NCBI GenBank assembly: GCA_004299555.1
Contig: SCQU01000023.1
Coordinates: 124,001 to 188,000 of the forward strand
DNA length: 64,000 bases
Direction: 5' to 3'
Source: Rhodanobacteraceae bacterium
Lineage (GTDB): Bacteria > Pseudomonadota > Gammaproteobacteria > Xanthomonadales > Rhodanobacteraceae
In this document: piece by piece, positions 1-64,000 of the stretch
Position numbering within the stretch: position 1 is the stretch's first letter
How the letters are laid out: each line of letters opens with the position of its first letter
Program-made: the position numbers and the translations under genes
The notes under the pieces: generated by a model
What the model was told of the DNA's origin: nothing
The model's input: only the letters and a program-made list of their open reading frames with translations
The model's database searches: none

Positions 1-1052
1 ACCAGCGGCAACACCGGCCCGAAAATCTCTTCGCGCATGAGCGCGGTCGACTCCGGCGCGTCGAGCACCAGGGTGGGCGGCAAATCGCGCGCGCCGGGTC
101 CGGATCGGGCCAGCGGCACCACCTGCGCGCCCGCCGCCCGCGCCTCGGCCAGCCACCGTTCCAGCCGTGCGTGCTGCGCGTCGTTGACGATGCTGGCGTA
201 ATCGACGCCGGCGCGCGCATCCGGGTAGTGCTGCGCCACATAGGCGCGCAGCAAGCCGACCAGTGCGTCGCGCTCGTCGGCGTGCACCAGTACATAGTCG
301 GGCGCGATGCAGGTCTGGCCCGCGTTCAAGAACTTGCCCGCGGCGAGGCGGTCAACGTTGCGCGCGGTCACGCTGCCAGGCGCCAGCAGTGCGGGCGACT
401 TGCCGCCAAGCTCCAGCGTCACCGGCGTCAGGTTGGGCGCCGCCGCGGCCAGCACCTTGCGGCCCACCGCGGTGGAACCGGTGAACAGCAGATGATCGAA
501 GGCCAGTGCGGTAAACGCCGCTGCCACCGCGGCATCGCCTTCGATGACGGCAACCCGCGCCGGCGGGAATACCTCGGCCACCAGCGCCGCCAGCAGCGCC
601 GAGGTGCGGGGGGTGTGTTCGGAGGGCTTCAGCAGCACATGATTGCCGGCCGCCAGGGCATCGACGAGCGGGACCAGGGCCAGGTTGACCGGGTAGTTCC
701 AGGGGCTGACGATGCCAACCACGCCCAGCGGCCGGGTCAGGATCTCGCAGCGCGCCGGGAAAGACGTCGCATTGGCCGCGACCCGGCGCGGCCGCATCCA
801 GCGCTTGAGATGGCGCCGTGCGTGGTCGATCTCGTGCAGCACCGGCAGGCCGTCGGCCATGAGGGTCTCCGCGCGTGGGCGGCGGCCGAAGTCCGCCGCC
901 ACGGCCGCGACAAAATCTTCCAGCCGCGCCTTGAATGCCGCGCGCAAGCGCGCAAGGTCGGCGTCGCGCTGCGCGGCGTCCGGGATCTGTGCGCGCCACG
1001 CCGCGCGTTGGTGATCCAACAAATCCTGCATGGCGGCGGGCGACGTGTTCAT
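1..1052 (-). CDS. Coniferyl-type aldehyde dehydrogenase, C-terminus cut by window edge
   Basis: This gene would encode an NAD(P)-dependent aldehyde dehydrogenase that oxidises an aldehyde to its carboxylic acid in the cytoplasm. I translated it by eye from the ATG at 1052; about 350 codons are visible and the reading frame runs off the left edge, so roughly the last 120 residues of a normal family member are missing. The visible part has the cofactor motif FTGSTAVG (about 190-197), the general-base glutamate in LELGGKSP (E214) and the catalytic cysteine in NAGQTCIAPDY (C248). The NAGQTC-IAPDY wording and the short N-terminus point to the class that includes coniferyl aldehyde dehydrogenases and fatty aldehyde dehydrogenases. 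The real substrate cannot be told from sequence. It is divergent from the yrdA-like gene at 1109. Confidence 0.85.
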   Translation of the reverse strand, partial: MNTSPAAMQDLLDHQRAAWRAQIPDAAQRDADLARLRAAFKARLEDFVAAVAADFGRRPRAETLMADGLPVLHEIDHARRHLKRWMRPRRVAANATSFPARCEILTRPLGVVGIVSPWNYPVNLALVPLVDALAAGNHVLLKPSEHTPRTSALLAALVAEVFPPARVAVIEGDAAVAAAFTALAFDHLLFTGSTAVGRKVLAAAAPNLTPVTLELGGKSPALLAPGSVTARNVDRLAAGKFLNAGQTCIAPDYVLVHADERDALVGLLRAYVAQHYPDARAGVDYASIVNDAQHARLERWLAEARAAGAQVVPLARSGPGARDLPPTLVLDAPESTALMREEIFGPVLPL

Positions 1053-1108
1053 GGGGGTAGGCAGGCGTTACGATGACACGATCGTGATCCAGGCAGGCAT
1101 GAAGCGCA

Positions 1109-1648
1109 ATGACCAGCGTGCGGACGTACCGCGGCACCACGCCGAAACTTGGGACGCGTGTCTACATCGACCCGGCGGCAACGGTCATCGGGGCCGTGGA
1201 ACTGGGTGATGACGTGTCGGTCTGGCCGGGCGCGGTGCTGCGCGGCGACGTCAACCGCATCCACGTTGGCGCGCGCAGCAACGTGCAGGATGGCGCGATC
1301 GTGCACGTGACCCACGCCGGCCCGTACACACCCGGCGGCCTGCCTTGCGGCATCGGCGCGGATGTGACCATTGGCCACGGCGCCGTGATCCACGCCTGCA
1401 CGGTCGACGACTGCTGCCTGATCGGGATGCACGCGACGCTGCTGGATGGCGCGGTGGTGCAACACCACGCATTGGTTGGCGCGGGTGCGCTGGTGGCGCC
1501 CGGCAAGACGGTCGGGGCGGGCGAGCTCTGGGTCGGCAACCCGGCCCGCCGCGTGCGCAAGCTTTCCGACCGCGAAATCGAAGCCCTGCAGTACTCGGCG
1601 CGTCACTACGTCACGCTGAAGGACGAATATCTCGCGGCCCTGTCGTAG
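1109..1648 (+). CDS. yrdA: Gamma-carbonic-anhydrase-like hexapeptide protein (YrdA family)
   Basis: The 179-residue protein is a left-handed beta-helix (hexapeptide repeat) protein of the gamma carbonic anhydrase family, which forms trimers with metal sites between subunits. Repeats of the form [IV]G-x4 run from about residue 20 to 145 (for example IGADVTIGH, VGAGALVAPG). The likely metal ligands H66 or H69, H90 and H95 are present in VHVTH and IGHGAVIHAC. The C-terminal helix contains the family sequence YSARHYVTLKDEYL. Homologues are called YrdA or PaaY; carbonic anhydrase activity is proven for only some members, so the enzymatic role here is inferred. Its stop faces the stop of aroE, 32 bp away. 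Confidence 0.88.
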   Translation: MTSVRTYRGTTPKLGTRVYIDPAATVIGAVELGDDVSVWPGAVLRGDVNRIHVGARSNVQDGAIVHVTHAGPYTPGGLPCGIGADVTIGHGAVIHACTVDDCCLIGMHATLLDGAVVQHHALVGAGALVAPGKTVGAGELWVGNPARRVRKLSDREIEALQYSARHYVTLKDEYLAALS

Positions 1649-1680
1649 AGGCACACCCTGCGCGCGAGCGCACACCACGC

Positions 1681-2505
1681 CTACTCCTGGAGTGTGCGCA
1701 ACGCGGCATCCGTGTCCGGCCACACGCCGTGCCAGCGTGCGAACGATGCCGCCGCGGTTTCAACCAGCATCCCGAGGCCATCGGACGCGGCGGCGCACCC
1801 GGCCTGCTCCGCCCACGCAATGAAACCACGCGCGGCCGGCCCGTAGCTGAGGTCATAGGCGGACGTGCGCCGGCCTGCCAACGCGGCGGGCAGCCGCAGT
1901 GCCGCGTGCTGCACGCCCGCCGAGGTCGCGTTGATGATCAAATCGAACGCTGATTCGCCCGCAAGCACGGCCCACGCAACGGCGCGCACCCGCGCCGTTG
2001 CGGCCAGGGCGCCCGCCAGCGCCTGCGCGCGCCCGGGCGTACGATTGGCGATCACGAGGCTCGCAACGCCCGCACCGAGCAACGCGAATGCAGCGGCGCG
2101 GGCGGCACCACCCGCGCCCAGCAGCAGCGTACGGCGTCCGCAAGGATCCATCCCACGGCGCCCGCGCAGGTCCGCCAGCATCCCTGCGCCATCATTGCTG
2201 TCGGCCTCGATCCGCCCATCCGGTAACGCGGTCAGCACGTTGGCCACGCCAAGCCCCTGCGCGGCTGGCGTACGCACGTCGGCCAGCGCAAACGCCGCGG
2301 CTTTGTACGGCAGCGTGACGTTGGCGCCACGCCCGCCGTGGGCAAAAAACGCACGCACGCCGTCGGCAAACCTCGCGGATGTTGCATCCATTGCCGTGTA
2401 CTCGAGCACGATGCCGGTTTGTGCGGCAAACAGCGCGTGCAGCCGCGGCGAGCGCGAGTGCGCAACCGGGTGGCCGAAGACGGCGAAACGCGGAACCTGG
2501 CTCAT
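1681..2505 (-). CDS. aroE: Shikimate dehydrogenase (NADP+)
   Basis: AroE reduces 3-dehydroshikimate to shikimate with NADPH, the fourth step of the chorismate pathway. The 274 residues match the usual length. The N-terminal substrate domain has the SRSP shikimate-binding segment (17-20) and the catalytic lysine in NVTLPYK (K68). The partner aspartate is D105 in SNDGAG. The nucleotide-binding loop follows as LLGAGGAARA and the NADP-phosphate site as NRTPGRA. The C-terminal DGLGMLVETAA matches the conserved helix. The gene stands alone, convergent with yrdA, and starts with ATG at 2505. Confidence 0.95.
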   Translation of the reverse strand: MSQVPRFAVFGHPVAHSRSPRLHALFAAQTGIVLEYTAMDATSARFADGVRAFFAHGGRGANVTLPYKAAAFALADVRTPAAQGLGVANVLTALPDGRIEADSNDGAGMLADLRGRRGMDPCGRRTLLLGAGGAARAAAFALLGAGVASLVIANRTPGRAQALAGALAATARVRAVAWAVLAGESAFDLIINATSAGVQHAALRLPAALAGRRTSAYDLSYGPAARGFIAWAEQAGCAAASDGLGMLVETAAASFARWHGVWPDTDAALRTLQE

Positions 2506-2604
2506 CGGCGCAGTGTAAGGGCCACGCTGCAGCGACGCCGCAGCGTCGCAACCGGTGAGACGGTGCCGCGGCAGGCTGACCGTGCCTTGCCACCGGAGCC
2601 CGTC

Positions 2605-2808
2605 ATGTCACACCAAGCCACCACCACGACCCATCCTGCAACCGACGCCCTGACCTTGACCGCCGCCACCTGGCTCGCCGCGGGCGGCGTATTGCTTGGC
2701 CTCACGCCGTTGCCGCTGCACGATCCGACCCTCGGCTGGTCGCCCGCCTTCTGGCTCCTCGCCGCGCCCGCGGTGTTGCTGGTGGCCCGGCACTGGCTCA
2801 GGCGCTGA
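2605..2808 (+). CDS. Small two-helix membrane protein of unknown function
   Basis: A 67-residue open frame starts with ATG at 2605, preceded by GGAG about ten bases upstream. The product has a polar Thr-rich N-terminus and two hydrophobic stretches (about 20-37 and 47-62) separated by a short loop, and ends with an Arg-rich tail (RHWLRR), so it would be a two-span inner membrane protein with both ends probably cytoplasmic. I do not recognise a family. Its last 11 bases overlap the end of the convergent RimK-like gene (stop at 2798-2800), so the two messages are partly antisense. A longer upstream reading in the same frame lacks a plausible start. Confidence 0.5.
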   Translation: MSHQATTTTHPATDALTLTAATWLAAGGVLLGLTPLPLHDPTLGWSPAFWLLAAPAVLLVARHWLRR

Positions 2809-4279
2809 CCCCGTTGCGCTTGGCTTCCATCCGGCGCAACAGCTCGCGCACGATGCGCAGGTACAGTTCCTCGCCCAACTCGGCGTCCTCCACGCCGGCG
2901 TCGATCGAGGGGTTGTCGTTCACCTCGATCAGCACCGTGCGATCGTGGGTCTTCTTGATGTCCACGCCATACAGGCCGTTGCCGATCGCACCCGAGCCGC
3001 GCAGGGCCAGCTTCACGACGTCGGCCGGCGCGTCGTCGACCTTGACGCACTCGAACCCGCCGGCCCGCGCACTGCCGCGCGCGCTGTGGTTGTAGATCTG
3101 CCAGTGCCCGCGCGACATGAAGTATTTGCAGGCAAACAGCGGCTTGCGGTTGAGCACGCCGATGCGCCAGTCGAACTTGGTGTACAGGAATTCCTGGGCA
3201 ATCAGCAGCGCGGTGCTCTGGAACAGGCGATGGGCCGATTCCACCAGCTGTGCTTCGTCATCGACCTTCACCACGCCGCGTGAAAACGAACCATCCGGAA
3301 CTTTCAGCACGATCGGAAAGCCGAGCTTTGCCGGCAGTTCGTGCAGCTGCTTCGGATCGTCCTTGAACAACACTTCCGAGTGCGGCACCGCGATCTTGTG
3401 CGCGCGCAACAGGTCGTTCAGGTAGATCTTGTTGGTACAGCGCAGGATCGAAGTCGGGTCGTCGATCACCACCATGCCTTCGCGCTCGGCCTTGTGCGAA
3501 AAGCGGTAGGTATGATCGTCCGGTGCCGTGGTCTCGCGAATGAACAGTCCGTCGTATTCGGCCAGCCGCGGATAGTCGTGCTTGTGGATCGGGTCCACCT
3601 CGACCCCGAGCTCCTTGCCGGCGGCGACGAACTGCTTCAGCGCACGCGGGTTTGATGGCGGCAGGGTTTCACCCGGCTTGACCAGCATCGCCAGGTCATA
3701 GCGGAACTGCTTGCGCGCGCGCGGCTTGCGCCACAAGCGCTTGGAGAACGTATCCAACGCCTGGGCAAAGGCGTCCTCCTGGCCATCATCGAGCGTGTGC
3801 AGCCCGACCGGCTTGATCGCGCTGATCTGCCACACGCGGTCGCGTTCGAATTCGATCCTGAGCAGCGGACAGGGAAAGGTCTCGAACACCTGCCGCGCCA
3901 GATCCTGCAGCGCCGGGTACGAGGTAACCCCAAAGTACACCAGAACGCCAAGGTCGGTGGTGTCCTGGCCGCCCACCGGCAGGAAGTGCCCGAGCTTCTG
4001 GTTCAGGTCCTCGACGTCCAGCCCATACAGCGCGCGCTTGCGCAGATCGCTGATGGTGCGCACCGAGGGCACCACCCGGTGCCCGCGGGCTTCGCCCAGC
4101 AACGACACGTAGTGGCCAATGCCGAGGTACTTGTAGTTGCGGCACAGGTTGATGACGTGGGTGCGCTCGCCGCCATCGATCGGCTCGCGCAGATACTGCG
4201 TTGCGGTGACGACGTTGTCGGACGGGTAGTACGAACCCCAGTCCGAGTGTTTTTCGACGACGATGACCAGCCTGCTCAT
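2798..4279 (-). CDS. RimK-like ATP-grasp amidoligase with RLAN N-terminal domain
   Basis: The 493-residue protein joins an N-terminal RLAN-type domain (about 1-150, with SDWGSYYPSDNVVTATQYL and NLCRNYKYLGIGHYVSLL) to a C-terminal ATP-grasp domain of the RimK family (about 200-490). ATP-grasp features are the lysine region FPIVLKVPDGSFSRGV, the DWRIGVLN segment and the metal-binding VLIEVNDNPSID near the end. RimK relatives ligate amino acids to a carboxylate with ATP; RLAN-type members are not RimK itself and their substrate is unknown. I chose ATG 4279 because AGGAAG lies just upstream and the protein then begins at the conserved MSRLVIVVEK; upstream frame is Arg/Ala-rich noise. It is divergent from an acetyltransferase gene, a recurrent neighbour of this family. 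Confidence 0.85.
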   Translation of the reverse strand: MSRLVIVVEKHSDWGSYYPSDNVVTATQYLREPIDGGERTHVINLCRNYKYLGIGHYVSLLGEARGHRVVPSVRTISDLRKRALYGLDVEDLNQKLGHFLPVGGQDTTDLGVLVYFGVTSYPALQDLARQVFETFPCPLLRIEFERDRVWQISAIKPVGLHTLDDGQEDAFAQALDTFSKRLWRKPRARKQFRYDLAMLVKPGETLPPSNPRALKQFVAAGKELGVEVDPIHKHDYPRLAEYDGLFIRETTAPDDHTYRFSHKAEREGMVVIDDPTSILRCTNKIYLNDLLRAHKIAVPHSEVLFKDDPKQLHELPAKLGFPIVLKVPDGSFSRGVVKVDDEAQLVESAHRLFQSTALLIAQEFLYTKFDWRIGVLNRKPLFACKYFMSRGHWQIYNHSARGSARAGGFECVKVDDAPADVVKLALRGSGAIGNGLYGVDIKKTHDRTVLIEVNDNPSIDAGVEDAELGEELYLRIVRELLRRMEAKRNGVSA

Positions 4280-4447
4280 GGAAACCCGCTTCCTGTGGCA
4301 GCGCAAGCCCGTGTCGCCGGCCGCGCGTGGACCCTCCGAGACTGGGCAGTGTCGGTACGCCGCCAACTGAACGCAAGAGGCGGCGGCCGGCCCGCTGTCC
4401 GGCATTCAGGCTTGCGCGGCCGCCGGCGCCGCGGCACGCTGGCATCC

Positions 4448-4924
4448 ATGCCGTCGCATCGATCCGTGATCCGCATTCGCCGCGCCAGCGCCGCCGATCT
4501 CGACGCCCTGGTGGCGCTTGAGCAGGCTACCTTCACCAGCGACCGGATCAGCCGCCGGCAATGGCGCCGGCACATCTCCAACGCCAACGCCAGCCTCCGG
4601 GTGCATGGAACCCGAGGCCACGTCGACGCCGCTGCCCTGGTGTTCTACCGCCGCCACTCGAGCCACGCGCGGCTGTACTCACTCGCGGTCGCCGCCGACG
4701 CCCGTGGCGCGGGCCTTGGCGGCCGCCTGCTCGGTGCGGCCGAAGCCGCCGCACGCGCGCACGGCTGCAGCGGCATGCGCCTTGAGGTCCGCGTCGACAA
4801 CGCCACGGCGATCGCGCTTTACACACGCCACGGTTATGTGCGCATCGCGCGGCTGCCGGGCTACTACGAAGACGGCGGCGATGGCTGGCGCTTCGGCAAG
4901 GCACTGGCAACCGGTGCCGGATAA
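4448..4924 (+). CDS. GNAT-family N-acetyltransferase
   Basis: This 158-residue protein is a single GNAT domain that transfers an acetyl group from acetyl-CoA to an amine. The start is ATG 4448, giving MPSHRSVIRIRRASAADLDALVALE, the usual GNAT first strand and helix. Motif A is seen as LYSLAVAADARGAGLGGRLL (about 79-98), which contains the acetyl-CoA pyrophosphate loop R-G-A-G-L-G; motif B follows with LEVRVDNATAIALYTRHGY. It resembles RimI-like enzymes, but the partner is unlikely to be ribosomal: the divergent RimK-like ligase begins 168 bp away and the two probably act on one small peptide-like compound (inference). The stop lies 67 bp before lptM. Confidence 0.85.
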   Translation: MPSHRSVIRIRRASAADLDALVALEQATFTSDRISRRQWRRHISNANASLRVHGTRGHVDAAALVFYRRHSSHARLYSLAVAADARGAGLGGRLLGAAEAAARAHGCSGMRLEVRVDNATAIALYTRHGYVRIARLPGYYEDGGDGWRFGKALATGAG

Positions 4925-4991
4925 CGCCGTCGCGACCCAAGCCGCCGCTGCCCACCTATACTCGCGGCAGTTTCCAACCGGGGCTGCCTGC

Positions 4992-5180
4992 ATGCGCCGT
5001 CTCATCGTATCGATCGTGCTCGTACTTGGCGTCACGCTGCTCTCCGGCTGCGGGCAAAAAGGCCCGCTGACCCTGCCGCGTGCGCAGGTCGCGGCGCCGG
5101 CCAGCGCGGCATCGGCGGGCGCCGCCCCGGCGACACCCGCCACTGCGGCCACGCCGGCCGCCGCGTCCAGCAGCCACTGA
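4992..5180 (+). CDS. lptM: LPS translocon maturation lipoprotein LptM (YifL)
   Basis: A 62-residue lipoprotein precursor. It has a basic start (MRR), a hydrophobic helix and the lipobox LLSGC with the lipidated cysteine at position 20, followed at once by the family signature CGQKGPL and then LTLP. The rest is a low-complexity Ala/Thr/Pro tail. LptM is an outer-membrane-directed lipoprotein that helps LptD form its correct disulfides in the LPS translocon. The position directly upstream of dapF, as in enterobacteria and pseudomonads, supports the call. The gene is short and easily missed; the ATG at 4992 is the only start that places KR/RR residues before the hydrophobic core. Confidence 0.88.
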   Translation: MRRLIVSIVLVLGVTLLSGCGQKGPLTLPRAQVAAPASAASAGAAPATPATAATPAAASSSH

Positions 5181-5193
5181 CGCCGGCAGGGAC

Positions 5194-6102
5194 ATGGGCC
5201 TCCATTTCAGCAAAATGCATGGCCTCGGCAACGACTTCGTCGTGCTCGACGCACGCAGCCGGGCCCCTGCGCTCGATCCCCGCCGCATTCGCGCGATGGC
5301 CGACCGCCACACGGGGATAGGCTTTGATCAGCTGCTGGTGATCGAACCGGCGCGCGACCCGGCGTGCATCGCCGCCTACTCCATCTACAACGCCGACGGC
5401 TCGCCGGCAGAGCAGTGCGGCAACGGTGCGCGCTGCATCGCTGCGTGGCTTGAACGCGCGGGCGCACTCGAGCGCGGCATCATCGCGCAGTTTGAAAGCC
5501 CCGCCGGCACGATTGGCATGCGCCTCACCGCGGCCAACGCCGTCACCGTGGAAATGGGTGAACCCGATTTCGACCCCGCACACGTACCCTTCACCGCCTG
5601 CGGTTCGGCCCTGGTCCACCCCCTGGAGGTTGCCGGCGAGCGCGTTGAAATTTCCGTGGTGTCGATGGGCAACCCGCACGCGATACTGGAAGTCCCCGAC
5701 GTCACCGCGCCCGAGGTCGACCGCCTGGGCCCGCGCATCACCGCGCACCCGCGGTTCGCCCACGGCGTCAACGCAGGTTTTGCGCAGGTACTCGATGCCG
5801 GCCACCTGAAACTGCGGGTCCACGAACGCGGCGCCGGGTGGACCCTGGCCTGTGGCAGTGGCGCCTGCGCCGCGGTCGCCGCCTTGTACCGGCGTGGCCG
5901 CGTGGGCGCCAGTGTCAACGTGGCGCTTCCCGGCGGCCAGCTTGCGATCGCCTGGGACGGTCCCGGCCACCCGTTGTGGATGACCGGTCCGGCGGCATTC
6001 GTGTTTGACGGCGAGTGGCTGGGCGTCCAGCACGATTGCGCCGGCCCGCGCGACTCAGCACACTGTGCGCCAGGCAACCGGAGCCCAGCATGGCGGAAAT
6101 GA
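5194..6102 (+). CDS. dapF: Diaminopimelate epimerase
   Basis: DapF converts LL-2,6-diaminopimelate to the meso form, the precursor of lysine and of peptidoglycan cross-links; it is cofactor-independent and uses two cysteines. Both are present: C75 in AEQCGNGAR and C220 in TLACGSGACA. The N-terminal KMHGLGNDFVVLDAR is diagnostic. The 302 residues are about 25 longer than the E. coli enzyme; the excess is a Cys/Pro-rich C-terminal tail after the final beta strand, and its last codons overlap the start of the DUF484 gene by 13 bp. It lies 13 bp after lptM, so lptM-dapF-DUF484-xerC is almost certainly one operon. Confidence 0.96.
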   Translation: MGLHFSKMHGLGNDFVVLDARSRAPALDPRRIRAMADRHTGIGFDQLLVIEPARDPACIAAYSIYNADGSPAEQCGNGARCIAAWLERAGALERGIIAQFESPAGTIGMRLTAANAVTVEMGEPDFDPAHVPFTACGSALVHPLEVAGERVEISVVSMGNPHAILEVPDVTAPEVDRLGPRITAHPRFAHGVNAGFAQVLDAGHLKLRVHERGAGWTLACGSGACAAVAALYRRGRVGASVNVALPGGQLAIAWDGPGHPLWMTGPAAFVFDGEWLGVQHDCAGPRDSAHCAPGNRSPAWRK

Positions 6103-6773
6103 CCCTGAAGCAAAGCCTGACGGCGATGGACGTCGCCGAGTACCTGCGCCAGCACCCGCGTTTCCTCGAGCATTTCCCCGACGTCGCTGCCGAGCTGGTG
6201 ATGCCGCGCGAAAACGGCCCCGCCGCGTCGCTGGCGGTCTACCAGCTGGAAACCCTGCGCGCGCGCAACAGCGAGCTGAACACCCGGCTGGCGGAACTGG
6301 TCGCCATCGCGTCGGACAACGAGCAGCTGATGGTGCGCGTACACACGCTCACGGTGGGCCTGTTGCGCGACGACAACCTGGTCGATGTCCTGAAAAGTTT
6401 CGTCGGCACCCTGCAGGAAGATTTCCACACCGACAAGACACGCGTGGTGTTGTTCCGCGACGGCGCCGACCTGCCCCGCGCGGAATGGCTGATCTGCGTG
6501 CCGCAAGGCGCGTCAGCGCTGCCGGAGTTCGCGGATTTCCTGCAGCGTGGCGATCCGGCCTGCGGCCGCCTGGCACCGGCCAAGCTGGCGCGCCTGTTCG
6601 GCGCAGACTTCGGTCAGGTGCAGTCCACCGCGCTGCTGAAGATCGGCCACACCGGCATGCTGGCGATCGGCAGCCACAATCCCAATCGCTTCCACCCCGG
6701 CATTGGCACCTTGTTCCTGAAACTGATCGCGCAGGCACTGGATGCCGCGATCGCGCGTTTCCCGGCCACATGA
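6090..6773 (+). CDS. DUF484 family protein (GAF-like), YigA homologue
   Basis: The 227-residue protein starts with ATG 6090 after a CCGGAGC ribosome site. It has an N-terminal helical segment with VAEYLRQHPRFLEHFPDV (about 13-30), which is the DUF484 hallmark, then a heptad-rich helix (residues 55-85), and a GAF-like domain with the conserved stretch ALLKIGHTGMLAIGS near the C-terminus. The molecular function is unknown. It sits between dapF and xerC in many proteobacteria, and the one-base gap to the xerC start points to translational coupling. A role linked to chromosome dimer resolution or cell division is only suggested by this context. Confidence 0.88.
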   Translation: MAEMTLKQSLTAMDVAEYLRQHPRFLEHFPDVAAELVMPRENGPAASLAVYQLETLRARNSELNTRLAELVAIASDNEQLMVRVHTLTVGLLRDDNLVDVLKSFVGTLQEDFHTDKTRVVLFRDGADLPRAEWLICVPQGASALPEFADFLQRGDPACGRLAPAKLARLFGADFGQVQSTALLKIGHTGMLAIGSHNPNRFHPGIGTLFLKLIAQALDAAIARFPAT

Positions 6774-6774
6774 G

Positions 6775-7662
6775 ATGTCCGCCCTCGGCGCCGACCCGGC
6801 CCGCTTTCTTGACTACCTCAAGGTCGAACGGCACTACTCACCCGGCACGCTGCGAAACTATGCGCACGCGCTTGATACGCTGACCCGATTTGCGGAAAGC
6901 CTGGAACTAACCGGCTGGGGTGAACTGCGCGGCGAACAGGTGCAAACCCTGGTCGCCGATGAGCACCGGCGCGGCCTTGAACCGCCTTCGCTGCGCGCGC
7001 TGTTGTCGGCGTTCCGCAGTTTTTTCCGCTTCCTCGCGCGCGAAGGCAGCATCCAGAACAACCCGGCGGCCGGCGTGCGCTCGCCCAGGATGCGGCGCAA
7101 GTTGCCCGAGGTGCTGGACGTCGATGAAGCCGCGGCGCTGGTGGAGGTCACCGCGAACGACCCGCTCGCCATCCGCGACCGTGCCATCCTCGAGCTTCTC
7201 TACTCAAGCGGCCTGCGGGTGTCGGAGCTTTGCAACACGCGCTGGCGCGACCTTGACACCGGACAGGGCCTGCTGCGGGTCACCGGCAAGGGCAACAAGA
7301 CCCGCATCGTACCGGTCGGACGCATGGCGCTCGCGGCGCTCGCCGCCCTGCGCGAATCCCAACCCGCCGGCGCGGACGACCCGATCCTGCGCGGCCGCGG
7401 CACGCACCCGTTGAGCGCCGGCGCGGTGCGTGCGCTGATCAAGCGGCGGGCACGCCAGCAGGGCGTATGGAAACGCGTGTACCCGCACCTGCTGCGGCAT
7501 TCCTGCGCGTCGCACCTGCTGGAGTCTTCCGGCAACCTGCGCGCGGTACAGGAACTCCTTGGCCACGCCGACATCTCAACGACGCAGATCTACACCCACC
7601 TCGACTTCCAGCACCTCGCCAAGGTCTACGACGCCGCACATCCGCGGGCCAAGCGCAAGTAG
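6775..7662 (+). CDS. xerC: Tyrosine recombinase XerC
   Basis: XerC works with XerD at dif to resolve chromosome dimers before division. The 295-residue protein has an N-terminal SAM-like DNA-binding domain (about 8-95, with VERHYSPGTLRNYAHAL) and a C-terminal catalytic domain. All catalytic residues are visible: R148 in SSGLRVSEL, K172 in GKGNKTR, H238 and R241 in HLLRHSCASHLL, H264 in LGHADIST and the nucleophile Y273 in TQIYTH. The start is ATG 6775, one base after the DUF484 stop. The C-terminus is convergent with the sulfotransferase gene 23 bp away. Confidence 0.95.
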   Translation: MSALGADPARFLDYLKVERHYSPGTLRNYAHALDTLTRFAESLELTGWGELRGEQVQTLVADEHRRGLEPPSLRALLSAFRSFFRFLAREGSIQNNPAAGVRSPRMRRKLPEVLDVDEAAALVEVTANDPLAIRDRAILELLYSSGLRVSELCNTRWRDLDTGQGLLRVTGKGNKTRIVPVGRMALAALAALRESQPAGADDPILRGRGTHPLSAGAVRALIKRRARQQGVWKRVYPHLLRHSCASHLLESSGNLRAVQELLGHADISTTQIYTHLDFQHLAKVYDAAHPRAKRK

Positions 7663-7685
7663 CGTCTGCGTACAGCAACCGCCCA

Positions 7686-9548
7686 TCAGGCTGCATAACC
7701 GAAGCGTTCGATCCACGGGCGCAAGACGGGCAGCACCGCATCGAAGTGCTCGCGGTACGCCAACCAACGGCCGACGGCCGCGGCATTCACTGGGTGCGTG
7801 ACCTGGGTATAGCTCGGCGTCGCGATGAACTGCTTGCTCCGCGCGTGTGCCGCAAAGTCCTTCATCGGCGCGGCATCCCCGAGGTCCAGGAATTTTCCGA
7901 GGCGGGCAACCTCACCCTCGAACGCATTGACCACCGATTCATAACGCCACGTCAGCACGCATGGCGCGAACACTTCCAGGTGCGCGCAGCATTGTCCGAA
8001 CGCGTCCGCGTAGCCCCGCGCAAGCCGCGGCAGTGACGAACACATGGCCATGAACGCCGGTGAGCGAAACGCCTGCATGTAGCAACTCAGCACCACGTCG
8101 CACGGATGCCTGATGCACAGGATGATGCGCGCCGCGGGGAACAGCCGCAGGATCAGCGGCAGGCACAGCATGTTGAGCGGATTCTTGTCGATCAGCCGGC
8201 GCTGACCCAGATCCGGCAGCGTGTGTTGGACCAGTCGGCGATAGACAGCGCGCAATTGATCCGCATCGTCCTGGGTCAGGCGGGCCAGGTCAGCCGGATA
8301 ATGCTGGCCCGCGTGCTCCATGCGCTCGATCAGTTGATAGACATAACCGCGTTCATCCATCGAACAAAAATCAGGATGCGCGTCGAGCATCTGTTCCAGC
8401 AGGGTTGTACCCGAGCGCGGAAACCCGATCACGAACACCGGGCTGCGCAGCATGGAAGGGCCGCGCAAAGGGCACCATGCTGCGTAGGCCGCCGCATCGA
8501 CGGTCCGGTTCACCATCGGCAAGGGTTGGCCACGGGGTGCCGGCACGTCCGGGGTCGCCCGCCGGGCGATCGCCAGTTGCGCTGCATGGGCAACCGCAAG
8601 GGCCTTCCACGCAGCCTGACGATGAGACTGCCGGTCACACGCGACCGCCAGGCCAAAAGCGGCACTGGCGCGGCTCTCGTCCTCACCAGCCACGTCCAGC
8701 ACGCGCCGGTAAAGCGCAGCCGCGTCGCCGTGACGGCCCTCGCGCATCGCCACGACGGCATGGGCTCGCCAACCGTCGATGCGTGCTTGATCCGCATCCG
8801 CCGGCAACGCATCCAACGCATCCAGCGGCAACTGCTCCAGCTCGCGTCGCGCCTGCTCGAGCAGATTGTTCCGCTCGTACAGTGCGACGCGCTGCGCGGC
8901 GATACGCAGCCGCATCAACCCGGCCGCCGGCCCCGCAGGCAAGAGTGCTTGCGAGAGCACTTTCAGCGCCGTTTCCAGGCGCCCCAGCACGGACAATATC
9001 GAAGCCAGGACCAGCGCCTGCCCAGCGGGCTGGGGCGGCCAACCATCGGCGCCTTCGAGCATCGCCTCCTCGCCCTCAATGTTGCCGCATACATGGCACG
9101 CATGGGCCGCCTCCAGCCGCGCCTCGACAAAATGCGGCGCCAGGCGTACGGCGGCCAGCAGCACGTCGCGCGCCAGCGGCCAGCGCTGTTGCTGGATGTA
9201 GAGCAGGCCGAGGTTGTAGTGAACTTCGGCGTCACCCGGCGCAAGGGATTCCGCTTTCCGCAGCGCCCGTTCCGACGCGGCCAGGTCACCCGCCTGCCGG
9301 CAGGCCACCCCAAGGTTGTTCCAGTACGCGGAAACGCCCGGCCGCAAGCGCGACAGGCGCACAAAGGTTTCCGCGGCCTCAGCGTAGCGGCCGGTCTGCT
9401 GCCGCGCCAGACCCAACAACGCAAGTACCGGTTCGGATTGGGCGGCGGCTCCTTCGGCGTCCCGTGCGAGCGCGATGACCCGGTCGGGCCGGCCCGCGTT
9501 CCACGCGGCCATCATGGATCGGGCAAGGTCATCGGCCGATGTCGACAT
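7686..9548 (-). CDS. TPR-repeat sulfotransferase
   Basis: The 620-residue protein has an N-terminal half made of tetratricopeptide repeats (about 1-320, for example YWNNLGVACRQAGDLAASERAL and AEVHYNLGLLYIQQQRWPLA) and a C-terminal sulfotransferase domain. The phosphosulfate-binding loop for PAPS is FPRSGTTLLEQMLDAHP near residue 375, and the second site is IILCIRHPCDVVLSCYMQAF. No signal peptide is visible, so it is likely cytoplasmic. Family members transfer sulfate from PAPS to protein or glycan acceptors, with the TPRs thought to bind the acceptor; the acceptor here is unknown. The gene lies 108 bp downstream of a TonB-dependent receptor on the same strand, with a terminator hairpin between them. 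Confidence 0.88.
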   Translation of the reverse strand: MSTSADDLARSMMAAWNAGRPDRVIALARDAEGAAAQSEPVLALLGLARQQTGRYAEAAETFVRLSRLRPGVSAYWNNLGVACRQAGDLAASERALRKAESLAPGDAEVHYNLGLLYIQQQRWPLARDVLLAAVRLAPHFVEARLEAAHACHVCGNIEGEEAMLEGADGWPPQPAGQALVLASILSVLGRLETALKVLSQALLPAGPAAGLMRLRIAAQRVALYERNNLLEQARRELEQLPLDALDALPADADQARIDGWRAHAVVAMREGRHGDAAALYRRVLDVAGEDESRASAAFGLAVACDRQSHRQAAWKALAVAHAAQLAIARRATPDVPAPRGQPLPMVNRTVDAAAYAAWCPLRGPSMLRSPVFVIGFPRSGTTLLEQMLDAHPDFCSMDERGYVYQLIERMEHAGQHYPADLARLTQDDADQLRAVYRRLVQHTLPDLGQRRLIDKNPLNMLCLPLILRLFPAARIILCIRHPCDVVLSCYMQAFRSPAFMAMCSSLPRLARGYADAFGQCCAHLEVFAPCVLTWRYESVVNAFEGEVARLGKFLDLGDAAPMKDFAAHARSKQFIATPSYTQVTHPVNAAAVGRWLAYREHFDAVLPVLRPWIERFGYAA

Positions 9549-9590
9549 TCGACTTCAATCCATCGTCCACGGGGCGTTTCAGTGTAGCCA

Positions 9591-9620
9591 AGAAAAAGGG
9601 CGCCGCTTGCGCGGCGCCCT
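9591..9620 (-). terminator. Rho-independent terminator after the TonB receptor gene
   Basis: A perfect 10-bp stem (9597-9606 with 9611-9620, tetraloop) is followed on the minus strand by a T5 run at 9593-9597. It lies about 40 bp past the receptor stop and upstream of the sulfotransferase start, so it would end or attenuate transcription between the two. Confidence 0.8.
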
Positions 9621-9656
9621 GCGTGGTTCATTTCCGTATTCAAGGGCCAAAAGGGC

Positions 9657-12509
9657 CTAGAACTTCAGCGTCGCCCGCGCCCAGTAGTAACGCCCCATCA
9701 CATCGTAGGTCGCCGTGTCGGTATTGACCTGGCCGTTCTGGTACCACAGCGGTGGGCGCCGGTTGAACACGTTGTCGACGCCGACATCGAACCGCGTATG
9801 GATCGCCGGCACGGCGTACCCAAGCTGGACGTCGTTGTAGACCACTGACGCCATCGCGAGGCTCGCGTTGGTCAGGGCATCCGCATTCAATGCGGTCACG
9901 GGACTGATGTAGCGCGCCCGCCACTGCCCATCCCACTGGTCACGCGTCCAGTTCAGCGTCGCCGTGGCACGCCAACGGGCAATGTTGCCGAACTGGGTGG
10001 TGAGCGTCCCCGCGTACTCGCTCGTCGTAGCGCCCGGCTGGCCCGGTGTCGCATCGTTCTTGTAGGTCGACACATAGCTGGTTGCCAAACCCACCTTGAA
10101 GTCGCCCGGATTCACGCCGCCGAAGTCGAAATGCGGCAGCTTGTAGTTCAGTGTGAAATCAATCCCACTGGTGCTGAGGCTGCCAAGGTTCACGACGGGC
10201 GTATCGATAAAGAACACCTCACCCGGATTCGAAGTGGCAGCGCCCCGGCGGTGGATGAACGAGCAGAAGGGGCTCGCACTGTTGTCAAAGCAGGAGTTGA
10301 CCACGGTGATGCCCGAGATCGGTACCAGCGTGTCGTACAGGTAGATGTGCCAGAAATCGAGACTGGTGTTCAAGCCTGGCGCCCAGCTCGGGTCGTACAC
10401 CAGGCCGAAATCGACCGACTTGCCATGTTCGGGCTTGAGGTTGCTACCCACCACGCCGGCACCCGAGTAGTAGGTATTGACCTGCGCCTGGCTGTTGCCA
10501 GTCCAGTTGGGCGGTACGAACTGACACGCCGCCGCATGTTGTGCGAGTTGCCCGGGCGTGAGCCCCACGCACGGGTCATTCAGCGTTGGCTGCACCAGCG
10601 AGCGCCCGTCGTACAGCTGATCAAGGTCGGGCGCGCGGAAGACCTGCGAAATGGTGCCGCGGACCAGGAGATCCTGGATCGGCCGCCATTCGAGCGCAAT
10701 CTTGCCGTTGGTGGTCGAGCCCGCGGTGTTGTAGTCGGAATACCGCACGCCCACGTCAAGGTTCAACGAGTACGCACCCGGCACATCCTTCAGCAGCGGG
10801 ATCAGGCCTTCGGCAAAGGCTTCCTTCACGTTGTCGCTGCCGCGGCCGGGTGAGCCGCAGGCTTCCTGCAGGATGCCGCAACTGGCCGTGGCCGGATCCA
10901 GTACCGCGAACGGGTCGACCGTGTAATTCATCGAGTCCTTGCGATACAACGCGCCGACCGCCAACTGTACGGTGCCTGCCGGCAGGTCAAACAGATTGCC
11001 ATTGGCACCGGCACTGATCTGGCGCAGAGTCTCGTACTTCTGGTACGTGGCGGTCACCGCACCCGCATCCAGCGCAGCGCCCTCGCTGGCCTGATCGAAA
11101 ATGTTGGCGCCAGCGTCGATGGCCGCATTCAAGGCGGGTATCGAGAGCTCGTGTTCATCACGTTGGGTACGCGCGGTGTGGCCATAGTCAAGTGTAACGT
11201 TCCAGTTCCAGCTACTCTGACCAATGCTGCCCTTCAGGCCGCCAATCGCCTGACCGGTGCTGGTGGTATAGGGGTGAATACGCGTACCCACGCCCGTGAG
11301 CCGGGTCTGGAAACGCTTGCCGCTCAGCGGGTCGCCCGGAATCGGGTCGCGGCTGAAGGTGACACCAAACGGGTTGAACGGCGCAGTCGCGGGAACGATC
11401 ACGCCATCCTGGGTGCCGACCGGCGGCGCGGCATCGAGGCCTGCGGATGTCGTGTGGTTGTAGAAAGCGTCGATGAACGCGGTGATGTTGTCGGTGAGGT
11501 TGTAGCTGCCAAGCACAAATCCGTTGACGCGCTGCTGTTCCACCTGCAGGAAATTGTAGGCGGCGTAGTTGAACGTGTCGTTGGGGCCGACGCAACGGTA
11601 GTCGCTCAGGCTTGACCCGTTGCCCGATGCCAGCGTCACGTTGCCGGTTGCCACCCCGTGGGATGGCGCGCACGGAAACTGCGCGGTCAAGGCATCCGGG
11701 ACCTGCATCATGCCGGTCGGGATCGAGCTGGAACCGGCCACGCTTACCGCACCGCCGTAGAGATACAACTGCGCCTTCGAGAAATCGCGCCGGGTGGCCG
11801 GCACCGCGTCGTACTTGTTGAAACCGATACCGCCAACGAGGTTGTACTTGTTGCCACTATGCCCCATGGTGAGCTCGAATCCGCGGCGCTGGCCATCGCC
11901 GTGGCTGGAAATGCCATCCGTAAAGTCCAGCTCCGCACCATTGAAATTGTGCCGCAAAAGGATGTTCACGACGCCGCCCACGGCATCGGAGCCGTAGGTC
12001 GTCGAGGCGCCTTCGGCCAGCACGTCGATCCTTTGCACCATGCTCTCGGGGATCAGATTCATGTCGGCGTTCAGCATGCGCTGGCCGTCGATCAGCACCA
12101 GCGTGCGGCCGGTGCCAAGGCCCCGCAGCGACACGCGCGACGCGCCATCGCCGCCTTCGGTCAACGGCGTCGCGACACCGCCGCCGTTGGAGTTGTTGTG
12201 GGTGTTGGTGGCGTTGCCGCGGATACTCGGCAGTTGCTGCACCACGTCGCCGAGGATCGGCTTGCCGGAACTGGTGATCGCCTCGCGGTCGAGCGTGGTG
12301 ACCGGGCTCGCGGTTTCAACGTCGACGCGGCGGATCAGCGAACCGGTGACCACGATCGTCTGCAGGGTTTTCGTCTGGCCCTTGCTGGTGGACTGGGTTT
12401 GCGGCGCCGCCGGCGCCTGCTGCGCCTGCGCGAGGCCCGTGGCCGCGACGATACCCGCCGCCAGACCCACCTGCACGGCGAACGACAAACGATTCATTCT
12501 ACGGTTCAT
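9657..12509 (-). CDS. TonB-dependent outer membrane receptor
   Basis: The 950-residue protein is an outer membrane beta-barrel receptor that imports a ligand with energy from TonB-ExbBD. From ATG 12509, preceded by GGGGAG, it has a signal peptide (MNRRMNRLSFAVQVGLAAG, cleavage probably after AQA near residue 30), a TonB-box-like LQTIVVTGSLI, and a plug domain (about 50-170, with SRVSLRGLGTGRTLVLIDGQ and GSDAVGGVVNILL). The 22-strand barrel follows and ends in an aromatic residue (RATLKF), the usual BamA signal. It belongs to the large receptors, often over 900 residues, that are abundant in Xanthomonadales and commonly take up oligosaccharides or peptides; the ligand is unknown. No FUR-like or cobalamin-riboswitch feature was seen upstream. 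Confidence 0.92.
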   Translation of the reverse strand: MNRRMNRLSFAVQVGLAAGIVAATGLAQAQQAPAAPQTQSTSKGQTKTLQTIVVTGSLIRRVDVETASPVTTLDREAITSSGKPILGDVVQQLPSIRGNATNTHNNSNGGGVATPLTEGGDGASRVSLRGLGTGRTLVLIDGQRMLNADMNLIPESMVQRIDVLAEGASTTYGSDAVGGVVNILLRHNFNGAELDFTDGISSHGDGQRRGFELTMGHSGNKYNLVGGIGFNKYDAVPATRRDFSKAQLYLYGGAVSVAGSSSIPTGMMQVPDALTAQFPCAPSHGVATGNVTLASGNGSSLSDYRCVGPNDTFNYAAYNFLQVEQQRVNGFVLGSYNLTDNITAFIDAFYNHTTSAGLDAAPPVGTQDGVIVPATAPFNPFGVTFSRDPIPGDPLSGKRFQTRLTGVGTRIHPYTTSTGQAIGGLKGSIGQSSWNWNVTLDYGHTARTQRDEHELSIPALNAAIDAGANIFDQASEGAALDAGAVTATYQKYETLRQISAGANGNLFDLPAGTVQLAVGALYRKDSMNYTVDPFAVLDPATASCGILQEACGSPGRGSDNVKEAFAEGLIPLLKDVPGAYSLNLDVGVRYSDYNTAGSTTNGKIALEWRPIQDLLVRGTISQVFRAPDLDQLYDGRSLVQPTLNDPCVGLTPGQLAQHAAACQFVPPNWTGNSQAQVNTYYSGAGVVGSNLKPEHGKSVDFGLVYDPSWAPGLNTSLDFWHIYLYDTLVPISGITVVNSCFDNSASPFCSFIHRRGAATSNPGEVFFIDTPVVNLGSLSTSGIDFTLNYKLPHFDFGGVNPGDFKVGLATSYVSTYKNDATPGQPGATTSEYAGTLTTQFGNIARWRATATLNWTRDQWDGQWRARYISPVTALNADALTNASLAMASVVYNDVQLGYAVPAIHTRFDVGVDNVFNRRPPLWYQNGQVNTDTATYDVMGRYYWARATLKF

Positions 12510-12789
12510 ATGCACTCCCCGACACCTGTGGACTACGCGTCGATGCAATGCACACATCGCATCGGCATTGGATGACCTGCCAACTTGCCCCGCGCGACTG
12601 GCCCCCTGAACCGGCGCGGGCTCGAGCATACTCGAACCCACGGCGCGCGGCAATCACGCCACGTTGGCTTTGCAATAACCTGCGGTAATCAGGCGCCGAA
12701 AAGCCACCTGCCGGCGACGACCTGTCGCGTCCTTCGCGGGGCATGCCCGTCACGACGCGCCTCACGCTGGCGCGCGCGAGCTGCACCCG

Positions 12790-12817
12790 CTTGCCATCGG
12801 CCAAACCGCCCCCACCT
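12790..12817 (+). promoter_or_regulatory. Candidate sigma-32 heat-shock promoter for hslVU
   Basis: CTTGCCA at 12790-12796, a 13-base spacer, then CCCCACCT at 12810-12817 fit the heat-shock consensus (CTTGAAA, 13-17 bases, CCCCATNT) with two mismatches in the -35 box and one in the -10 box. The predicted transcript would start about 20 bases before hslV. The rest of the 337-bp gap (12510-12846) shows nothing else that I can name. Confidence 0.45.
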
Positions 12818-12846
12818 CATTTGGCGTCCACCGCCACGAGGCCGCC

Positions 12847-13383
12847 ATGGAATCCTTCCACGCCACCACCATCCTGTCGATACGCAAGGGCGACAAGGTC
12901 GTCCTTGGCGGCGACGGCCAGGTCACGCTCGGCAACACCATCGTCAAGGCCAATGCGCGCAAGATCCGCCGGCTGGGCAAGAACGCGGACGTACTGGCGG
13001 GCTTTGCCGGTGCCACGGCCGACGCGTTCACGCTGTTTGAACTCTTCGAGGACAAGCTGGCCAAGCACAACGGCCAGCTGACGCGCGCCGCGGTCGAAAT
13101 GGCCAAGGAATGGCGCACCGACCGCCGCCTCGGCCGGCTGGAGGCCATGCTGGCCGTCGCCGACAAGGAAGCATCCCTGCTGATTTCCGGCAACGGCGAC
13201 GTGCTGGAACCCGAGCACGGCCTGATCGCCATCGGCTCGGGCGGACCCTACGCGCAGGCCGCGGCGCGGGCCCTGATGGAAAACTCGGACATGGATGTCC
13301 GTACGATCGTCGAAAAGGCGCTTGGCATCGCCGGCGACATCTGCATCTACACCAACCACAACGTGACGATCGAAGAACTCTGA
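12847..13383 (+). CDS. hslV: ATP-dependent protease subunit HslV
   Basis: HslV is the proteolytic core of the HslUV complex, a two-ring dodecamer related to proteasome beta subunits. The 178-residue product carries the sequence [24 protein letters not shown]. The mature nucleophile must be the first Thr of TTIL (T7), so residues 1-6 (MESFHA) are a short propeptide to be removed, unlike E. coli where only Met precedes the Thr. K33-region residues ([14 protein letters not shown]) and the C-terminal [16 protein letters not shown] are typical. hslU starts 9 bp after the stop. Confidence 0.96.
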
Positions 13384-13391
13384 GAAAGGCA

Positions 13392-14732
13392 ATGAGCGAA
13401 CTCACACCCCGCGAAATCGTCAACGAACTCGACCACTTCATCATCGGCCAGGACAACGCCAAGCGCGCCGTCGCGATCGCGCTGCGCGACCGCTGGCGCC
13501 GGATGCAACTGGACCCCGCGTTCCGCGACGAAGTCACGCCAAAGAACATCCTCATGATCGGGCCGACCGGCGTTGGCAAGACCGAAATCGCACGTCGGCT
13601 GGCAACCCTGGCGGGCGCGCCGTTCGTGAAGATTGAAGCCACCAAGTTCACCGAGGTCGGCTACGTCGGCAAGGACGTCGATTCGATCGTGCGCGACCTC
13701 GCGGACGTCGCCTACAAGCTCACGCGCGACCAGGCCAAGGCCCGCGTGATGAGCCAGGCCGAGGAACACGCCGACGAGCGCATCCTCGACGCCTTGCTGC
13801 CCAAACGCGAAGGCAGCGGCGGCTGGGACGGCGAAGGCGACGCCCAGCTCGAACACGACTCCGGCACGCGCATGAAACTGCGCAAGCAGTTGCACGAAGG
13901 CGCGCTGGACGAGCGTGAGATCGAACTCGAATTGGCGGCCAGCGTGGGCGTTGAAATCATGGCGCCGCCGGGCATGGAGGAAATGAGCCAGCAGCTGCGT
14001 TCGATGTTCCAGAACATGGGCGGCGGCAAGACCCAGAAGCGCAAGCTCAAGATCAAGGCCGCGCGGCCGCTGCTGATCGACGAGGAAGCCGGCAAGCTCC
14101 TGAACGACGATGAGCTGCGGACGCAGGCGGTCGAGAACGCCGAACAGAACGGCATCGTCTTCATCGATGAAATCGACAAGGTCGCACAGCGCAGCGACTG
14201 GGGCGGTGCGGGCGTATCGCGCGAAGGCGTGCAGCGGGACCTGCTGCCGCTGGTGGAAGGTTCGACGGTGTCGACCAAGTACGGCCCGGTCAAGACCGAC
14301 CATGTGCTCTTCATCGCCTCCGGTGCGTTCTCGATGGCCAAGCCGTCGGACCTCATTCCCGAGCTGCAGGGCCGCCTGCCGATCCGGGTCGAACTGTCGG
14401 CGCTGTCGGTCGAGGACTTCAAGCGCATCCTGAAAGAACCCCACAATGCGCTGACCAAGCAGTACACGGCGATGCTCGGTACCGAAGGTGTCACCCTCGA
14501 ATTCACCGACGCTGGCGTCGTCCGCCTGGCCGAGGTGGCCTTCAAGGTCAACGAGACCACCGAGAATATCGGCGCCCGCCGGCTGCAGACGGTGATGGAA
14601 CGCCTGCTGGAGACGATCTCCTTCGAGGCGGCCGACAACAATGGCGCAAAATACTCGATTGACGCCGAATACGTCGATAAAAACCTCAAAGATCTGGCAT
14701 CCAACGAAGATCTGTCACGCTATATCCTGTGA
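13392..14732 (+). CDS. hslU: ATPase subunit HslU of the HslUV protease
   Basis: HslU is the AAA+ unfoldase that feeds substrates into HslV. The protein has 446 residues from ATG 13392. The Walker A loop is GPTGVGKT (57-64), with IIGQ just before it and the Walker B segment as [10 protein letters not shown] near residue 255. The inserted I-domain occupies about residues 110-240 (charged, with [20 protein letters not shown]). The pore loop lies in [10 protein letters not shown], and the C-terminal DLSRYIL tail that docks into HslV is intact. It shares an operon with hslV and is followed by a strong hairpin. Confidence 0.97.
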
Positions 14733-14737
14733 GACGT

Positions 14738-14764
14738 GGGGCCGGGCAACGCCTGCCCGGCCCC
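14738..14764 (+). terminator. Perfect 11-bp GC hairpin after hslU
   Basis: GGGGCCGGGCA (14738-14748) and TGCCCGGCCCC (14754-14764) form a perfect stem with a five-base loop six bases past the hslU stop. No T run follows, so it is either an imperfect terminator or an mRNA-stabilising hairpin. The next gene starts 15 bases later. Confidence 0.5.
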
Positions 14765-14778
14765 GCTAGAATGGCGCC

Positions 14779-15393
14779 ATGGGCAAGGTACTGAAATTCC
14801 AACCCTCCAATCCGCGCGCACGTTTGCGCGGCGCACTGGAACGCGGCGAACTCATCCGCGTCTGGCGCACCGAGCTGGAGGAAGGCAGCTTTTGCGGCTA
14901 CCTCGCCGGGGTCGGCCGCGAATGGTTGCTGCTGTGGGTGGTCGGTGACCAGATCAGCTTTGACGGTCTGTACGCGATGCGCCTGGCCGACATCACCGAG
15001 GTCGAGGCCCCCGACAGCCACCACGTCTTCATGGAAAAAGCGCTGGCGATCCGCAACATCCATCCGCGCCTGCCGCGCGACTTTCCGCTGGATGACATCA
15101 CCCAGGTGGTGCGCGCGGCCGCGCAGTACGCGGCGGTCATGTGCGTGCACGTCGATACCGAGGATGAGCACGAGGTCTGCTACATCGGCCGCCCGCTTGG
15201 CATCGAGGACGATGGTTTCACCCTGCAGGAAATCACGCCCGACGCCGAATGGCTGCGCGAGCCCTCGTACTTTGGCTGGGACGAGGTCTCGACCGTCAGC
15301 TTTGATGAGCCTTACGCGCAGGTGCTGCTGGACGTCGCCGCGCAACCTCCGCGGATCGATTTTGCCGGATCCGGGTTCGGCGGCGTGCACTAG
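14779..15393 (+). CDS. Conserved-looking protein of unknown function
   Basis: The 204-residue product is soluble and acidic, without signal peptide or membrane segment. I do not recognise a named domain. The first half reads like a small beta-barrel fold that modulates a surface (LIRVWRTELEEGSFCGYLAGVGREWLLLWVVGDQISFDGLYAMRLADITEVE), reminiscent of Sm-like or regulatory beta proteins. This is followed by an aromatic-acidic C-terminal part (DAEWLREPSYFGWDEVSTVSFDEPYAQVLL). The protein is probably real: the start ATG 14779 sits well, codon use is like the neighbours, and it keeps one frame for 615 bases. It lies between hslU and mprF on the same strand; no function can be inferred from that. 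Confidence 0.6.
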   Translation: MGKVLKFQPSNPRARLRGALERGELIRVWRTELEEGSFCGYLAGVGREWLLLWVVGDQISFDGLYAMRLADITEVEAPDSHHVFMEKALAIRNIHPRLPRDFPLDDITQVVRAAAQYAAVMCVHVDTEDEHEVCYIGRPLGIEDDGFTLQEITPDAEWLREPSYFGWDEVSTVSFDEPYAQVLLDVAAQPPRIDFAGSGFGGVH

Positions 15394-15615
15394 TGGGAGG
15401 CTGACCCATGACCGCCGCCTGGCGCGAAACCGCAACCGCGGTGGGCGCGTCGGGTCAGCCAACACCAGCACGGCCTTCCATAGCCTGACGTTCCGCGACG
15501 CCCTCGCCGCCCGATACCGTTCGCTCGGCTGAGTGGGCCCGGCAACGCGGGCGTTCACGGACGGTCGGCACGGGTGCCGTAAACTACTTGCTGCCCAGGG
15601 GAAGGTGCCAATCGC

Positions 15616-18216
15616 GTGGATACACCCGCGCCACTGCCGCGCGCAGATGGAGCGCTGACTCCACCCAGCCAGCGCAGCGTGTGGCTGCGCCGGATTGCCG
15701 GGCCGTTGGTGTCGCTCGGCATGCTGGCGCTCGCGCTGTGGGCGCTGCACCTCCTGGCGCGGCACGTCACCTACCACGAGATCCGCGCATACGTCGAACA
15801 CGTATCGCGGCAGCGGCTGGTGCTGGCGATTGCCCTGACCACGGCCGGCTTCTGGGTGATGAGCTTCTACGACCGCTTCGCCCTCGCCGCGATCGGCAAG
15901 CACCTGCCGTGGCGCCGGGTCACGCTGATTTCCTTCATCAGCTACGCCTTCAGCAACGCGATCGGCATGTCGCTCCTGGTCTCAGGCTCGATCCGCTACC
16001 GGTTTTACCTGCAAAACGGGCTCAGCACGACCGAAATCGCCAGGCTGATCCTGTACACGACGCTGGCCTTCTGGCTGGGACTGCTGGCCCTGACGGGCGT
16101 AACGCTGCTGGCGGTGCCCCTGCCCTCCGGCCTGCCGCTCAGCGACTGGCGCATTGCGGTTGCGTGCGTCATGGTGGCGATCCCCGCGGCCTGGATCGCC
16201 GGCAGCTTTTACCGGCGCCCGCTCAGGGTCTGGCGTTGGCAGTTGCACCTGCCGGCGCCCAGGCACGCGATCCGCCAGGTGGCCATCGGCGCGCTGGACT
16301 GGTGGCTGGCCGCTGCGGTGATGTACGTCCTCATGCCCGACCGCCTGAGCGCGGGTTTCGGCCACTTCCTGGCGATTTTCGTCGTCGCCCAGATCGCGGG
16401 CCTGATCAGCCACGTACCGGGCGGGCTCGGCGTGTTCGAGGCGGTGATGCTCGCGGGCTTCCACGCCACCGGCAACGCGCACCTGGCCGCGCCGATCCTG
16501 GGCTCGCTGGCGACGTTCCGCATCGTGTACTACCTGATGCCGCTGGGCGCGGCGACGGTGCTGGTGCTGCAGCGCGAAACCCGCAGCCTGCGCCAGCACA
16601 GCCTGTGGTCGCCGTGGTTCACCAATCTGCTGCCGCCCTTCTTCGCCGGGCTTACCCTCATTTCCGGCGCGGTGCTGCTGTTTTCCGGCGCCACCAAGGC
16701 GCTGCCCGACCGCATTGCGATCCTGCGCAGCGTGCTGCCATTGTCGGTGCTGGAGGTGTCGCACCTCCTGGCAAGCGTCATCGGCATGCTGCTCCTGATC
16801 CTGGCCCGCGGCCTGCAGCGCCGGCTGGATGCCGCGTACTGGCTGACCTTGATCCTGCTGATCGCAGGCGCCGTGTTCTCGCTGCTGAAGGGCATCGATT
16901 TTGAAGAGGCCACGTTCCTTGGCCTGCTGGCCCTCGCACTGGTGCCGGCGCACAGCCTGTTCTACCGCCGCGCGTCGCTCTTCAGCGCCCACTTTTCGCC
17001 GGGCTGGATCGTCGCGATCCTGGCGATTTTCGGTTGCGCGGCCTGGCTGGTCGTCTTCAGTTTCCACCACGTTGAATACAGCCACAGCCTGTGGTGGCAG
17101 TTCAGTTTCCAGCACGGCCACGCGCCCACCGCACTGCGCGCGCTGGTGGCGGCCGCGGCGGCGGGACTGCTGTTTGCGCTGGCCAGTCTGATCCGGCCGC
17201 AAACCCCGCACCCGGCGACCCCCAACGAGGCGGACTTCACGCGCGCGTGGCCGCTGATCCGCGCGTATCGTTCCGCGCAGGCGCACTTGGCGCTCATGGG
17301 CGACAAGCACCTGCTGTTTGGCCCGGCCGGCAGGGCATTCCTGATGTATGACATCGAAGGCCGCAGCTGGGTCAGCATGGGCGACCCGATCGGCCAGGAT
17401 GAAGACGCCCGCCGCGAACTGGTGTGGAGCTTCATGGAACGCTGTGAGCGCGCGGGCGGCTGGCCGGTGTTCTATCAGGTGAGCCCGGCCGACCTTGACC
17501 TCTACCTTGAGGTCGGCATGAATCTTTTGAAGATCGGCGAAGAAGCGCGGGTGAAACTCGCGGCTTTCAGCCTCGACGGCAAAACCCGGAAAACCCTGCG
17601 CAACACGGTCAACAAGCTGGCGCGCGATGGCCTGCGGCTGGAAGTCATCCCGGCCACGGCCGTCCGGTCGCTGCTGCCGCAGCTCAAGGCCATCTCCGAT
17701 GCATGGCTGGCGGACAAGCATGCACGTGAGAAGCGGTTTTCACTCGGCGCGTTCGACCCGGCGTATCTCGAGCGCACGCCGATGGCGCTGGTGTGGCAGG
17801 GTGATGCACTGTTGGCGTTCGCCAACCTGTTCCTGACCGAACCCAAAACCGAGGCGTCGGTCGACCTGATGCGCCACCTGCCAGGCGCGCCGGCCGGTAT
17901 CATGGATTTCCTCTTCGTCGAACTGCTGCGCTGGGCGCAGCACGAAGGCTATGCCTGGTTCAATCTCGGCATGGCACCCTTGGCAGGGCTTACCACCCGG
18001 CGCATGGCGCCGTTGTGGAACCGGTTTGGCGCGCTGGTATTTGGCCGCGGCGAGCGCTTCTACAATTTCCAGGGTCTGAAGCGTTACAAGGACAAGTTCG
18101 ATCCCGAATGGGAGCCGCGCTACATGGCGGTGCCGGGCGGCATCGCGCTGCCCATGATCCTCGCCAACGTGGCGAGCCTGATTTCCGGCGGACTGGCCGG
18201 AGTGGTACACCGGTGA
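15616..18216 (+). CDS. mprF: Bifunctional aminoacyl-phosphatidylglycerol synthase/flippase MprF
   Basis: MprF adds an amino acid (lysine or alanine) from aminoacyl-tRNA to phosphatidylglycerol and flips the product to the outer leaflet, lowering surface negative charge and giving resistance to cationic peptides. The 866-residue protein has an N-terminal flippase part with about a dozen transmembrane helices (residues 25-540, with SYAFSNAIGMSLLVSGSIRYRFY and GLISHVPGGLGVFE) and a cytosolic C-terminal synthase domain of GNAT-like fold (about 550-850, with FLMYDIEGRSWVSMGDPIG and YNFQGLKRYKDKFDPEWEPRY). The start is GTG 15616 with GGGGAAGG upstream. It overlaps the next gene by four bases (GTGA), a coupling typical of the lpiA-atvA pair. 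Which amino acid is used is not visible. Confidence 0.92.
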   Translation: MDTPAPLPRADGALTPPSQRSVWLRRIAGPLVSLGMLALALWALHLLARHVTYHEIRAYVEHVSRQRLVLAIALTTAGFWVMSFYDRFALAAIGKHLPWRRVTLISFISYAFSNAIGMSLLVSGSIRYRFYLQNGLSTTEIARLILYTTLAFWLGLLALTGVTLLAVPLPSGLPLSDWRIAVACVMVAIPAAWIAGSFYRRPLRVWRWQLHLPAPRHAIRQVAIGALDWWLAAAVMYVLMPDRLSAGFGHFLAIFVVAQIAGLISHVPGGLGVFEAVMLAGFHATGNAHLAAPILGSLATFRIVYYLMPLGAATVLVLQRETRSLRQHSLWSPWFTNLLPPFFAGLTLISGAVLLFSGATKALPDRIAILRSVLPLSVLEVSHLLASVIGMLLLILARGLQRRLDAAYWLTLILLIAGAVFSLLKGIDFEEATFLGLLALALVPAHSLFYRRASLFSAHFSPGWIVAILAIFGCAAWLVVFSFHHVEYSHSLWWQFSFQHGHAPTALRALVAAAAAGLLFALASLIRPQTPHPATPNEADFTRAWPLIRAYRSAQAHLALMGDKHLLFGPAGRAFLMYDIEGRSWVSMGDPIGQDEDARRELVWSFMERCERAGGWPVFYQVSPADLDLYLEVGMNLLKIGEEARVKLAAFSLDGKTRKTLRNTVNKLARDGLRLEVIPATAVRSLLPQLKAISDAWLADKHAREKRFSLGAFDPAYLERTPMALVWQGDALLAFANLFLTEPKTEASVDLMRHLPGAPAGIMDFLFVELLRWAQHEGYAWFNLGMAPLAGLTTRRMAPLWNRFGALVFGRGERFYNFQGLKRYKDKFDPEWEPRYMAVPGGIALPMILANVASLISGGLAGVVHR

Positions 18217-19049
18217 ACCGTGTGAAAAGAGCAACCTGGGCCATGTGGGTAGGCGCCTGCGCGATCGTCCTCGCGGGCTGTGCGACACTCTGGAACCCCT
18301 TTGGACGGCCGTCGCTTGCGCGCTCGACGATCGTGCTGCAGCCCCCGCCCGGCGTTACCGCCCCGGCCGGCCGGGGCGACGTCTTGACCATCCTGTACTC
18401 AGGCGATGGCGGTTGGGCCGACCTCGACAAACGCCTTGGCACCGTGTTCGCCGCGCGCGGCATTCCGGTGATCGGCATCAACAGCTTCAAGTATTTCTGG
18501 CGTGCGCGCTCACCCGACATCGCCGCAGAGCAACTGGACACGTTGATTGCCACGAGTCTCGCCAAGTACCACAAGCAGCGCGTGTGGCTGGTCGGATTCT
18601 CCTTTGGCGCCGACGCCTTGCCCAGCCTGATCGACCGGCTGCCCGCCGCGACGCGTGCGCGGATCACCCAGCTGGTGCTGCTCTCGCCCAGCCGCGACAT
18701 CACCTTCGAGATCCAGTTCGAGGGTTACATGATGACCCAAGGGCGCATCAAGGCGTTCGTGAAGACGCTCACCGAGAAGTTCAACCCGGTGCCCCAGTAT
18801 CCGGCCATGCCGGCCGTGGTCGCGCTCGACAACCAGTTTCCGGTGGCCTGTTTCTACGGCCTCAGGGACAAGGACGAAAGCCTTTGCACGCAGGCCGGCC
18901 TGCCGGGATGGGTCAAGGTTGACGGCAGGCCGGGCGGCCACCACTTCAAGGAAGGCTACGTCGCCCTGGCAGGCGAACTGCTCGCCGCGTTGCCGGCCAG
19001 CAGCGCGGACGCGCCGAACGCCCGCACCGCACGCGCCGCCGAACCCTGA
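18213..19049 (+). CDS. VirJ/AcvB-type serine hydrolase lipoprotein
   Basis: The 278-residue protein resembles the VirJ/AcvB C-terminal hydrolase. In Rhizobium and Agrobacterium the AcvB/AtvA partner of the MprF homologue LpiA hydrolyses lysyl-phosphatidylglycerol in the periplasm. Here a lipoprotein signal ends in VLAGC with C23. The alpha/beta-hydrolase domain has YSGDGGWADLDKRL, the nucleophile elbow GFSFGAD (serine) and a late histidine in GGHHFKEGY. I chose GTG 18213 because it overlaps the mprF stop by four bases and keeps KR residues before the hydrophobic core; GTG 18222 is also possible. Together with mprF it would allow both making and removing aminoacyl-PG. Confidence 0.82.
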   Translation: MNRVKRATWAMWVGACAIVLAGCATLWNPFGRPSLARSTIVLQPPPGVTAPAGRGDVLTILYSGDGGWADLDKRLGTVFAARGIPVIGINSFKYFWRARSPDIAAEQLDTLIATSLAKYHKQRVWLVGFSFGADALPSLIDRLPAATRARITQLVLLSPSRDITFEIQFEGYMMTQGRIKAFVKTLTEKFNPVPQYPAMPAVVALDNQFPVACFYGLRDKDESLCTQAGLPGWVKVDGRPGGHHFKEGYVALAGELLAALPASSADAPNARTARAAEP

Positions 19050-19117
19050 GGTGCAGCGCGTATTGCAGCTGACGGACGTCAGCCTGGTGCCGGCCCGGCG
19101 TAGCTAGAATCAAGCGC

Positions 19118-19525
19118 ATGAGTACGCCCAAGCCGACCGACATCACCCTGCACAAGCGCTCGAAGACCCTGGAGGTCGTATTCGACTCCGGCGAACACTT
19201 CACGCTGCCGGCCGAATACCTGCGCGTGTATTCGCCGTCGGCCGAGGTGCAGGGCCATGGACCTGGCCAGCAGGTACTGGTCGCCGGCAAGCGCGACGTC
19301 GGCATCATGGAGCTGGAACCGGTCGGCAACTACGCCGTGACACTACGCTTCACCGACGGCCACGCCACGGGAATTTTCTCGTGGGAAGTGCTGCACGACC
19401 TTGGCACCCACCAGGCCCAAAACTGGCAGTCCTACCAGGACGCGCTGGCCAAGGCCGGCCTGTCACGCGATCCGGCCTCGCTCTACGGCCACCAGGTGCC
19501 GATGCGCGGGCCGAAACCCCGGTAG
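19118..19525 (+). CDS. DUF971 protein (gamma-butyrobetaine hydroxylase-like N-terminal domain)
   Basis: The 135-residue protein is a stand-alone DUF971 domain: ITLHKRSKTLEVVFDSGEHFTLPAEYLRVYSPSAEV, then VGIMELEPVGNYAVTLRFTDGHATGIFSWEVLHDLG. The same fold forms the N-terminal domain of gamma-butyrobetaine hydroxylase, where it binds zinc, but the usual zinc cysteines are not evident here and no oxygenase domain follows. Function is unknown. In many beta- and gammaproteobacteria this gene lies directly after hslVU; here it is separated from hslU by 4.4 kb that carry the unknown gene, mprF and the VirJ-like gene. A C-terminal extension of about 30 residues ends in basic RGPKPR. Confidence 0.88.
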   Translation: MSTPKPTDITLHKRSKTLEVVFDSGEHFTLPAEYLRVYSPSAEVQGHGPGQQVLVAGKRDVGIMELEPVGNYAVTLRFTDGHATGIFSWEVLHDLGTHQAQNWQSYQDALAKAGLSRDPASLYGHQVPMRGPKPR

Positions 19526-19541
19526 CGCACCCGGCGCGCGC

Positions 19542-22500
19542 CTAATCGGCCGCAAACAGCGCGCTCAGGTCATCCTCGTCGAACTTCAGCCGGTCACGCG
19601 TGCCGCCGCCCTCCAGCACCGCCGCGGCCAGATCGGCCTTGCGTGCCTTCATCGCTTCAATGCGTTCCTCGACGGTGCCCGCGCAAATCAGGCGGTAGAC
19701 AAACACCGGCTTGTCCTGGCCGATGCGGTAGGCGCGGTCGGCGGCCTGGGTTTCCGCGGCCGGATTCCACCACGGGTCGTAGTGGATCACGGTGTCGGCG
19801 GCGGTCAGGTTCAGGCCGACCCCGCCGGCCTTCAGGGACAGCAGGAACAGCGGCACCTCGCCCTCCTGAAACCTGCGCACGGGTTCGGCGCGGTCGCGCG
19901 TGTCGCCGGTGAGCGTGACGTACTGGAGGTGGCGGCGGTTCAATTCGCGCGTGATCAACGCCAGCATTTCGGTGAACTGGCTGAACAACAGCACCCGCCG
20001 GCCCTCGTTCAAAAGGTCGGGCAGCATGTCCATCAGGAGCTCGAGCTTGGCGGATTCGCGCACGCCCCGGGCGGCTTCCAGCTTCACCAGCCGCGGGTCG
20101 CAGCAGGTCTGGCGCAATTTCAGCAGCGCATCCAAAACGATGATGCCGCTGTGCTCGACGCCACGCTGGCGCACGATTTCACGGACTTCCTCACCAAGCG
20201 ATATGCGCAGCGCATCGTACAGCTCGCGCTGCTTGCCAGCCAGCACCACCCGCCGCGTGATCTCGGTCTTGCCGGGCAGTTCCGTGACCACCTGGGTCTT
20301 GGTGCGGCGCAGGATGAACGGCGCGATCCGGTGGTTCAAGCGCGCCTGGCAGTCGGCGTCGGCCTGGCGCTCGATCGGAATGCGGTAGTGGCGGCGGAAT
20401 GAACCTTCGTCGCCCAGCAAACCGGGCACCGCAAGATCGACCTGCGACCACAGCTCACCCAGGTGGTTTTCCAGCGGCGTGCCCGTCATGCACACGCGAC
20501 GCCTGGACGCGATCGAAAGCAGCGCGCGCCGCGCCTGCGTGCGCGGATTCTTGACCTGCTGCGCCTCGTCCAGCACCACCAGCGCGAAGGGTTGCTCGCG
20601 CAAGACCGGAAGATCCCGCGGCAGCAGCGCGTAGCTGGTCAGGATCACGTCGTTGCCGGCCAGCCGGTCGAAGCTCTTGACGCGCTCGGGACCGTGCAGG
20701 GTGAGTACTTTCAGGCCCGGCGCAAAACGCGCCGTTTCGGCTTGCCAATTGGGAATCAGGCTGGTGGGCGCAACGATCAGGGCCGGCTGCGTCAACGCCG
20801 AGCCCTCTTTCAGCGCCAGGATGTGCGCCAGCATCTGGACCGTCTTGCCCAGGCCCATGTCATCGGCCAGCACGCCGCCAAGCCCGGCCTCGGCCAACGC
20901 CCCCAGCCAGCGCAGGCCCTCGTGCTGGTATCCGCGCAATTCGCCGTTGAGGCCCGCCGGCACGGCGTCGGACGCATGCTCGGCGGCGTCACGCAAGCGT
21001 TGCGTGAACCCGGTCAATTCCTGCGGCGCATCCAGCTTGCCGTTCTTCGGCAATGCGCGCTCGAACTCTTCCAGCCGCCCGGCCTGCACGCGCGGCAACC
21101 TGAGCTTTTCGCGCGGGTGCGCAAGGTATTCGGCCAGCGGCGCCAGCAGTTGGCGCAACGTTGCCAGCGGTACCGCCACCCGGCGCCGGGCGTCCACCGG
21201 CGCGTACCAGACCGCATCCGGTGTCTCGTTTTCGGGGGCCAGCAGCGACAATGTGTGTTCGGACAGCGCGCGCGCAACGGTCGGCAACAGGTTGATGCGC
21301 TTGCCCTCGACCTCGATGCCCATCTCGAACTCGAACGCCTCGCCGCCAGCACCCGGCCTGGCGACGCCGTACCAGCGCGGCGGGCCATCCAGCACCTCGA
21401 ATGGAAAGCTGGGTGCGTACTCGACGGCGTAACCCTCGTGGTCCAGTTTTTCGCGCAGGCCCAGCCAGCGCGCGGGAGTGTTGACTTCCAGCGCGCCGGC
21501 ATAACCGGTGCCGGGAAACACCCACGCATCTTCAGGCAATACATCGGCCACGTCCCACGGCAGGCCTTCGCAATCGACCGCCGGGGCCAGCCCGAAGCCT
21601 TCCAGCTGTTCCATCGTCGCCAGTTCTTCGCCGCGCCGGCGCGCGATCTCGACCAGCTTGCCATCGCGCACCCGGCACACCGTGGCCTCGCCGCCCCGCC
21701 CGGGCAGCCGCTCGCCACCGTAATCGAACACGAGGCGCGCATAGGCCAGCGGCGGCGTACCCGCGCCGATCCGCGCGTGCCGGGTCAGGGCCTGGAAAAT
21801 CATCAACGGCTGGGGCGAAAGGTGCAGGCGCCGCACCGCGTTGAACGCCTGCGGCGGTGGGATGCGCCCAGCCCACGGCGACGCGGCCAGCCGCGCCGCC
21901 AGCGCGCCCGCATGTTCCGGAGTCACCGGCGGCGCGTCGATCAAAGCCATCTCGGCGGCAGCTCCGTCCAGCGGCCCGAATTCCGCCCGCTCCGGGTCGA
22001 GGTACCACAGGCCACCCACCCGCACCAGCCGTTGCTGCGCCGGCAATCGCGGCAGCAGGCGCTGGCGGCCATCGCGTTCGAGCTCCCAGTCCCACACCAG
22101 CGGATGCGGTGCGCCGAGCGCCAGACGCAGGCCGGCGACGCCGCCCAGCAGGCTGGGTACCGATTCGAGTATTTCGCGCAACAGCGCCTCACCAAACGGC
22201 CCGGCGAGATGCGCGTAGGTACGCCCCTTGCGGCGAATCTGCGGCAGCCCCAGCACACTGGCCGCCAGGCGGGCTTCGCCGTCGGGCAACGCCACGCCCG
22301 ACAATTGCCGCGAGTCCAACGGTACCGCGCGGCCGAGCCGGCCCTTGGCGACGGTCTCCAGCAACACCGGCGCCACCTCGATCCGGGCCAGCGGACGCTC
22401 GTCTTGCAACAATTCAAGCAAAAACCCCAGCATCGGCGCGCGCGCAGGGGGCGACGCGTCGCCGGCGCCGGCGGCGTCAAGCAGGCGGGACCACGCCGCG

Positions 22501-22574
22501 GGCAAGGGTGTCGCGGTCACTCTGGCCTGCGGCAAAGGCTCCAGCGTTTCATCCGGGCTGCTGCGATGTTGCAT
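19542..22574 (-). CDS. SNF2-family DEAD/DEAH-box helicase
   Basis: The protein (about 1010 residues from ATG 22574) is an SNF2/SWI2 ATPase that probably translocates on double-stranded DNA and remodels protein-DNA complexes; RapA is a distant relative. The C-terminal half holds the motor: motif I DDMGLGKTVQML, Ia VAPTSLIPNWQAE, motif II VLDEAQQVKN (DEAQ), motif III MTGTPLENHLGELWS, motif V KAGGVGLNLTAADTVIHYDPWWNP and motif VI AYRIGQDKPV. The N-terminal ~550 residues are a family-specific region without a domain I can name. An in-frame ATG at 22610 could add 12 residues; neither start has a strong ribosome site. It is convergent with the DUF971 gene. Confidence 0.9.
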   Translation of the reverse strand: MQHRSSPDETLEPLPQARVTATPLPAAWSRLLDAAGAGDASPPARAPMLGFLLELLQDERPLARIEVAPVLLETVAKGRLGRAVPLDSRQLSGVALPDGEARLAASVLGLPQIRRKGRTYAHLAGPFGEALLREILESVPSLLGGVAGLRLALGAPHPLVWDWELERDGRQRLLPRLPAQQRLVRVGGLWYLDPERAEFGPLDGAAAEMALIDAPPVTPEHAGALAARLAASPWAGRIPPPQAFNAVRRLHLSPQPLMIFQALTRHARIGAGTPPLAYARLVFDYGGERLPGRGGEATVCRVRDGKLVEIARRRGEELATMEQLEGFGLAPAVDCEGLPWDVADVLPEDAWVFPGTGYAGALEVNTPARWLGLREKLDHEGYAVEYAPSFPFEVLDGPPRWYGVARPGAGGEAFEFEMGIEVEGKRINLLPTVARALSEHTLSLLAPENETPDAVWYAPVDARRRVAVPLATLRQLLAPLAEYLAHPREKLRLPRVQAGRLEEFERALPKNGKLDAPQELTGFTQRLRDAAEHASDAVPAGLNGELRGYQHEGLRWLGALAEAGLGGVLADDMGLGKTVQMLAHILALKEGSALTQPALIVAPTSLIPNWQAETARFAPGLKVLTLHGPERVKSFDRLAGNDVILTSYALLPRDLPVLREQPFALVVLDEAQQVKNPRTQARRALLSIASRRRVCMTGTPLENHLGELWSQVDLAVPGLLGDEGSFRRHYRIPIERQADADCQARLNHRIAPFILRRTKTQVVTELPGKTEITRRVVLAGKQRELYDALRISLGEEVREIVRQRGVEHSGIIVLDALLKLRQTCCDPRLVKLEAARGVRESAKLELLMDMLPDLLNEGRRVLLFSQFTEMLALITRELNRRHLQYVTLTGDTRDRAEPVRRFQEGEVPLFLLSLKAGGVGLNLTAADTVIHYDPWWNPAAETQAADRAYRIGQDKPVFVYRLICAGTVEERIEAMKARKADLAAAVLEGGGTRDRLKFDEDDLSALFAAD

Positions 22575-22726
22575 TCGTGACGCGTTCTGCCGCTTAAAAG
22601 GCTCAAGCATAGCGCATGTCCAGCGATCGTCCATGATCGCTTGCCGCCTGGCCTCGCCGCCGTCGCGGCGCATGCGCTCAGCGCTCTACCAGAACGGCCT
22701 TTCATGGCCCGACTGCCCGCACCTGC

Positions 22727-23743
22727 CTACTGGAACAGGTTCTCGGGATACTCGGGTTTGCGCTCGCGTGCGAGCAGCGAGCGCAGCGCGCCGGTCGGCG
22801 TCATCTCGCCCCGGAGGACCGCCTGGACGTGCTGCGAGATCGGCAAATCAAGGCCGTGGCGGGCCGCAAGCCGCATGACTTCGTCGGCCGTCACCGCGCC
22901 TTCGACCACCTGCCCGATGTCGGCCAGCGCCTGTTTCAAGGGTACGCCGCGCCCCAGCGCAAAGCCAAACCGGTGGTTACGCGACAGGTCACCGGTACAG
23001 GTGAGTACCAGGTCGCCGAGACCCGCGAGGCCCATCAGGGTCTGTGGCTTGGCGCCGAGCGCCGCACCGAGCCGCAGCATTTCATTCATGCCGCGCGTGA
23101 TCAACCCGGCGCGCGCGTTCAGGCCCAGCTGCATCCCGTCGGCCACGCCGGTCGCGACCGCCAGCACGTTCTTCATGGCTCCACCGAGTTCGGCGCCCAG
23201 CATGTCGTTGCCGGTGTAGGCGCGAAACGCGTGTCCGTGCAGCAACTCCGCGACCTGGTGCGCAAAGGCATCGTGGTCGGAATGCACCGTGACCGCGGTC
23301 GGCATGCCGGCCGCAACCTCGCGCGCGAACGACGGCCCGGTGACAATGGCCGCGGGCGCGCCGGGCAGGCGTTCGGCCACCAGTTCGTGCAGGAAGCGGC
23401 CGGTGCCGGGCTCGAACCCCTTGGTCGCCCACGCATAGCCGACGCCGGCCGGCAGCAGCGGGGCCACTTCGGCGAGCACCGCCCGGAAGGCATGGCTCGG
23501 CACCGCGACCAGCAGCACACCGGCGCCGCGCACGGCGTCAGCCAGCGACGATTCACAGGCCAACCCGGGCGGCAGATCGACGTCGGGCAGGTAGCGCTGG
23601 TTGCGATGGCGGGTCGCGATATCGGCCAGCACCGCGGCATCGCGTCCCCACAAGCGGACCGCGGCACCGTTGTTGTGCAACAGTGCCGCCAGCGCGGTGC
23701 CCCACGAGCCGGCGCCGAGCACGGCGACCGTCGCGCCGACCAT
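22727..23743 (-). CDS. gpsA: NAD(P)+ glycerol-3-phosphate dehydrogenase
   Basis: GpsA reduces dihydroxyacetone phosphate to sn-glycerol 3-phosphate, the backbone for phospholipids. The 338-residue protein opens with the Rossmann loop [12 protein letters not shown] (8-19). It then has [37 protein letters not shown], the catalytic lysine in [17 protein letters not shown] and the substrate arginine and asparagine in [12 protein letters not shown]. It begins 4 bp after secB, an order common in gammaproteobacteria, so the two are co-transcribed. Confidence 0.97.
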
Positions 23744-23747
23744 GGTT

Positions 23748-24251
23748 TTAGGCGTTCAGGGTCGGCTTGGTGTCGCCCTGGCCAACCTGCGCCTGCTGCT
23801 GGCGTTGCTGTTCGGCATACAGGGCATCGAAGTTGATGGGCTGCAGCAGCAGCGGCGGGAAGCCACCGTTCAGGACGAGGTCGGACACGACCTGGCGGGC
23901 ATACGGGAACAGGACGTTCGGGCAATAGGTCGCCAACACCACCGCCAGATTCTGCTGGTCGAATCCCGTGAACGAGAACACGCCGGCCTGATGCACTTCC
24001 GCGAGGTACGCGGTGTGTTCGTTCAGGGTGCAGGTGACCGTCAGCGTGAGCACGACCTCATAATTGTCGCCCTCAACCACCGTGGCCTTGTGGCTCAGGT
24101 TCAGCTGAACCTGCGGCTGGCCTTCTTCCTGGAACACCTTGGGTGCATTCGGTACCTCAAAGGAGACATCGCGCGCGTAGATCTTCTGCAACGCCATCTG
24201 CATCTGCGGGGCGGTCTGGCCGTTGCTCGGGGCCGGGGTCGTTTCTGCCAT
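23748..24251 (-). CDS. secB: Protein-export chaperone SecB
   Basis: SecB keeps preproteins unfolded and delivers them to SecA. The 167-residue protein from ATG 24251 has the core fold from [24 protein letters not shown] onwards, the acidic/hydrophobic grooves, and the conserved [37 protein letters not shown]. The N-terminal 14 residues ([14 protein letters not shown]) and the Gln-rich C-terminal tail are disordered and of normal length. An upstream in-frame extension is Arg/Ser-rich and lacks SecB similarity, so it was not used. It is the first gene of a secB-gpsA operon, divergent from rpmB. Confidence 0.96.
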
Positions 24252-24500
24252 GTCTAGAATGCTCCACTCGGAAAGGTCAAAGACCGGGGATTGTCCCACA
24301 GCACGCCGATTCATGCACCCCCGGGATTTGCGGGCGCCGGCCTGGACTGCTAAGCTGCTCGGCTGATTTGTATGCCGGCCCGGACTTCCGGGTGCCCCGT
24401 GGTGCGACACGCGGCCAGTACGGCACGCCGACAGCTCGCACAGGATTCAGGTCGGGCCGAACTTCCGCGGGCCACGCGGAACCTCATGAGGAGAACCGTC

Positions 24501-24737
24501 ATGGCACGCGTATGCCAAGTCACCGGTAAGGGTACGACCACCGGCAACAACGTCTCGCACGCAAACAACCGGACCCGCCGCCGCTGGCTGCCCAACCTGC
24601 ACGAACGCAGGTTCTGGGTTGCGAGCGAAAACCGCTGGGTGAAACTGCGGGTGTCCGGCAAGGCCCTGCGTACCATCGACAAGAACGGCATCGACGCTGT
24701 GCTCGCGCAACTGCGCGCACGCGGCGAGCGCGTGTAA
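24501..24737 (+). CDS. rpmB: 50S ribosomal protein L28
   Basis: The 78-residue L28 starts at ATG 24501 after the ribosome site GAGGAG. It has the typical [32 protein letters not shown] start, with the first cysteine only, and the C-terminal [17 protein letters not shown]28 binds near the E site of the large subunit. rpmG follows after 10 bp. Confidence 0.98.
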
Positions 24738-24747
24738 GGAGAACCTC

Positions 24748-24912
24748 ATGGCCAGCAAACGCGAAAAGATCCGCCTGACTTCCTCGGCCGGCACCGGGCA
24801 TTTCTACACCACCGACAAGAACAAGAAAAACACCCCGGACAAGATGCAGGTCAAGAAATACGACCCGGTCGTCCGCAAGCACGTGCTCTACAAGGAAGGC
24901 AAGATCAAGTGA
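24748..24912 (+). CDS. rpmG: 50S ribosomal protein L33 (non-zinc form)
   Basis: A 54-residue L33 read directly from the sequence: it begins [20 protein letters not shown] and ends VLYKEGKIK. The cysteine pairs of the zinc-binding form are absent, so this is the C-minus type, as usual for gammaproteobacteria. The start has AAGGAG ten bases upstream. The stop codon TGA overlaps the first base pairs of the terminator-like stem at 24911-24955. Confidence 0.97.
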
Positions 24913-24955
24913 CGTTTTGGCCCGCGCGCTTCACGCGCGGCTTTGCCAAAACGTC
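24911..24955 (+). terminator. Nested hairpin overlapping the rpmG stop codon
   Basis: GACGTTTTGG (24911-24920) pairs perfectly with CCAAAACGTC (24946-24955). Inside it CCGCGCG (24922-24928) pairs with CGCGCGG (24934-24940). The result is a two-tier stem of 17 bp that begins inside the rpmG stop codon. It lacks a T run, so it may protect the 3' end or act with the terminator 50 bp downstream. Confidence 0.55.
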
Positions 24956-24986
24956 ATTCCGGAATCGCGAAGCGATATCCGGGATC
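24952..24986. repeat. Degenerate REP-like sequence
   Basis: The stretch begins CGTCATTCCGGAATCGCG and ends ATATCCGGGATCC, similar in layout to the CGTCAT...CCGG...ATCC repeats at 34866-34940 and 46470-46495. It probably belongs to the same REP family in degraded form. Confidence 0.35.
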
Positions 24987-25001
24987 CGGTAGAAGAATCC
25001 G

Positions 25002-25029
25002 AACCCGCCGCGAGGCGGGTTTTGCTTTT
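25002..25029 (+). terminator. Rho-independent terminator of the rpmB-rpmG operon
   Basis: AACCCGCC (25002-25009) and GGCGGGTT (25014-25021) form an 8-bp stem with loop GCGA followed by TTGCTTTT. Orientation and T run fit termination of plus-strand transcription from rpmBG. Confidence 0.75.
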
Positions 25030-25142
25030 GGCGCGTCCACATTCCGCGCAAACTGTCGTGGCACCACGCCCTGCGCACAGAAGCGGGGGCGGCGACCAAT
25101 CGGCGGCGGCAAGAGCCGCCGCCACACGCGGCACGGCGCCCA

Positions 25143-25169
25143 CAAAAAACCCGCCTTCCGGCGGGTTTT
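25143..25169 (-). terminator. Bidirectional terminator, mainly for the desaturase gene
   Basis: AACCCGCC (25148-25155), loop TTCC, GGCGGGTT (25160-25167). On the minus strand the stem is followed by a run of six T, 26 bp past the desaturase stop; on the plus strand four T follow. It can act in both directions. Confidence 0.75.
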
Positions 25170-25194
25170 GTCGTTCCAGCGGCAGCGTGGTCGA

Positions 25195-26394
25195 TTACGC
25201 GCGGGCCACCGCGTAGCGCTTCAGGCGCATGGCAAACTCGACCAGCTTGCGATTGCCGCTGGCCTCGGCCTCGCGGCACCACTGCTGCAACGCGGCCAAG
25301 GCGGACTCGGGCCTGCGTTGTTCCATCAGCGCCGCCAGCCGCGCACGATATTCACTGATCTGCTGCAGGCGCGGACGTTTTTCCACCACGGCCGCAAAGC
25401 GTGCCTTGCCGTTCTTGTCCAGCCAGCGGCCACCGTTGGCCAACGCGCGCCGCAGGCGCCGCCGCGGCATCGCACCAAACCGGCGCCTGCCTTCCACCGC
25501 CGACACCTCGCGCACCGTGGGTTTGATGACGGTCTTGTAGTAGTCGGTCATTGCCTCGAAACGATGCACCAGCAACGCCTTCAGGGTTTCCATGTCGGGC
25601 AGGGTCACGTTGGCGCGCTCATCCAGTGATGGCGCCACCCGCAGCACCCTGGCCAACCCAACCTTTTCCAGGCCCCGGATCACGACCCAGCCAATGTCGA
25701 CCTCGAACTTGCGCAGCGCAAACTTGGCCGAGCTTGGGAACGCGTGGTGGTTGTTGTGGAGCTCCTCGCCACCAATCCACACACCCCAGGGCGTCAAGTT
25801 GGTCGCGGTATCCGCGGTTTCGAAATTGCGGTAACCCCACCAGTGGCCAAGGCCATTGACGACCCCCGCGGCCCAGAACGGTATCCACATCATCTGCACC
25901 GCCCACACCGCACCGCCCAGCACACCAAACAGCGCGAGGTCGATGACCGCCAACAGGGAAACGCCGAGAATCGGGTGCGCGGTGTAGACGTGCCGCTCCA
26001 TCCAGTCATCGGGCGTGCCGCGTCCATACTTCACCACATCGTCGTGGTTCGCAGCCGCCACCCGATACAACTCGACGCCCTCGAAGAACACCTTGCCGAT
26101 GCCGGCGATCTGCGGACTGTGCGGATCCTCCGGCGTCTCGCAGTGCGCGTGGTGCTTGCGATGCACCGCCACCCACTCCTTGGTGACCATGCCCGTGCTG
26201 AGCCAGCTCCAGAAGCGGAAAAAATGCGCGACGACGGGGTGGAAATCCACGCCCCGGTGCGCCTGGCTGCGGTGCAGATACAAGGTGACCGCGAAGATGG
26301 TCAGCTGGGTCGTCACCAGTATGTACAAAACAATGGCCAGCCAACCGGCGTTGGCCAGGCCGTGTGACGCCAATTGCAGGAGGGTGTCAAGCAT
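25195..26394 (-). CDS. Membrane acyl-CoA/fatty acid desaturase
   Basis: The 399-residue protein is a di-iron membrane desaturase of the stearoyl-CoA (delta-9) type that introduces a double bond in fatty acyl chains, thereby fluidising the membrane. The three histidine boxes are intact: HRSQAH (H41, H46), HRKHH (H78, H81, H82) and HNNHH (H213, H216, H217). Four hydrophobic spans surround them (for example 15-38 and 142-180). The C-terminal ~150 residues are basic and helical (RRRLRRALANGGRWLDKNGKARF...), an extension seen in proteobacterial family members but of unknown role. No cytochrome b5 domain is present, so an external electron donor is needed. It is divergent from the ABC operon. Confidence 0.92.
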   Translation of the reverse strand: MLDTLLQLASHGLANAGWLAIVLYILVTTQLTIFAVTLYLHRSQAHRGVDFHPVVAHFFRFWSWLSTGMVTKEWVAVHRKHHAHCETPEDPHSPQIAGIGKVFFEGVELYRVAAANHDDVVKYGRGTPDDWMERHVYTAHPILGVSLLAVIDLALFGVLGGAVWAVQMMWIPFWAAGVVNGLGHWWGYRNFETADTATNLTPWGVWIGGEELHNNHHAFPSSAKFALRKFEVDIGWVVIRGLEKVGLARVLRVAPSLDERANVTLPDMETLKALLVHRFEAMTDYYKTVIKPTVREVSAVEGRRRFGAMPRRRLRRALANGGRWLDKNGKARFAAVVEKRPRLQQISEYRARLAALMEQRRPESALAALQQWCREAEASGNRKLVEFAMRLKRYAVARA

Positions 26395-26475
26395 CAGGGA
26401 TTGTGTCTGGAAGGCGAGTCAAGGCGTGGGAGGTAGCCGTCAGTCTAGGGCAGAACCCAGGCCACTGCTAGCGGC

Positions 26476-26505
26476 TTGCCTAAACAATGTGATGGCCGCG
26501 ACAAT
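26476..26505 (+). promoter_or_regulatory. Candidate sigma-70 promoter for the ABC operon
   Basis: TTGCCT (26476-26481), an 18-base spacer, and GACAAT (26500-26505) each match 4 of 6 consensus bases. It lies about 30 bases before the ABC ATPase start in the 143-bp divergent gap. Confidence 0.3.
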
Positions 26506-26537
26506 GTTTTCAATGGCCTTTACGTCCGCGTAACCAA

Positions 26538-27272
26538 ATGACTTCCGCCCCGGCGTTGCTTGAACTGGATTCGGTCAGCCGTCGGCTGGGTGGCCGTGCG
26601 GTGCTGCACGCGGTGTCATTCGCGCTGGAACGCGGGGACGTGCTGGGCCTCTTGGGTGCGAACGGCGCCGGCAAGTCGACCACGCTTGCCGTCATCGCCG
26701 GGTTGCTGCGGCCGGATTCTGGTCATGTCCGCCTCGACGGCCAAGCCATCGAGGATGACGCGCAGGCCTGCCGCAACCGCATCGGCTGGGTGCCGGAAAG
26801 TGTGCCGCTGTGGCCGGAACTGACCGTGACGGAGGCACTGAACGCCTGCGGACGCCTGCGCGGCATGCCCCGCGCCACGCGCCAGGCGGCATGCGCGCGT
26901 GAACTGGCGCGGTTGCAGCTGGAAGACGTCGCCGGGCGCCTGTGCGGACAGCTGTCGCTGGGCCAGAAGCGCCGGGTCGGTCTGGCCCAGGCACTGCTGC
27001 ACGAGCCGGACCTGCTGGTGCTGGATGAACCCGGCAACGGGCTCGACCCGCTGCAAACCGCCGAGCTGCGCGGGCTGATCAAGCAACTCTCTCCCCGGCG
27101 CGGCATCATTTTGTCCAGCCATGGGCTGACCGAGGTCGAAGCGATGTGCAGCCGCGTGGTGATCCTGCATCAGGGCCGGGTACAGCACGACGCCAAGCTC
27201 GATCCCCGGCCCGGCAAACTGGCGGTGCAGTTTCGCGCGATTGCGCAGGCACCGGTGGAAGCCGCGGCATGA
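26538..27272 (+). CDS. ABC transporter ATP-binding protein
   Basis: The 244-residue ATPase has Walker A GANGAGKST (about 41-49), Q-loop region NRIGWVPESVPLWPELTV, signature GQLSLGQKRRVGLAQ (LSLGQ in place of LSGGQ), Walker B LLVLDEPGNGLDP and the switch histidine in SSHGLTEVEAM. This set is typical of drug- or gliding-type exporters (ABC-2). It is the first of four overlapping genes: its stop overlaps the permease start by four bases (ATGA). The substrate is unknown; similar operons with GldG-like partners are linked to cell surface processes. Confidence 0.92.
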   Translation: MTSAPALLELDSVSRRLGGRAVLHAVSFALERGDVLGLLGANGAGKSTTLAVIAGLLRPDSGHVRLDGQAIEDDAQACRNRIGWVPESVPLWPELTVTEALNACGRLRGMPRATRQAACARELARLQLEDVAGRLCGQLSLGQKRRVGLAQALLHEPDLLVLDEPGNGLDPLQTAELRGLIKQLSPRRGIILSSHGLTEVEAMCSRVVILHQGRVQHDAKLDPRPGKLAVQFRAIAQAPVEAAA

Positions 27273-28024
27273 GTGCACTGGCGGTGGCCCGGCTGGATTT
27301 GAGGCGCCTCGCGGTGCGCCCGTTCGCGTGGACACTTGGGGGCATTGCGCTGGCCATGATGGCGTGGCAGTTCCTGCTCGGCGTTTCCGCCTTCATGCAC
27401 GCACAGCCCACGCTGCCGGGCGCCGCCAGTGGCGCGGGCTTCACCGCGGCCGTCGTGGCACCGTATTTCCTCAATTACATCCAGCTGTGCCTGGTGATAG
27501 CGCCCTTGGTCACGATGCAGGCCCTGGCGGGCGAGCGCGGGGCGCAGCGCCTGGCGCTGCTCCGGGCAGCGGGGGTATCGGGCCGCGCGATCGTCTGCGG
27601 CAAGTTCATCGCGCGGCTGGCGTTCCTGTGGCTGTTGCTGATCATCGTCGCCACCCTGCCGCTGGTACTGGCGCATGCGACCCACCCCGACTGGGGCCAG
27701 TTTGGCGCTGCGCTGATCGCCACCGCCTTGTGCGTAGCCGCGCTCACGGCCATCGGCATCGCCTGCTCGGCGTTCGCGGCACAGCCGGCGCTGGCCGCCA
27801 CGGCCGCACTCTTGATCGGTGAAGGCCTGTCGCTCATCGACGCCGGCGTGCGCATGACCGGCGGCGACACCGGCTGGCTGGGATACCTGGCGTTGCACAC
27901 GCATCTCGCGCCGGCGTTGCGCGGGCTCGTGCGCAGCGAGGATCTGGTGTACTTCTTGCTGATCATCGCGCTGGCGCTGGTGCTCGCGGTGCGGCGGATC
28001 GCCGGCGAACGGGGGCGCGGCTGA
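27269..28024 (+). CDS. ABC-2 type permease
   Basis: The 251-residue protein starts at ATG 27269 inside the ATPase stop and has six hydrophobic segments (for example 20-42, 58-75, 102-125, 137-160, 168-190 and 225-243). The first periplasmic loop and RLALLRAAGVSGRAIVCGKF resemble the coupling region of ABC-2 permeases such as GldF. It would pair with the preceding ATPase in the inner membrane. Its last base is shared with the start of the GldG-like gene (TGATG). Confidence 0.85.
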   Translation: MSALAVARLDLRRLAVRPFAWTLGGIALAMMAWQFLLGVSAFMHAQPTLPGAASGAGFTAAVVAPYFLNYIQLCLVIAPLVTMQALAGERGAQRLALLRAAGVSGRAIVCGKFIARLAFLWLLLIIVATLPLVLAHATHPDWGQFGAALIATALCVAALTAIGIACSAFAAQPALAATAALLIGEGLSLIDAGVRMTGGDTGWLGYLALHTHLAPALRGLVRSEDLVYFLLIIALALVLAVRRIAGERGRG

Positions 28025-29352
28025 TGCGCGGCGCGTGGCGGGGGTGGATCTACGCGCTGCTGTGCGTCGTGATCGCCGTGTGCCTCGCGGCGCTGTCGGC
28101 GCGCTTTCAGTTCACCGCCGACTGGAGCGCTGGCGCGCGGGCCAGCATCACGGCGCAAAGCCGGTCGCTGTTGCAGCAACTGCACGGCCCGCTGGTCGTC
28201 ACCAGCTACGCGCGTCCCGGCAGCGTGCGTGCCAAGACCCGCCTGTTGCTGGATCGCTACCGGCGTTTCAAGTCCGACCTCCAACTGCGTTTCATCGACC
28301 CGGACCTCGATCCCCTCGCAACGCAGGCCGCCAACATCACCAGCGACGGGCAATTGGTGCTGACCTGGCACGGCCGCAGCCAGCAGGTCACCCAGCTCGA
28401 TGAGCAGGCTTTCTCGGACGCGCTGGTGCGACTCGTGCGCGGCGGCACGCAACTGGTCGCCTTCATCACCGGCGACGGCGAACGCGATCCGGCCGCCGCC
28501 GGCGCTGCGGACCTCGGCAATTTTGTCCGGCAACTGTCCAGGCGTGGCGTGCGCGCGCTGCCGCTGAATCTTGCCGAAGCCGCCGAAGTGCCGCGCAACA
28601 CCCACCTGGTGGTACTGGCCAGCCCGCAGGCGGCACTGCTGCCGACGTCGGTACAAAAGCTCGAGGACTACGTCGCCGACGGCGGCAGCCTCCTTTGGCT
28701 CAGCGAGCCCGGCGCCGACGCGCTGGGCCTCGCGCCACTGGCACGGGCGCTGGACATCAAGCAACTGCCGGGCACGCTGTTTGATGCACGCGGCGCCACC
28801 GCCGTCGGCGATCCGCGCCTGCTGGTACTTACCCATTACCCGGCGCAGGCCATCACGGACAATTTCAGGCTCAACACGCTGTTTCCGCAGGTGGCCGCAC
28901 TGGCGACGCTGCCCGACTCGCAGTGGAACGTGCAGCCCATCCTGCAATCGAGTGCGCGCAGCTGGAACCAGATCGTGTCGGTCGATCCCGTGACCGCCGC
29001 GTTCGACCCGAACGCGGGCGAGCTCAAGGGCCCGCTGACGTTCGGTTACGCCTTGGGCCGCCTCTCGCCGAGCCCGGCGCGGAACCAGCAACGCGTGGTG
29101 GTGATCGGCGGCGGCAATTTTCTGTCCAACGCCTTCCTTGGCAACGGCGGCAACCTTGCCTTCGGCGAGCGCGTGTTCGACTGGCTGCTGGGCGATGACG
29201 CCCTCGCCAGCGTGCCGCCCCCCGCGCCCGACGCCGTGCTGAAGCCATCCGGCGCGGACCTTGGCATCCTCACCTTCGGCTATTTGATCGGGCTGCCGAT
29301 CCTGCTGATCCTGCTTGGACTCGGCATCGGCTGGCGCCGGCGGCGGCGGTGA
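28024..29352 (+). CDS. GldG-like ABC transporter auxiliary protein
   Basis: The 442-residue protein has one N-terminal transmembrane helix (about 8-27), a large periplasmic region and a C-terminal helix (about 413-434) followed by RRRRR. The periplasmic part contains VAFITGDGERDP, THLVVLASPQ and KLEDYVADGGSLLWLSEPG. These match the GldG/ABC_transp_aux family, whose central domain resembles a class I glutamine amidotransferase fold without the catalytic triad. It works with the ATPase and permease upstream; GldG itself is part of the Bacteroidetes gliding complex, but proteobacterial versions are uncharacterised. It overlaps the next gene by four bases (GTGA). Confidence 0.82.
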   Translation: MRGAWRGWIYALLCVVIAVCLAALSARFQFTADWSAGARASITAQSRSLLQQLHGPLVVTSYARPGSVRAKTRLLLDRYRRFKSDLQLRFIDPDLDPLATQAANITSDGQLVLTWHGRSQQVTQLDEQAFSDALVRLVRGGTQLVAFITGDGERDPAAAGAADLGNFVRQLSRRGVRALPLNLAEAAEVPRNTHLVVLASPQAALLPTSVQKLEDYVADGGSLLWLSEPGADALGLAPLARALDIKQLPGTLFDARGATAVGDPRLLVLTHYPAQAITDNFRLNTLFPQVAALATLPDSQWNVQPILQSSARSWNQIVSVDPVTAAFDPNAGELKGPLTFGYALGRLSPSPARNQQRVVVIGGGNFLSNAFLGNGGNLAFGERVFDWLLGDDALASVPPPAPDAVLKPSGADLGILTFGYLIGLPILLILLGLGIGWRRRRR

Positions 29353-29834
29353 AGCGCGCCGATCGCCAGCTCGCGGTACTCGCGCTCATCGCCGCGGCGC
29401 TGGTGGCCGCGGTGCTGTGGGTCGGGAGGCGCGAATACCTGCGCGCTCCGCCGGCCGTAACCGCCATCGCGCCGGCCGCGGTGACGCACATCGAGCTCAG
29501 CCTTCCGCCCCTTGCGGCCCAGGTTTTCGAACATCGCAAGGACGGCTGGTGGCGCGTCGAACCCTCACCGGCACGCGCCAATGATCCGCGGCTCGAGCGC
29601 CTCGCGAAGCTCGCCGCGACGCCGGTCGCGCGCTGGATTCCGGCCGCCGCCATCGCGCCGGCCAAGGTCGGCCTGGAACATCCTTCCGCGACGCTCGTCC
29701 TGGACCACACCCGGCTTGAATACGGCGGCCTCACCGCCATCGGCGACCTGCGCTATGTACGCGTGGGCGCCAGGGTGGCACTGGTGCCACGACAGTATTC
29801 GCCGGAAGTCATGCTGACCAAGGACGGCCACTGA
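29349..29834 (+). CDS. Short DUF4340-like membrane-anchored protein
   Basis: The 161-residue protein starts with GTG 29349 inside the stop of the GldG-like gene. One N-terminal hydrophobic helix (about 8-26) anchors a periplasmic domain with ITHIELS-like strands, [27 protein letters not shown] and [21 protein letters not shown]. This arrangement matches the DUF4340 repeat, but only one unit is present whereas family proteins often have two or more. It completes the four-gene operon. mutM starts 48 bp downstream and may be read from the same message. Confidence 0.68.
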
Positions 29835-29881
29835 ACCCGCCGCCACGCGCCGCTGGCGCGATCGCGTTTGTGCCCCATACC

Positions 29882-30694
29882 ATGCCCGAATTGCCTGAGG
29901 TTGAAACCACCCGTCGCGGCATCGCGCCGTTTGTCACCGGCCGCGTCGTTGCGCGCGTGGTGTTGCGCCGAAAAGACCTGCGCTGGCCCATCCCGCGCGC
30001 GATCTCGACCCGGCTTCCCGGCCAGCGCATCGATGCCGTCGAACGCCGCGCGAAATACCTGCTGCTGCACACGGCGGCCGGCAGCGCGCTGCTGCACCTT
30101 GGCATGTCGGGCTCGCTGCGGATCGTCGACGCGACCGTGCCCGTACGCAAACACGATCACTACGACCTGTGGCTCGATTCGGGCCAGGCGTTGCGCTTCA
30201 ACGATCCGCGGCGGTTCGGCTGCTTGCTGTGGCAGCCGCCGGGAGAAGTTCACCCGCTATTGCAGCACCTCGGGCCGGAGCCGCTGGGTGACGCGTTTGA
30301 CGGCCATTGGCTGTGGGCGGCGTCGCGCGGGCACCACACCGCGGTAAAGAATTTCCTGATGGATCAAAGCATCGTCGTTGGCGTCGGCAACATCTACGCA
30401 AGCGAAGCCCTGTTTGCGGCCGGCATCCATCCCAAGCGCGCCGCCGGCGCGGTGTCACGCGCGCGTTACACGCGGCTGGCCGCGGAAGTCCGCCGCATCC
30501 TCACCCGCGCCATCCTCCGCGGCGGCACGACGCTGCGTGACTTCACCGCTCCCGACGGCGCGCCCGGGTACTTCGAACAGGAATTGCAGGTCTATGGCCG
30601 CGCGGGACAGCCCTGCACGGCATGCGGCACGCCCATTCGTGCGGCCTTCATCGGCCAGCGCATGAGCTACTGGTGCCCGCACTGCCAGCGTTGA
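29882..30694 (+). CDS. mutM: Formamidopyrimidine-DNA glycosylase (Fpg)
   Basis: MutM removes oxidised purines such as 8-oxoguanine and cleaves the strand by beta,delta-elimination. The protein has 270 residues. The catalytic proline must be residue 2, which fixes the start at ATG 29882 ([13 protein letters not shown]); E3 is also catalytic and the conserved lysine is K58 in RRAKYLLL. The helix-two-turn-helix region has [19 protein letters not shown], and the C-terminal zinc finger is C-T-A-C ... W-C-P-H-C. Nothing is unusual. Confidence 0.96.
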
Positions 30695-30998
30695 TCACGA
30701 AAGCGAGGGAGGTAGTGCTCGAATAACCGTCGCGACTAAACCGGCAGGGACCGCCGGCTTGAACGCCGCAGGCGGCCCGCAGGGCGAGCCACATGGATGT
30801 GGCGAGTCGCGATGGCAGATTGCGGCACGCCGGAGCGCAGGAAGCGGAGTGTACGCACCAGTACACGAGCATTGACCCGCCGCGTCGGCGGCTCGCCCTT
30901 CGGGTCATTCGCTTGGCGAATGTTCGCTCCGGCATCCTGCCTGCGCAGTCGAGCACCGCCGGCGCGCAAGCTGCCGGGCGCAGCAGGTTGTTCGGGCA
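30695..30998. other. Gene-free 304-bp region with ordered inverted repeats
   Basis: No supported gene lies here. The region is packed with dyads: CCACAT-GG-ATGTGG (30789-30802), GTGTAC-N6-GTACAC (30849-30866) and CATTCG-N5-CGAATG (30906-30922). The last two sit inside an outer perfect 9-bp pair, GCCGGAGCG (30829-30837) with CGCTCCGGC (30925-30933). This looks like a folded intergenic repeat element or a small structured RNA rather than random sequence. The short open frame at 30793-31047 has no coding character. Confidence 0.5.
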
Positions 30999-31502
<504 letters not shown>

Positions 31503-31510
31503 CTAAAAAC

Positions 31511-31600
31511 CGGGCCCGGGATGGCCCTTTGGACGGTCGTGCGCGATGTAGCCAAATGCACACGCGGGAATTCAACGAAGCCGCCATCATGGACGAACGC
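31511..31600. repeat. Direct repeat copy 2 (about 90 bp)
   Basis: Second copy, 16 bp after the first. On the minus strand both copies translate into similar short frames (AASLN...W-HR-PS motifs), but neither has a ribosome site, so I treat them as non-coding intergenic repeats. Confidence 0.6.
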
Positions 31601-31697
31601 GCCGCCATGTAGGAAAATCCCTACCCTATTGCAAGCTGCGCACCGATGGTCGCGCCCCTCCCGGCGCCTTAACCTGTGCGCGCATCGAGGCTACGAC

Positions 31698-31946
31698 ATG
31701 ATTGACGTGCACTCCATAGACCAACTCGCGCACCGGCTGGCTACCTTGGTTCCTCCAGGACTGGCCCAGGCGCGGGATGACATGGAAGCCAACTTCAAGG
31801 ATGTGCTGGCGCAGGGATTGCGCCGCCTCGACCTTGTCACGCGCGAGGAATTCGACGCCCAGCGCGCCGTGCTGGAGCGGACGCGCAAACAAGTCACGCA
31901 CCTTGAAACGCGTGTGACCGAGCTCGAAACCGCGCGAAAGGTGTAA
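31698..31946 (+). CDS. ubiK: Ubiquinone biosynthesis accessory factor UbiK (BMFP family)
   Basis: The 82-residue protein begins MIDVHSIDQLAHRLATLVPPG at ATG 31698 and ends in a long coiled coil (about 45-80, REEFDAQRAVLERTRKQVTHLETRVTELE), the BMFP/YqiC hallmark. UbiK binds UbiJ and helps assemble the ubiquinone hydroxylation complex under aerobic conditions. A longer upstream frame runs through the direct repeats and is not coding. It lies between glnB and comM, a conserved order. Confidence 0.88.
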   Translation: MIDVHSIDQLAHRLATLVPPGLAQARDDMEANFKDVLAQGLRRLDLVTREEFDAQRAVLERTRKQVTHLETRVTELETARKV

Positions 31947-32107
31947 CCCTTCTCGACAAAGGCGGTGACGCCCGCAAGTAATCGCGCGCGGCGTTTCCGA
32001 CCGGCGACGCCGATCGTGTTGACTCAAGGCCACGTCCCGCCGCGGGCACCCAAGCGGCCCGTCACGGCCTGACTTTCGCCCCAAGCCACGCAGGGAATGC
32101 GAGTGAC

Positions 32108-33625
32108 ATGAGTCTTGCAGTGGCGCTCACAAGGGCCTCCGAAGGTGTCGCAGCACCACTGGTGACGGTTGAAGTCCACCTGTCCGGCGGGCTGCCCGGC
32201 ACCTCCATCGTAGGCCTGCCGGAAGCCGCCGTGCGCGAAGCGCGCGACCGCGTACGCGTCGCGATCCAGAACACCCAGTTCGAGTACCCGGCCCGCCGCG
32301 TGACGGTCAACCTGGCACCCGCGGAACTGCCCAAGAACGGCGGCCGCTTCGACCTTGCCATCGCGCTCGGCATCCTTGCCGCGGGCGGCCAACTACCCCG
32401 CGAGTCCCTGCAGGGCTGTGAATTTCTCGGCGAGCTCGCGCTGTCGGGCGAGCTGCGGCCGGTGCCGGGCGTGCTGCCGGCACTGCTGCGCGCCCGCGGC
32501 GGCCGGCGCTGCATCATCGTACCGCAGGCCAACGCCGACGAGGCCGGGCTGCTGGGTGACATCGATGTGCGGGTCGCGCGCACGCTGGCGGAGGTTTGCG
32601 CGCACCTGCGCGGCGCCGAGCCGCTGCCGCCGCCCCAGCCCACACCAGCTCCCCGCGCATCCGGCGCGCTGCCCGATCTCGCCGACGTACGCGGCCAGCT
32701 GGGCGCCCGCCGCGCCCTTGAAATTGCCGCCGTCGGCGGTCACCACCTGCTGTTGATCGGCCCGCCGGGTACCGGCAAATCCATGCTGGCGCAGCGCCTG
32801 CCCGGCATCCTGCCCCCGCTCACCGATGCCGAGGCCATCGAAGCGTGCGCGGTGCGTTCGGCCGCCGGCGAGCCTTTCGACATACACGCCTGGCACCAAC
32901 GCCCATACCGGGCGCCGCACCACACGGCATCGGGCGTTGCACTGGTCGGTGGCGGCTCGCACCCGCGCCCGGGCGAGATTTCACTTGCCCACCACGGTGT
33001 GCTGTTTCTGGATGAACTGCCGGAATTTGATCGCCATGTGCTGGAAGTGCTGCGCGAGCCGCTGGAATCCGGCCACATCGTGATTTCGCGCGCGGCACAC
33101 CAGGCGAAGTTTCCTGCGCGTTTCCAGCTGGTCGCGGCCATGAATCCCTGTCCGTGCGGTTACGCTGGCGACCCCGGTGGCCGCTGCCATTGCACGCCCG
33201 ACTCCATCGCGCGCTACCGCGGACGCATTTCCGGCCCGCTGCTGGATCGGATCGACATCCTGTGCGAAGTACCGCGCGTGCCGCTGGCCGAGCTCAACGC
33301 CGAACGCGGCGCCACGGATGAAGCGTCCGCCACGGTGCGCGCGCGGGTTACCAACGCGCGAAGCGTCGCCATGCAGCGCGCCGGCAAGCCCAACGGCCTG
33401 CTCGGCACGCGCGAGATCGAACGCGATTGCGCACTCGGCCCTGCCGAGCGCACGCTGCTCGAGCGCGCGCTGGACAAGCTGGGTTTGTCGGCCCGCGCGT
33501 ACCACCGGGTCCTGCGCGTCGCCCGCAGCATCGCGGACCTTGCCGGCACCGACCGCATCGCGCGCGAGCATCTGGCCGAGGCCATCCAATACCGGCGCGC
33601 CGATGCCGCCAGCACGGCGCGGTAA
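32108..33625 (+). CDS. comM: YifB/ComM family Mg-chelatase-like AAA+ ATPase
   Basis: ComM is a hexameric branch-migration helicase that extends the recombination heteroduplex during natural transformation. The 505-residue protein has an N-terminal LonC-like domain (about 1-170, with VEVHLSGGLPGTSIVGLPEAAVREARDRVR), then Walker A GPPGTGKSMLA (about 219-229), the Mg-chelatase signature YRAPHHTASGVALVGGG, Walker B GVLFLDELPEFDRHVLEVLREPLE and the zinc cysteine cluster NPCPCGYAGDPGGRCHCTP. Presence of comM does not by itself show competence. It is convergent with the peptide maturation gene, 18 bp away. Confidence 0.94.
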   Translation: MSLAVALTRASEGVAAPLVTVEVHLSGGLPGTSIVGLPEAAVREARDRVRVAIQNTQFEYPARRVTVNLAPAELPKNGGRFDLAIALGILAAGGQLPRESLQGCEFLGELALSGELRPVPGVLPALLRARGGRRCIIVPQANADEAGLLGDIDVRVARTLAEVCAHLRGAEPLPPPQPTPAPRASGALPDLADVRGQLGARRALEIAAVGGHHLLLIGPPGTGKSMLAQRLPGILPPLTDAEAIEACAVRSAAGEPFDIHAWHQRPYRAPHHTASGVALVGGGSHPRPGEISLAHHGVLFLDELPEFDRHVLEVLREPLESGHIVISRAAHQAKFPARFQLVAAMNPCPCGYAGDPGGRCHCTPDSIARYRGRISGPLLDRIDILCEVPRVPLAELNAERGATDEASATVRARVTNARSVAMQRAGKPNGLLGTREIERDCALGPAERTLLERALDKLGLSARAYHRVLRVARSIADLAGTDRIAREHLAEAIQYRRADAASTAR

Positions 33626-33643
33626 CCAACGCACCGCCGGGGG

Positions 33644-34819
33644 CTAGGGCCACGCCTGGTGCGCCGGGTCAAACTCGACCGTCACCTTGGCTTGCGCCCG
33701 CACACCGAAACCACACACGCACAATGGACCCTCGGCCATGGGTTCCAACCCGAACGCCCACTCGATCTCGACCTCGTTGATCGCGGCGGTGATGAAGGCA
33801 CCCAGGTCCAGCTCCGTGGCGGCGAGATACAGCGCCTGCGACAGGTGCCCTGCATCCAGGATCACCGCGCGATAGGCCTTGGCGTGATTACGGTATTTCC
33901 AGAAATTCCGCTCGAAGCGTGCCACCAGCGCGATCTGCACGGGCGCCGCCGCGTAGTAGGCCTGCGTGGCAACGAAGCGGCCCGCCAGCGCCAGCGCGGC
34001 TTCCCTGTCCAGTTCGCCCAACAGCTCCAGCGCATGATCGACCGGATGGTAGTGATACAAGCCCGGCGGAATGCCCTCGACCCGCTGCACCAGGAGATAC
34101 GCTTCGGTCGCGTGCAAGCCGCCCGCCGAGGGCACGCTTTTTTTCAGCAGCTGCACGCCGGGCGCGTAATCACTGACCGCGCGCGCCCCGAACGCGCGAT
34201 ACAACATCGCCGAGAACACGTCCCGCGCGAGCGGCGCGGTAACGTAATTGCGGCAGGTCACACGGCGTTCCAGCAACGCATCCAGCGACGATGGCGACGG
34301 CCTGTCCAGCGGCAGCCGGCGCTCCGCCGCCGCGCGCGCATTCACCACCGGCGGTGCGGGGCCCAGGCGTTCCAGAAAGGACTGTTCGCTGGTCTCAGCG
34401 AACAGCCGTTCGGCGGCTTCGGTGTCCACGTCGCGCCAGCGGGTGTGCCGGTGCATCACCGCCGGCAGCCCGCGCCAATGCACCGCGCGCACGGCTGCGT
34501 CCGCTTGGGCACATTGTCGTGACATCGCGTCTGCCGGTTCCTGCGCGATCAACAATCCTTTCGCCAACAGCGCGTCCAGCACCGCGCGCGGATGCCGTTG
34601 CGACAACGCCTCGAACGCTTGCCAATGTCCGGGCGACAACGCGCCCAGCACCGCGACCTCGGCCGCGTCCAGCGGGATTTCATCATCGCAATGCGCCGCC
34701 AGCGCTACCCATTGCAATCTCTCGCGGACGCCGGTTTCGCCCGCCGCAAGCTCAGCAAAATCGAAGTCGACGGATTCGCGCGGCTCAACCAGAACCATCG
34801 CGCAACGGCGTACCTGCAT
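33644..34819 (-). CDS. SagB-like peptide maturation dehydrogenase (RiPP enzyme)
   Basis: The 391-residue protein is a nitroreductase-fold, FMN-dependent dehydrogenase of the SagB-type group; I recognise it as the family named putative peptide maturation dehydrogenase. SagB oxidises azoline rings to azoles in thiazole/oxazole-modified peptides. Here the N-terminal ~150 residues are a winged-helix-like leader-binding part (LDAAEVAVLGALSPGHWQAFEAL), and the SagB-like domain (about 185-380) has RRVTCRNYVTAPL, VPSAGGLHATEAYLLVQRVEGIPPGLYHYHP and the cofactor-region ILDAGHLSQALYLAATELDLGAF. No cyclodehydratase (YcaO) is nearby. The start is ATG 34819 (MQVRRCAMVLVEPRE) with GGGGGC upstream. It is divergent from the precursor gene, 222 bp apart. 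Confidence 0.82.
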   Translation of the reverse strand: MQVRRCAMVLVEPRESVDFDFAELAAGETGVRERLQWVALAAHCDDEIPLDAAEVAVLGALSPGHWQAFEALSQRHPRAVLDALLAKGLLIAQEPADAMSRQCAQADAAVRAVHWRGLPAVMHRHTRWRDVDTEAAERLFAETSEQSFLERLGPAPPVVNARAAAERRLPLDRPSPSSLDALLERRVTCRNYVTAPLARDVFSAMLYRAFGARAVSDYAPGVQLLKKSVPSAGGLHATEAYLLVQRVEGIPPGLYHYHPVDHALELLGELDREAALALAGRFVATQAYYAAAPVQIALVARFERNFWKYRNHAKAYRAVILDAGHLSQALYLAATELDLGAFITAAINEVEIEWAFGLEPMAEGPLCVCGFGVRAQAKVTVEFDPAHQAWP

Positions 34820-34865
34820 GCAACTTGCCCCCATCAGGAAAAGGCTGAACAACTTCGCTCTTTGC

Positions 34866-34940
34866 CGTCATCCCGGCGGAAGCCGGCATCCAGTTGTTTC
34901 GCCCGCCCGGAGCTGGATCCCGGCTTCCGCCGGCATGACG
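34866..34940. repeat. REP-type inverted pair (REPIN-like hairpin)
   Basis: Two 28-bp arms, 34866-34893 and 34913-34940, are inverted copies with only two mismatches around a 19-bp centre. Each arm contains the palindromic core CCGGCGGAAGCCGG and ends in CGTCAT on the outside. It lies in the divergent gap between the dehydrogenase and the precursor peptide and could form a 75-base hairpin. Confidence 0.85.
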
Positions 34941-35041
34941 AAGCTGAAGACATGACGGGTCGTGCAAACTTTCTTGGCTTGCACCGCCGATGGCCCGATT
35001 CGTGCATTGTGCCATCTACCACCCACGTTCAGGGACACACC

Positions 35042-35332
35042 ATGGCCGTTTCAAAGTTGACCCACGAGCACTCGCTCGCGCTGCTGCACAAGCTTGCCAC
35101 CGACGACGGTTTCCGCAGCCGCTACGAGCAAAGTCCCGCGGCCGCGCTGGCTGAGCTGGGAGTGCCGCAGGAAACCATCGCCAATCTCAAGGCGTCGTGC
35201 CGCCAGCCAACCACTTTGGCCGCAAAGAGCCACTTCGCGGACGCGCACAAGGCCTTGTCCCAGGCGGCGGCAGACGCCTGCGTAGGCATGTTCATTCCAA
35301 CCATCAAGTTAGACTTCGGCCCAAGTCGTTAG
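35042..35332 (+). CDS. NHLP-leader-like RiPP precursor peptide
   Basis: The 96-residue product starts at ATG 35042 with AGGGA nine bases upstream. Residues 5-52 form a helical leader of nitrile-hydratase-like type (LTHEHSLALLHKLATDDGFRS...PAAALAELGVPQETI), the same layout as the family called putative modified peptide or NHLP-related RiPP peptide. The leader is followed by C53 and a Pro/Thr stretch, and the C-terminal part holds C80 in ADACVGMFIPTIKLDFGPSR. The likely core is the segment from about 75 to 96, but no cleavage motif such as GG is evident. It is divergent from the SagB-like gene, and its stop overlaps that of the cyclase gene by four bases, so all three genes are physically locked together. 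The modified residues and bioactivity are unknown. Confidence 0.82.
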   Translation: MAVSKLTHEHSLALLHKLATDDGFRSRYEQSPAAALAELGVPQETIANLKASCRQPTTLAAKSHFADAHKALSQAAADACVGMFIPTIKLDFGPSR

Positions 35333-38001
35333 GCGCGCGGCGCACGGGGTTTGGAATCCAATACCTTGAGTCGGTGCGCGATCCATGGAAGCTGATCGGC
35401 GCCCGGCCAAGCGACAAGAAATTTTGCGAGCTCATTCCGACTGCCTGCGTCATCACCGGTTGCATTCGATATTTCGGCGGCCCGCAGCAACGCTAAATCA
35501 GCGTAAGCCACATTGAAAGGGGTCATCATTTGTTGCGCGTTGAACTCAAGGTACGCGCGCCCGCGATGCGCCGCCAACCAACGGGCCTCCGCCAAGGCAT
35601 CACTTGGTGCGCTCGAGGACGCATAAGCATCCATTAGCGCTACATGCGTAATGCAGAGCTCGCTCCCATTTACAAGCGGCCTCAGAATCGCGATGGCACC
35701 TCGCGGATTGCCGGCTACCTGTTCAATCTCAGCCTCGGCCACGGATCGCAAATTGTTCAGAACCGGTGTGTCCGCATCCGACCTTGGGCCAACTGCTGTC
35801 AACGCATTGCGCGCAAGGTTCGCGTCGCCGGCGCGTGCTGCCAGATACGCCGCGAACGTAAGCTGTAACTTAAACTCAGCACGATCAGTCGCGTGGGCTG
35901 TCGCCAGGGCTTTCGCCTCTCGGGCAACATACTTGGTCAGCGCCGAAATCTGTTCCTTCACGGGTGTCCCGTCGACGGCGGCCAGACCCAGGCGCATGCC
36001 TTCGTAGCGGCCCGCAAAGCGTGGGCCGATGGCAGTTGCCTGATCGACGGTAGCCTTGAGTAGAGCAGCCGCGTTGGACCAATCACCCTGATCGACCGCC
36101 AACGCTACAGTCGTTGCCGCGACGCCAATCTGAAAGCTTGAACTACTGGAGGCCTGTCCGTGATGTAGCATTGCCGTTGCATCCGCGAACCTGCGCTGCG
36201 CAGCATACGCACTCGCGTAGTATGCGTTTTGTGTATGCAGCCCCTGCTGGGACGAAGCCGAAAACGCTTGCAGTGCGCGTGCAAACTGATCCCCCTCCAC
36301 ATACAGCGCCCCCAACAAATAGTTGCTTGCCGCGTGGCTTGGATTCTTGATCGACAACGTGCGCTGAAGGTACGTCTGAGCAGCCTCAAATTGGTTCGCA
36401 TCTTCCCACAGAAAGTAGGCGTAGGCATTCAACCCCGGAGCGTAGTCTGGGTATACCGATGCCAGCATCTTCCATTTCGACAATGCCGCACCGGGCGCTT
36501 CATAACTCAACGCCATAGCGTCTACATACAACGCGTCCCGTACTGACAGCCGCGAACGGTCGGCCTGCGCTGCGTGAATCTCCTGTAGGGCTTTCATGCG
36601 CTGGTCTTCGCCATCGAAAATCCTTGCTAGGTCGATATGCGCCAACGCGAAATGCGGATCAATCCGCAGAGCCTCATCGAAATATGCTTTGGCCCCCTTG
36701 AAATCCGCCGTGTCGTACGCCCGCTCCCCCAGCGAATACGCCTCCAGCGCATTCAAATCTGGCGTTGCCACCTTCGCCAACGGCATCGATTGCTTGGAGA
36801 CCATCGCCAGCGCTTCACCCAGCTTGCCGCGCAGTTGCTTGCTGACGCTGTCGAGGGAAGGCAGCACCGACCCCGTTCCCGTGCCGTCGGCGGACACGGA
36901 ATACACCGTGGCCTGGGTGTTGGGATCGATGACCTCGGCGGTGACGAGCACATGCCCGCCAACATCCGCGACCGTGGGCAGGATCAATGCGCGCGCGCCT
37001 TCGCGCAACGCAACCTGTGAACCGATGGCGCGATTGACGGCGGTCTTGTCGGGATTCAGTTGCATGCGCTGCAGCGTCTGCTGCACCGACTTCTCGGGCA
37101 GCACGTTGACGTACTGCGACTGCTCAAGGCTGATGCGCAGCGCGGTGTCGACCGACTGGTTGAACAGCGCATCGCCCGTCAGGTTGTGCACGTTGCCGAC
37201 CACCACCCAGTCGCGCGCGGCGAACGCCAGCGTGGGCGGACTTTGCAACAGCAGCCACGCGCCAACGCCAATGCCAATCGCCAGCACCGCGGCCTCGGCG
37301 GCCAGCGTCAACGGGCGCCGCCACCACGGCAGCACGCGCCTGGCGGTGCGGACGGATTTCGGCGCGTGCATGGGCGCCACCCCATCCTCGCCCACCTCGA
37401 CCACTTCCAGCGGGTCGGGCAAGCCCTTGAAAGTGTATTTGCCGTGGGATTTCCAGTGCACGCGCGGCGCGGCCTGCGCGCCAAGCTCACGCTCCGCCCG
37501 GTGCGCGAGGCCGGCAGCGGCGGACGACATCAGGATCTGCTGCGGCTGGGCCAGTTGCGCGAAGCGCGCCGCGATCGGTTTGGCCAAGCCTTCCACTTCG
37601 ATCGGCTTGGCGCCGCGCGCGACATCTTCGGCCGCGTTTTCCCAGATCACCACGTCGCCCATGTGGATGCCGACCCGCGCACGCACCACGACGCCTTCGG
37701 CGGCCGACAGGTGCCGCAGAGCCCGCTGGTAGTCCAACGCAAACGCGGCGGCCTGGATCGGGCGGTCGAACAGCAACAGAAAGCCGTCGGTCTTGTCGAT
37801 CTCGTGGCCCTGGTGCTGCTCGACCAGCGCGCGCGTCAGGCGATCGTGCTTGCGGATGATGTTGGCGGCGTTCTGGTCGCCCATGCGCTCGACCAGCGCG
37901 GTCGAATCGGCAATGTCGCACACCACCACGGTACGCAGCTGCGGCGTTGCCATGCGACCCGGACCGGGAGTGGTTTCGAGCTGGCGGATTTCGGCAGTCA
38001 T
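35329..38001 (-). CDS. Class III nucleotidyl cyclase-TPR protein of the peptide modification system
   Basis: The 890-residue protein has an N-terminal class III cyclase domain (about 20-195), one transmembrane helix (about 231-252) and a long C-terminal region with TPR-like repeats (about 380-880). I recognise it as the family named putative peptide modification system cyclase. Metal aspartate D29 (VVCDIADST), base-recognising K70 and D72 (DKTDGFLLLF) and R146 (KPIAARF) are present, but the usual Asn of the V-N-x-A-A-R motif is replaced by Pro, and the classic G-D pair reads T-D. Activity as an adenylate or guanylate cyclase is therefore plausible but unproven. The start is ATG 38001; longer readings run into an intergenic repeat. 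The TPR half (35.3-36.7 kb) is near 55-58 percent GC in the rows I counted, the cyclase half about 60-72. Confidence 0.84.
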   Translation of the reverse strand: MTAEIRQLETTPGPGRMATPQLRTVVVCDIADSTALVERMGDQNAANIIRKHDRLTRALVEQHQGHEIDKTDGFLLLFDRPIQAAAFALDYQRALRHLSAAEGVVVRARVGIHMGDVVIWENAAEDVARGAKPIEVEGLAKPIAARFAQLAQPQQILMSSAAAGLAHRAERELGAQAAPRVHWKSHGKYTFKGLPDPLEVVEVGEDGVAPMHAPKSVRTARRVLPWWRRPLTLAAEAAVLAIGIGVGAWLLLQSPPTLAFAARDWVVVGNVHNLTGDALFNQSVDTALRISLEQSQYVNVLPEKSVQQTLQRMQLNPDKTAVNRAIGSQVALREGARALILPTVADVGGHVLVTAEVIDPNTQATVYSVSADGTGTGSVLPSLDSVSKQLRGKLGEALAMVSKQSMPLAKVATPDLNALEAYSLGERAYDTADFKGAKAYFDEALRIDPHFALAHIDLARIFDGEDQRMKALQEIHAAQADRSRLSVRDALYVDAMALSYEAPGAALSKWKMLASVYPDYAPGLNAYAYFLWEDANQFEAAQTYLQRTLSIKNPSHAASNYLLGALYVEGDQFARALQAFSASSQQGLHTQNAYYASAYAAQRRFADATAMLHHGQASSSSSFQIGVAATTVALAVDQGDWSNAAALLKATVDQATAIGPRFAGRYEGMRLGLAAVDGTPVKEQISALTKYVAREAKALATAHATDRAEFKLQLTFAAYLAARAGDANLARNALTAVGPRSDADTPVLNNLRSVAEAEIEQVAGNPRGAIAILRPLVNGSELCITHVALMDAYASSSAPSDALAEARWLAAHRGRAYLEFNAQQMMTPFNVAYADLALLRAAEISNATGDDAGSRNELAKFLVAWPGADQLPWIAHRLKVLDSKPRAPRA

Positions 38002-38016
38002 GGTATTGCACTCGAT

Positions 38017-38129
38017 CCCATCTCCCTGTGGGAGAGGGTGGCGCGAAGCGCCGGGTGAGGGTCGGGCACGCGCGTTTGTCTGACCAGCGCGAACCCTCAC
38101 CCCCAACCCATCTCCCGCAGGGAGAGGGG
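38017..38129. repeat. Intergenic repeat with two TCTCCC-N3-GGGAGA hairpins
   Basis: TCTCCC-TGT-GGGAGA (38021-38035) and TCTCCC-GCA-GGGAGA (38111-38125) flank GGTGAGGGT and its inverted partner ACCCTCACC. The arms together form a larger dyad of a type often scattered in Xanthomonadales. It fills the gap between the GGDEF gene and the cyclase gene. Confidence 0.7.
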
Positions 38130-38132
38130 AGC

Positions 38133-39152
38133 TCAACTCATCACATGCGTGCCGTCGCCGCCGGAACCCTTGACGTGGTATAGCGCGCAGTCGGCTTCGC
38201 TGTACCACACCGACCACTCATCATCGTCGCGGCAGACATTGCCGCCCACGCTGACGCTCACCGTGAGCTGCGGCGCGGATTTGGCAAAACGCAACTGGCG
38301 CACGCCTTCGACGATGCGCATGGCGTGCGCGGTCAAATCGTGGCGGTCATGTACCTGCGTCAGCAACGCAAACTCATCACCGCCCAGCCGGCACGGCAGG
38401 TCGGTCGCGCTTGCGGCAGCCTGGATTTCCGATGCGATCGCGCACAGCACTTCATCGCCGGTCAGATGACCGTTGCGGTCGTTGATCTGCTTGAAGTGGT
38501 CAACGTCGATCAGCAGCAGTCCGAATTGCAGGCTGCGGTCGCGCACCTCGGTGGTGTTTTCGAGGAACTGGTACAAGCCGCGCCGATTGCAGAGTCCGGT
38601 GAGGTCGTCGGTGCACACCTGACGCCGTGCCAGCTGCAGCTGGTCGCGCGTCTGGCGCAACGAATCGAGCGTACGCATCAGGTCTTCGTTGCGCCGTTTG
38701 TAATTGGAGATGAGCTGGCGCTCGCTGGCCACGAGATAGGTGAACGAGCGCAGCATGAACTGCGCCATCTGCAGCGGTTCGCGTTGCAGCAACGTTTCGA
38801 ACCCGCCAGGGTCCAGGGCATGCACCACACACGGTTCTGCGGCAAGCGCGCTGCCCGAGCGTGCGTGATTGCCCACAAAGAGCGCAAGTTCGCCAAAGTA
38901 TTCTTCGGGGCCGATCAATTTGTCCGGCAGGTCACCGGCAAACTCCAGCAGCACACGACCGGACACGATCACGAACATGCTGCGGCCGTACTCGCCACGG
39001 TGAAATACCGCGTGGCCCGGTTCAAGCTCGAGGCGCCGGCCCGCGCTGCAGAACAGCGCCATCTCGCGCGCGGACAACTGGCGAGGCAAACGCCCCATGA
39101 CCGGAGTATCCGGCTGCGGGCCAGCAGGTCCCGCTGCACCTGTGTTCGACAT
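38133..39152 (-). CDS. cNMP-binding domain diguanylate cyclase (GGDEF)
   Basis: The 339-residue protein has an N-terminal cyclic-nucleotide-binding domain (about 20-135, with the phosphate cassette FGELALFVGNHARSGSALA), a linking coiled coil (about 148-178) and a C-terminal GGDEF domain (about 178-339). The active motif is intact (GGDEF, 257-261) with TDDLTGLCNRRG and DVDHFKQINDRNGH. The RxxD inhibitory site five residues before GGDEF is absent (SATD instead). It would make c-di-GMP in response to cAMP or cGMP. It lies upstream of the cyclase on the same strand, so cyclase product and sensor are encoded side by side, as I recall for the cGMP pathway of Xanthomonas campestris. The start ATG 39152 is the best fit; in-frame GTG 39164 has an AGAGGGG site upstream and is an alternative. 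Confidence 0.87.
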   Translation of the reverse strand: MSNTGAAGPAGPQPDTPVMGRLPRQLSAREMALFCSAGRRLELEPGHAVFHRGEYGRSMFVIVSGRVLLEFAGDLPDKLIGPEEYFGELALFVGNHARSGSALAAEPCVVHALDPGGFETLLQREPLQMAQFMLRSFTYLVASERQLISNYKRRNEDLMRTLDSLRQTRDQLQLARRQVCTDDLTGLCNRRGLYQFLENTTEVRDRSLQFGLLLIDVDHFKQINDRNGHLTGDEVLCAIASEIQAAASATDLPCRLGGDEFALLTQVHDRHDLTAHAMRIVEGVRQLRFAKSAPQLTVSVSVGGNVCRDDDEWSVWYSEADCALYHVKGSGGDGTHVMS

Positions 39153-39237
39153 CACGCTGGACACAGCCACCCCTCTGTACCAACCCCGGATCATACTCCG
39201 GCGGCCAGCCGCGCTGCACCTGTACCAATTGCGGGTA

Positions 39238-39855
39238 TCACACCCCTCGATATTTGCCCCGAAAAGGTGCATAGAAGGCGCGCAACGCGGCGAGGTCGGC
39301 ATCCTTGTCGGCGGTGGCGTGAAACAGCGGTCCGAGTCCGATCACCTTGCGCGGGTAGTCGAAATACGCGGGCAGGATCGGCACCTGCGCTTGCCGGGCA
39401 ATGTGCCAGAAACCGGACTTCCAGCGCCTGACCGCCTTGCGGGTCCCTTCAGGCTCAATGCAAAGCCACAACCGGTCAACGCGCTGGAAGCGGTCCACCA
39501 TCTGCCGCACCACATCGCCTTTCGCACCGCGCGTGATCGGCACGCCGCCAAGCATCCGCAACAAACTGCCCAGCGGCCAGCCAAACAGCTCGCGCTTGGC
39601 CATGAACGAGATATCGAGCCCCATGGCAACCTTGAACAACAACCCCCAGAAGCCGTCCCACCAGGACGAATGCGGGGCGACGATCACCACCAGTTTGGCC
39701 ACGTCCGGAAATTCGCCTTCCAGGCGCCAGCCGCCGGCCTCGGCCCACGCCCGGTACGCATGCCGCCAGCGGCGATCGGGAAACTGCGGCACGGCCGGCG
39801 GCAGGCGCGCCGGCAGCGCCGAGGTTCGAACCGCGGCGCTCAATCTTCGCTCCAT
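39238..39855 (-). CDS. PlsC-like 1-acylglycerol-phosphate-type acyltransferase
   Basis: The 205-residue protein has the acyltransferase catalytic motif H-x4-D as HSSWWD (H62, D67) in VAPHSSWWDGFWG, and the glycerophosphate-binding EGTR in CIEPEGTRKAVRRWKSGF. It is short and lacks clear transmembrane helices, fitting the lysophospholipid acyltransferase-like group that may act on lipids or lipid A-like compounds at the membrane surface. Its exact substrate is unknown. Its start overlaps the end of arfB by 16 bp, and it lies about 85 bp upstream of the GGDEF gene on the same strand. Confidence 0.82.
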   Translation of the reverse strand: MERRLSAAVRTSALPARLPPAVPQFPDRRWRHAYRAWAEAGGWRLEGEFPDVAKLVVIVAPHSSWWDGFWGLLFKVAMGLDISFMAKRELFGWPLGSLLRMLGGVPITRGAKGDVVRQMVDRFQRVDRLWLCIEPEGTRKAVRRWKSGFWHIARQAQVPILPAYFDYPRKVIGLGPLFHATADKDADLAALRAFYAPFRGKYRGV

Positions 39856-40259
39856 GCAGGGCCGCGACTGCGCTTGACGCTGCCGCGCTGCTTCTTGCCG
39901 GCCAGCCGGCGTTCCTTCGACGCGCGCGTGGGCCTGGTCGCCACGCGCCGCTTGGGCGGTACCAGCGCGGCGCGGATGATCGTGACCAGGCGTGCTCGCG
40001 CATCTTCGCGATTGCGCGGCTGCTCGCGGAAGCGGCGCGCCTGGATCACCAGCACGCCATCGTCGCTGAGGCGGTGATCGCGCCGTGCGAGCAGCCGTGC
40101 GCGCACCGCAGCGGGCAACGCGGATGAACGCGCCACGTCAAACCGCAATTCGACCGCGCTTTCGGTGCGGTTGACGTGTTGCCCGCCCGGCCCGTCCGCG
40201 CGCGTAAACCGTTCGATCAGTTCAGACTCGGGAATGTCGATGGCCGCGGAAACGCGCAT
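39840..40259 (-). CDS. arfB: Alternative ribosome-rescue factor ArfB (YaeJ)
   Basis: ArfB is a codon-independent peptidyl-tRNA hydrolase that frees ribosomes stalled on broken mRNA. The 139-residue protein has the catalytic GGQ motif in RADGPGGQHVNRTESAVELRF and the basic C-terminal tail (PPKRRVATRPTRASKERRLAGKKQRG) that enters the mRNA channel. The start is ATG 40259 (MRVSAAIDIPE). The tail ends in an unusual GPAWSED. Both hallmarks make the call safe; a full release factor would be longer. Confidence 0.93.
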   Translation of the reverse strand: MRVSAAIDIPESELIERFTRADGPGGQHVNRTESAVELRFDVARSSALPAAVRARLLARRDHRLSDDGVLVIQARRFREQPRNREDARARLVTIIRAALVPPKRRVATRPTRASKERRLAGKKQRGSVKRSRGPAWSED

Positions 40260-40284
40260 GGTGCAAGGGTAGATGAAAGCGGCC

Positions 40285-41043
40285 TCACGCGGCAGGCCAC
40301 GCCAGTTCCAGATGCGTGTTGTTGAACTCGCGATCATCCAGCGCCCCGGCACGCGTCACCCGCAAGCCACCGGGCACGTCCTCGACATCGACCGTCGATC
40401 CATCGCCAAGGCGCAGCCCACGCGCCTGCAGGTCCACCAGCCGCGCCGCCACGGCGCCGGCGCGCTGCACGTCCGCGTGTGGCACGCGCCGAATGCTGAT
40501 GTCGGGCCGCGCAAACTTGCGCATGCCGCGGGTCCTGACCCACGCGCTGCCATCGGCCTCGTTCTGGCACAGCACCAGCACATGGTTGCGCGGCGCCGAC
40601 CGCTCGGCGCCCGCGTAGCGCGTGCGCCAGGCATCGGCCGCAAAAATTTCCAGGATCTGCGGATCGACCACCACCGCCCCGCCCGCCTCAAGCAGCGCCG
40701 CAATGACACCCAGGGTGTCGCCAAGGTATGCCAGCGAATCCGCGTCGGCCAACTCGCCACGCACAAGCAGGCACTCGGGCGCACTGCGCGCGGTTGCAAA
40801 CGCGACGGGATCGGCGTCCCGCAGGATGCCACCCAGCGCGCCACGCAACGGATGCCCGTCCCAGTGGGCGAGCATGGCTTTCGGGATGCGCCGCAGCTCG
40901 ACGCCCGCCGGCAGGCCGCGGCCACCGCAGGCCGGCAGGTCCGGCTTGAGTTCGGCCGCAAAGGTGCCAAACACGCAATACAGCAGCATCGCCTTTGCCT
41001 CGCCGCGGGTCCACTGCGGACGTGTCCAATCGGCTGCGGCCAT
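40285..41043 (-). CDS. Conserved-looking protein of unknown function
   Basis: The 252-residue protein starts at ATG 41043 with GGAGG upstream. It has no signal peptide or transmembrane segment. The N-terminal MAAADWTRPQWTRGEAKAMLLYCVFGTF and the later LGVIAALLEAGGAVVVDPQILEIFAADAWR suggest a mixed alpha/beta fold. RNHVLVLCQNEADGSAWVRTRGMRKFARPDISIRRV is the most distinctive segment. I do not recognise a named family with confidence. It is divergent from rep across a 67-bp gap. Codon use matches the window, so it is very likely a real gene. Confidence 0.6.
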   Translation of the reverse strand: MAAADWTRPQWTRGEAKAMLLYCVFGTFAAELKPDLPACGGRGLPAGVELRRIPKAMLAHWDGHPLRGALGGILRDADPVAFATARSAPECLLVRGELADADSLAYLGDTLGVIAALLEAGGAVVVDPQILEIFAADAWRTRYAGAERSAPRNHVLVLCQNEADGSAWVRTRGMRKFARPDISIRRVPHADVQRAGAVAARLVDLQARGLRLGDGSTVDVEDVPGGLRVTRAGALDDREFNNTHLELAWPAA

Positions 41044-41110
41044 GGCGCGCTGCCCTCCGGAAGGTTGAACCGACACGGTACCATTGTCGGCTGTTTTTCG
41101 GACCCACGCC

Positions 41111-43087
41111 ATGCTCAACCCGCAACAACGCGCCGCCGTCGAGTACACCGGCGGACCCCTGCTGGTGCTTGCCGGCGCCGGGTCGGGCAAGACCCGGGTC
41201 ATCAGCGAAAAGATCGCACGCCTGGTCGAGCGCGGCGACGTGCCGGCCGCAAAGATCGCCGCCATCACCTTCACCAACAAGGCCGCGCGCGAGATGCGCG
41301 AGCGCGTGGCGCGGCGCGTCACGGCTGACGCCGCGGCGGCGCTGTCGGTCTGCACGTTCCACGCGCTGGGACTGAAGTTTTTGCAGATCGAACACGCACG
41401 CGCGGGCCTGCGGCGGAACTTTTCGGTGCTCGATGCCGACGACAGCGCCGGGCTCGTGAAGGAGTTGGCGGGCGCCGGCGTGAAATCCGACCGCCTGTTC
41501 CAGCTCCGGCAGTTGCTGTCGCGCATGAAGGGCGATGGCCTGACGCCGGCAGCGGCACTGGAAGCCGCGCGCGCGCCACGCGAATTGGACGCCGCCAGGC
41601 TTTACGCCGCGTATCAAAAACGCCTGACCGCGTTCAACGCGGTGGACTTCGATGACCTGATCCGGCTGCCGGTGGCGGTGTTGCGGGAGGACGCGGAAGC
41701 GCGCGCCGCGTGGCGCGAACGCATCCGTTATCTGTTGGTCGACGAGTGCCAGGACACCAACGCGGTGCAGTACGCCTTCCTGCAGCTGCTGGCGGGCGCG
41801 CGCGGCGCATTTACCTGCGTCGGCGATGACGACCAGTCGATCTACGCGTGGCGCGGTGCCGACCCCGGCAACCTCGACAAGCTCGCGACCGACTATCCGA
41901 ATCTGCGCGTCATCAAGCTCGAACAAAACTACCGCTGCGCGCAGCGCGTGCTGCGCGCCGCCAACGCCCTGATCGCCCACAACCCGCACGCGCATCCCAA
42001 AAAGCTGTGGAGCGCGCACGCCGACGGCGAACGGATCCGGATCCTTGAATGCCGCGACGCCGAGCACGAGGCCGAGCGCGTGGCATCACAGCTCATGTAC
42101 CTGCGCGAAAAGCACCAGCTCGCGTGGTCGGACTGCGCCGTGTTGTACCGCGGCAATCATCAGGCACGGCCACTTGAAAAAGCCTTCCGCCTGAGCCGCA
42201 TTCCCTACCACCTGACCGGCGCGCTGAGCTTTCTGGACCGGGTGGAGGTGAAGGACATCCTGGCGTACCTGCGGCTCATCGCCAATCCCGACGACGACGC
42301 GGCGTTCCTGCGCGTGGTCAACGTGCCACGCCGCGAAATTGGTGCGACCACACTGGAAAAGCTGGGCGAGCTCGCGCAGGCAAAACACCTGTCCATGCTG
42401 CGCAGCGCGCACCAGCCGGCGGGCCTCGCACAGCTGGCCGCGCGGCCAGCAGCCAGGCTCGCCGGCTTCGCCGAACTCATGGACCAGCTGGCCGACGCCG
42501 CCTGCCACGCCACGCCGGCGGAGCTGGTCGAGACCGTCCTGCACCACACGGGTTACGCCCAGCACCTGGCGCAGGCATCACGCGATCCGGCGCTGCACGA
42601 ACGCAAACTTGGCAACCTGCGTGAACTCATGGAATGGTTTCGCGCCATGGGCCGCGGCCATGCGCGCGCTGGTGACCTGGCCGCGCAGCTTGCGCTCCTC
42701 GGCCACGCCGATCGTGACGAGGGCGGCGACGCGGTGCAGATGATGACGCTGCACGCGGCCAAGGGGCTGGAGTTTCGTTCGATCCATATCGTGGGCTGCG
42801 AGGACGGCACCCTGCCGCACGAAGGCGCGATCGACGAAGGCCGGCTGGACGAGGAACGCCGGCTCCTGTACGTCGGCATCACCCGCGCGAAAGAGCTGTT
42901 GCAGCTGAGCTACAGCGTCACGGGGCGGCGCTGGGGACAGGCCTTCAAGCAAAAGCCGTCGCGATTCCTGGACGAACTGCCGGCGGCCGAGCTCTACCGC
43001 GACGGTACCGATCCCGAAGCCGAAGCCGAGGCGCGCCACGACGCCGCTGCCGCGCAACTGGCGAAGATCGCGGCGCTGCTGGGGTGA
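41111..43087 (+). CDS. rep: ATP-dependent DNA helicase Rep
   Basis: Rep is a 3'-5' UvrD-family helicase that removes protein blocks ahead of the replication fork and restarts stalled forks. The 658-residue protein from ATG 41111 begins MLNPQQRAAVEYTGGPLLVLAGAGSGKTRV, with Walker A GAGSGKT (22-28). Further motifs are ITFTNKAAREMRER, DECQDTNAVQY, DDDQSIYAWRGA, LEQNYRC, VQMMTLHAAKGLEF and GITRAKE. Length and motif spacing match Rep better than UvrD (about 720) or PcrA. Confidence 0.94.
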   Translation: MLNPQQRAAVEYTGGPLLVLAGAGSGKTRVISEKIARLVERGDVPAAKIAAITFTNKAAREMRERVARRVTADAAAALSVCTFHALGLKFLQIEHARAGLRRNFSVLDADDSAGLVKELAGAGVKSDRLFQLRQLLSRMKGDGLTPAAALEAARAPRELDAARLYAAYQKRLTAFNAVDFDDLIRLPVAVLREDAEARAAWRERIRYLLVDECQDTNAVQYAFLQLLAGARGAFTCVGDDDQSIYAWRGADPGNLDKLATDYPNLRVIKLEQNYRCAQRVLRAANALIAHNPHAHPKKLWSAHADGERIRILECRDAEHEAERVASQLMYLREKHQLAWSDCAVLYRGNHQARPLEKAFRLSRIPYHLTGALSFLDRVEVKDILAYLRLIANPDDDAAFLRVVNVPRREIGATTLEKLGELAQAKHLSMLRSAHQPAGLAQLAARPAARLAGFAELMDQLADAACHATPAELVETVLHHTGYAQHLAQASRDPALHERKLGNLRELMEWFRAMGRGHARAGDLAAQLALLGHADRDEGGDAVQMMTLHAAKGLEFRSIHIVGCEDGTLPHEGAIDEGRLDEERRLLYVGITRAKELLQLSYSVTGRRWGQAFKQKPSRFLDELPAAELYRDGTDPEAEAEARHDAAAAQLAKIAALLG

Positions 43088-43365
43088 CACGCTGTGCCGC
43101 ATCCCCCGGGGCGCTCGCGCTGCGCGCGCGTTCGCTTCGCTCCACCCTTCGTGCCGAAGGGGGTGAACTTCCATCCCTGGCACGTCCACGCGGCTCGTCT
43201 CCCCCCTTCCGCAGGAAGCGGGTGAAACTCCGCCTTCGGCGCCCCCATGGGGCCACCGCCTTCGTGCGGCGCCGCCCCCTTCCCCCTTCCGAGGAAGGGG
43301 ACTGAGGGGGACGGCGCTTGGCTACGCAACGCCCCCTAGTGCGCCGGTTGTTATGATCGCGCCTC
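43088..43365. repeat. Gene-free repeat-rich region between rep and lpxL
   Basis: The 278 bp hold C- and G-rich units in both orientations, such as CCCTTCGTGCCGAAGGG (43146-43162) and CCCTTCCGAGGAAGGG near 43285, separated by GGTGAA-(A)CTTCC/CTCC units. A similar CCCCTTCC-GAGGAAGG motif occurs in Xanthomonadales intergenic repeats. No gene is supported. Confidence 0.55.
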
Positions 43366-44283
43366 ATGTCCGCGCCCCCGCCCTTCCCGCGCCGCCTGCT
43401 CGGTCCCCGCCACTGGCCGGCTTGGCTCGGCGTGGGCCTTGTCCGCCTTGTGGTGCTGCTACCCGCACGCTGGGTGATCGCGCTCGGTGCCGCGTTTGGT
43501 GCGCTGGTGTCGCCGCTGCTGGGCGCACGCCGCAAAATCGTCGCGCGCAACATTGAATTGTGTTTCCCCAAACTCGACCCACGCCGCCGCCAGGTGCTGC
43601 GCCGCGAGGCAACCCGTGAAATGGGCCGGATGCTGGGCGAGTTCGCGCTCGGCTGGTTCGCCTCCGATGCCAAGCTGGCGCAGCTTGCGGTCGACATCAC
43701 GGGCCTGCAGCACCTTGCGGCGGCACGCGCCGCGGGCCGGGGCGTATTGCTGGTGGGCGGCCACTTCTCGCATCTGGAACTGTGCGCGCGGCTCATCTCA
43801 CGGCAAATCCGCATCGCCGGAATGTACCGGCGGATGGATTCGGACGTTTTTGAATACATGGTGCTGCGCGCGCGTCTTGCCTACGCCGACACCATGTTCG
43901 ACAAGGACCAGCTGCGCGCGACGGTGAAATACCTCAAGCACGGCGGCACCGTGTGGTACGCGCCCGATCAGGACATGCGCGGGAAGGACTGCGTATTTGC
44001 GCCGTTCTTCGGCATCCCGGCGTCGACGATCACGGCAACCCACCATCTCGCACGGCTGTCAGGCGCCGTCGTGATGCCGTTCTTCCATCGCCGCACGCCG
44101 GCCGGCGGTTATGCGCTGCGGCTGGAAGCGCCGCTCGATCGTTTTCCGAGCCGCGACATCGTCGCCGACACCACCCGCGTCAACGCGGCCATCGAACGCA
44201 TGGTGCGCGCGGCACCCGCACAATATCTGTGGGCGCACAAGCGCTTCAAGACGAGGCCGCCGGGAGCGCCATCGGTCTACTGA
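43366..44283 (+). CDS. Lipid A late acyltransferase (LpxL/HtrB family)
   Basis: The 305-residue protein adds a secondary acyl chain to Kdo-lipid A or a precursor in the inner membrane. One N-terminal hydrophobic helix (about 22-40) anchors it, and the catalytic H-x4-E motif is GGHFSHLELC (H133, E138). Further family features are VARNIELCFPKL, GMYRRMDSDVFEY, WYAPDQDMRGKDCVFAPFFG and TRVNAAIERMVRAAPAQYLWAHKRFK. LpxL and LpxM cannot be separated by eye. It is convergent with the glycosyltransferase gene, 8 bp away. Confidence 0.9.
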   Translation: MSAPPPFPRRLLGPRHWPAWLGVGLVRLVVLLPARWVIALGAAFGALVSPLLGARRKIVARNIELCFPKLDPRRRQVLRREATREMGRMLGEFALGWFASDAKLAQLAVDITGLQHLAAARAAGRGVLLVGGHFSHLELCARLISRQIRIAGMYRRMDSDVFEYMVLRARLAYADTMFDKDQLRATVKYLKHGGTVWYAPDQDMRGKDCVFAPFFGIPASTITATHHLARLSGAVVMPFFHRRTPAGGYALRLEAPLDRFPSRDIVADTTRVNAAIERMVRAAPAQYLWAHKRFKTRPPGAPSVY

Positions 44284-44291
44284 AGCGACCG

Positions 44292-45095
44292 TTACTGCCC
44301 CCGGTGCGAAGGCGGTTGCGCCGGCGGCGCGGAGGGACGTGCGGGGCGGTGCTGCCTCGCCTCCAGCAACTTCGCGTATTTCAGGAACACATACACCGCG
44401 CCGAGCGCGCTGGCGACGAAGCCCGCCCAGCCCGACAGAAAGTAGCGTTTGAAGACGTACTGGCGCACGAAAAAGATCGGCGGGTAGAGCAGCAGCATGG
44501 ATCCCGCGAAGCGCTGTTTGCGCGCGAGCTTGTCGGCCACCATCCCCGACGAATAGCGGTTGATCTTGGCGACGCGCGCGGCGATGTCATCGTCGCCCAT
44601 GTTCACAAAATCCGCGCGCACAAGCGTCTGGACCGGGCCATCGACCTCGACCGCTGCGTGGATCGGCACGTCGTTCATGTGCCCGCGGCGGCGGTCGAAC
44701 AGCCGCAGGTGGCCGTTCCTGTGGCTCCACGGATGCTGCACGCTCCAGAACATCCGTTCGCGTCGCGGCAAGCGGTAGCCTGCCACGCGCGGATGCTCCA
44801 GCGCGCGTTCGATCACCGCGCAGGTGCCAGGCGCCAGGATTTCGTCGGCGTCCAGGTTGAGGACCCAGTCGTAGCGCGCCATGTCGATCGCGCGCTGCTT
44901 TTGCGGGCCGTAATCGTCGAACGGATGCACCGCGACACGCGCCCCGTAGCGCTCGGCGATCGCAACCGTGGCATCGGTCGAACCCGAATCGAGCACCACC
45001 AGCTCGTCGGCAAAGTTGGCCGCCGCAAGACAGCGCTCGAGCGTATCGGCGTTGTTGTAGGTGATGATCACCAGCGAAAACTTTTCACGCGCCAT
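44292..45095 (-). CDS. Family 2 glycosyltransferase, WaaE/KdtX-like
   Basis: The 267-residue protein is a GT-A glycosyltransferase that adds a sugar (glucose in the WaaE group) to the LPS core. It has VIITYNNADTLERCL, DSGSTDATVAIAERY, the metal-binding LNLDADEIL and PHERM-like RRERMFWSVQHPWSHRNGHLRLFDRRRGHMND. A hydrophobic stretch near residue 200-230 suggests membrane association. The ATG at 45095 was chosen over 45104 because TGAGGG lies nine bases upstream. It overlaps the O-antigen ligase gene by 11 bp, and lpxL is next door. Confidence 0.86.
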   Translation of the reverse strand: MAREKFSLVIITYNNADTLERCLAAANFADELVVLDSGSTDATVAIAERYGARVAVHPFDDYGPQKQRAIDMARYDWVLNLDADEILAPGTCAVIERALEHPRVAGYRLPRRERMFWSVQHPWSHRNGHLRLFDRRRGHMNDVPIHAAVEVDGPVQTLVRADFVNMGDDDIAARVAKINRYSSGMVADKLARKQRFAGSMLLLYPPIFFVRQYVFKRYFLSGWAGFVASALGAVYVFLKYAKLLEARQHRPARPSAPPAQPPSHRGQ

Positions 45096-46395
45096 GCGCG
45101 GCATCCCTCAGGCGAACGCGAGGCAGCTTGACCGCTGCGTCATCGGCGACGTCGGCGTACAACGCCGCGCACCAGAGCGCCAGCAACCACCAGAACAGCA
45201 AACCCCACCACGCGGAATAGAACGCAAGGTGGGTATTGAGCGGAAACACGGTGACGGCGAGCGCGACGGTGGCGGGAAACGCGCGCCGCCGTGCCACCGG
45301 CCCCACCCGGCGCCACGCGCGCAGCGCCAGCGCAACGGCGGCCAGCCACAGCGCCAGGCCAACCGCACCGGTGTTGGACAGTACCTCCAGCACGATCTGG
45401 TGCGGGTGGCACGCGCCTTCGCCAACGCCACAGGCTTCGGCGGTGACAAAATGGTCGTTGGCCGGGGCATACCGCGGGTAGGCGTCGCGGAAGTCACGCA
45501 CCCCGACGCCAAGCAGCGGCTGCGCGGCGATCATCTTCGCGCTGACGCGCCAGATGTCGAGCCGGCCGCTGGCGGCGTAATTGACCGCGTGGCGGGTGTC
45601 ATGCAGCGCGCTGAGCGTGCGCTGCATACGCGCCTCGAACCGCGCCGACGTTTTCCACGCGACGCCCGCGACCAGCGCCACGACCACGCACGCGGCCGCG
45701 ATCCACCCGGCAAAACGCAGCGGCGTGCGCGCTTCCACCCAGAAGAACGCCAGCAGCACGACGCCGTAGGTGATCCACGCGGCGCGCGAGCCGGCAAGCA
45801 GGACCGGCACCAGCAAAAATATCATCGCGGCGATGAGGCCCGTGCGCCCAAGCCGCCGCCGCGCCAGCCACAACACGAATGGCGATAGCGAACCAAGCAC
45901 CGGGCCAAGCTTCAGGTTGCCAGCGCCGAAAATCCCCGAGATGCGCTGTGCCTCCGCGGGGCCTCCCAGGCTGTAGCCGGTCAGTACTTGCACCCACGCA
46001 TCCAGCGCCCACAGCGCCACCACCACGCCGGTCGCGCGGCAAAGCGCATTGAAACGTGCCTCGCGCCGCACCGCGAAACACACGTACACGCCAAACGGTG
46101 CGAAACGGACATACGCGGCGACGCTGTTCCAGCTGCGCGCGGGATCGACCGCACCCGGCGCGGACAAGAACGCCGCGCCAAAATACGCCGCCCACAACCA
46201 CAGCAGCAGCCGCGCACCGGGATGCGCCGCCAGCGCGCGGCGATCGCGAACAAACAACATGACCGCACCCAGCATGCACAGCAGCGTGCCAAGCTCGCTC
46301 GAGCGCCCGAACGGCAACAGGAATATCACCAGCCAGATCGGCGTCAAGGGTGAACGCAGGGCCGCCGTCAACTGGTTGCGCAGGGAATGGGACAT
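45085..46395 (-). CDS. O-antigen ligase family membrane protein
   Basis: The 436-residue protein has about ten transmembrane helices and the Wzy_C periplasmic loop typical of WaaL and related polymerases or ligases (AKMIAAQPLLGVGVRDFRDAYPRYAP, then CHPHQIVLEVLSNTGAVGLALWL). H and R residues of the active loop are present. The start is ATG 46395; the upstream TTG gives a longer reading without support. In the neighbourhood of a WaaE-like transferase and lpxL it most likely ligates glycan to lipid A-core, but a role in another polysaccharide is possible. Confidence 0.88.
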   Translation of the reverse strand: MSHSLRNQLTAALRSPLTPIWLVIFLLPFGRSSELGTLLCMLGAVMLFVRDRRALAAHPGARLLLWLWAAYFGAAFLSAPGAVDPARSWNSVAAYVRFAPFGVYVCFAVRREARFNALCRATGVVVALWALDAWVQVLTGYSLGGPAEAQRISGIFGAGNLKLGPVLGSLSPFVLWLARRRLGRTGLIAAMIFLLVPVLLAGSRAAWITYGVVLLAFFWVEARTPLRFAGWIAAACVVVALVAGVAWKTSARFEARMQRTLSALHDTRHAVNYAASGRLDIWRVSAKMIAAQPLLGVGVRDFRDAYPRYAPANDHFVTAEACGVGEGACHPHQIVLEVLSNTGAVGLALWLAAVALALRAWRRVGPVARRRAFPATVALAVTVFPLNTHLAFYSAWWGLLFWWLLALWCAALYADVADDAAVKLPRVRLRDAAHGA

Positions 46396-46469
46396 CGGCA
46401 CCGGGTGGTCCAAAAAAACGCAGTGGCGAAGGCACGGATCACGGCACTTCGGATGGCCCGAAGTTTAGC

Positions 46470-46495
46470 CGTCATCGCGGCGAAAGCCGGGCTCC
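46470..46495. repeat. Single REP-like sequence
   Basis: Sequence beginning CGTCATCGCGGCGAAAGCCGG is a near copy of one arm of the REP pair at 34866-34940. It lies in the gap between icd and the O-antigen ligase gene. Confidence 0.6.
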
Positions 46496-46565
46496 ATGTG
46501 GTACCGTAAAACCCGGCACGGCCGGCGGCCTGCGCCGGGGGGCGACGGCCTGGTGCTGTGTGTTT

Positions 46566-48905
<2,340 letters not shown>

Positions 48906-50198
48906 TCAGGCCACGCTGGCATCGAATTGTGCGCGTTCGGTCGAGCCTTCCAGCGCCGACAGCGACGAGCGCCCGCCGGCGATGGTCTGGTTGAGCGCGT
49001 CGAAATACCCGGCGCCGACTTCGCGCTGGTGGCGCACCGCGCTGTAGCCATCCTTTTCCGCCGCAAACTCGGCTTCCTGCAACTCCACGTAGGCCGCCAT
49101 CTGGCGCGCGCGGTAGTCGCGGGCGAGGCGGAACATCGAGTGGTTGAGCGCGTGGAAGCCAGCCAGCGTGACGAACTGGAACCTATAGCCCATCGCGGCC
49201 AGTTGCTGCTGGAACGTCGCGATCGTCGCCGCGTCGAGGTTCTGCTTCCAGTTGAAGCTCGGCGAGCAGTTGTAGGCGAGCAATTTGTCCGGGTACTGCG
49301 CGTGGATGGCGTCGGCGAAGCGGCGCGCCTGCGCGAGGTCGGGCTTGGCGGTTTCGCACCACACAAGATCGGCGTACGGCGCGTACGCCACGCCGCGCGC
49401 GCAGGCCTGCTCAATGCCGGGCCGCGTGCAAAAGAACCCTTCGACCGTCCGCTCGCCGGTGCAGAACTCGTGGTCGCGCTCGTCGATGTCGGAGGTGAGC
49501 AGCGAGGCACCCATCGCGTCGGTGCGCGCGATGATCAGCGTCGGCACGCCGGCCACATCGCTCGCGAGCCGTGCGGCGATGAGCTTGCGGATCGCTTCCG
49601 AGGTCGGCACCAGCACCTTGCCGCCCATGTGGCCGCACTTCTTGGCGCTCGCGAGCTGGTCCTCGAAGTGCACCGCCGCCGCGCCGGACGCGATCATGTG
49701 GCGCATCAGCTCATACGCGTTCAGTACGCCGCCGAAGCCCGCCTCGGCATCGGCGACGATTGGCGCCAGCCAGTCGATGTCATCGTGGCCTTCGGCGTGT
49801 TCGATCTGGTCGGCGCGCAGCAGCGCGTTGTTGATCCGCCGCACCACGTTCGGTACCGCATCGACCGGATACAGCGACTGGTCGGGATACGTCGTATCCG
49901 CGGTGTTGGCGTCGGCCGCGACCTGCCAGCCGGACACGTAGATGGCCTTCAAGCCGGCCTTGACCTGCTGCACAGCCTGATTGCCGGTGAGCGCACCCAG
50001 CGCGTTGACGAACGGTGCCTGCTGCAGTTCGCGCCACAGGCGCTCGGCGCCGTTGCGCGCCAGTGAATGTTCGACGTGGACCGTACCGCGCAGGCGCACG
50101 ACTTCGTCGGCACGGTAGTCGCGCGTGATGCCATGCCAGCGTGCATGGTTGTTCCATTCGATTTCGATTTGCTGGGCGGTCGGGAGTGGGGTCTTCAT
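48906..50198 (-). CDS. aceA: Isocitrate lyase
   Basis: AceA splits isocitrate to succinate and glyoxylate, the first glyoxylate-bypass step. The protein has 430 residues from ATG 50198 ([24 protein letters not shown]). The catalytic cysteine is in [20 protein letters not shown]. The [20 protein letters not shown] substrate-cleft region, [11 protein letters not shown] and [10 protein letters not shown] are intact. It lies 25 bp after aceB on the same strand, so aceB-aceA is an operon, with icd possibly included. Confidence 0.97.
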
Positions 50199-50223
50199 GG
50201 CGTGCTCCGGTTGGATGGCGGGG

Positions 50224-51831
<1,608 letters not shown>

Positions 51832-51882
51832 GGGTGTCGTCCTCGGTTGCCAAGTGCAGCCGAGCCTAGGTACTGGCGCGAA

Positions 51883-51895
51883 TGTTTGACAAACA
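51883..51895. promoter_or_regulatory. LysR-type operator (T-N11-A dyad)
   Basis: TGTTTGACAAACA is a perfect dyad about a central A and fits the T-N11-A rule for LysR regulators. It lies between aceB (start 51831) and the LysR gene and overlaps the TTGACA -35 element. Confidence 0.65.
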
Positions 51896-51916
51896 AGACG
51901 ATTCAATGGCTATCAT
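51886..51916 (+). promoter_or_regulatory. Candidate promoter of the LysR gene
   Basis: TTGACA (51886-51891), spacer 19, TATCAT (51911-51916). The -10 box lies inside the second dyad, so autorepression is likely. On the minus strand TTGTCA with CTAGGC 17 bases on may serve aceBA. Confidence 0.4.
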
Positions 51917-51921
51917 TGAAT
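51901..51921. promoter_or_regulatory. Second dyad operator in the aceB/LysR gap
   Basis: ATTCAATG (51901-51908) and CATTGAAT (51914-51921) are perfect inverted repeats with a five-base spacer. Spaced six bases from the first dyad, it completes the two-site layout typical of LysR-controlled divergent promoters. Confidence 0.65.
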
Positions 51922-51971
51922 CCGTCAAACGCACACCCAACCACTTGATTGCCAACACGTTGAGGTGCCCC

Positions 51972-52985
51972 GTGGCCACCAAGCACAACCCCAAATCGGC
52001 GCTGAACGGGCGTCCCGCGCGACCGGATCCTGAATCCACCGCGCGCTTCTACTACAAGGGCAGCCGCTTCAAGCAGCTGCAGGCGTTCGTTGCGATCGCG
52101 CAACTCGGGACGCTGACGCGCGCCGCGGAATCGCTGTTCCTGTCGGCTCCTTCGGTCAGCCTGCGGCTGCAGGCGCTGGAGCGCGAACTCGGCGCACAGT
52201 TGCTGCAGCGCGGCCGTCGCCACGTCACCCTCACCCGCGCGGGGCAAACCCTGCTCGAGTACGCGCGCCCGTTGATCGAGGGGCTCGACACGCTGGATGC
52301 AAAGTTCCACTCGGCGCTGCCGGGTATCGCCGAAGGCGAGCTCACCATCGCGGCCGGCACATCGACCATCCAGTACCTGCTGCCGCCGCTGGTGACCGCG
52401 TACCGCAAGCGCTACCCGTCGGTGCGCCTGCAGCTGGCCAACGTCACCGGCAAGGATGGCTTGGCGATGCTGCGCTCGGACCACGCGGACTTCGCGGTGG
52501 GCTCGATGCTGGACGTGCCGAACGACCTGCTCTACCAACCGTTCCGCCGTTACGACCCGATGCTGATCCTGCCGCGCGGGCATCCGCTGGCCGAGCAGCC
52601 CAACGTGCGGCTGGAAGACCTCTCGCCCTACGGCCTGATCCTGCCGCCACAACGACTGACGACCTACCGGATGGTGGACATGGTGTTCAAGCAACACCGG
52701 GTGCCCTACACCGTTGCGATCGAAGTCGGCGGCTGGGAAGTCATCAAGCAATACGTCGGGATGGGACTCGGGATTTCCATCGTCACCAGCATCTGCCTGA
52801 CCGACGCCGACCAGGGCAACCTTGTGTCACGCAACATGAACGGCTGGTTCCCGCAACGCAGCTATGGCGTCGTGATGGTCAAGGGCAAATACCTGCCGGC
52901 CGAAGCCCGCAACTTCATCAACCTGATCCGCCCGGGCCTGCTGCACCACCGCGAACACGACGAAATCGGCGATTCCGAACGCTGA
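51972..52985 (+). CDS. LysR-family regulator of the glyoxylate bypass genes
   Basis: The 337-residue protein has an N-terminal winged helix-turn-helix (about 34-90: FKQLQAFVAIAQLGTLTRAAESLFLSAPSVSLRLQALE) and a periplasmic-binding-protein-like effector domain (about 120-315). I chose GTG 51972 because GAGG lies nine bases upstream and both dyad operators then lie in the untranslated region; a longer frame from the ATG at 51882 would put them inside coding DNA. The N-terminal 30 residues before the helix-turn-helix are longer than usual and rich in Pro/Arg. Control of aceBA is inferred from the divergent arrangement and the operators. The effector is unknown. Confidence 0.86.
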   Translation: MATKHNPKSALNGRPARPDPESTARFYYKGSRFKQLQAFVAIAQLGTLTRAAESLFLSAPSVSLRLQALERELGAQLLQRGRRHVTLTRAGQTLLEYARPLIEGLDTLDAKFHSALPGIAEGELTIAAGTSTIQYLLPPLVTAYRKRYPSVRLQLANVTGKDGLAMLRSDHADFAVGSMLDVPNDLLYQPFRRYDPMLILPRGHPLAEQPNVRLEDLSPYGLILPPQRLTTYRMVDMVFKQHRVPYTVAIEVGGWEVIKQYVGMGLGISIVTSICLTDADQGNLVSRNMNGWFPQRSYGVVMVKGKYLPAEARNFINLIRPGLLHHREHDEIGDSER

Positions 52986-53000
52986 AGCGGCCTTGCCTCG

Positions 53001-54170
53001 TCAGGCCCTCCGCGGGGTCGCGGCGAGTTCGGCATACACCGCCAGCACGCCGGCCTGCATGTCAGCCAGGCGGTAGCGCTGCAACGGTGCGATCGGCGGA
53101 GCACGGCCCAGCAGCTCGGCCGCGCGGACGATCAGCTTGTCGACATCGCCCACGGGGACGCGTCCGGCGGGATAAAGTTCGGCCAGCAATTCGCCGACGC
53201 CGCCATGCGCGTAGCCCAGCACCGGACGGCACAGCGACAGGGCTTCGATGACGGTGCGCCCAAAACTTTCGGGCTTGTTGGACAGCTGCAGCACGAGATC
53301 CGAGACCGCGAAGACATCGCGCACGTCATTGCGTGGTGGCGTGAAAACCACCATGTCGGCCACGCCGCGCCTGGCGGCCAGCGCCCGCATCTCACGCACG
53401 TAGGCCGCCCGTAGGGGATCGACGATGCCAAGCAGCAGCAGGCGCGTTTCAATGCCGCGCTCACGCAGGCCCGCGACCAGCGCGATGGCGTCGGCGTGCC
53501 CTTTCAGGCGGGTGCCGCGTCCAGGCAGGGTCAGCAACGGCGCGCCGGCCAGCTGCGGAAATTCAGCAAAGAACGCTCGGCGCCAGCCGTCATCCGGCCG
53601 GTAGCCATAGGGGAAGGCGTCCGGATCGATTCCGCGCGGAACCACGCTGATCCGGGCGGCGTCGGTCGCGGGGTAGTGGGTAAGCACGAAATCGTGCACC
53701 GTCTGCGAGACCGCGATCACGCGGTCACCGCGGGTCATGATGCGGCTCCAGCGGCCAGGTGAATTGAGCCCGTGGACGGTGGTGACGAAATGCGGCCGCG
53801 GGTGCAGGCCCCGGAGCGCGTACCACGCCACCCACGCCGGCACCCGCGAGCGGGCGTGGACGATGTCGGGATCAAGGTCGGACAGGATGCGGCGCAGGGT
53901 GCCAATCCGCGCCAGACTGCGCAGGGACTTGGAGCCGACGTCGAGGAGGATGTGCTCGCCCCCCTCGCGCTCCAGCCGCTGGACCATGCGTCCGCCCGCC
54001 GAGATGATGACCGAGCGCTCGCCCGCGGCGACCAGCGCGCGCGAAACCTCGAGCGCCGAACGCTCGGCACCGCCGTTGTCCAGCGCGGGCAGCAGTTGCA
54101 CCACGGTCAGGCGGTGCGGATTGGCGACAGGCTCGGTCACGAGCTCCTGCAGGGCGGAACGGGCTGACAT
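53001..54170 (-). CDS. Family 4 glycosyltransferase
   Basis: The 389-residue protein has the GT-B fold. The N-terminal acceptor domain starts VVQLLPALDNGGAERSALEVSRAL (the G-G-A-E-R loop), and the C-terminal donor domain has LLTLPGRGTRLKGHADAIALVA, DMVVFTPPRNDVRDVFAVSDLVLQLSNKPESFGRTVIEAL with the E-x7-E motif, and GYAHGGVGELL. It transfers a nucleotide-sugar moiety in polysaccharide, LPS or glycolipid synthesis. The acceptor is unknown. It stands alone, convergent with the LysR gene and 61 bp from the zinc-finger gene. Confidence 0.88.
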   Translation of the reverse strand: MSARSALQELVTEPVANPHRLTVVQLLPALDNGGAERSALEVSRALVAAGERSVIISAGGRMVQRLEREGGEHILLDVGSKSLRSLARIGTLRRILSDLDPDIVHARSRVPAWVAWYALRGLHPRPHFVTTVHGLNSPGRWSRIMTRGDRVIAVSQTVHDFVLTHYPATDAARISVVPRGIDPDAFPYGYRPDDGWRRAFFAEFPQLAGAPLLTLPGRGTRLKGHADAIALVAGLRERGIETRLLLLGIVDPLRAAYVREMRALAARRGVADMVVFTPPRNDVRDVFAVSDLVLQLSNKPESFGRTVIEALSLCRPVLGYAHGGVGELLAELYPAGRVPVGDVDKLIVRAAELLGRAPPIAPLQRYRLADMQAGVLAVYAELAATPRRA

Positions 54171-54230
54171 GCAAAAACCACATGCAAGAATCGCGCCGAC
54201 TCTGGCCGCACGCGTACCGTCAGCGCAGCG

Positions 54231-54452
54231 TCAGGTTTCAGCGTGCTTCAAAACGTACTCGGCGCCACAGTACGGGCACACCGTGGTGCCGCCATCATCG
54301 ACGATGGGCAGATAAATGCGCGGATGCGAGTTCCACAGCGTCATTTCCGGCAGCGGGCAGGCCAGCGGCAAATCCGCTTCGGTGACCTCATAGCGACGCC
54401 GCGCGTTGGCGGGTTCACCCACGGGATAGGATGGAGCCGGCTGGGAAGGCAT
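54231..54452 (-). CDS. CHCC zinc-finger protein
   Basis: The 73-residue protein ends in a zinc-ribbon-like domain with C32, H43, C59 and C62 (ACPLPEMTLWNSHPRIYLPI...TTVCPYCGAEYVLK). This is the zf-CHCC domain also found in the mitochondrial complex I subunit NDUFS6. Bacterial copies are short, with unknown function. The start ATG 54452 is chosen over 54482 because the upstream residues look unrelated. The call on the domain is firm; the role is not known. Confidence 0.82.
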   Translation of the reverse strand: MPSQPAPSYPVGEPANARRRYEVTEADLPLACPLPEMTLWNSHPRIYLPIVDDGGTTVCPYCGAEYVLKHAET

Positions 54453-54509
54453 ACTCGGAAATCCGTTGCATCGATCCGGCAATTCTAGCGCAGCGGCCGT
54501 GCACCGCGT

Positions 54510-55232
54510 TCAGCCACCCGCCGGGACCACCTCCAGCACCACCGATTCGACGCCCGGCAATCCACGCAAGGCGTCGGCCAGCGTACCGAGCTCGGTGCGC
54601 TTGAGGCCGGCGGTAAATTCAACCGTCACCTCATCGCCGTCATCGGCGCCGTGCCGGGTGACGACGGTGCTCGCCGGCAGATGGTGGCCCGTCAGCGCCT
54701 GCTCGACCGCGGCCAACGATGCCTGCCCGCCGAACCGCACCCGCACGCGCGAGAGCGCCTTGCGCATCGCAAAGCGGCGTTCGAGTGGCTTCAACACCGC
54801 CAGGATCACCCACGCCACCGCGGTCGTGATCGCGGCCGCCGCGTACATGCCGCCGCCCACCGCAAGCCCGATCGCCGCCACGGTCCAGAGCCCGGCGGCG
54901 GTGGTCAGCCCATGCACCACGTTCTCGCGCTGCATGAACATGATGGTGCCAGCGCCCAGAAAGCCGATGCCGCTGATGACCTGCGCGGCGATGCGCGACG
55001 GGTCCAGCACGACGCTCGGCCACTGCCGCAGGACGTCGGTGAACGCGAACGCCGATACGATCATGGCCAGCGCGGCCCCAAGGCATACCAGCATGTGTGT
55101 ACGCAGGCCAGCGGCCCAGGTATGACGCTCGCGGTCAAAGCCGATGACCCCGCCCAAAGCGGCAGCCAGCAGCAAACGCACGGCGATTTCAGGGGTACCG
55201 GGCACGGCGGTGGATTCCCTCGGCGCGAACAT
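54510..55232 (-). CDS. MgtC/SapB-family membrane protein
   Basis: The 240-residue protein has an N-terminal MgtC domain of four or five transmembrane helices (about 15-150) with LGGVIGFDRERHTWAAGLRTHMLVCLGAALAMIVS and QVISGIGFLGAGTIMF, followed by a cytoplasmic ACT-like domain (about 160-240). MgtC proteins are linked to Mg2+ limitation and regulate the F-type ATP synthase in some species. The start at ATG 55232 gives a 10-residue polar tail before the first helix; GTG 55206 could also be the start. It is divergent from the ELM1-like gene. Confidence 0.87.
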   Translation of the reverse strand: MFAPRESTAVPGTPEIAVRLLLAAALGGVIGFDRERHTWAAGLRTHMLVCLGAALAMIVSAFAFTDVLRQWPSVVLDPSRIAAQVISGIGFLGAGTIMFMQRENVVHGLTTAAGLWTVAAIGLAVGGGMYAAAAITTAVAWVILAVLKPLERRFAMRKALSRVRVRFGGQASLAAVEQALTGHHLPASTVVTRHGADDGDEVTVEFTAGLKRTELGTLADALRGLPGVESVVLEVVPAGG

Positions 55233-55277
55233 CCGCGGTCAGTCTATCCGCCGGACGATCTCGCGCATAATGGCGCG

Positions 55278-56303
55278 GTGACCCGCACGGCAGCCACCCC
55301 GACACCCCCCTCGCTCCACACCGCCTGGGTCATCAGCGACGGTGCCGCCGGCAACGAGCGCCAGGCCTTGGCGCTGGCGGCAGCGCTGGAGGTACCCGCG
55401 CGGGTGTTGACGCTGCCCCTGCGGGCGCCATGGGCATGGTTCGCGCCACGCCCGATTCCGGGCGGACGGCTGGCATTGAACGCGCGTGACCGCGCGGCTT
55501 TCGAGGCCCCGTGGCCGGATCTCGCGATTGGCTGCGGCCGTAGCGCGGGACTCCTGACGCGGATGCTGCGCCGCCTGTCCGATGGCGCGTGCTACAGCGT
55601 GCAGATCCTCGACCCGCGGATCGACCCGCGCCATTGGGACGCGGTGATCGCACCCAGCCACGACGGCCTTGCCGGTCCGAACGTACTGACGCCGCTGGGC
55701 TCGCTGAACCCGGTCGATGACATCTGGCTCGCGTCGGGCCGGGAAGCATTCCCGAGCTTCGCCGCGTTGCCGCGCCCGCGTGTCGCGCTGCTGCTGGGCG
55801 GCCCGCGCCGGGGCATTGAATTTGACGCGGCGCTGGCTGCACGCCTGCTGGCAACCGTACGCGGTATCGTGGCCGGGGGCAGCGTGCTTGCCACCCCATC
55901 GCGCCGCACGCCGGCGGCGTTCAGCGCCCAGTTGCGCACGGCGTTGGCCGACCTTCCGGGCACCTTCTGGAACGCTGAGGGCCCCAACCCCTACCCGGGC
56001 CTGCTCGGCTGGGCCGACGCCATCGTCGTCACGCCGGACTCGGTCAACATGCTGTCGGAAGCCTGCGCCACCGGCACCCCCGTCTACACCGCGGCCGCCG
56101 CACCGCTGCCGGAGAAGATTGCGCGCTTCCACGCCGGGCTGCGCGCGCGCGGGCTGCTGATCGACCCCGGCGCAACCCGCGGCGATGTGCCGCCGCTGCG
56201 CGAGACACGGGCCATCGCCGAAGAGCTGTCCAAGCGCATTAGGGCTCGCCGCTCCCCGCCCCCGGGAACGGCGCCAACAGGCCCTTCGCTCGAAAACGTC
56301 TAG
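55278..56303 (+). CDS. ELM1/DUF1022-type protein, possible glycosyltransferase fold
   Basis: The 341-residue protein starts with GTG 55278 and is related to plant ELM1, a mitochondrial fission factor, and to bacterial DUF1022 proteins. Characteristic segments are WVISDGAAGNERQALALAAAL, GCGRSAGLLTRMLRR, QILDPRIDPRHWDAVIAPSHDGLAGPNVLTPLGSLNPV and VTPDSVNMLSEACATGTPVYT. The fold resembles GT-B glycosyltransferases. Function in bacteria is unknown. It is convergent with glnE, 21 bp away. Confidence 0.8.
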   Translation: MTRTAATPTPPSLHTAWVISDGAAGNERQALALAAALEVPARVLTLPLRAPWAWFAPRPIPGGRLALNARDRAAFEAPWPDLAIGCGRSAGLLTRMLRRLSDGACYSVQILDPRIDPRHWDAVIAPSHDGLAGPNVLTPLGSLNPVDDIWLASGREAFPSFAALPRPRVALLLGGPRRGIEFDAALAARLLATVRGIVAGGSVLATPSRRTPAAFSAQLRTALADLPGTFWNAEGPNPYPGLLGWADAIVVTPDSVNMLSEACATGTPVYTAAAAPLPEKIARFHAGLRARGLLIDPGATRGDVPPLRETRAIAEELSKRIRARRSPPPGTAPTGPSLENV

Positions 56304-56324
56304 CCGCGCGGCAAAACGCGAGGC

Positions 56325-59171
56325 TCAGGCCGCAAACTCAAAGCCGGCCGCGCGCGCAATCGCGAGCACCTGGGTGCAGCGTGCGTCCAGTACCAGGTCG
56401 CGCGCCTGGACCCGGTGCTGGCCCGCCAGCGTGGCCGACAACGCCCGCGCCAGCAATTCCGCATGCGCGGTATGCAGGGCTTCCGCATCGGCGGCGGACA
56501 GGATGCCACTGGCCACGCACGCCGCCAGCAGGCTCGGGGTGTCGCCGCAGGCGATGAGGCCGGGCTGTGCGGCGGCATGCAGCAACACCAGCCCCTGTAG
56601 CAGGAACTGGATGTCCAGCAAGGCACCGGCGCCCTGTTTCAGATCCAGCACGCCGGCGCCGGAGCGGTCGCGCTGCTTGCGCCACTCGGCACGCATCCGG
56701 CACACGTCGGCGACGACTTCCTCGCGGTCACGCCGACGCGACAAGGTCGCACTGCGCCCTTGCGCAAACGCCGCAGCCAGCGCAGCGTCACCGGCGACCG
56801 CACGCGCGCGCACCAGCGCCTGCTGTTCCCAGGTCCACGCCCGCTCGCGCTGGTACGCGATGAAGGCCGGCAAACTTGCCACCAGCAACGACTTGCCGCC
56901 ATCCGGCCGCAAGCGCGTATCGACTTCGTACAGGCGTCCGCCGCGCGTGGGCGCCGACAACCAATGCACCACGCGCTGCGCGAGGCGCGCATACCAGCGC
57001 ACACCATCCAGCGGCCGCGCCCCATCGCTCACCGCCTCGCCCCGCGCGGCGTCGTAGACGAACACGAGGTCAAGATCGGAATTGAAGCCCAGTTCGTTGC
57101 CGCCAAGGCTGCCGTAGCCGAGTACGGCCATGCCGCTGTCACCCCCGGGCAGGCGGCCGTGCTGGACCGCGAGCTCATGCTCGGCCAGGTCCAGTACCGC
57201 ACCGATCACCGCCGCGGCAAGCTCAGCCAGTGCACGCGCCGTCGCCACCGCGTCCAGCGCGCCGTCGCGGAATGCCAGCCCGGTACGCATCCGGTAGCTG
57301 CCGCGCCACTCGGCGATGGCCGCCAGCACCGCTTCGGCATCGCCGCCCGCCTGCACGGCGGCCAGTTGCTGGCGCAGTGCCGCGCGCACGCTGGCGGCAC
57401 CGTGCGCCAGGTGGTCCACCCGCGGTGCCAGCACGTCGTCCAGCAGCAGCGGCTGCGCGATGACGCGCTCGGCAAGGAATGCGCTGTCGGCACACAGCGC
57501 GGCGACCCGCGCGCGTGCCGCCGGCTGTTCCTGCAACAGCGCGAGATAGGCCGAGCGCCGCGCGACCGCCTGCACCAGCCGGCACAGCCGTACCAGCGCC
57601 GCGACCGGCGCGGAGGTCGCGGCCGCAGCATCAATCAGGCTGGGCATCAGCTGTTCGATGCGGCGCGCACCACGCGCGCTGAGGCCACGCATCCCGGCGA
57701 CCTGACGCAGCGCATCGAGGCCTTGCTCGGGCGCCGGAAACCCTGCCGCGACCAGGCCTGCCGCATCGAGATGGCCATCGCGCACCTGCTGCCATAGCCG
57801 CACCCCATCGCCGGCCGATGACTCGCGCTCGACCGCGGGTTCCGCGTCGGCATCGGGCCGCAGGACATCGGCAAACACTTCACTGACCTGCGCACGCTGC
57901 GCGCGCAACGCCGACGCCAGACCGGGCCAGCCAGGCTGGTCCAGCGCCAGCGCGATGCGCGCGCGCGCGGCCGGATCGGACGGCAAGGCATGCACCTGTT
58001 GATCGCCAAACATCTGCACCCGATTTTCCAGCTGGCGCAGGAACAGATACGCGTCGCGCAGGATATGCGCGCGGCGCTGCGCGAGGTATCCGCGTGCGAC
58101 GCACACCCGCAACGTCGGCAGCAGGCCGCGCGTGCGCAGCGCGGCATCGCGGCCGCCGCGGATGAGCTGCTGCAGCTGCACCACGAACTCGATTTCGCGA
58201 ATGCCGCCAGCACCGAGCTTGAGGTCATCGGCCAGGTCGCGGCGCCTGACTTCCGCATCAATCAAGGCCTTCATGTCGCGCAGGCCCGCCAGCGCGGTGT
58301 AGTCGAAATAGCGCCGGTACACGAAGGGGCGCAAGGTTTCGAGCAGGCGCTTGCCGGCGGTGATGTCGCCCGCGACGGGCCGCGCCTTGATCCACGCGTA
58401 GCGTTCCCAGTCGCGACCCTCGCGCTGGTAATACTGTTCCATCGCCGCGAACGATGCGGCAACCGGCCCGGACTCACCGAACGGACGCAGCCGCAGGTCG
58501 ACCCGTGCGACGATGCCGTCGGCGGTCACCTCGGCCAGCAGTTTCACGAAGTCGCGCGCGACGCGTGCGAAAAACTCGGCGTTGTCGAGCGGACGCGCGC
58601 CGTCGGTCGTGCCGGCATCGGGATACGCCAGCACCAGGTCGACGTCGGAGGAAAAGTTGAGCTCGCCGCCGCCCAGCTTGCCGAGCGCAAACACGATCAG
58701 TTGCTGCGGCGCGCCGGCGGCGTTGCGCGGCGTGCCATAGCGCGCGCGCGCGGCGGCCTCCGCCCGGTCAAGCGCGGCGGCGATGAGTACCTCATACAGG
58801 TCGGTCGTGCCCGCGAGGGTGTCGGTCACCTCGTCAAGGCCATTGACGTCACGAAACACCAAACGCAGCGCCTCGGCGTGGCGAAAGCGCCGCAGGACAG
58901 CAAACGCGTCCCCGTCGGCGTGCCGCAGCACTGCGGTGCGCGTTGACGCCGGTGCCGGATCACGCAGGCACTCCAGCCCCTCGGCGGTCAGCAAGCGCGG
59001 GTTCGCGCGCAGCACTTCGAAGGCAAAGTCGCTGGCCAGCAGCATCCGCCGCACGCGTTCGGCCACGCCGGCGTCATCGTGGATCGCAACACCGGCGGCG
59101 CGGCAGCACGCCGCAAGTTCGGCGTAGCGCGAATCAACCAGGCGTTCCAGTGCGTGGGGCAAGGTTGGCAT
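56325..59171 (-). CDS. glnE: Bifunctional glutamine synthetase adenylyltransferase/removase
   Basis: GlnE attaches AMP to glutamine synthetase or removes it, under control of P-II (encoded by glnB at 31.0-31.3 kb). The 948-residue protein has two nucleotidyltransferase domains with helical bundles. The N-terminal removase has the motif GGGELNFSSDVDLVLAYPD (D-x-D) near residue 175, and the C-terminal adenylyltransferase has YGSLGGNELGFNSDLDLVFVYD near residue 690. The length matches E. coli (946). It begins with ATG 59171. No partner genes are adjacent. Confidence 0.96.
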   Translation of the reverse strand: MPTLPHALERLVDSRYAELAACCRAAGVAIHDDAGVAERVRRMLLASDFAFEVLRANPRLLTAEGLECLRDPAPASTRTAVLRHADGDAFAVLRRFRHAEALRLVFRDVNGLDEVTDTLAGTTDLYEVLIAAALDRAEAAARARYGTPRNAAGAPQQLIVFALGKLGGGELNFSSDVDLVLAYPDAGTTDGARPLDNAEFFARVARDFVKLLAEVTADGIVARVDLRLRPFGESGPVAASFAAMEQYYQREGRDWERYAWIKARPVAGDITAGKRLLETLRPFVYRRYFDYTALAGLRDMKALIDAEVRRRDLADDLKLGAGGIREIEFVVQLQQLIRGGRDAALRTRGLLPTLRVCVARGYLAQRRAHILRDAYLFLRQLENRVQMFGDQQVHALPSDPAARARIALALDQPGWPGLASALRAQRAQVSEVFADVLRPDADAEPAVERESSAGDGVRLWQQVRDGHLDAAGLVAAGFPAPEQGLDALRQVAGMRGLSARGARRIEQLMPSLIDAAAATSAPVAALVRLCRLVQAVARRSAYLALLQEQPAARARVAALCADSAFLAERVIAQPLLLDDVLAPRVDHLAHGAASVRAALRQQLAAVQAGGDAEAVLAAIAEWRGSYRMRTGLAFRDGALDAVATARALAELAAAVIGAVLDLAEHELAVQHGRLPGGDSGMAVLGYGSLGGNELGFNSDLDLVFVYDAARGEAVSDGARPLDGVRWYARLAQRVVHWLSAPTRGGRLYEVDTRLRPDGGKSLLVASLPAFIAYQRERAWTWEQQALVRARAVAGDAALAAAFAQGRSATLSRRRDREEVVADVCRMRAEWRKQRDRSGAGVLDLKQGAGALLDIQFLLQGLVLLHAAAQPGLIACGDTPSLLAACVASGILSAADAEALHTAHAELLARALSATLAGQHRVQARDLVLDARCTQVLAIARAAGFEFAA

Positions 59172-59292
59172 GCAGCCATTATGCCGATGAACGCGCGCAA
59201 ACCAGCAGGCCGGGCGGCGTCAACACGACGGCACCGGAAGCGTTCATGCACGGTTGGCTACGCTGCACCCGTTCCGTTCCGACGCCGTACGC

Positions 59293-61245
59293 ATGGTACC
59301 CACGACCGCCTCCGACAGCCACCACTGCCCGCCCGCGACCCGCGCCCTGCTGCTCGCCGCGATCGCGCTCGCATTCGTGATGTGTACCGCGTGGCTGGAT
59401 GGCGGTGCGACGTTGTTGCCGCCGACCCTGTGGAACCACCCGGCGTGGATTCCGTGGTGGAGCCCACCGCTCAGGATGCTGACCAACGCGCTGCCGGGGC
59501 TGTTGCTGGCACTGGGCCTGGTTGCCTGGACCCGGCGCGTCGGCTGGTCGTTCGTACTGGCGTTCGGCCTGCAGGGGATCATCTACGGCGTCAACGCGCT
59601 GAAGATGCAAAACCTTGCGGTGCCGCTGATGCCGGCGGATTTCCGGATGGTCGGCCAGCTGCGGCATGGCGGCATGGAACTCCTGTCAGGCTACCTGCCG
59701 CATAGCACCTGGCTGCTGCTGGCACTGGTGGCTTGCATGGTCGTGCTGGTTGCATGGTTCAGGTACGAACCGCCCCTGTGGGCACGGCGTCCGCGCCGGC
59801 GCCGCACCATCGCCGCCGTGTTGCTGTTTGCCGCGTTTGCGACCCTGCTCGGCGGCGTACCGTTCTGGCGGGGCCTGTACAACCCGCAACTCCTCGGCAT
59901 GCAGCCCTGGTCGCCGCCGGCGACCCGCCAGCACGACGGCTTGATCGGCTCGCTGCTGCTGTTCCACCTGCAATACGGCCCGCAGCACCGCAAGGCCAAC
60001 GTACCCGCGGCGCTGGCCTTGATGGCCCGTCATCAGCCCGCGCTCAACGCCGCGCCACCGAACACCGGCGCCGGCAAGCCCGACATCGTCGTCATCCTGT
60101 CCGAGTCGTTCTTCGACCCGACCATCCTGCGCGGCTACCCGCCGGATACGGACCTGACGCCCAACCTGCATCGACTCCAGGCCCACGGTACGTCCGGCCA
60201 GCTGCACGTACCGACCTTTGGCGGCGGCACCATCCGCACCGGTTTCGAGGTGTTGACGGGTTTGTCGCTGCGCTACTTCCCCGCGGTGCAGTTTCCGTGG
60301 TTGCAAATCCACCAGAAACGCATACCGGGCATCGTGCGCCTGCTGGACGCGAACGGTTACACGACGCTGGCGGTGCACGGCAACAACCCGGGCTTCTGGA
60401 ACCGCACCGAAGCCTTCAAGGAACTCGGTTTTGACAAGTTCATTTCAATCGGCGACTTTCCACCCGGCGACGCGGCGAATGACGGCCGGTACATGTCGGA
60501 CAAATCCTTCACCGACGAAGTCCTGCGCCAGTTGCCGGATGCCGGACCGCCGCGGTTCGTGTTCGGCATCAGCATCGAGGCGCACGGGCCGTATGACCAC
60601 GACGCCGGTGTCGATGCCAAGATGCGCGACGCAATTCCGGTGCCGGCGGCCGTCACCGATCCGCAGGCCAGGGTGGAATTGCAAAATTACATCTACCACA
60701 TGCAGCACGCCGACCAGCAGCTCGGACGCCTGGTCGATGCGCTCGCGCAGCGCAAGCGGCGCACGCTGATCGTCTTCTTTGGCGACCACCTGCCGGCGCT
60801 GGTGCCGGCGTTCCAGCAGGCTGGTTTCACCAACGGCCAGGGCTTCCTGACCCAGACGGTGCCCTACCTTCTGGTGGATACGGCGCAGATGGATCGAGCG
60901 ACGCGGCAAAACGCGGCCGCGTGGGAGTTGCCGGGCATGCTGCTCGCCAGAACCGGGGTCGATGACCGCTACTTCGCGCTCACCCGGCTGGTGGCGCCGC
61001 AGCTCGCGGCACTCACCCGCGCACCGGACGCCCCGCTGGCCGAGGAAACCGCGGCCCAGCGTCAGCTGGACGAAGGCATGCGCAACGTCGCCGAACTCCA
61101 GCTGAAGAACAAACTGTGGAAACTGTGGCCGCAGGCGGCGGCGCTGGCAGCCCGAGAGGCAACCTCCGCGCGCACACCCGGCCCCGCGATTCCGGGCGAC
61201 ACGGTCACCCGCGTCAACCCGGCGACGCCCGCCGGCGGCGGCTGA
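59293..61245 (+). CDS. LTA synthase-like sulfatase membrane protein
   Basis: The 650-residue protein has an N-terminal membrane domain of five helices (about 18-200) and a C-terminal sulfatase-fold domain (about 250-560). The catalytic threonine sits in FGGGTIRTGFEVLTGLS, and metal ligands occur in VVILSESFFDP, HGNNPGFWNRTEAF and FFGDHLPALVP. The fold is that of lipoteichoic acid synthase and of OpgB, so it most likely transfers phosphoglycerol or a related group onto a glucan or lipid in the periplasm; Gram-negative bacteria do not make LTA. A C-terminal ~100-residue tail is Ala/Pro-rich. The ATG 59293 start is preferred over a TTG upstream. Confidence 0.84.
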   Translation: MVPTTASDSHHCPPATRALLLAAIALAFVMCTAWLDGGATLLPPTLWNHPAWIPWWSPPLRMLTNALPGLLLALGLVAWTRRVGWSFVLAFGLQGIIYGVNALKMQNLAVPLMPADFRMVGQLRHGGMELLSGYLPHSTWLLLALVACMVVLVAWFRYEPPLWARRPRRRRTIAAVLLFAAFATLLGGVPFWRGLYNPQLLGMQPWSPPATRQHDGLIGSLLLFHLQYGPQHRKANVPAALALMARHQPALNAAPPNTGAGKPDIVVILSESFFDPTILRGYPPDTDLTPNLHRLQAHGTSGQLHVPTFGGGTIRTGFEVLTGLSLRYFPAVQFPWLQIHQKRIPGIVRLLDANGYTTLAVHGNNPGFWNRTEAFKELGFDKFISIGDFPPGDAANDGRYMSDKSFTDEVLRQLPDAGPPRFVFGISIEAHGPYDHDAGVDAKMRDAIPVPAAVTDPQARVELQNYIYHMQHADQQLGRLVDALAQRKRRTLIVFFGDHLPALVPAFQQAGFTNGQGFLTQTVPYLLVDTAQMDRATRQNAAAWELPGMLLARTGVDDRYFALTRLVAPQLAALTRAPDAPLAEETAAQRQLDEGMRNVAELQLKNKLWKLWPQAAALAAREATSARTPGPAIPGDTVTRVNPATPAGGG

Positions 61246-61257
61246 TGCCCCGGCGCT

Positions 61258-61809
61258 TTACGCGTTGGCCACCGGGCAGACGTTGCCGAGCGTGGAGATG
61301 CCAAGCGCCCAGGTCTTGACTTCGATCTGCTGGATCGGCTGGCCATCGTAGGCATTGACCAGTTGCCAGTCGTGCGGGCCGACGCGTTTGAGGTCGATGC
61401 GGCACTCCTTCCAATGCCGGAACACACCGTTGGCCAGGTACCGGATGACCAGCTTGCCCTGCCCGGCCTGTGCGGCGATGGTGCCCTGCAGGTACACCGC
61501 CTTGACGCCCTGTCCTTGGCCGAGCACCACGCCATCGGCGCTTTCGATACCCGCCAACGGATACACCATGGACTTGGCCTTGGCCGGATCGCTGTTGGCA
61601 CTTGCATCGGTTTCCATGTAGATGCCGCTGACGCTGGCGGCATCGTTCACCATCAATTCGAGCCGGCTGACGCTGGTGTCGCGGTCATTGGTCACGACGG
61701 CAAGCGGAACGGTGGTGACGCCGATTGGCAGGGGCAGAGCGGACGCGGAGGCAACGGTGCCGGACGCGGTGGCGAAGGCGAGGGCCAGGACCAGGCAAAG
61801 GGATTTCAC
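61258..61809 (-). CDS. Secreted protein of unknown function
   Basis: The 183-residue protein starts with GTG 61809 and has a signal peptide (VKSLCLVLALAFATASGTVASA, cleavage probable after ASA). The mature part is rich in beta-type stretches, with PIGVTTVPLAVVTNDRDTSVSRLELMVND, AKSMVYPLAGIESADGV and two cysteines (ECRIDLKRVG and GNVCPVANA at the end) that may form a disulfide. I do not recognise a family. It is probably periplasmic or exported and convergent with the LTA synthase-like gene. Confidence 0.6.
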   Translation of the reverse strand: MKSLCLVLALAFATASGTVASASALPLPIGVTTVPLAVVTNDRDTSVSRLELMVNDAASVSGIYMETDASANSDPAKAKSMVYPLAGIESADGVVLGQGQGVKAVYLQGTIAAQAGQGKLVIRYLANGVFRHWKECRIDLKRVGPHDWQLVNAYDGQPIQQIEVKTWALGISTLGNVCPVANA

Positions 61810-62177
61810 GGGTGGTGTACCTGTTAGAACGAAGGAGGAGGATGGAGCGCCAACAAGGCGAGGCGCACCGAATGGATCGATCGGTGCGATGCTTCCTTGC
61901 AAAACCCATTCCAATTCTGGAGTCGAGCGGTCAGCGCGGCCGCGTGCGGTTCACAATCGCCAACGGGCGCGCGCCGGGCACGACACGGAAATCACGTTTC
62001 GGGGCCATCGGCGGCGCACCTGCTGGCGAGGCGTCCGCGCTTGGATGCCGCGCCACCTGCGGGTGCGAAGGACAAGACGAACCGGAAGGCGCGTCGGCGC
62101 CGGCATGACTTCGCCGAGCTAGTGGTGCAGCGTAGCAGGGTTGATGTTGCACTGCAACAATGCAGATTACCCTGCGT
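61810..62177. other. Gene-free 368-bp region
   Basis: I see no supported gene, hairpin or repeat here. It is upstream of the secreted-protein gene (minus strand) and downstream of the lipoprotein gene of the MCE operon. A GGAGGAGGATGG stretch at 61834-61845 resembles a ribosome site but no coding frame follows it. Confidence 0.4.
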
Positions 62178-62807
62178 TCAGCGTTGCGCAGGGCACGGTT
62201 TCACGCGCGCCAGCCACGCCTGCAGGTGGGCCGTAAATTGCTGCGCGGCGCGGTTCAGGGCTTTGGCCCCACCCGCGGCGTCCGCACTGGGTGCGGCCAC
62301 GCGAAGGTGGAAGCCGGTTTGCGCGATGATCTGGGTGCTGGCGTTTGCGACCAGGGTCGCGGTGGCATCGAGCACGCCCGCGCTTGCGGCCGGACTGCTG
62401 AACACCTGGCTGAAGTCGTTCAATCGGATTTGCAACGTGCAGGCCGCCTGCCCCGGTGTGGCCGGCCCAACGACCGCCCGCCAGCCACCACCCCGCACCA
62501 GTGCGGCTGCGAGCACGGGTTCCAGCAGCGTCGCCGGGGGCGCGGCCCAGTCCGAGCGCGCGTACGCCGCGATACCCTGGTCGTGGTGGTACTGGAGCCG
62601 GTAATACATTTCCCTGCCCTGCAGCCACGCCGGCGTTTCGATCCGGGCGATCCGCAAGGTGCCTCGCGCTGCGGGCGCGGCGTGGTCCGGGGCCGGCCCG
62701 GCCGTCACCGCGGCCAGCGTGTAGTGTCGCGGAAACGCCTGCCGCGTGGGCGCGCCGCACGCGGCAACCCACAGGCACGCGGCGGCAACCCATCCGATCC
62801 GGATCAT
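62178..62807 (-). CDS. ABC-transport auxiliary lipoprotein (PqiC/LptE-like family)
   Basis: The 209-residue lipoprotein has the signal MIRIGWVAAACLWVAAC with lipidated C17 and a mature part of the ABC_trans_aux type, with YTLAAV, LRIARIETPAWLQGREMYYRLQYHHDQGIAAYARSDWAAPP and VLDATATLVANA. These proteins form the outer-membrane end of MCE lipid transporters such as PqiABC. Its ATG overlaps the stop of the MCE gene by four bases, so it is the last gene of the operon. Confidence 0.87.
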   Translation of the reverse strand: MIRIGWVAAACLWVAACGAPTRQAFPRHYTLAAVTAGPAPDHAAPAARGTLRIARIETPAWLQGREMYYRLQYHHDQGIAAYARSDWAAPPATLLEPVLAAALVRGGGWRAVVGPATPGQAACTLQIRLNDFSQVFSSPAASAGVLDATATLVANASTQIIAQTGFHLRVAAPSADAAGGAKALNRAAQQFTAHLQAWLARVKPCPAQR

Positions 62808-63733
62808 GGTTGGGGCTCCTGCTGGTGACCGGAAAAGCCCGGTTCACCCGGCCCCGGCGGGGGTTGGGCCGGGCCAAAAATCACGCTCTGGGGCCTGGCC
62901 CTGAGTTCACGCAGCAACTGGTCCAGTTGCCTGGACGTACGCTGCAGGCTCTCGCTGAGGGCGTTGAACTCCGGTACCGATTGCCGGTTCAGGCGTTCGC
63001 TCAACTGCCGGCTGGATGCTGCGAGCGCCTGCACCGACGCCTCAAGCGTGGCGGCATTGCGCACCGGGGTTTGTGCCTCGCGCGCGAGGCGGTCACTGTC
63101 GGCCAGCAGCGCGTGGCTCTGGGCAACGCTGCGTTGCACCCCGTCAATCAGCGCCGGCAGCCTGGCTTCGATCGCGGTCAACCGGCGCGTAGCGGCGTCG
63201 ATCTGCGCCAGTGACGCCGCAAGGTGCCGGCGATTGGCCTGATCCAGCACTTCGTTGGCGCTTTGCAAAACCCGCTTCAAGTCCTGCAGCACCGCCGGGG
63301 CGTCGCTCACGAGCAATCCCAGGACACCCGCACGCATGGGGATGCGCGCCGGGCGGACGCTGCTGGTGGCCAGCGGCGCACGACTGCCGGGCCCCAACTT
63401 CAGTTCCAGCACACTGCCACCGGCCAAGCCCTGCGGTGCAACTTCCGCGTAAGTCGCCTGGGTGACGTAGGTGTCCGCCCGCAACCGCAACCGGATCACC
63501 ACGCGCGCGCGATCCCGGGGGTCAAAGCCGATGCTGTCCACATGGCCAACGAGGAGCCCCTTGAACCTGACTTCCGACTCCGGCGACAGGCCGCCCACCG
63601 ATTCGGTGGTGACGATGGTGTAGGCGAGCGGCTCGTGCTGGCGGTTGGCCAGCCAGTAATACACGACGACCGCGCCGAGGGAGAACACCAGCAGGAAGGC
63701 GACGGCGACGATGGCATGGGCGCGGTTTTCCAT
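62804..63733 (-). CDS. MlaD-family MCE substrate-binding protein
   Basis: The 309-residue protein has one N-terminal transmembrane helix (about 8-27) and an MCE domain (about 40-120, VTTESVGGLSPESEVRFKGLLVGHVDSIGF and VAPQGLAGGSVLELK). The C-terminal region is a long helix (about 130-290) that would form a tunnel across the periplasm, ending in a Pro/Gln-rich tail. MlaD-like proteins bind lipids between the inner and outer membranes. The ATPase stop overlaps the start by one base (TGATG). The substrate is most likely phospholipid or a related lipid. Confidence 0.9.
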   Translation of the reverse strand: MENRAHAIVAVAFLLVFSLGAVVVYYWLANRQHEPLAYTIVTTESVGGLSPESEVRFKGLLVGHVDSIGFDPRDRARVVIRLRLRADTYVTQATYAEVAPQGLAGGSVLELKLGPGSRAPLATSSVRPARIPMRAGVLGLLVSDAPAVLQDLKRVLQSANEVLDQANRRHLAASLAQIDAATRRLTAIEARLPALIDGVQRSVAQSHALLADSDRLAREAQTPVRNAATLEASVQALAASSRQLSERLNRQSVPEFNALSESLQRTSRQLDQLLRELRARPQSVIFGPAQPPPGPGEPGFSGHQQEPQP

Positions 63734-64000
63734 CAGCGCACCTCGTAGGTCGGCAGCGCCCGCAAACGATTCTGCCCATGCCGCGAGCGGAAGAAACTCT
63801 GGACGAAGGGATGCTCGAAGCGCGCGACCTCGTCCAGGCTGCCGACGGTCACCAGCCGGCCATCCGCCAGCACCGCGATGCGGTCGCCCAGGGTCGCGAC
63901 GCTGTATATGTCGTGCGTGATCATGACGGCAGTCAGGTGCAGTTCCGCGTGCAGCTCGGCCAGCAACGTATCAAATTCAGCCGCCGCGGCCGGGTCAAGA
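63733..64000 (-). CDS. MlaF-type ABC ATPase, N-terminus beyond window edge
   Basis: The last 88 or so residues of an ABC ATPase are read from the right edge: Walker B is cut off and the switch histidine is in AVMITHDIYSVATLGDRIAVLADGRLV, followed by the C-terminal segment VARFEHPFVQSFFRSRHGQNRLRAL. Its place before an MlaD-type gene makes it the MlaF-like energy unit. The start and its permease partner lie outside the window. Confidence 0.85.
   Translation of the reverse strand, partial: LDPAAAAEFDTLLAELHAELHLTAVMITHDIYSVATLGDRIAVLADGRLVTVGSLDEVARFEHPFVQSFFRSRHGQNRLRALPTYEVR

Follow-up and report, generated by a model that had tools for sequence, protein, structure and literature searches.

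Within the window, a stretch of 64,000 nucleotides from a Rhodanobacteraceae bacterium (contig SCQU01000023.1, positions 124,001 to 188,000), we find four closely packed genes encoding a SagB-like dehydrogenase, a peptide with an NHLP-type leader, a nucleotidyl cyclase with TPRs and a cNMP-binding GGDEF protein. Profile searches confirm all four genes where the original prediction had placed them, and the dehydrogenase, peptide and cyclase score above the curated cut-offs of the families it had named. The 4 bp overlap of the cyclase and peptide stop codons is likewise present and is tail to tail: the peptide gene lies on the strand opposite to the other three, converging on the cyclase gene and diverging from that of the dehydrogenase. 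The features are as follows, with identities given to the six nearest relatives, which are the best 6 of 78 named loci.

33644..34819, minus strand: SagB-like FMN-dependent dehydrogenase (TIGR04511, 476.9 bits, cut-off 240)
34820..35041: dehydrogenase-peptide intergenic region, candidate divergent promoter (77 divergent pairs, median gap 138 bp)
35042..35332, plus strand: peptide gene (TIGR04509, 60.2 bits, cut-off 34)
35042..35200, plus strand: NHLP-type leader, peptide residues 1-53 (TIGR04509 covers residues 7-76)
35201..35332, plus strand: variable C-terminal core of the peptide (28-56% identity)
35329..38001, minus strand: cyclase gene (TIGR04510, 856.2 bits, cut-off 400; protein of 890 aa)
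35332..36801, minus strand: hypervariable distal TPR array of the cyclase, predicted to be extracytoplasmic
36802..37239, minus strand: membrane-proximal part of the cyclase's outer half (82-90% identity)
37246..37302, minus strand: predicted transmembrane helix, cyclase residues 234-252, the strongest hydrophobic segment
37342..38001, minus strand: class III nucleotidyl cyclase domain (TIGR04510; PF00211, 22.6 bits)
38133..39152, minus strand: cNMP-GGDEF gene (PF00027, 51.7 bits; PF00990, 121.9 bits)

Conserved layout of the gene block

The three families TIGR04509, TIGR04510 and TIGR04511 form an NCBIfam trio that carries the name of a putative peptide modification system. In our sample of the order each is above cut-off in 82/299 genomes, and a hand comparison of the three tables places all three together in 80/299, such that the expected conserved co-occurrence proves to be order-wide. 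The gene order cNMP-GGDEF> cyclase> <peptide dehydrogenase> is conserved across carriers: we count 83 convergent cyclase-peptide pairs, with overlapping ends in 41, and 77 divergent against 8 codirectional peptide-dehydrogenase pairs, and the cNMP-GGDEF gene lies upstream of the cyclase in 75 of the 83 cyclase-holding regions. On the map of sampled regions, a peptide never follows a cyclase on the same strand; the L117 region has a different order. Given the co-occurrence of the families in the sampled genomes and the recurrent convergent and divergent arrangement, the layout of the block is not chance. We infer that 34820..35041 serves as a promoter; no Rfam family is found between window positions 31000 and 41000. 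Two loci, L067 and L069, carry extra TPR-only copies that lack the cyclase domain, downstream of the dehydrogenase. Viral carriage of the dehydrogenase was considered and rejected, with 95 stretches fitting a pattern and tblastn returning no relatives.

The cyclase and the Xanthomonas cGMP relay

The cyclase resembles a membrane receptor with its TPRs outside the cell, a prediction from sequence that is new here. The strongest hydrophobic segment falls at the place of the predicted helix in 26/26 cyclases, of which 22 have no other hydrophobic window above 1.6 and four have a weaker one, and positive residues are more numerous on the cyclase side of the helix. D29 and D72 of the cyclase domain are invariant in the same 26/26 proteins. 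Identity to the six nearest relatives is 40-62% in the distal TPRs vs 80-90% in the remaining cyclase, and at the DNA level it drops at ~36800, the edge of the distal array; the membrane-proximal part has a match to PF13036 (LpoB) that lies below its cut-off. Despite its family name, the TIGR04510 “cyclase” is probably a nucleotidyl cyclase of receptor type, with a second messenger as its product, and not a peptide cyclase. The same genome encodes a kinase-helix-TPR paralogue, which looks like the same sensor coupled to a different output.

The suspected resemblance to the cGMP pathway of Xanthomonas campestris is borne out as orthology, the cyclase and cNMP-GGDEF genes corresponding to XC_0250 and XC_0249, which are adjacent as they are here (PMC3770947). 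Residue numbering was compared through X. hortorum, where seven of seven XC_0249 residues (F73, E90, L91, H98, V142, N145, E146) match by number, as do five of the six cyclase residues checked (D41, D71, L73, A150, A161); the cyclases of the window and of X. hortorum are identical at 357 residues. XC_0250 is 886 aa long, with TPRs at 413-625 that correspond to the distal part of the window cyclase, and that TPR part is termed a domain of uncharacterised function (PMC3770947). XC_0250 produced cGMP, not cAMP, and XC_0249 is a cGMP-stimulated diguanylate cyclase for c-di-GMP synthesis whose N145-E146 diad is conserved in xanthomonads (PMC3770947). The window cNMP domain keeps five of the seven cGMP-contact residues (N145 is S143 and V142 is L140), including the guanine-reading Glu, E144. 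With this residue kept and XC_0250 as the ortholog, the earlier “cGMP or cAMP” narrows to cGMP as the predicted product.

In X. campestris the cyclase domain of XC_0250 is by itself enough to restore biofilm, so output does not depend on the outer half (PMC3770947). No input signal is named in the abstract, Discussion, Methods or first part of the Results of that paper, and the words peptide, dehydrogenase and membrane are absent from its main text. Searches of open-licence PMC return nothing that links XC_0251, XC_0252 or NHLP to XC_0250, nothing on a nitrile hydratase leader peptide with Xanthomonas and, in titles and abstract openings, nothing on this locus.

The peptide and its putative maturation

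The leader is 79-89% identical in five of the six nearest relatives and 49% in L124, and the cores of these relatives share a C..M..P pattern. Across 107 distinct peptides (of 111, after removal of one fragment and duplicates), Cys occurs anywhere in 92 and within the last 25 residues in 36, and no conserved core residue fit for azole chemistry is found. YcaO, which the original prediction reported missing from the neighbourhood, has no match in the whole of the window's own genome, and it is absent from 67 of 74 TIGR04511 carriers tested, a count that leaves out eight others including G000; this rules out azole formation with YcaO for most of the carriers tested. The locus differs here from those of the azoline dehydrogenases McbC, ThcOx (CyaGox) and BmdC in having no linked YcaO cyclodehydratase. 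In open-licence PMC the family names lead to one paper, on graspetides, which describes a SagB-like enzyme beside ATP-grasp enzymes, and adenylate cyclases in another context.

The dehydrogenase model combines a nitroreductase domain, with K308-Y309 invariant, and an N-terminal domain (model residues 9-86) with an RRE-like order of strands and helices (E9-19, E31-41, E47-50, H52-60, H69-75, H78-86). Structural alignments with ThcOx and BmdC start at residue 1, with rmsd of 12 and 5, respectively; domain 169-391 fills most rows of the VIA-align list, so that the N-terminal domain is barely probed by it. A SagB-like dehydrogenase that acts on a leader peptide with no YcaO partner would, if true, pose an open problem in RiPP chemistry.

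The claim that no protease is nearby holds for the neighbourhood only, since two C39 domains lie elsewhere in the window's own genome, on another contig and in ORFs of ~270 aa. C39 peptidase domains are missing from 17 of the 61 carrier genomes tested (of 82 carriers), and a C39 exporter was accordingly rejected as a required part. No C39 peptidase-ABC exporter, as expected for a PCAT-exported NHLP RiPP, is linked to the locus, nor is any other exporter, which together with the C39-free carriers counts against the peptide-signal receptor proposed below.

The peptide-dehydrogenase intergenic regions also bear on an idea that we regard as very improbable: the cyclase would act on the peptide, RiPP production being regulated by cGMP or c-di-GMP and the target of the product lying elsewhere. 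This idea draws on the shared locus and on a CRP-type palindrome (8/10) found upstream of the GGDEF gene in 18/62 regions vs 6% in shuffles, but only 2/55 peptide-dehydrogenase regions hold such a match (3% in simple shuffles, and thus not above expectation; one of the two reaches 9/10), and the exchange of the cyclase's outer half together with the peptide, described below, would be left unexplained. A separate word, GCCGATA, occurs in 16/55 peptide-dehydrogenase regions vs ~1 in shuffles, in g35 and g64 loci only, many of them close.

Exchange of the sensor side and a proposed peptide-signal receptor

We find that the locus evolves in two halves, an output half made up of the cyclase domain and the GGDEF protein and a TPR-side cassette, which is new here. 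Mirror-tree and tree analyses used the 62 of 86 regions in which each of the four genes is present as a single copy. In the tree of cyclase domain plus GGDEF protein, the genera g64, g55, g58 and g24 each form one clade; monophyly of two of the four, g64 and g55, is rejected in both the TPR and the dehydrogenase trees, but the other two remain intact in the module trees (g58; g24 in that of the dehydrogenase), which counts against a cassette. The codirectional type is one clade for the TPRs and one for the dehydrogenase, and needs 7 changes on the output half. At the DNA level, the loci of G243 and G175 are 97.3% identical over 7.65 kb and 98.7% over 6.4 kb, stretches that flank a central 3.5 kb with no alignment on either strand, and this segment holds the TPR half, the peptide and the dehydrogenase.

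The left edge of the cassette falls between 18 and 276 residues beyond the helix in 37 same-genus pairs from seven genus codes, all within set distance limits; six of the 37 gave no right-hand match, and the first breakpoint runs used one strand, with three pairs compared on both. The 37 pairs were picked for similar cyclase domains, a selection effect that makes edges before the helix unlikely. Pairs picked on GGDEF alone, 61 of them with dissimilar TPRs, have cyclase-domain distances of 0 to 0.36, with a median of 0.17, and part of the exchanges may therefore extend further inward. In no pair does similarity of the TPR half (distance <0.3) coincide with dissimilarity of the GGDEF protein (>0.4); hence no recent donor is seen, and old shared polymorphism is indistinguishable from transfer. 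The breakpoints could also simply trace the limits of conserved homologous DNA.

In the window's own clade, the distal TPRs and the peptide change together and the dehydrogenase does not. L124 is 40% identical to the window in the distal TPRs and 49% in the peptide leader, with unremarkable values for the cyclase domain (85%), the proximal part (88%) and the dehydrogenase (75 and 83%), and between L125 and L124 similarity is lost over the distal TPRs and peptide only. Enzyme, peptide and sensor half are swapped as one set on a constant output, as expected of pherotypes, in the window clade without the enzyme. Mean distances rise from the cyclase domain (0.36) through the GGDEF protein (0.57), dehydrogenase (0.61) and TPRs (0.74) to the peptide core (0.92), paralleling the conservation order ComA>ComP>ComQ>ComX in ComQXPA of Bacillus (PMC4008528). 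That system likewise couples a variable modifying enzyme, peptide and receptor input to a conserved output domain (PMC4008528); unlike it, the present locus has a guanylate cyclase for the histidine kinase, TPRs for the polytopic sensor, a dehydrogenase for the prenyltransferase and Gram-negative hosts, and its signalling role is predicted.

The evidence is divided on a closer link of the peptide to the TPR half than to the dehydrogenase: distance-based partial Mantel correlations (0.57 with the distal TPRs vs 0.17 and 0.02 with the dehydrogenase parts) and L124 speak for it, and rank-based partial links speak against (0.08 and 0.13 with the TPRs, 0.39 with the dehydrogenase). Frame overlap between cyclase and peptide is rejected as the cause, as the correlation survives trimming of the last 60 residues and also holds in 30 loci whose frames do not overlap. 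Co-variation of neighbours could come from physical linkage alone, and in 25 loci the correlation of the flanking gene YifB is 0.63 with the dehydrogenase and 0.65 with the cyclase domain. Such linkage would carry the peptide and dehydrogenase along if the exposed TPR half were diversified under phage, predator or host pressure, and the hypervariability does sit in the part predicted to be outside the cell. We consider this hitch-hiking improbable, however: the peptide core is more variable than the TPRs although it belongs to a separate gene on the other strand, and the changed stretch in L124 takes in the peptide and spares the dehydrogenase.

We somewhat favor a peptide-signal receptor system in which the peptide, as the cognate ligand of the TPR sensor, gates cGMP. 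The dehydrogenase, probably via its RRE-like domain, would take the NHLP peptide and oxidise a residue in its C-terminal half; the modified peptide would be a specific ligand of the distal TPR array beyond the membrane helix, and its binding would alter the guanylate cyclase inside the cell, with cGMP switching the adjacent cNMP-GGDEF protein and so changing c-di-GMP. Peptide, enzyme and sensor half would form an allelic cassette exchanged while the output half stays, so that lineages differ in the peptide to which they answer. We infer the peptide modification, export, TPR binding and sign of the response. The suggestion that a peptide is “made or sensed in step” with second messengers is narrowed by co-inheritance, which assigns peptide and dehydrogenase to the input, as matched partners of the outer TPR half.

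Counted against this peptide-signal receptor are six Streptomyces and Kribbella loci that hold the peptide and dehydrogenase, with up to five peptides, and no cyclase nearby, and G278, which keeps the GGDEF and cyclase genes without the other two. The stand-alone actinobacterial loci, like the TPR-only copies in L067 and L069, would suit a modified peptide that is an antibacterial or kin-discrimination toxin, with the TPR half as matched immunity or danger sensor and toxin-immunity matching as the driver of polymorphism; allelic exchange fits such a pair as well as it fits pheromone and receptor. We view a toxin as unlikely, as the cyclase is present in 71/72 non-actinobacterial named loci, which points to signalling, and no exporter or killing gene is recognised in the window's neighbourhood.

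The peptide-signal receptor names a candidate ligand, modifying enzyme and binding domain in one locus, for which natural cognate and non-cognate pairs exist, e.g., L124 and L125. We give an even chance to the broader proposal that in the Lysobacterales, including Xanthomonas, a polymorphic, oxidatively modified NHLP peptide is the ligand of a transmembrane guanylate cyclase, with lineage-specific pherotypes that arise by cassette swap at an edge past the receptor's membrane helix. If true, it would provide the cGMP pathway of Xanthomonas with its missing input signal, give NHLP peptides a signalling role, extend peptide pherotypes to Gram-negative proteobacteria and add to bacteria peptide signalling via a receptor guanylate cyclase, a counterpart of the peptide-hormone receptor guanylate cyclases.

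The four-gene block and its Xanthomonas counterpart

Each of the four originally predicted genes is matched by an HMM, so that their existence in the block at 33644-39152 is confirmed in this genome of 2.98 Mb (29 contigs):

33644-34819, minus strand, SagB-like dehydrogenase (TIGR04511)
35042-35332, plus strand, NHLP peptide (TIGR04509)
35329-38001, minus strand, cyclase with TPRs (TIGR04510)
38133-39152, minus strand, cNMP-GGDEF protein

The order along the operon is cNMP-GGDEF, cyclase, peptide (convergent with the cyclase) and dehydrogenase (divergent from the peptide), and in the window the block is flanked by YifB, UbiK, a P-II regulator and an acyltransferase. We mapped this layout in 85 regions (L121 excluded) plus the window, and find that the cyclase has a cNMP-GGDEF gene ahead of it in 75 of 83 cyclase-holding regions, that 41 of the 83 convergent cyclase-peptide pairs have overlapping ends, and that divergent peptide and dehydrogenase genes are separated by a median of 138 bp (n = 77 pairs). 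One region (L111, genome G237) holds 10 peptide and 5 dehydrogenase matches, some incomplete, surrounding one full cyclase. The motif GCCGATA is present in 16/55 peptide-dehydrogenase intergenic regions, versus about 1 in shuffles. Its orientation relative to the peptide is constant, and ten loci from genus code g35 have it 35-48 bases upstream of the peptide start.

A likeness to the Xanthomonas cGMP pathway had been proposed, and individual residues of the pathway were compared in X. hortorum. XC_0250 of X. campestris makes cGMP, which stimulates c-di-GMP synthesis by XC_0249, whose domain structure is deposited as 4KG1 (PMC3770947). With X. hortorum, not X. campestris, as the species compared and the numbering tested, the cNMP-GGDEF protein has all seven residues named for XC_0249 (F73, E90, L91, H98, V142, N145 and E146; PMC3770947) and aligns with the full 129 residues of PDB chain 5h5o, whose record name is diguanylate cyclase; the neighbouring cyclase has five of six XC_0250 residues (D41, D71, L73, A150 and A161), residue 157 being I, not L. 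According to that paper, the cyclase domain by itself is able to restore biofilm, the purified construct comprises residues 1-220, and the TPR part is termed a domain of uncharacterised function in the Discussion. Gene context is drawn in its Figure 1; the terms peptide, dehydrogenase, synteny, XC_0251, membrane and periplasm are absent from its main text.

Predicted receptor topology and peptide chemistry

In 26/26 aligned cyclases the strongest hydrophobic segment lies between the cyclase domain and the TPR half, and positive charge is greater on its cyclase side; a second hydrophobic window above threshold is absent in 22 and present, in weaker form, in 4. The position of this segment and its flanking charge predict that the TPR half lies outside the cytoplasm. 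Elsewhere in the same genome, L121:5804-8824 encodes a protein kinase (assigned by eye), a hydrophobic segment and then a relative of the cyclase's TPR half, and the sensor half seems to have been reused there on another output. Two further loci (L067:10935-12860 and L069:11166-13091) carry, after the dehydrogenase, a second TPR half with a hydrophobic segment and no cyclase domain.

Pro142 and Arg146 of the window cyclase are nearly invariant in the family and lie at what we take to be the expected place of transition-state residues. The family's invariant Asp pair corresponds to D29 and D72; the metal ligands of XC_0250 are given as D41 and D71 (PMC3770947), a residue assignment that may be shifted.

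The dehydrogenase structure model (pLDDT 93.1) has McbC, ThcOx and BmdC as its nearest structures. A K-Y pair, catalytic in azoline dehydrogenases, is invariant, and within the whole model the strand/helix order of residues 9-86 is presumably that of an RRE. The absence of YcaO noted around the block holds for the entire genome and for 67/74 carrier genomes, and no azole-type residue is conserved in the peptide cores.

Separate evolution of the output half and the cassette

Pairwise distances among 62 single-copy loci divide the system into an output half (cyclase domain and GGDEF, correlation 0.74) and a cassette (outer TPR half, peptide and dehydrogenase; TPR with dehydrogenase, 0.78), the peptide core correlating with TPR at 0.72, with dehydrogenase at 0.66 and with the cyclase domain at 0.42. 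Among 56 non-independent pairs with near-identical output halves, the peptide core correlates with the distal TPRs at 0.97, the dehydrogenase N-terminal part at 0.92, the cyclase domain at 0.14 and GGDEF at 0.19. Rate alone is not the cause, because GGDEF and dehydrogenase have similar mean distances (0.57 and 0.61) yet fall in opposite halves. Other controls are mixed: the two-half correlation persists after trimming of the cyclase/peptide overlap, a rank-based version has the peptide tracking the dehydrogenase more than the TPRs, and YifB (25 loci) correlates with the cyclase domain at 0.65, dehydrogenase at 0.63, GGDEF at 0.45 and TPR parts at 0.44-0.49.

Trees, which were quick, without bootstraps and with long-branch warnings for the output tree, agree with two separately evolving halves. 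Genus codes g64, g55, g58 and g24 each form one clade in the cyclase domain plus GGDEF tree; the monophyly of g64 and of g55 is rejected in the TPR and dehydrogenase trees (AU p 3.4e-5 or lower), while g58 remains a single clade in these two trees, as does g24 in that of the dehydrogenase. Seven single-copy loci with codirectional peptide and dehydrogenase genes form one clade in the TPR (support 89, unstarred) and dehydrogenase (100) trees, a grouping that requires seven changes on the output-half tree and is rejected there (p 0.00098).

Within the window's own clade, identity between the window and its six nearest named relatives is 80-87% for the cyclase domain and 82-90% for the proximal outer part, and falls to 40-62% for the distal TPRs and 28-56% for the peptide core. 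The outlier L124 (distal TPR 40%, leader 49%) has dehydrogenase parts 75 and 83% identical to the window's, as in the other relatives. L125 aligns with L124 at 89.5% over the first 428 or so residues of the cyclase, shows a single 53-base match within the following 1.65 kb, and then realigns, at 84%, from the peptide gene start through the dehydrogenase. These two comparisons show that peptide and distal TPRs changed jointly with the dehydrogenase unchanged.

Whole-cassette replacement is visible between G243 (L060) and G175 (L088), genomes of the same genus code. Their DNA is 97.3% identical across the upstream sequence, GGDEF, cyclase domain and helix to 21 residues past the helix; some 3.5 kb holding the TPR half, peptide and dehydrogenase is then unalignable on either strand, with the dehydrogenase in opposite orientation, and 98.7% identity returns 250 bp past the dehydrogenase for 6.4 kb. 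All 37 breakpoint pairs meeting our distance limits, selected for similar cyclase domains, are same-genus and come from seven genus codes; their left edges fall between 18 and 276 residues past the helix. A right-hand match exists in 31: it begins 29-250 bp past the dehydrogenase in 19, at or within that gene in 5, and farther on in 7. Selection on GGDEF alone gives dissimilar TPR halves in 61/78 close pairs (cyclase-domain distance 0-0.36). Physical linkage and conserved recombination sites offer a partial alternative explanation for the co-variation. Since no near-identical cassette was found in common to a distant pair, the alleles may be old and shared, or transferred.

Distribution and biological meaning

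The expected co-occurrence is borne out: TIGR04509, TIGR04510 and TIGR04511 are each above cut-off in 82/299 sampled genomes of the order, and 80 hold all three (tables compared by hand). The exceptions are G277 (peptide below cut-off), G261 (cyclase truncated at a contig end), G292 (fragments) and G278, in which L080 has the cyclase and GGDEF without peptide or dehydrogenase, immediately adjoining YifB. Across the phylum, TIGR04511 is above cut-off in 8/398 genomes, all of the order.

The best 80 matches in a scan of named genomes, some also in the 299-genome sample, represent 78 loci. Among these matches the cyclase is present in 71/72 non-actinobacterial loci, the exception (L164) beginning at a contig end; six Streptomyces/Kribbella loci have only peptide(s) and dehydrogenase, still divergent, with no cyclase nearby:

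L167, L170, L171, L176, L177 and L188, actinobacterial pair loci, 1-5 peptide copies each

Their peptide cores are close to Xanthomonadaceae cores, and their dehydrogenases form one clade within a starred set of 9 that includes 3 Lysobacterales; because of this nesting, the peptide-dehydrogenase pair probably travelled without the cyclase. These pairs suggest that peptide and enzyme can function without the receptor.

The gene families were already known; their connection to the cGMP pathway, the predicted receptor topology and cassette replacement appear to be new, as no report of them was found in the part of the open-licence literature covered. The original interpretation, a modified peptide made or sensed in step with cyclic-nucleotide signalling, is partly supported and sharpened by cassette co-variation and Xanthomonas orthology. 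A peptide, modifying enzyme and sensor half that co-vary against a constant output half are the known signature of peptide pherotypes, as in the ComQXPA system of Bacillus, where peptide, enzyme and sensor half likewise vary together (PMC4008528); unlike in ComQXPA, the output here would be cGMP.
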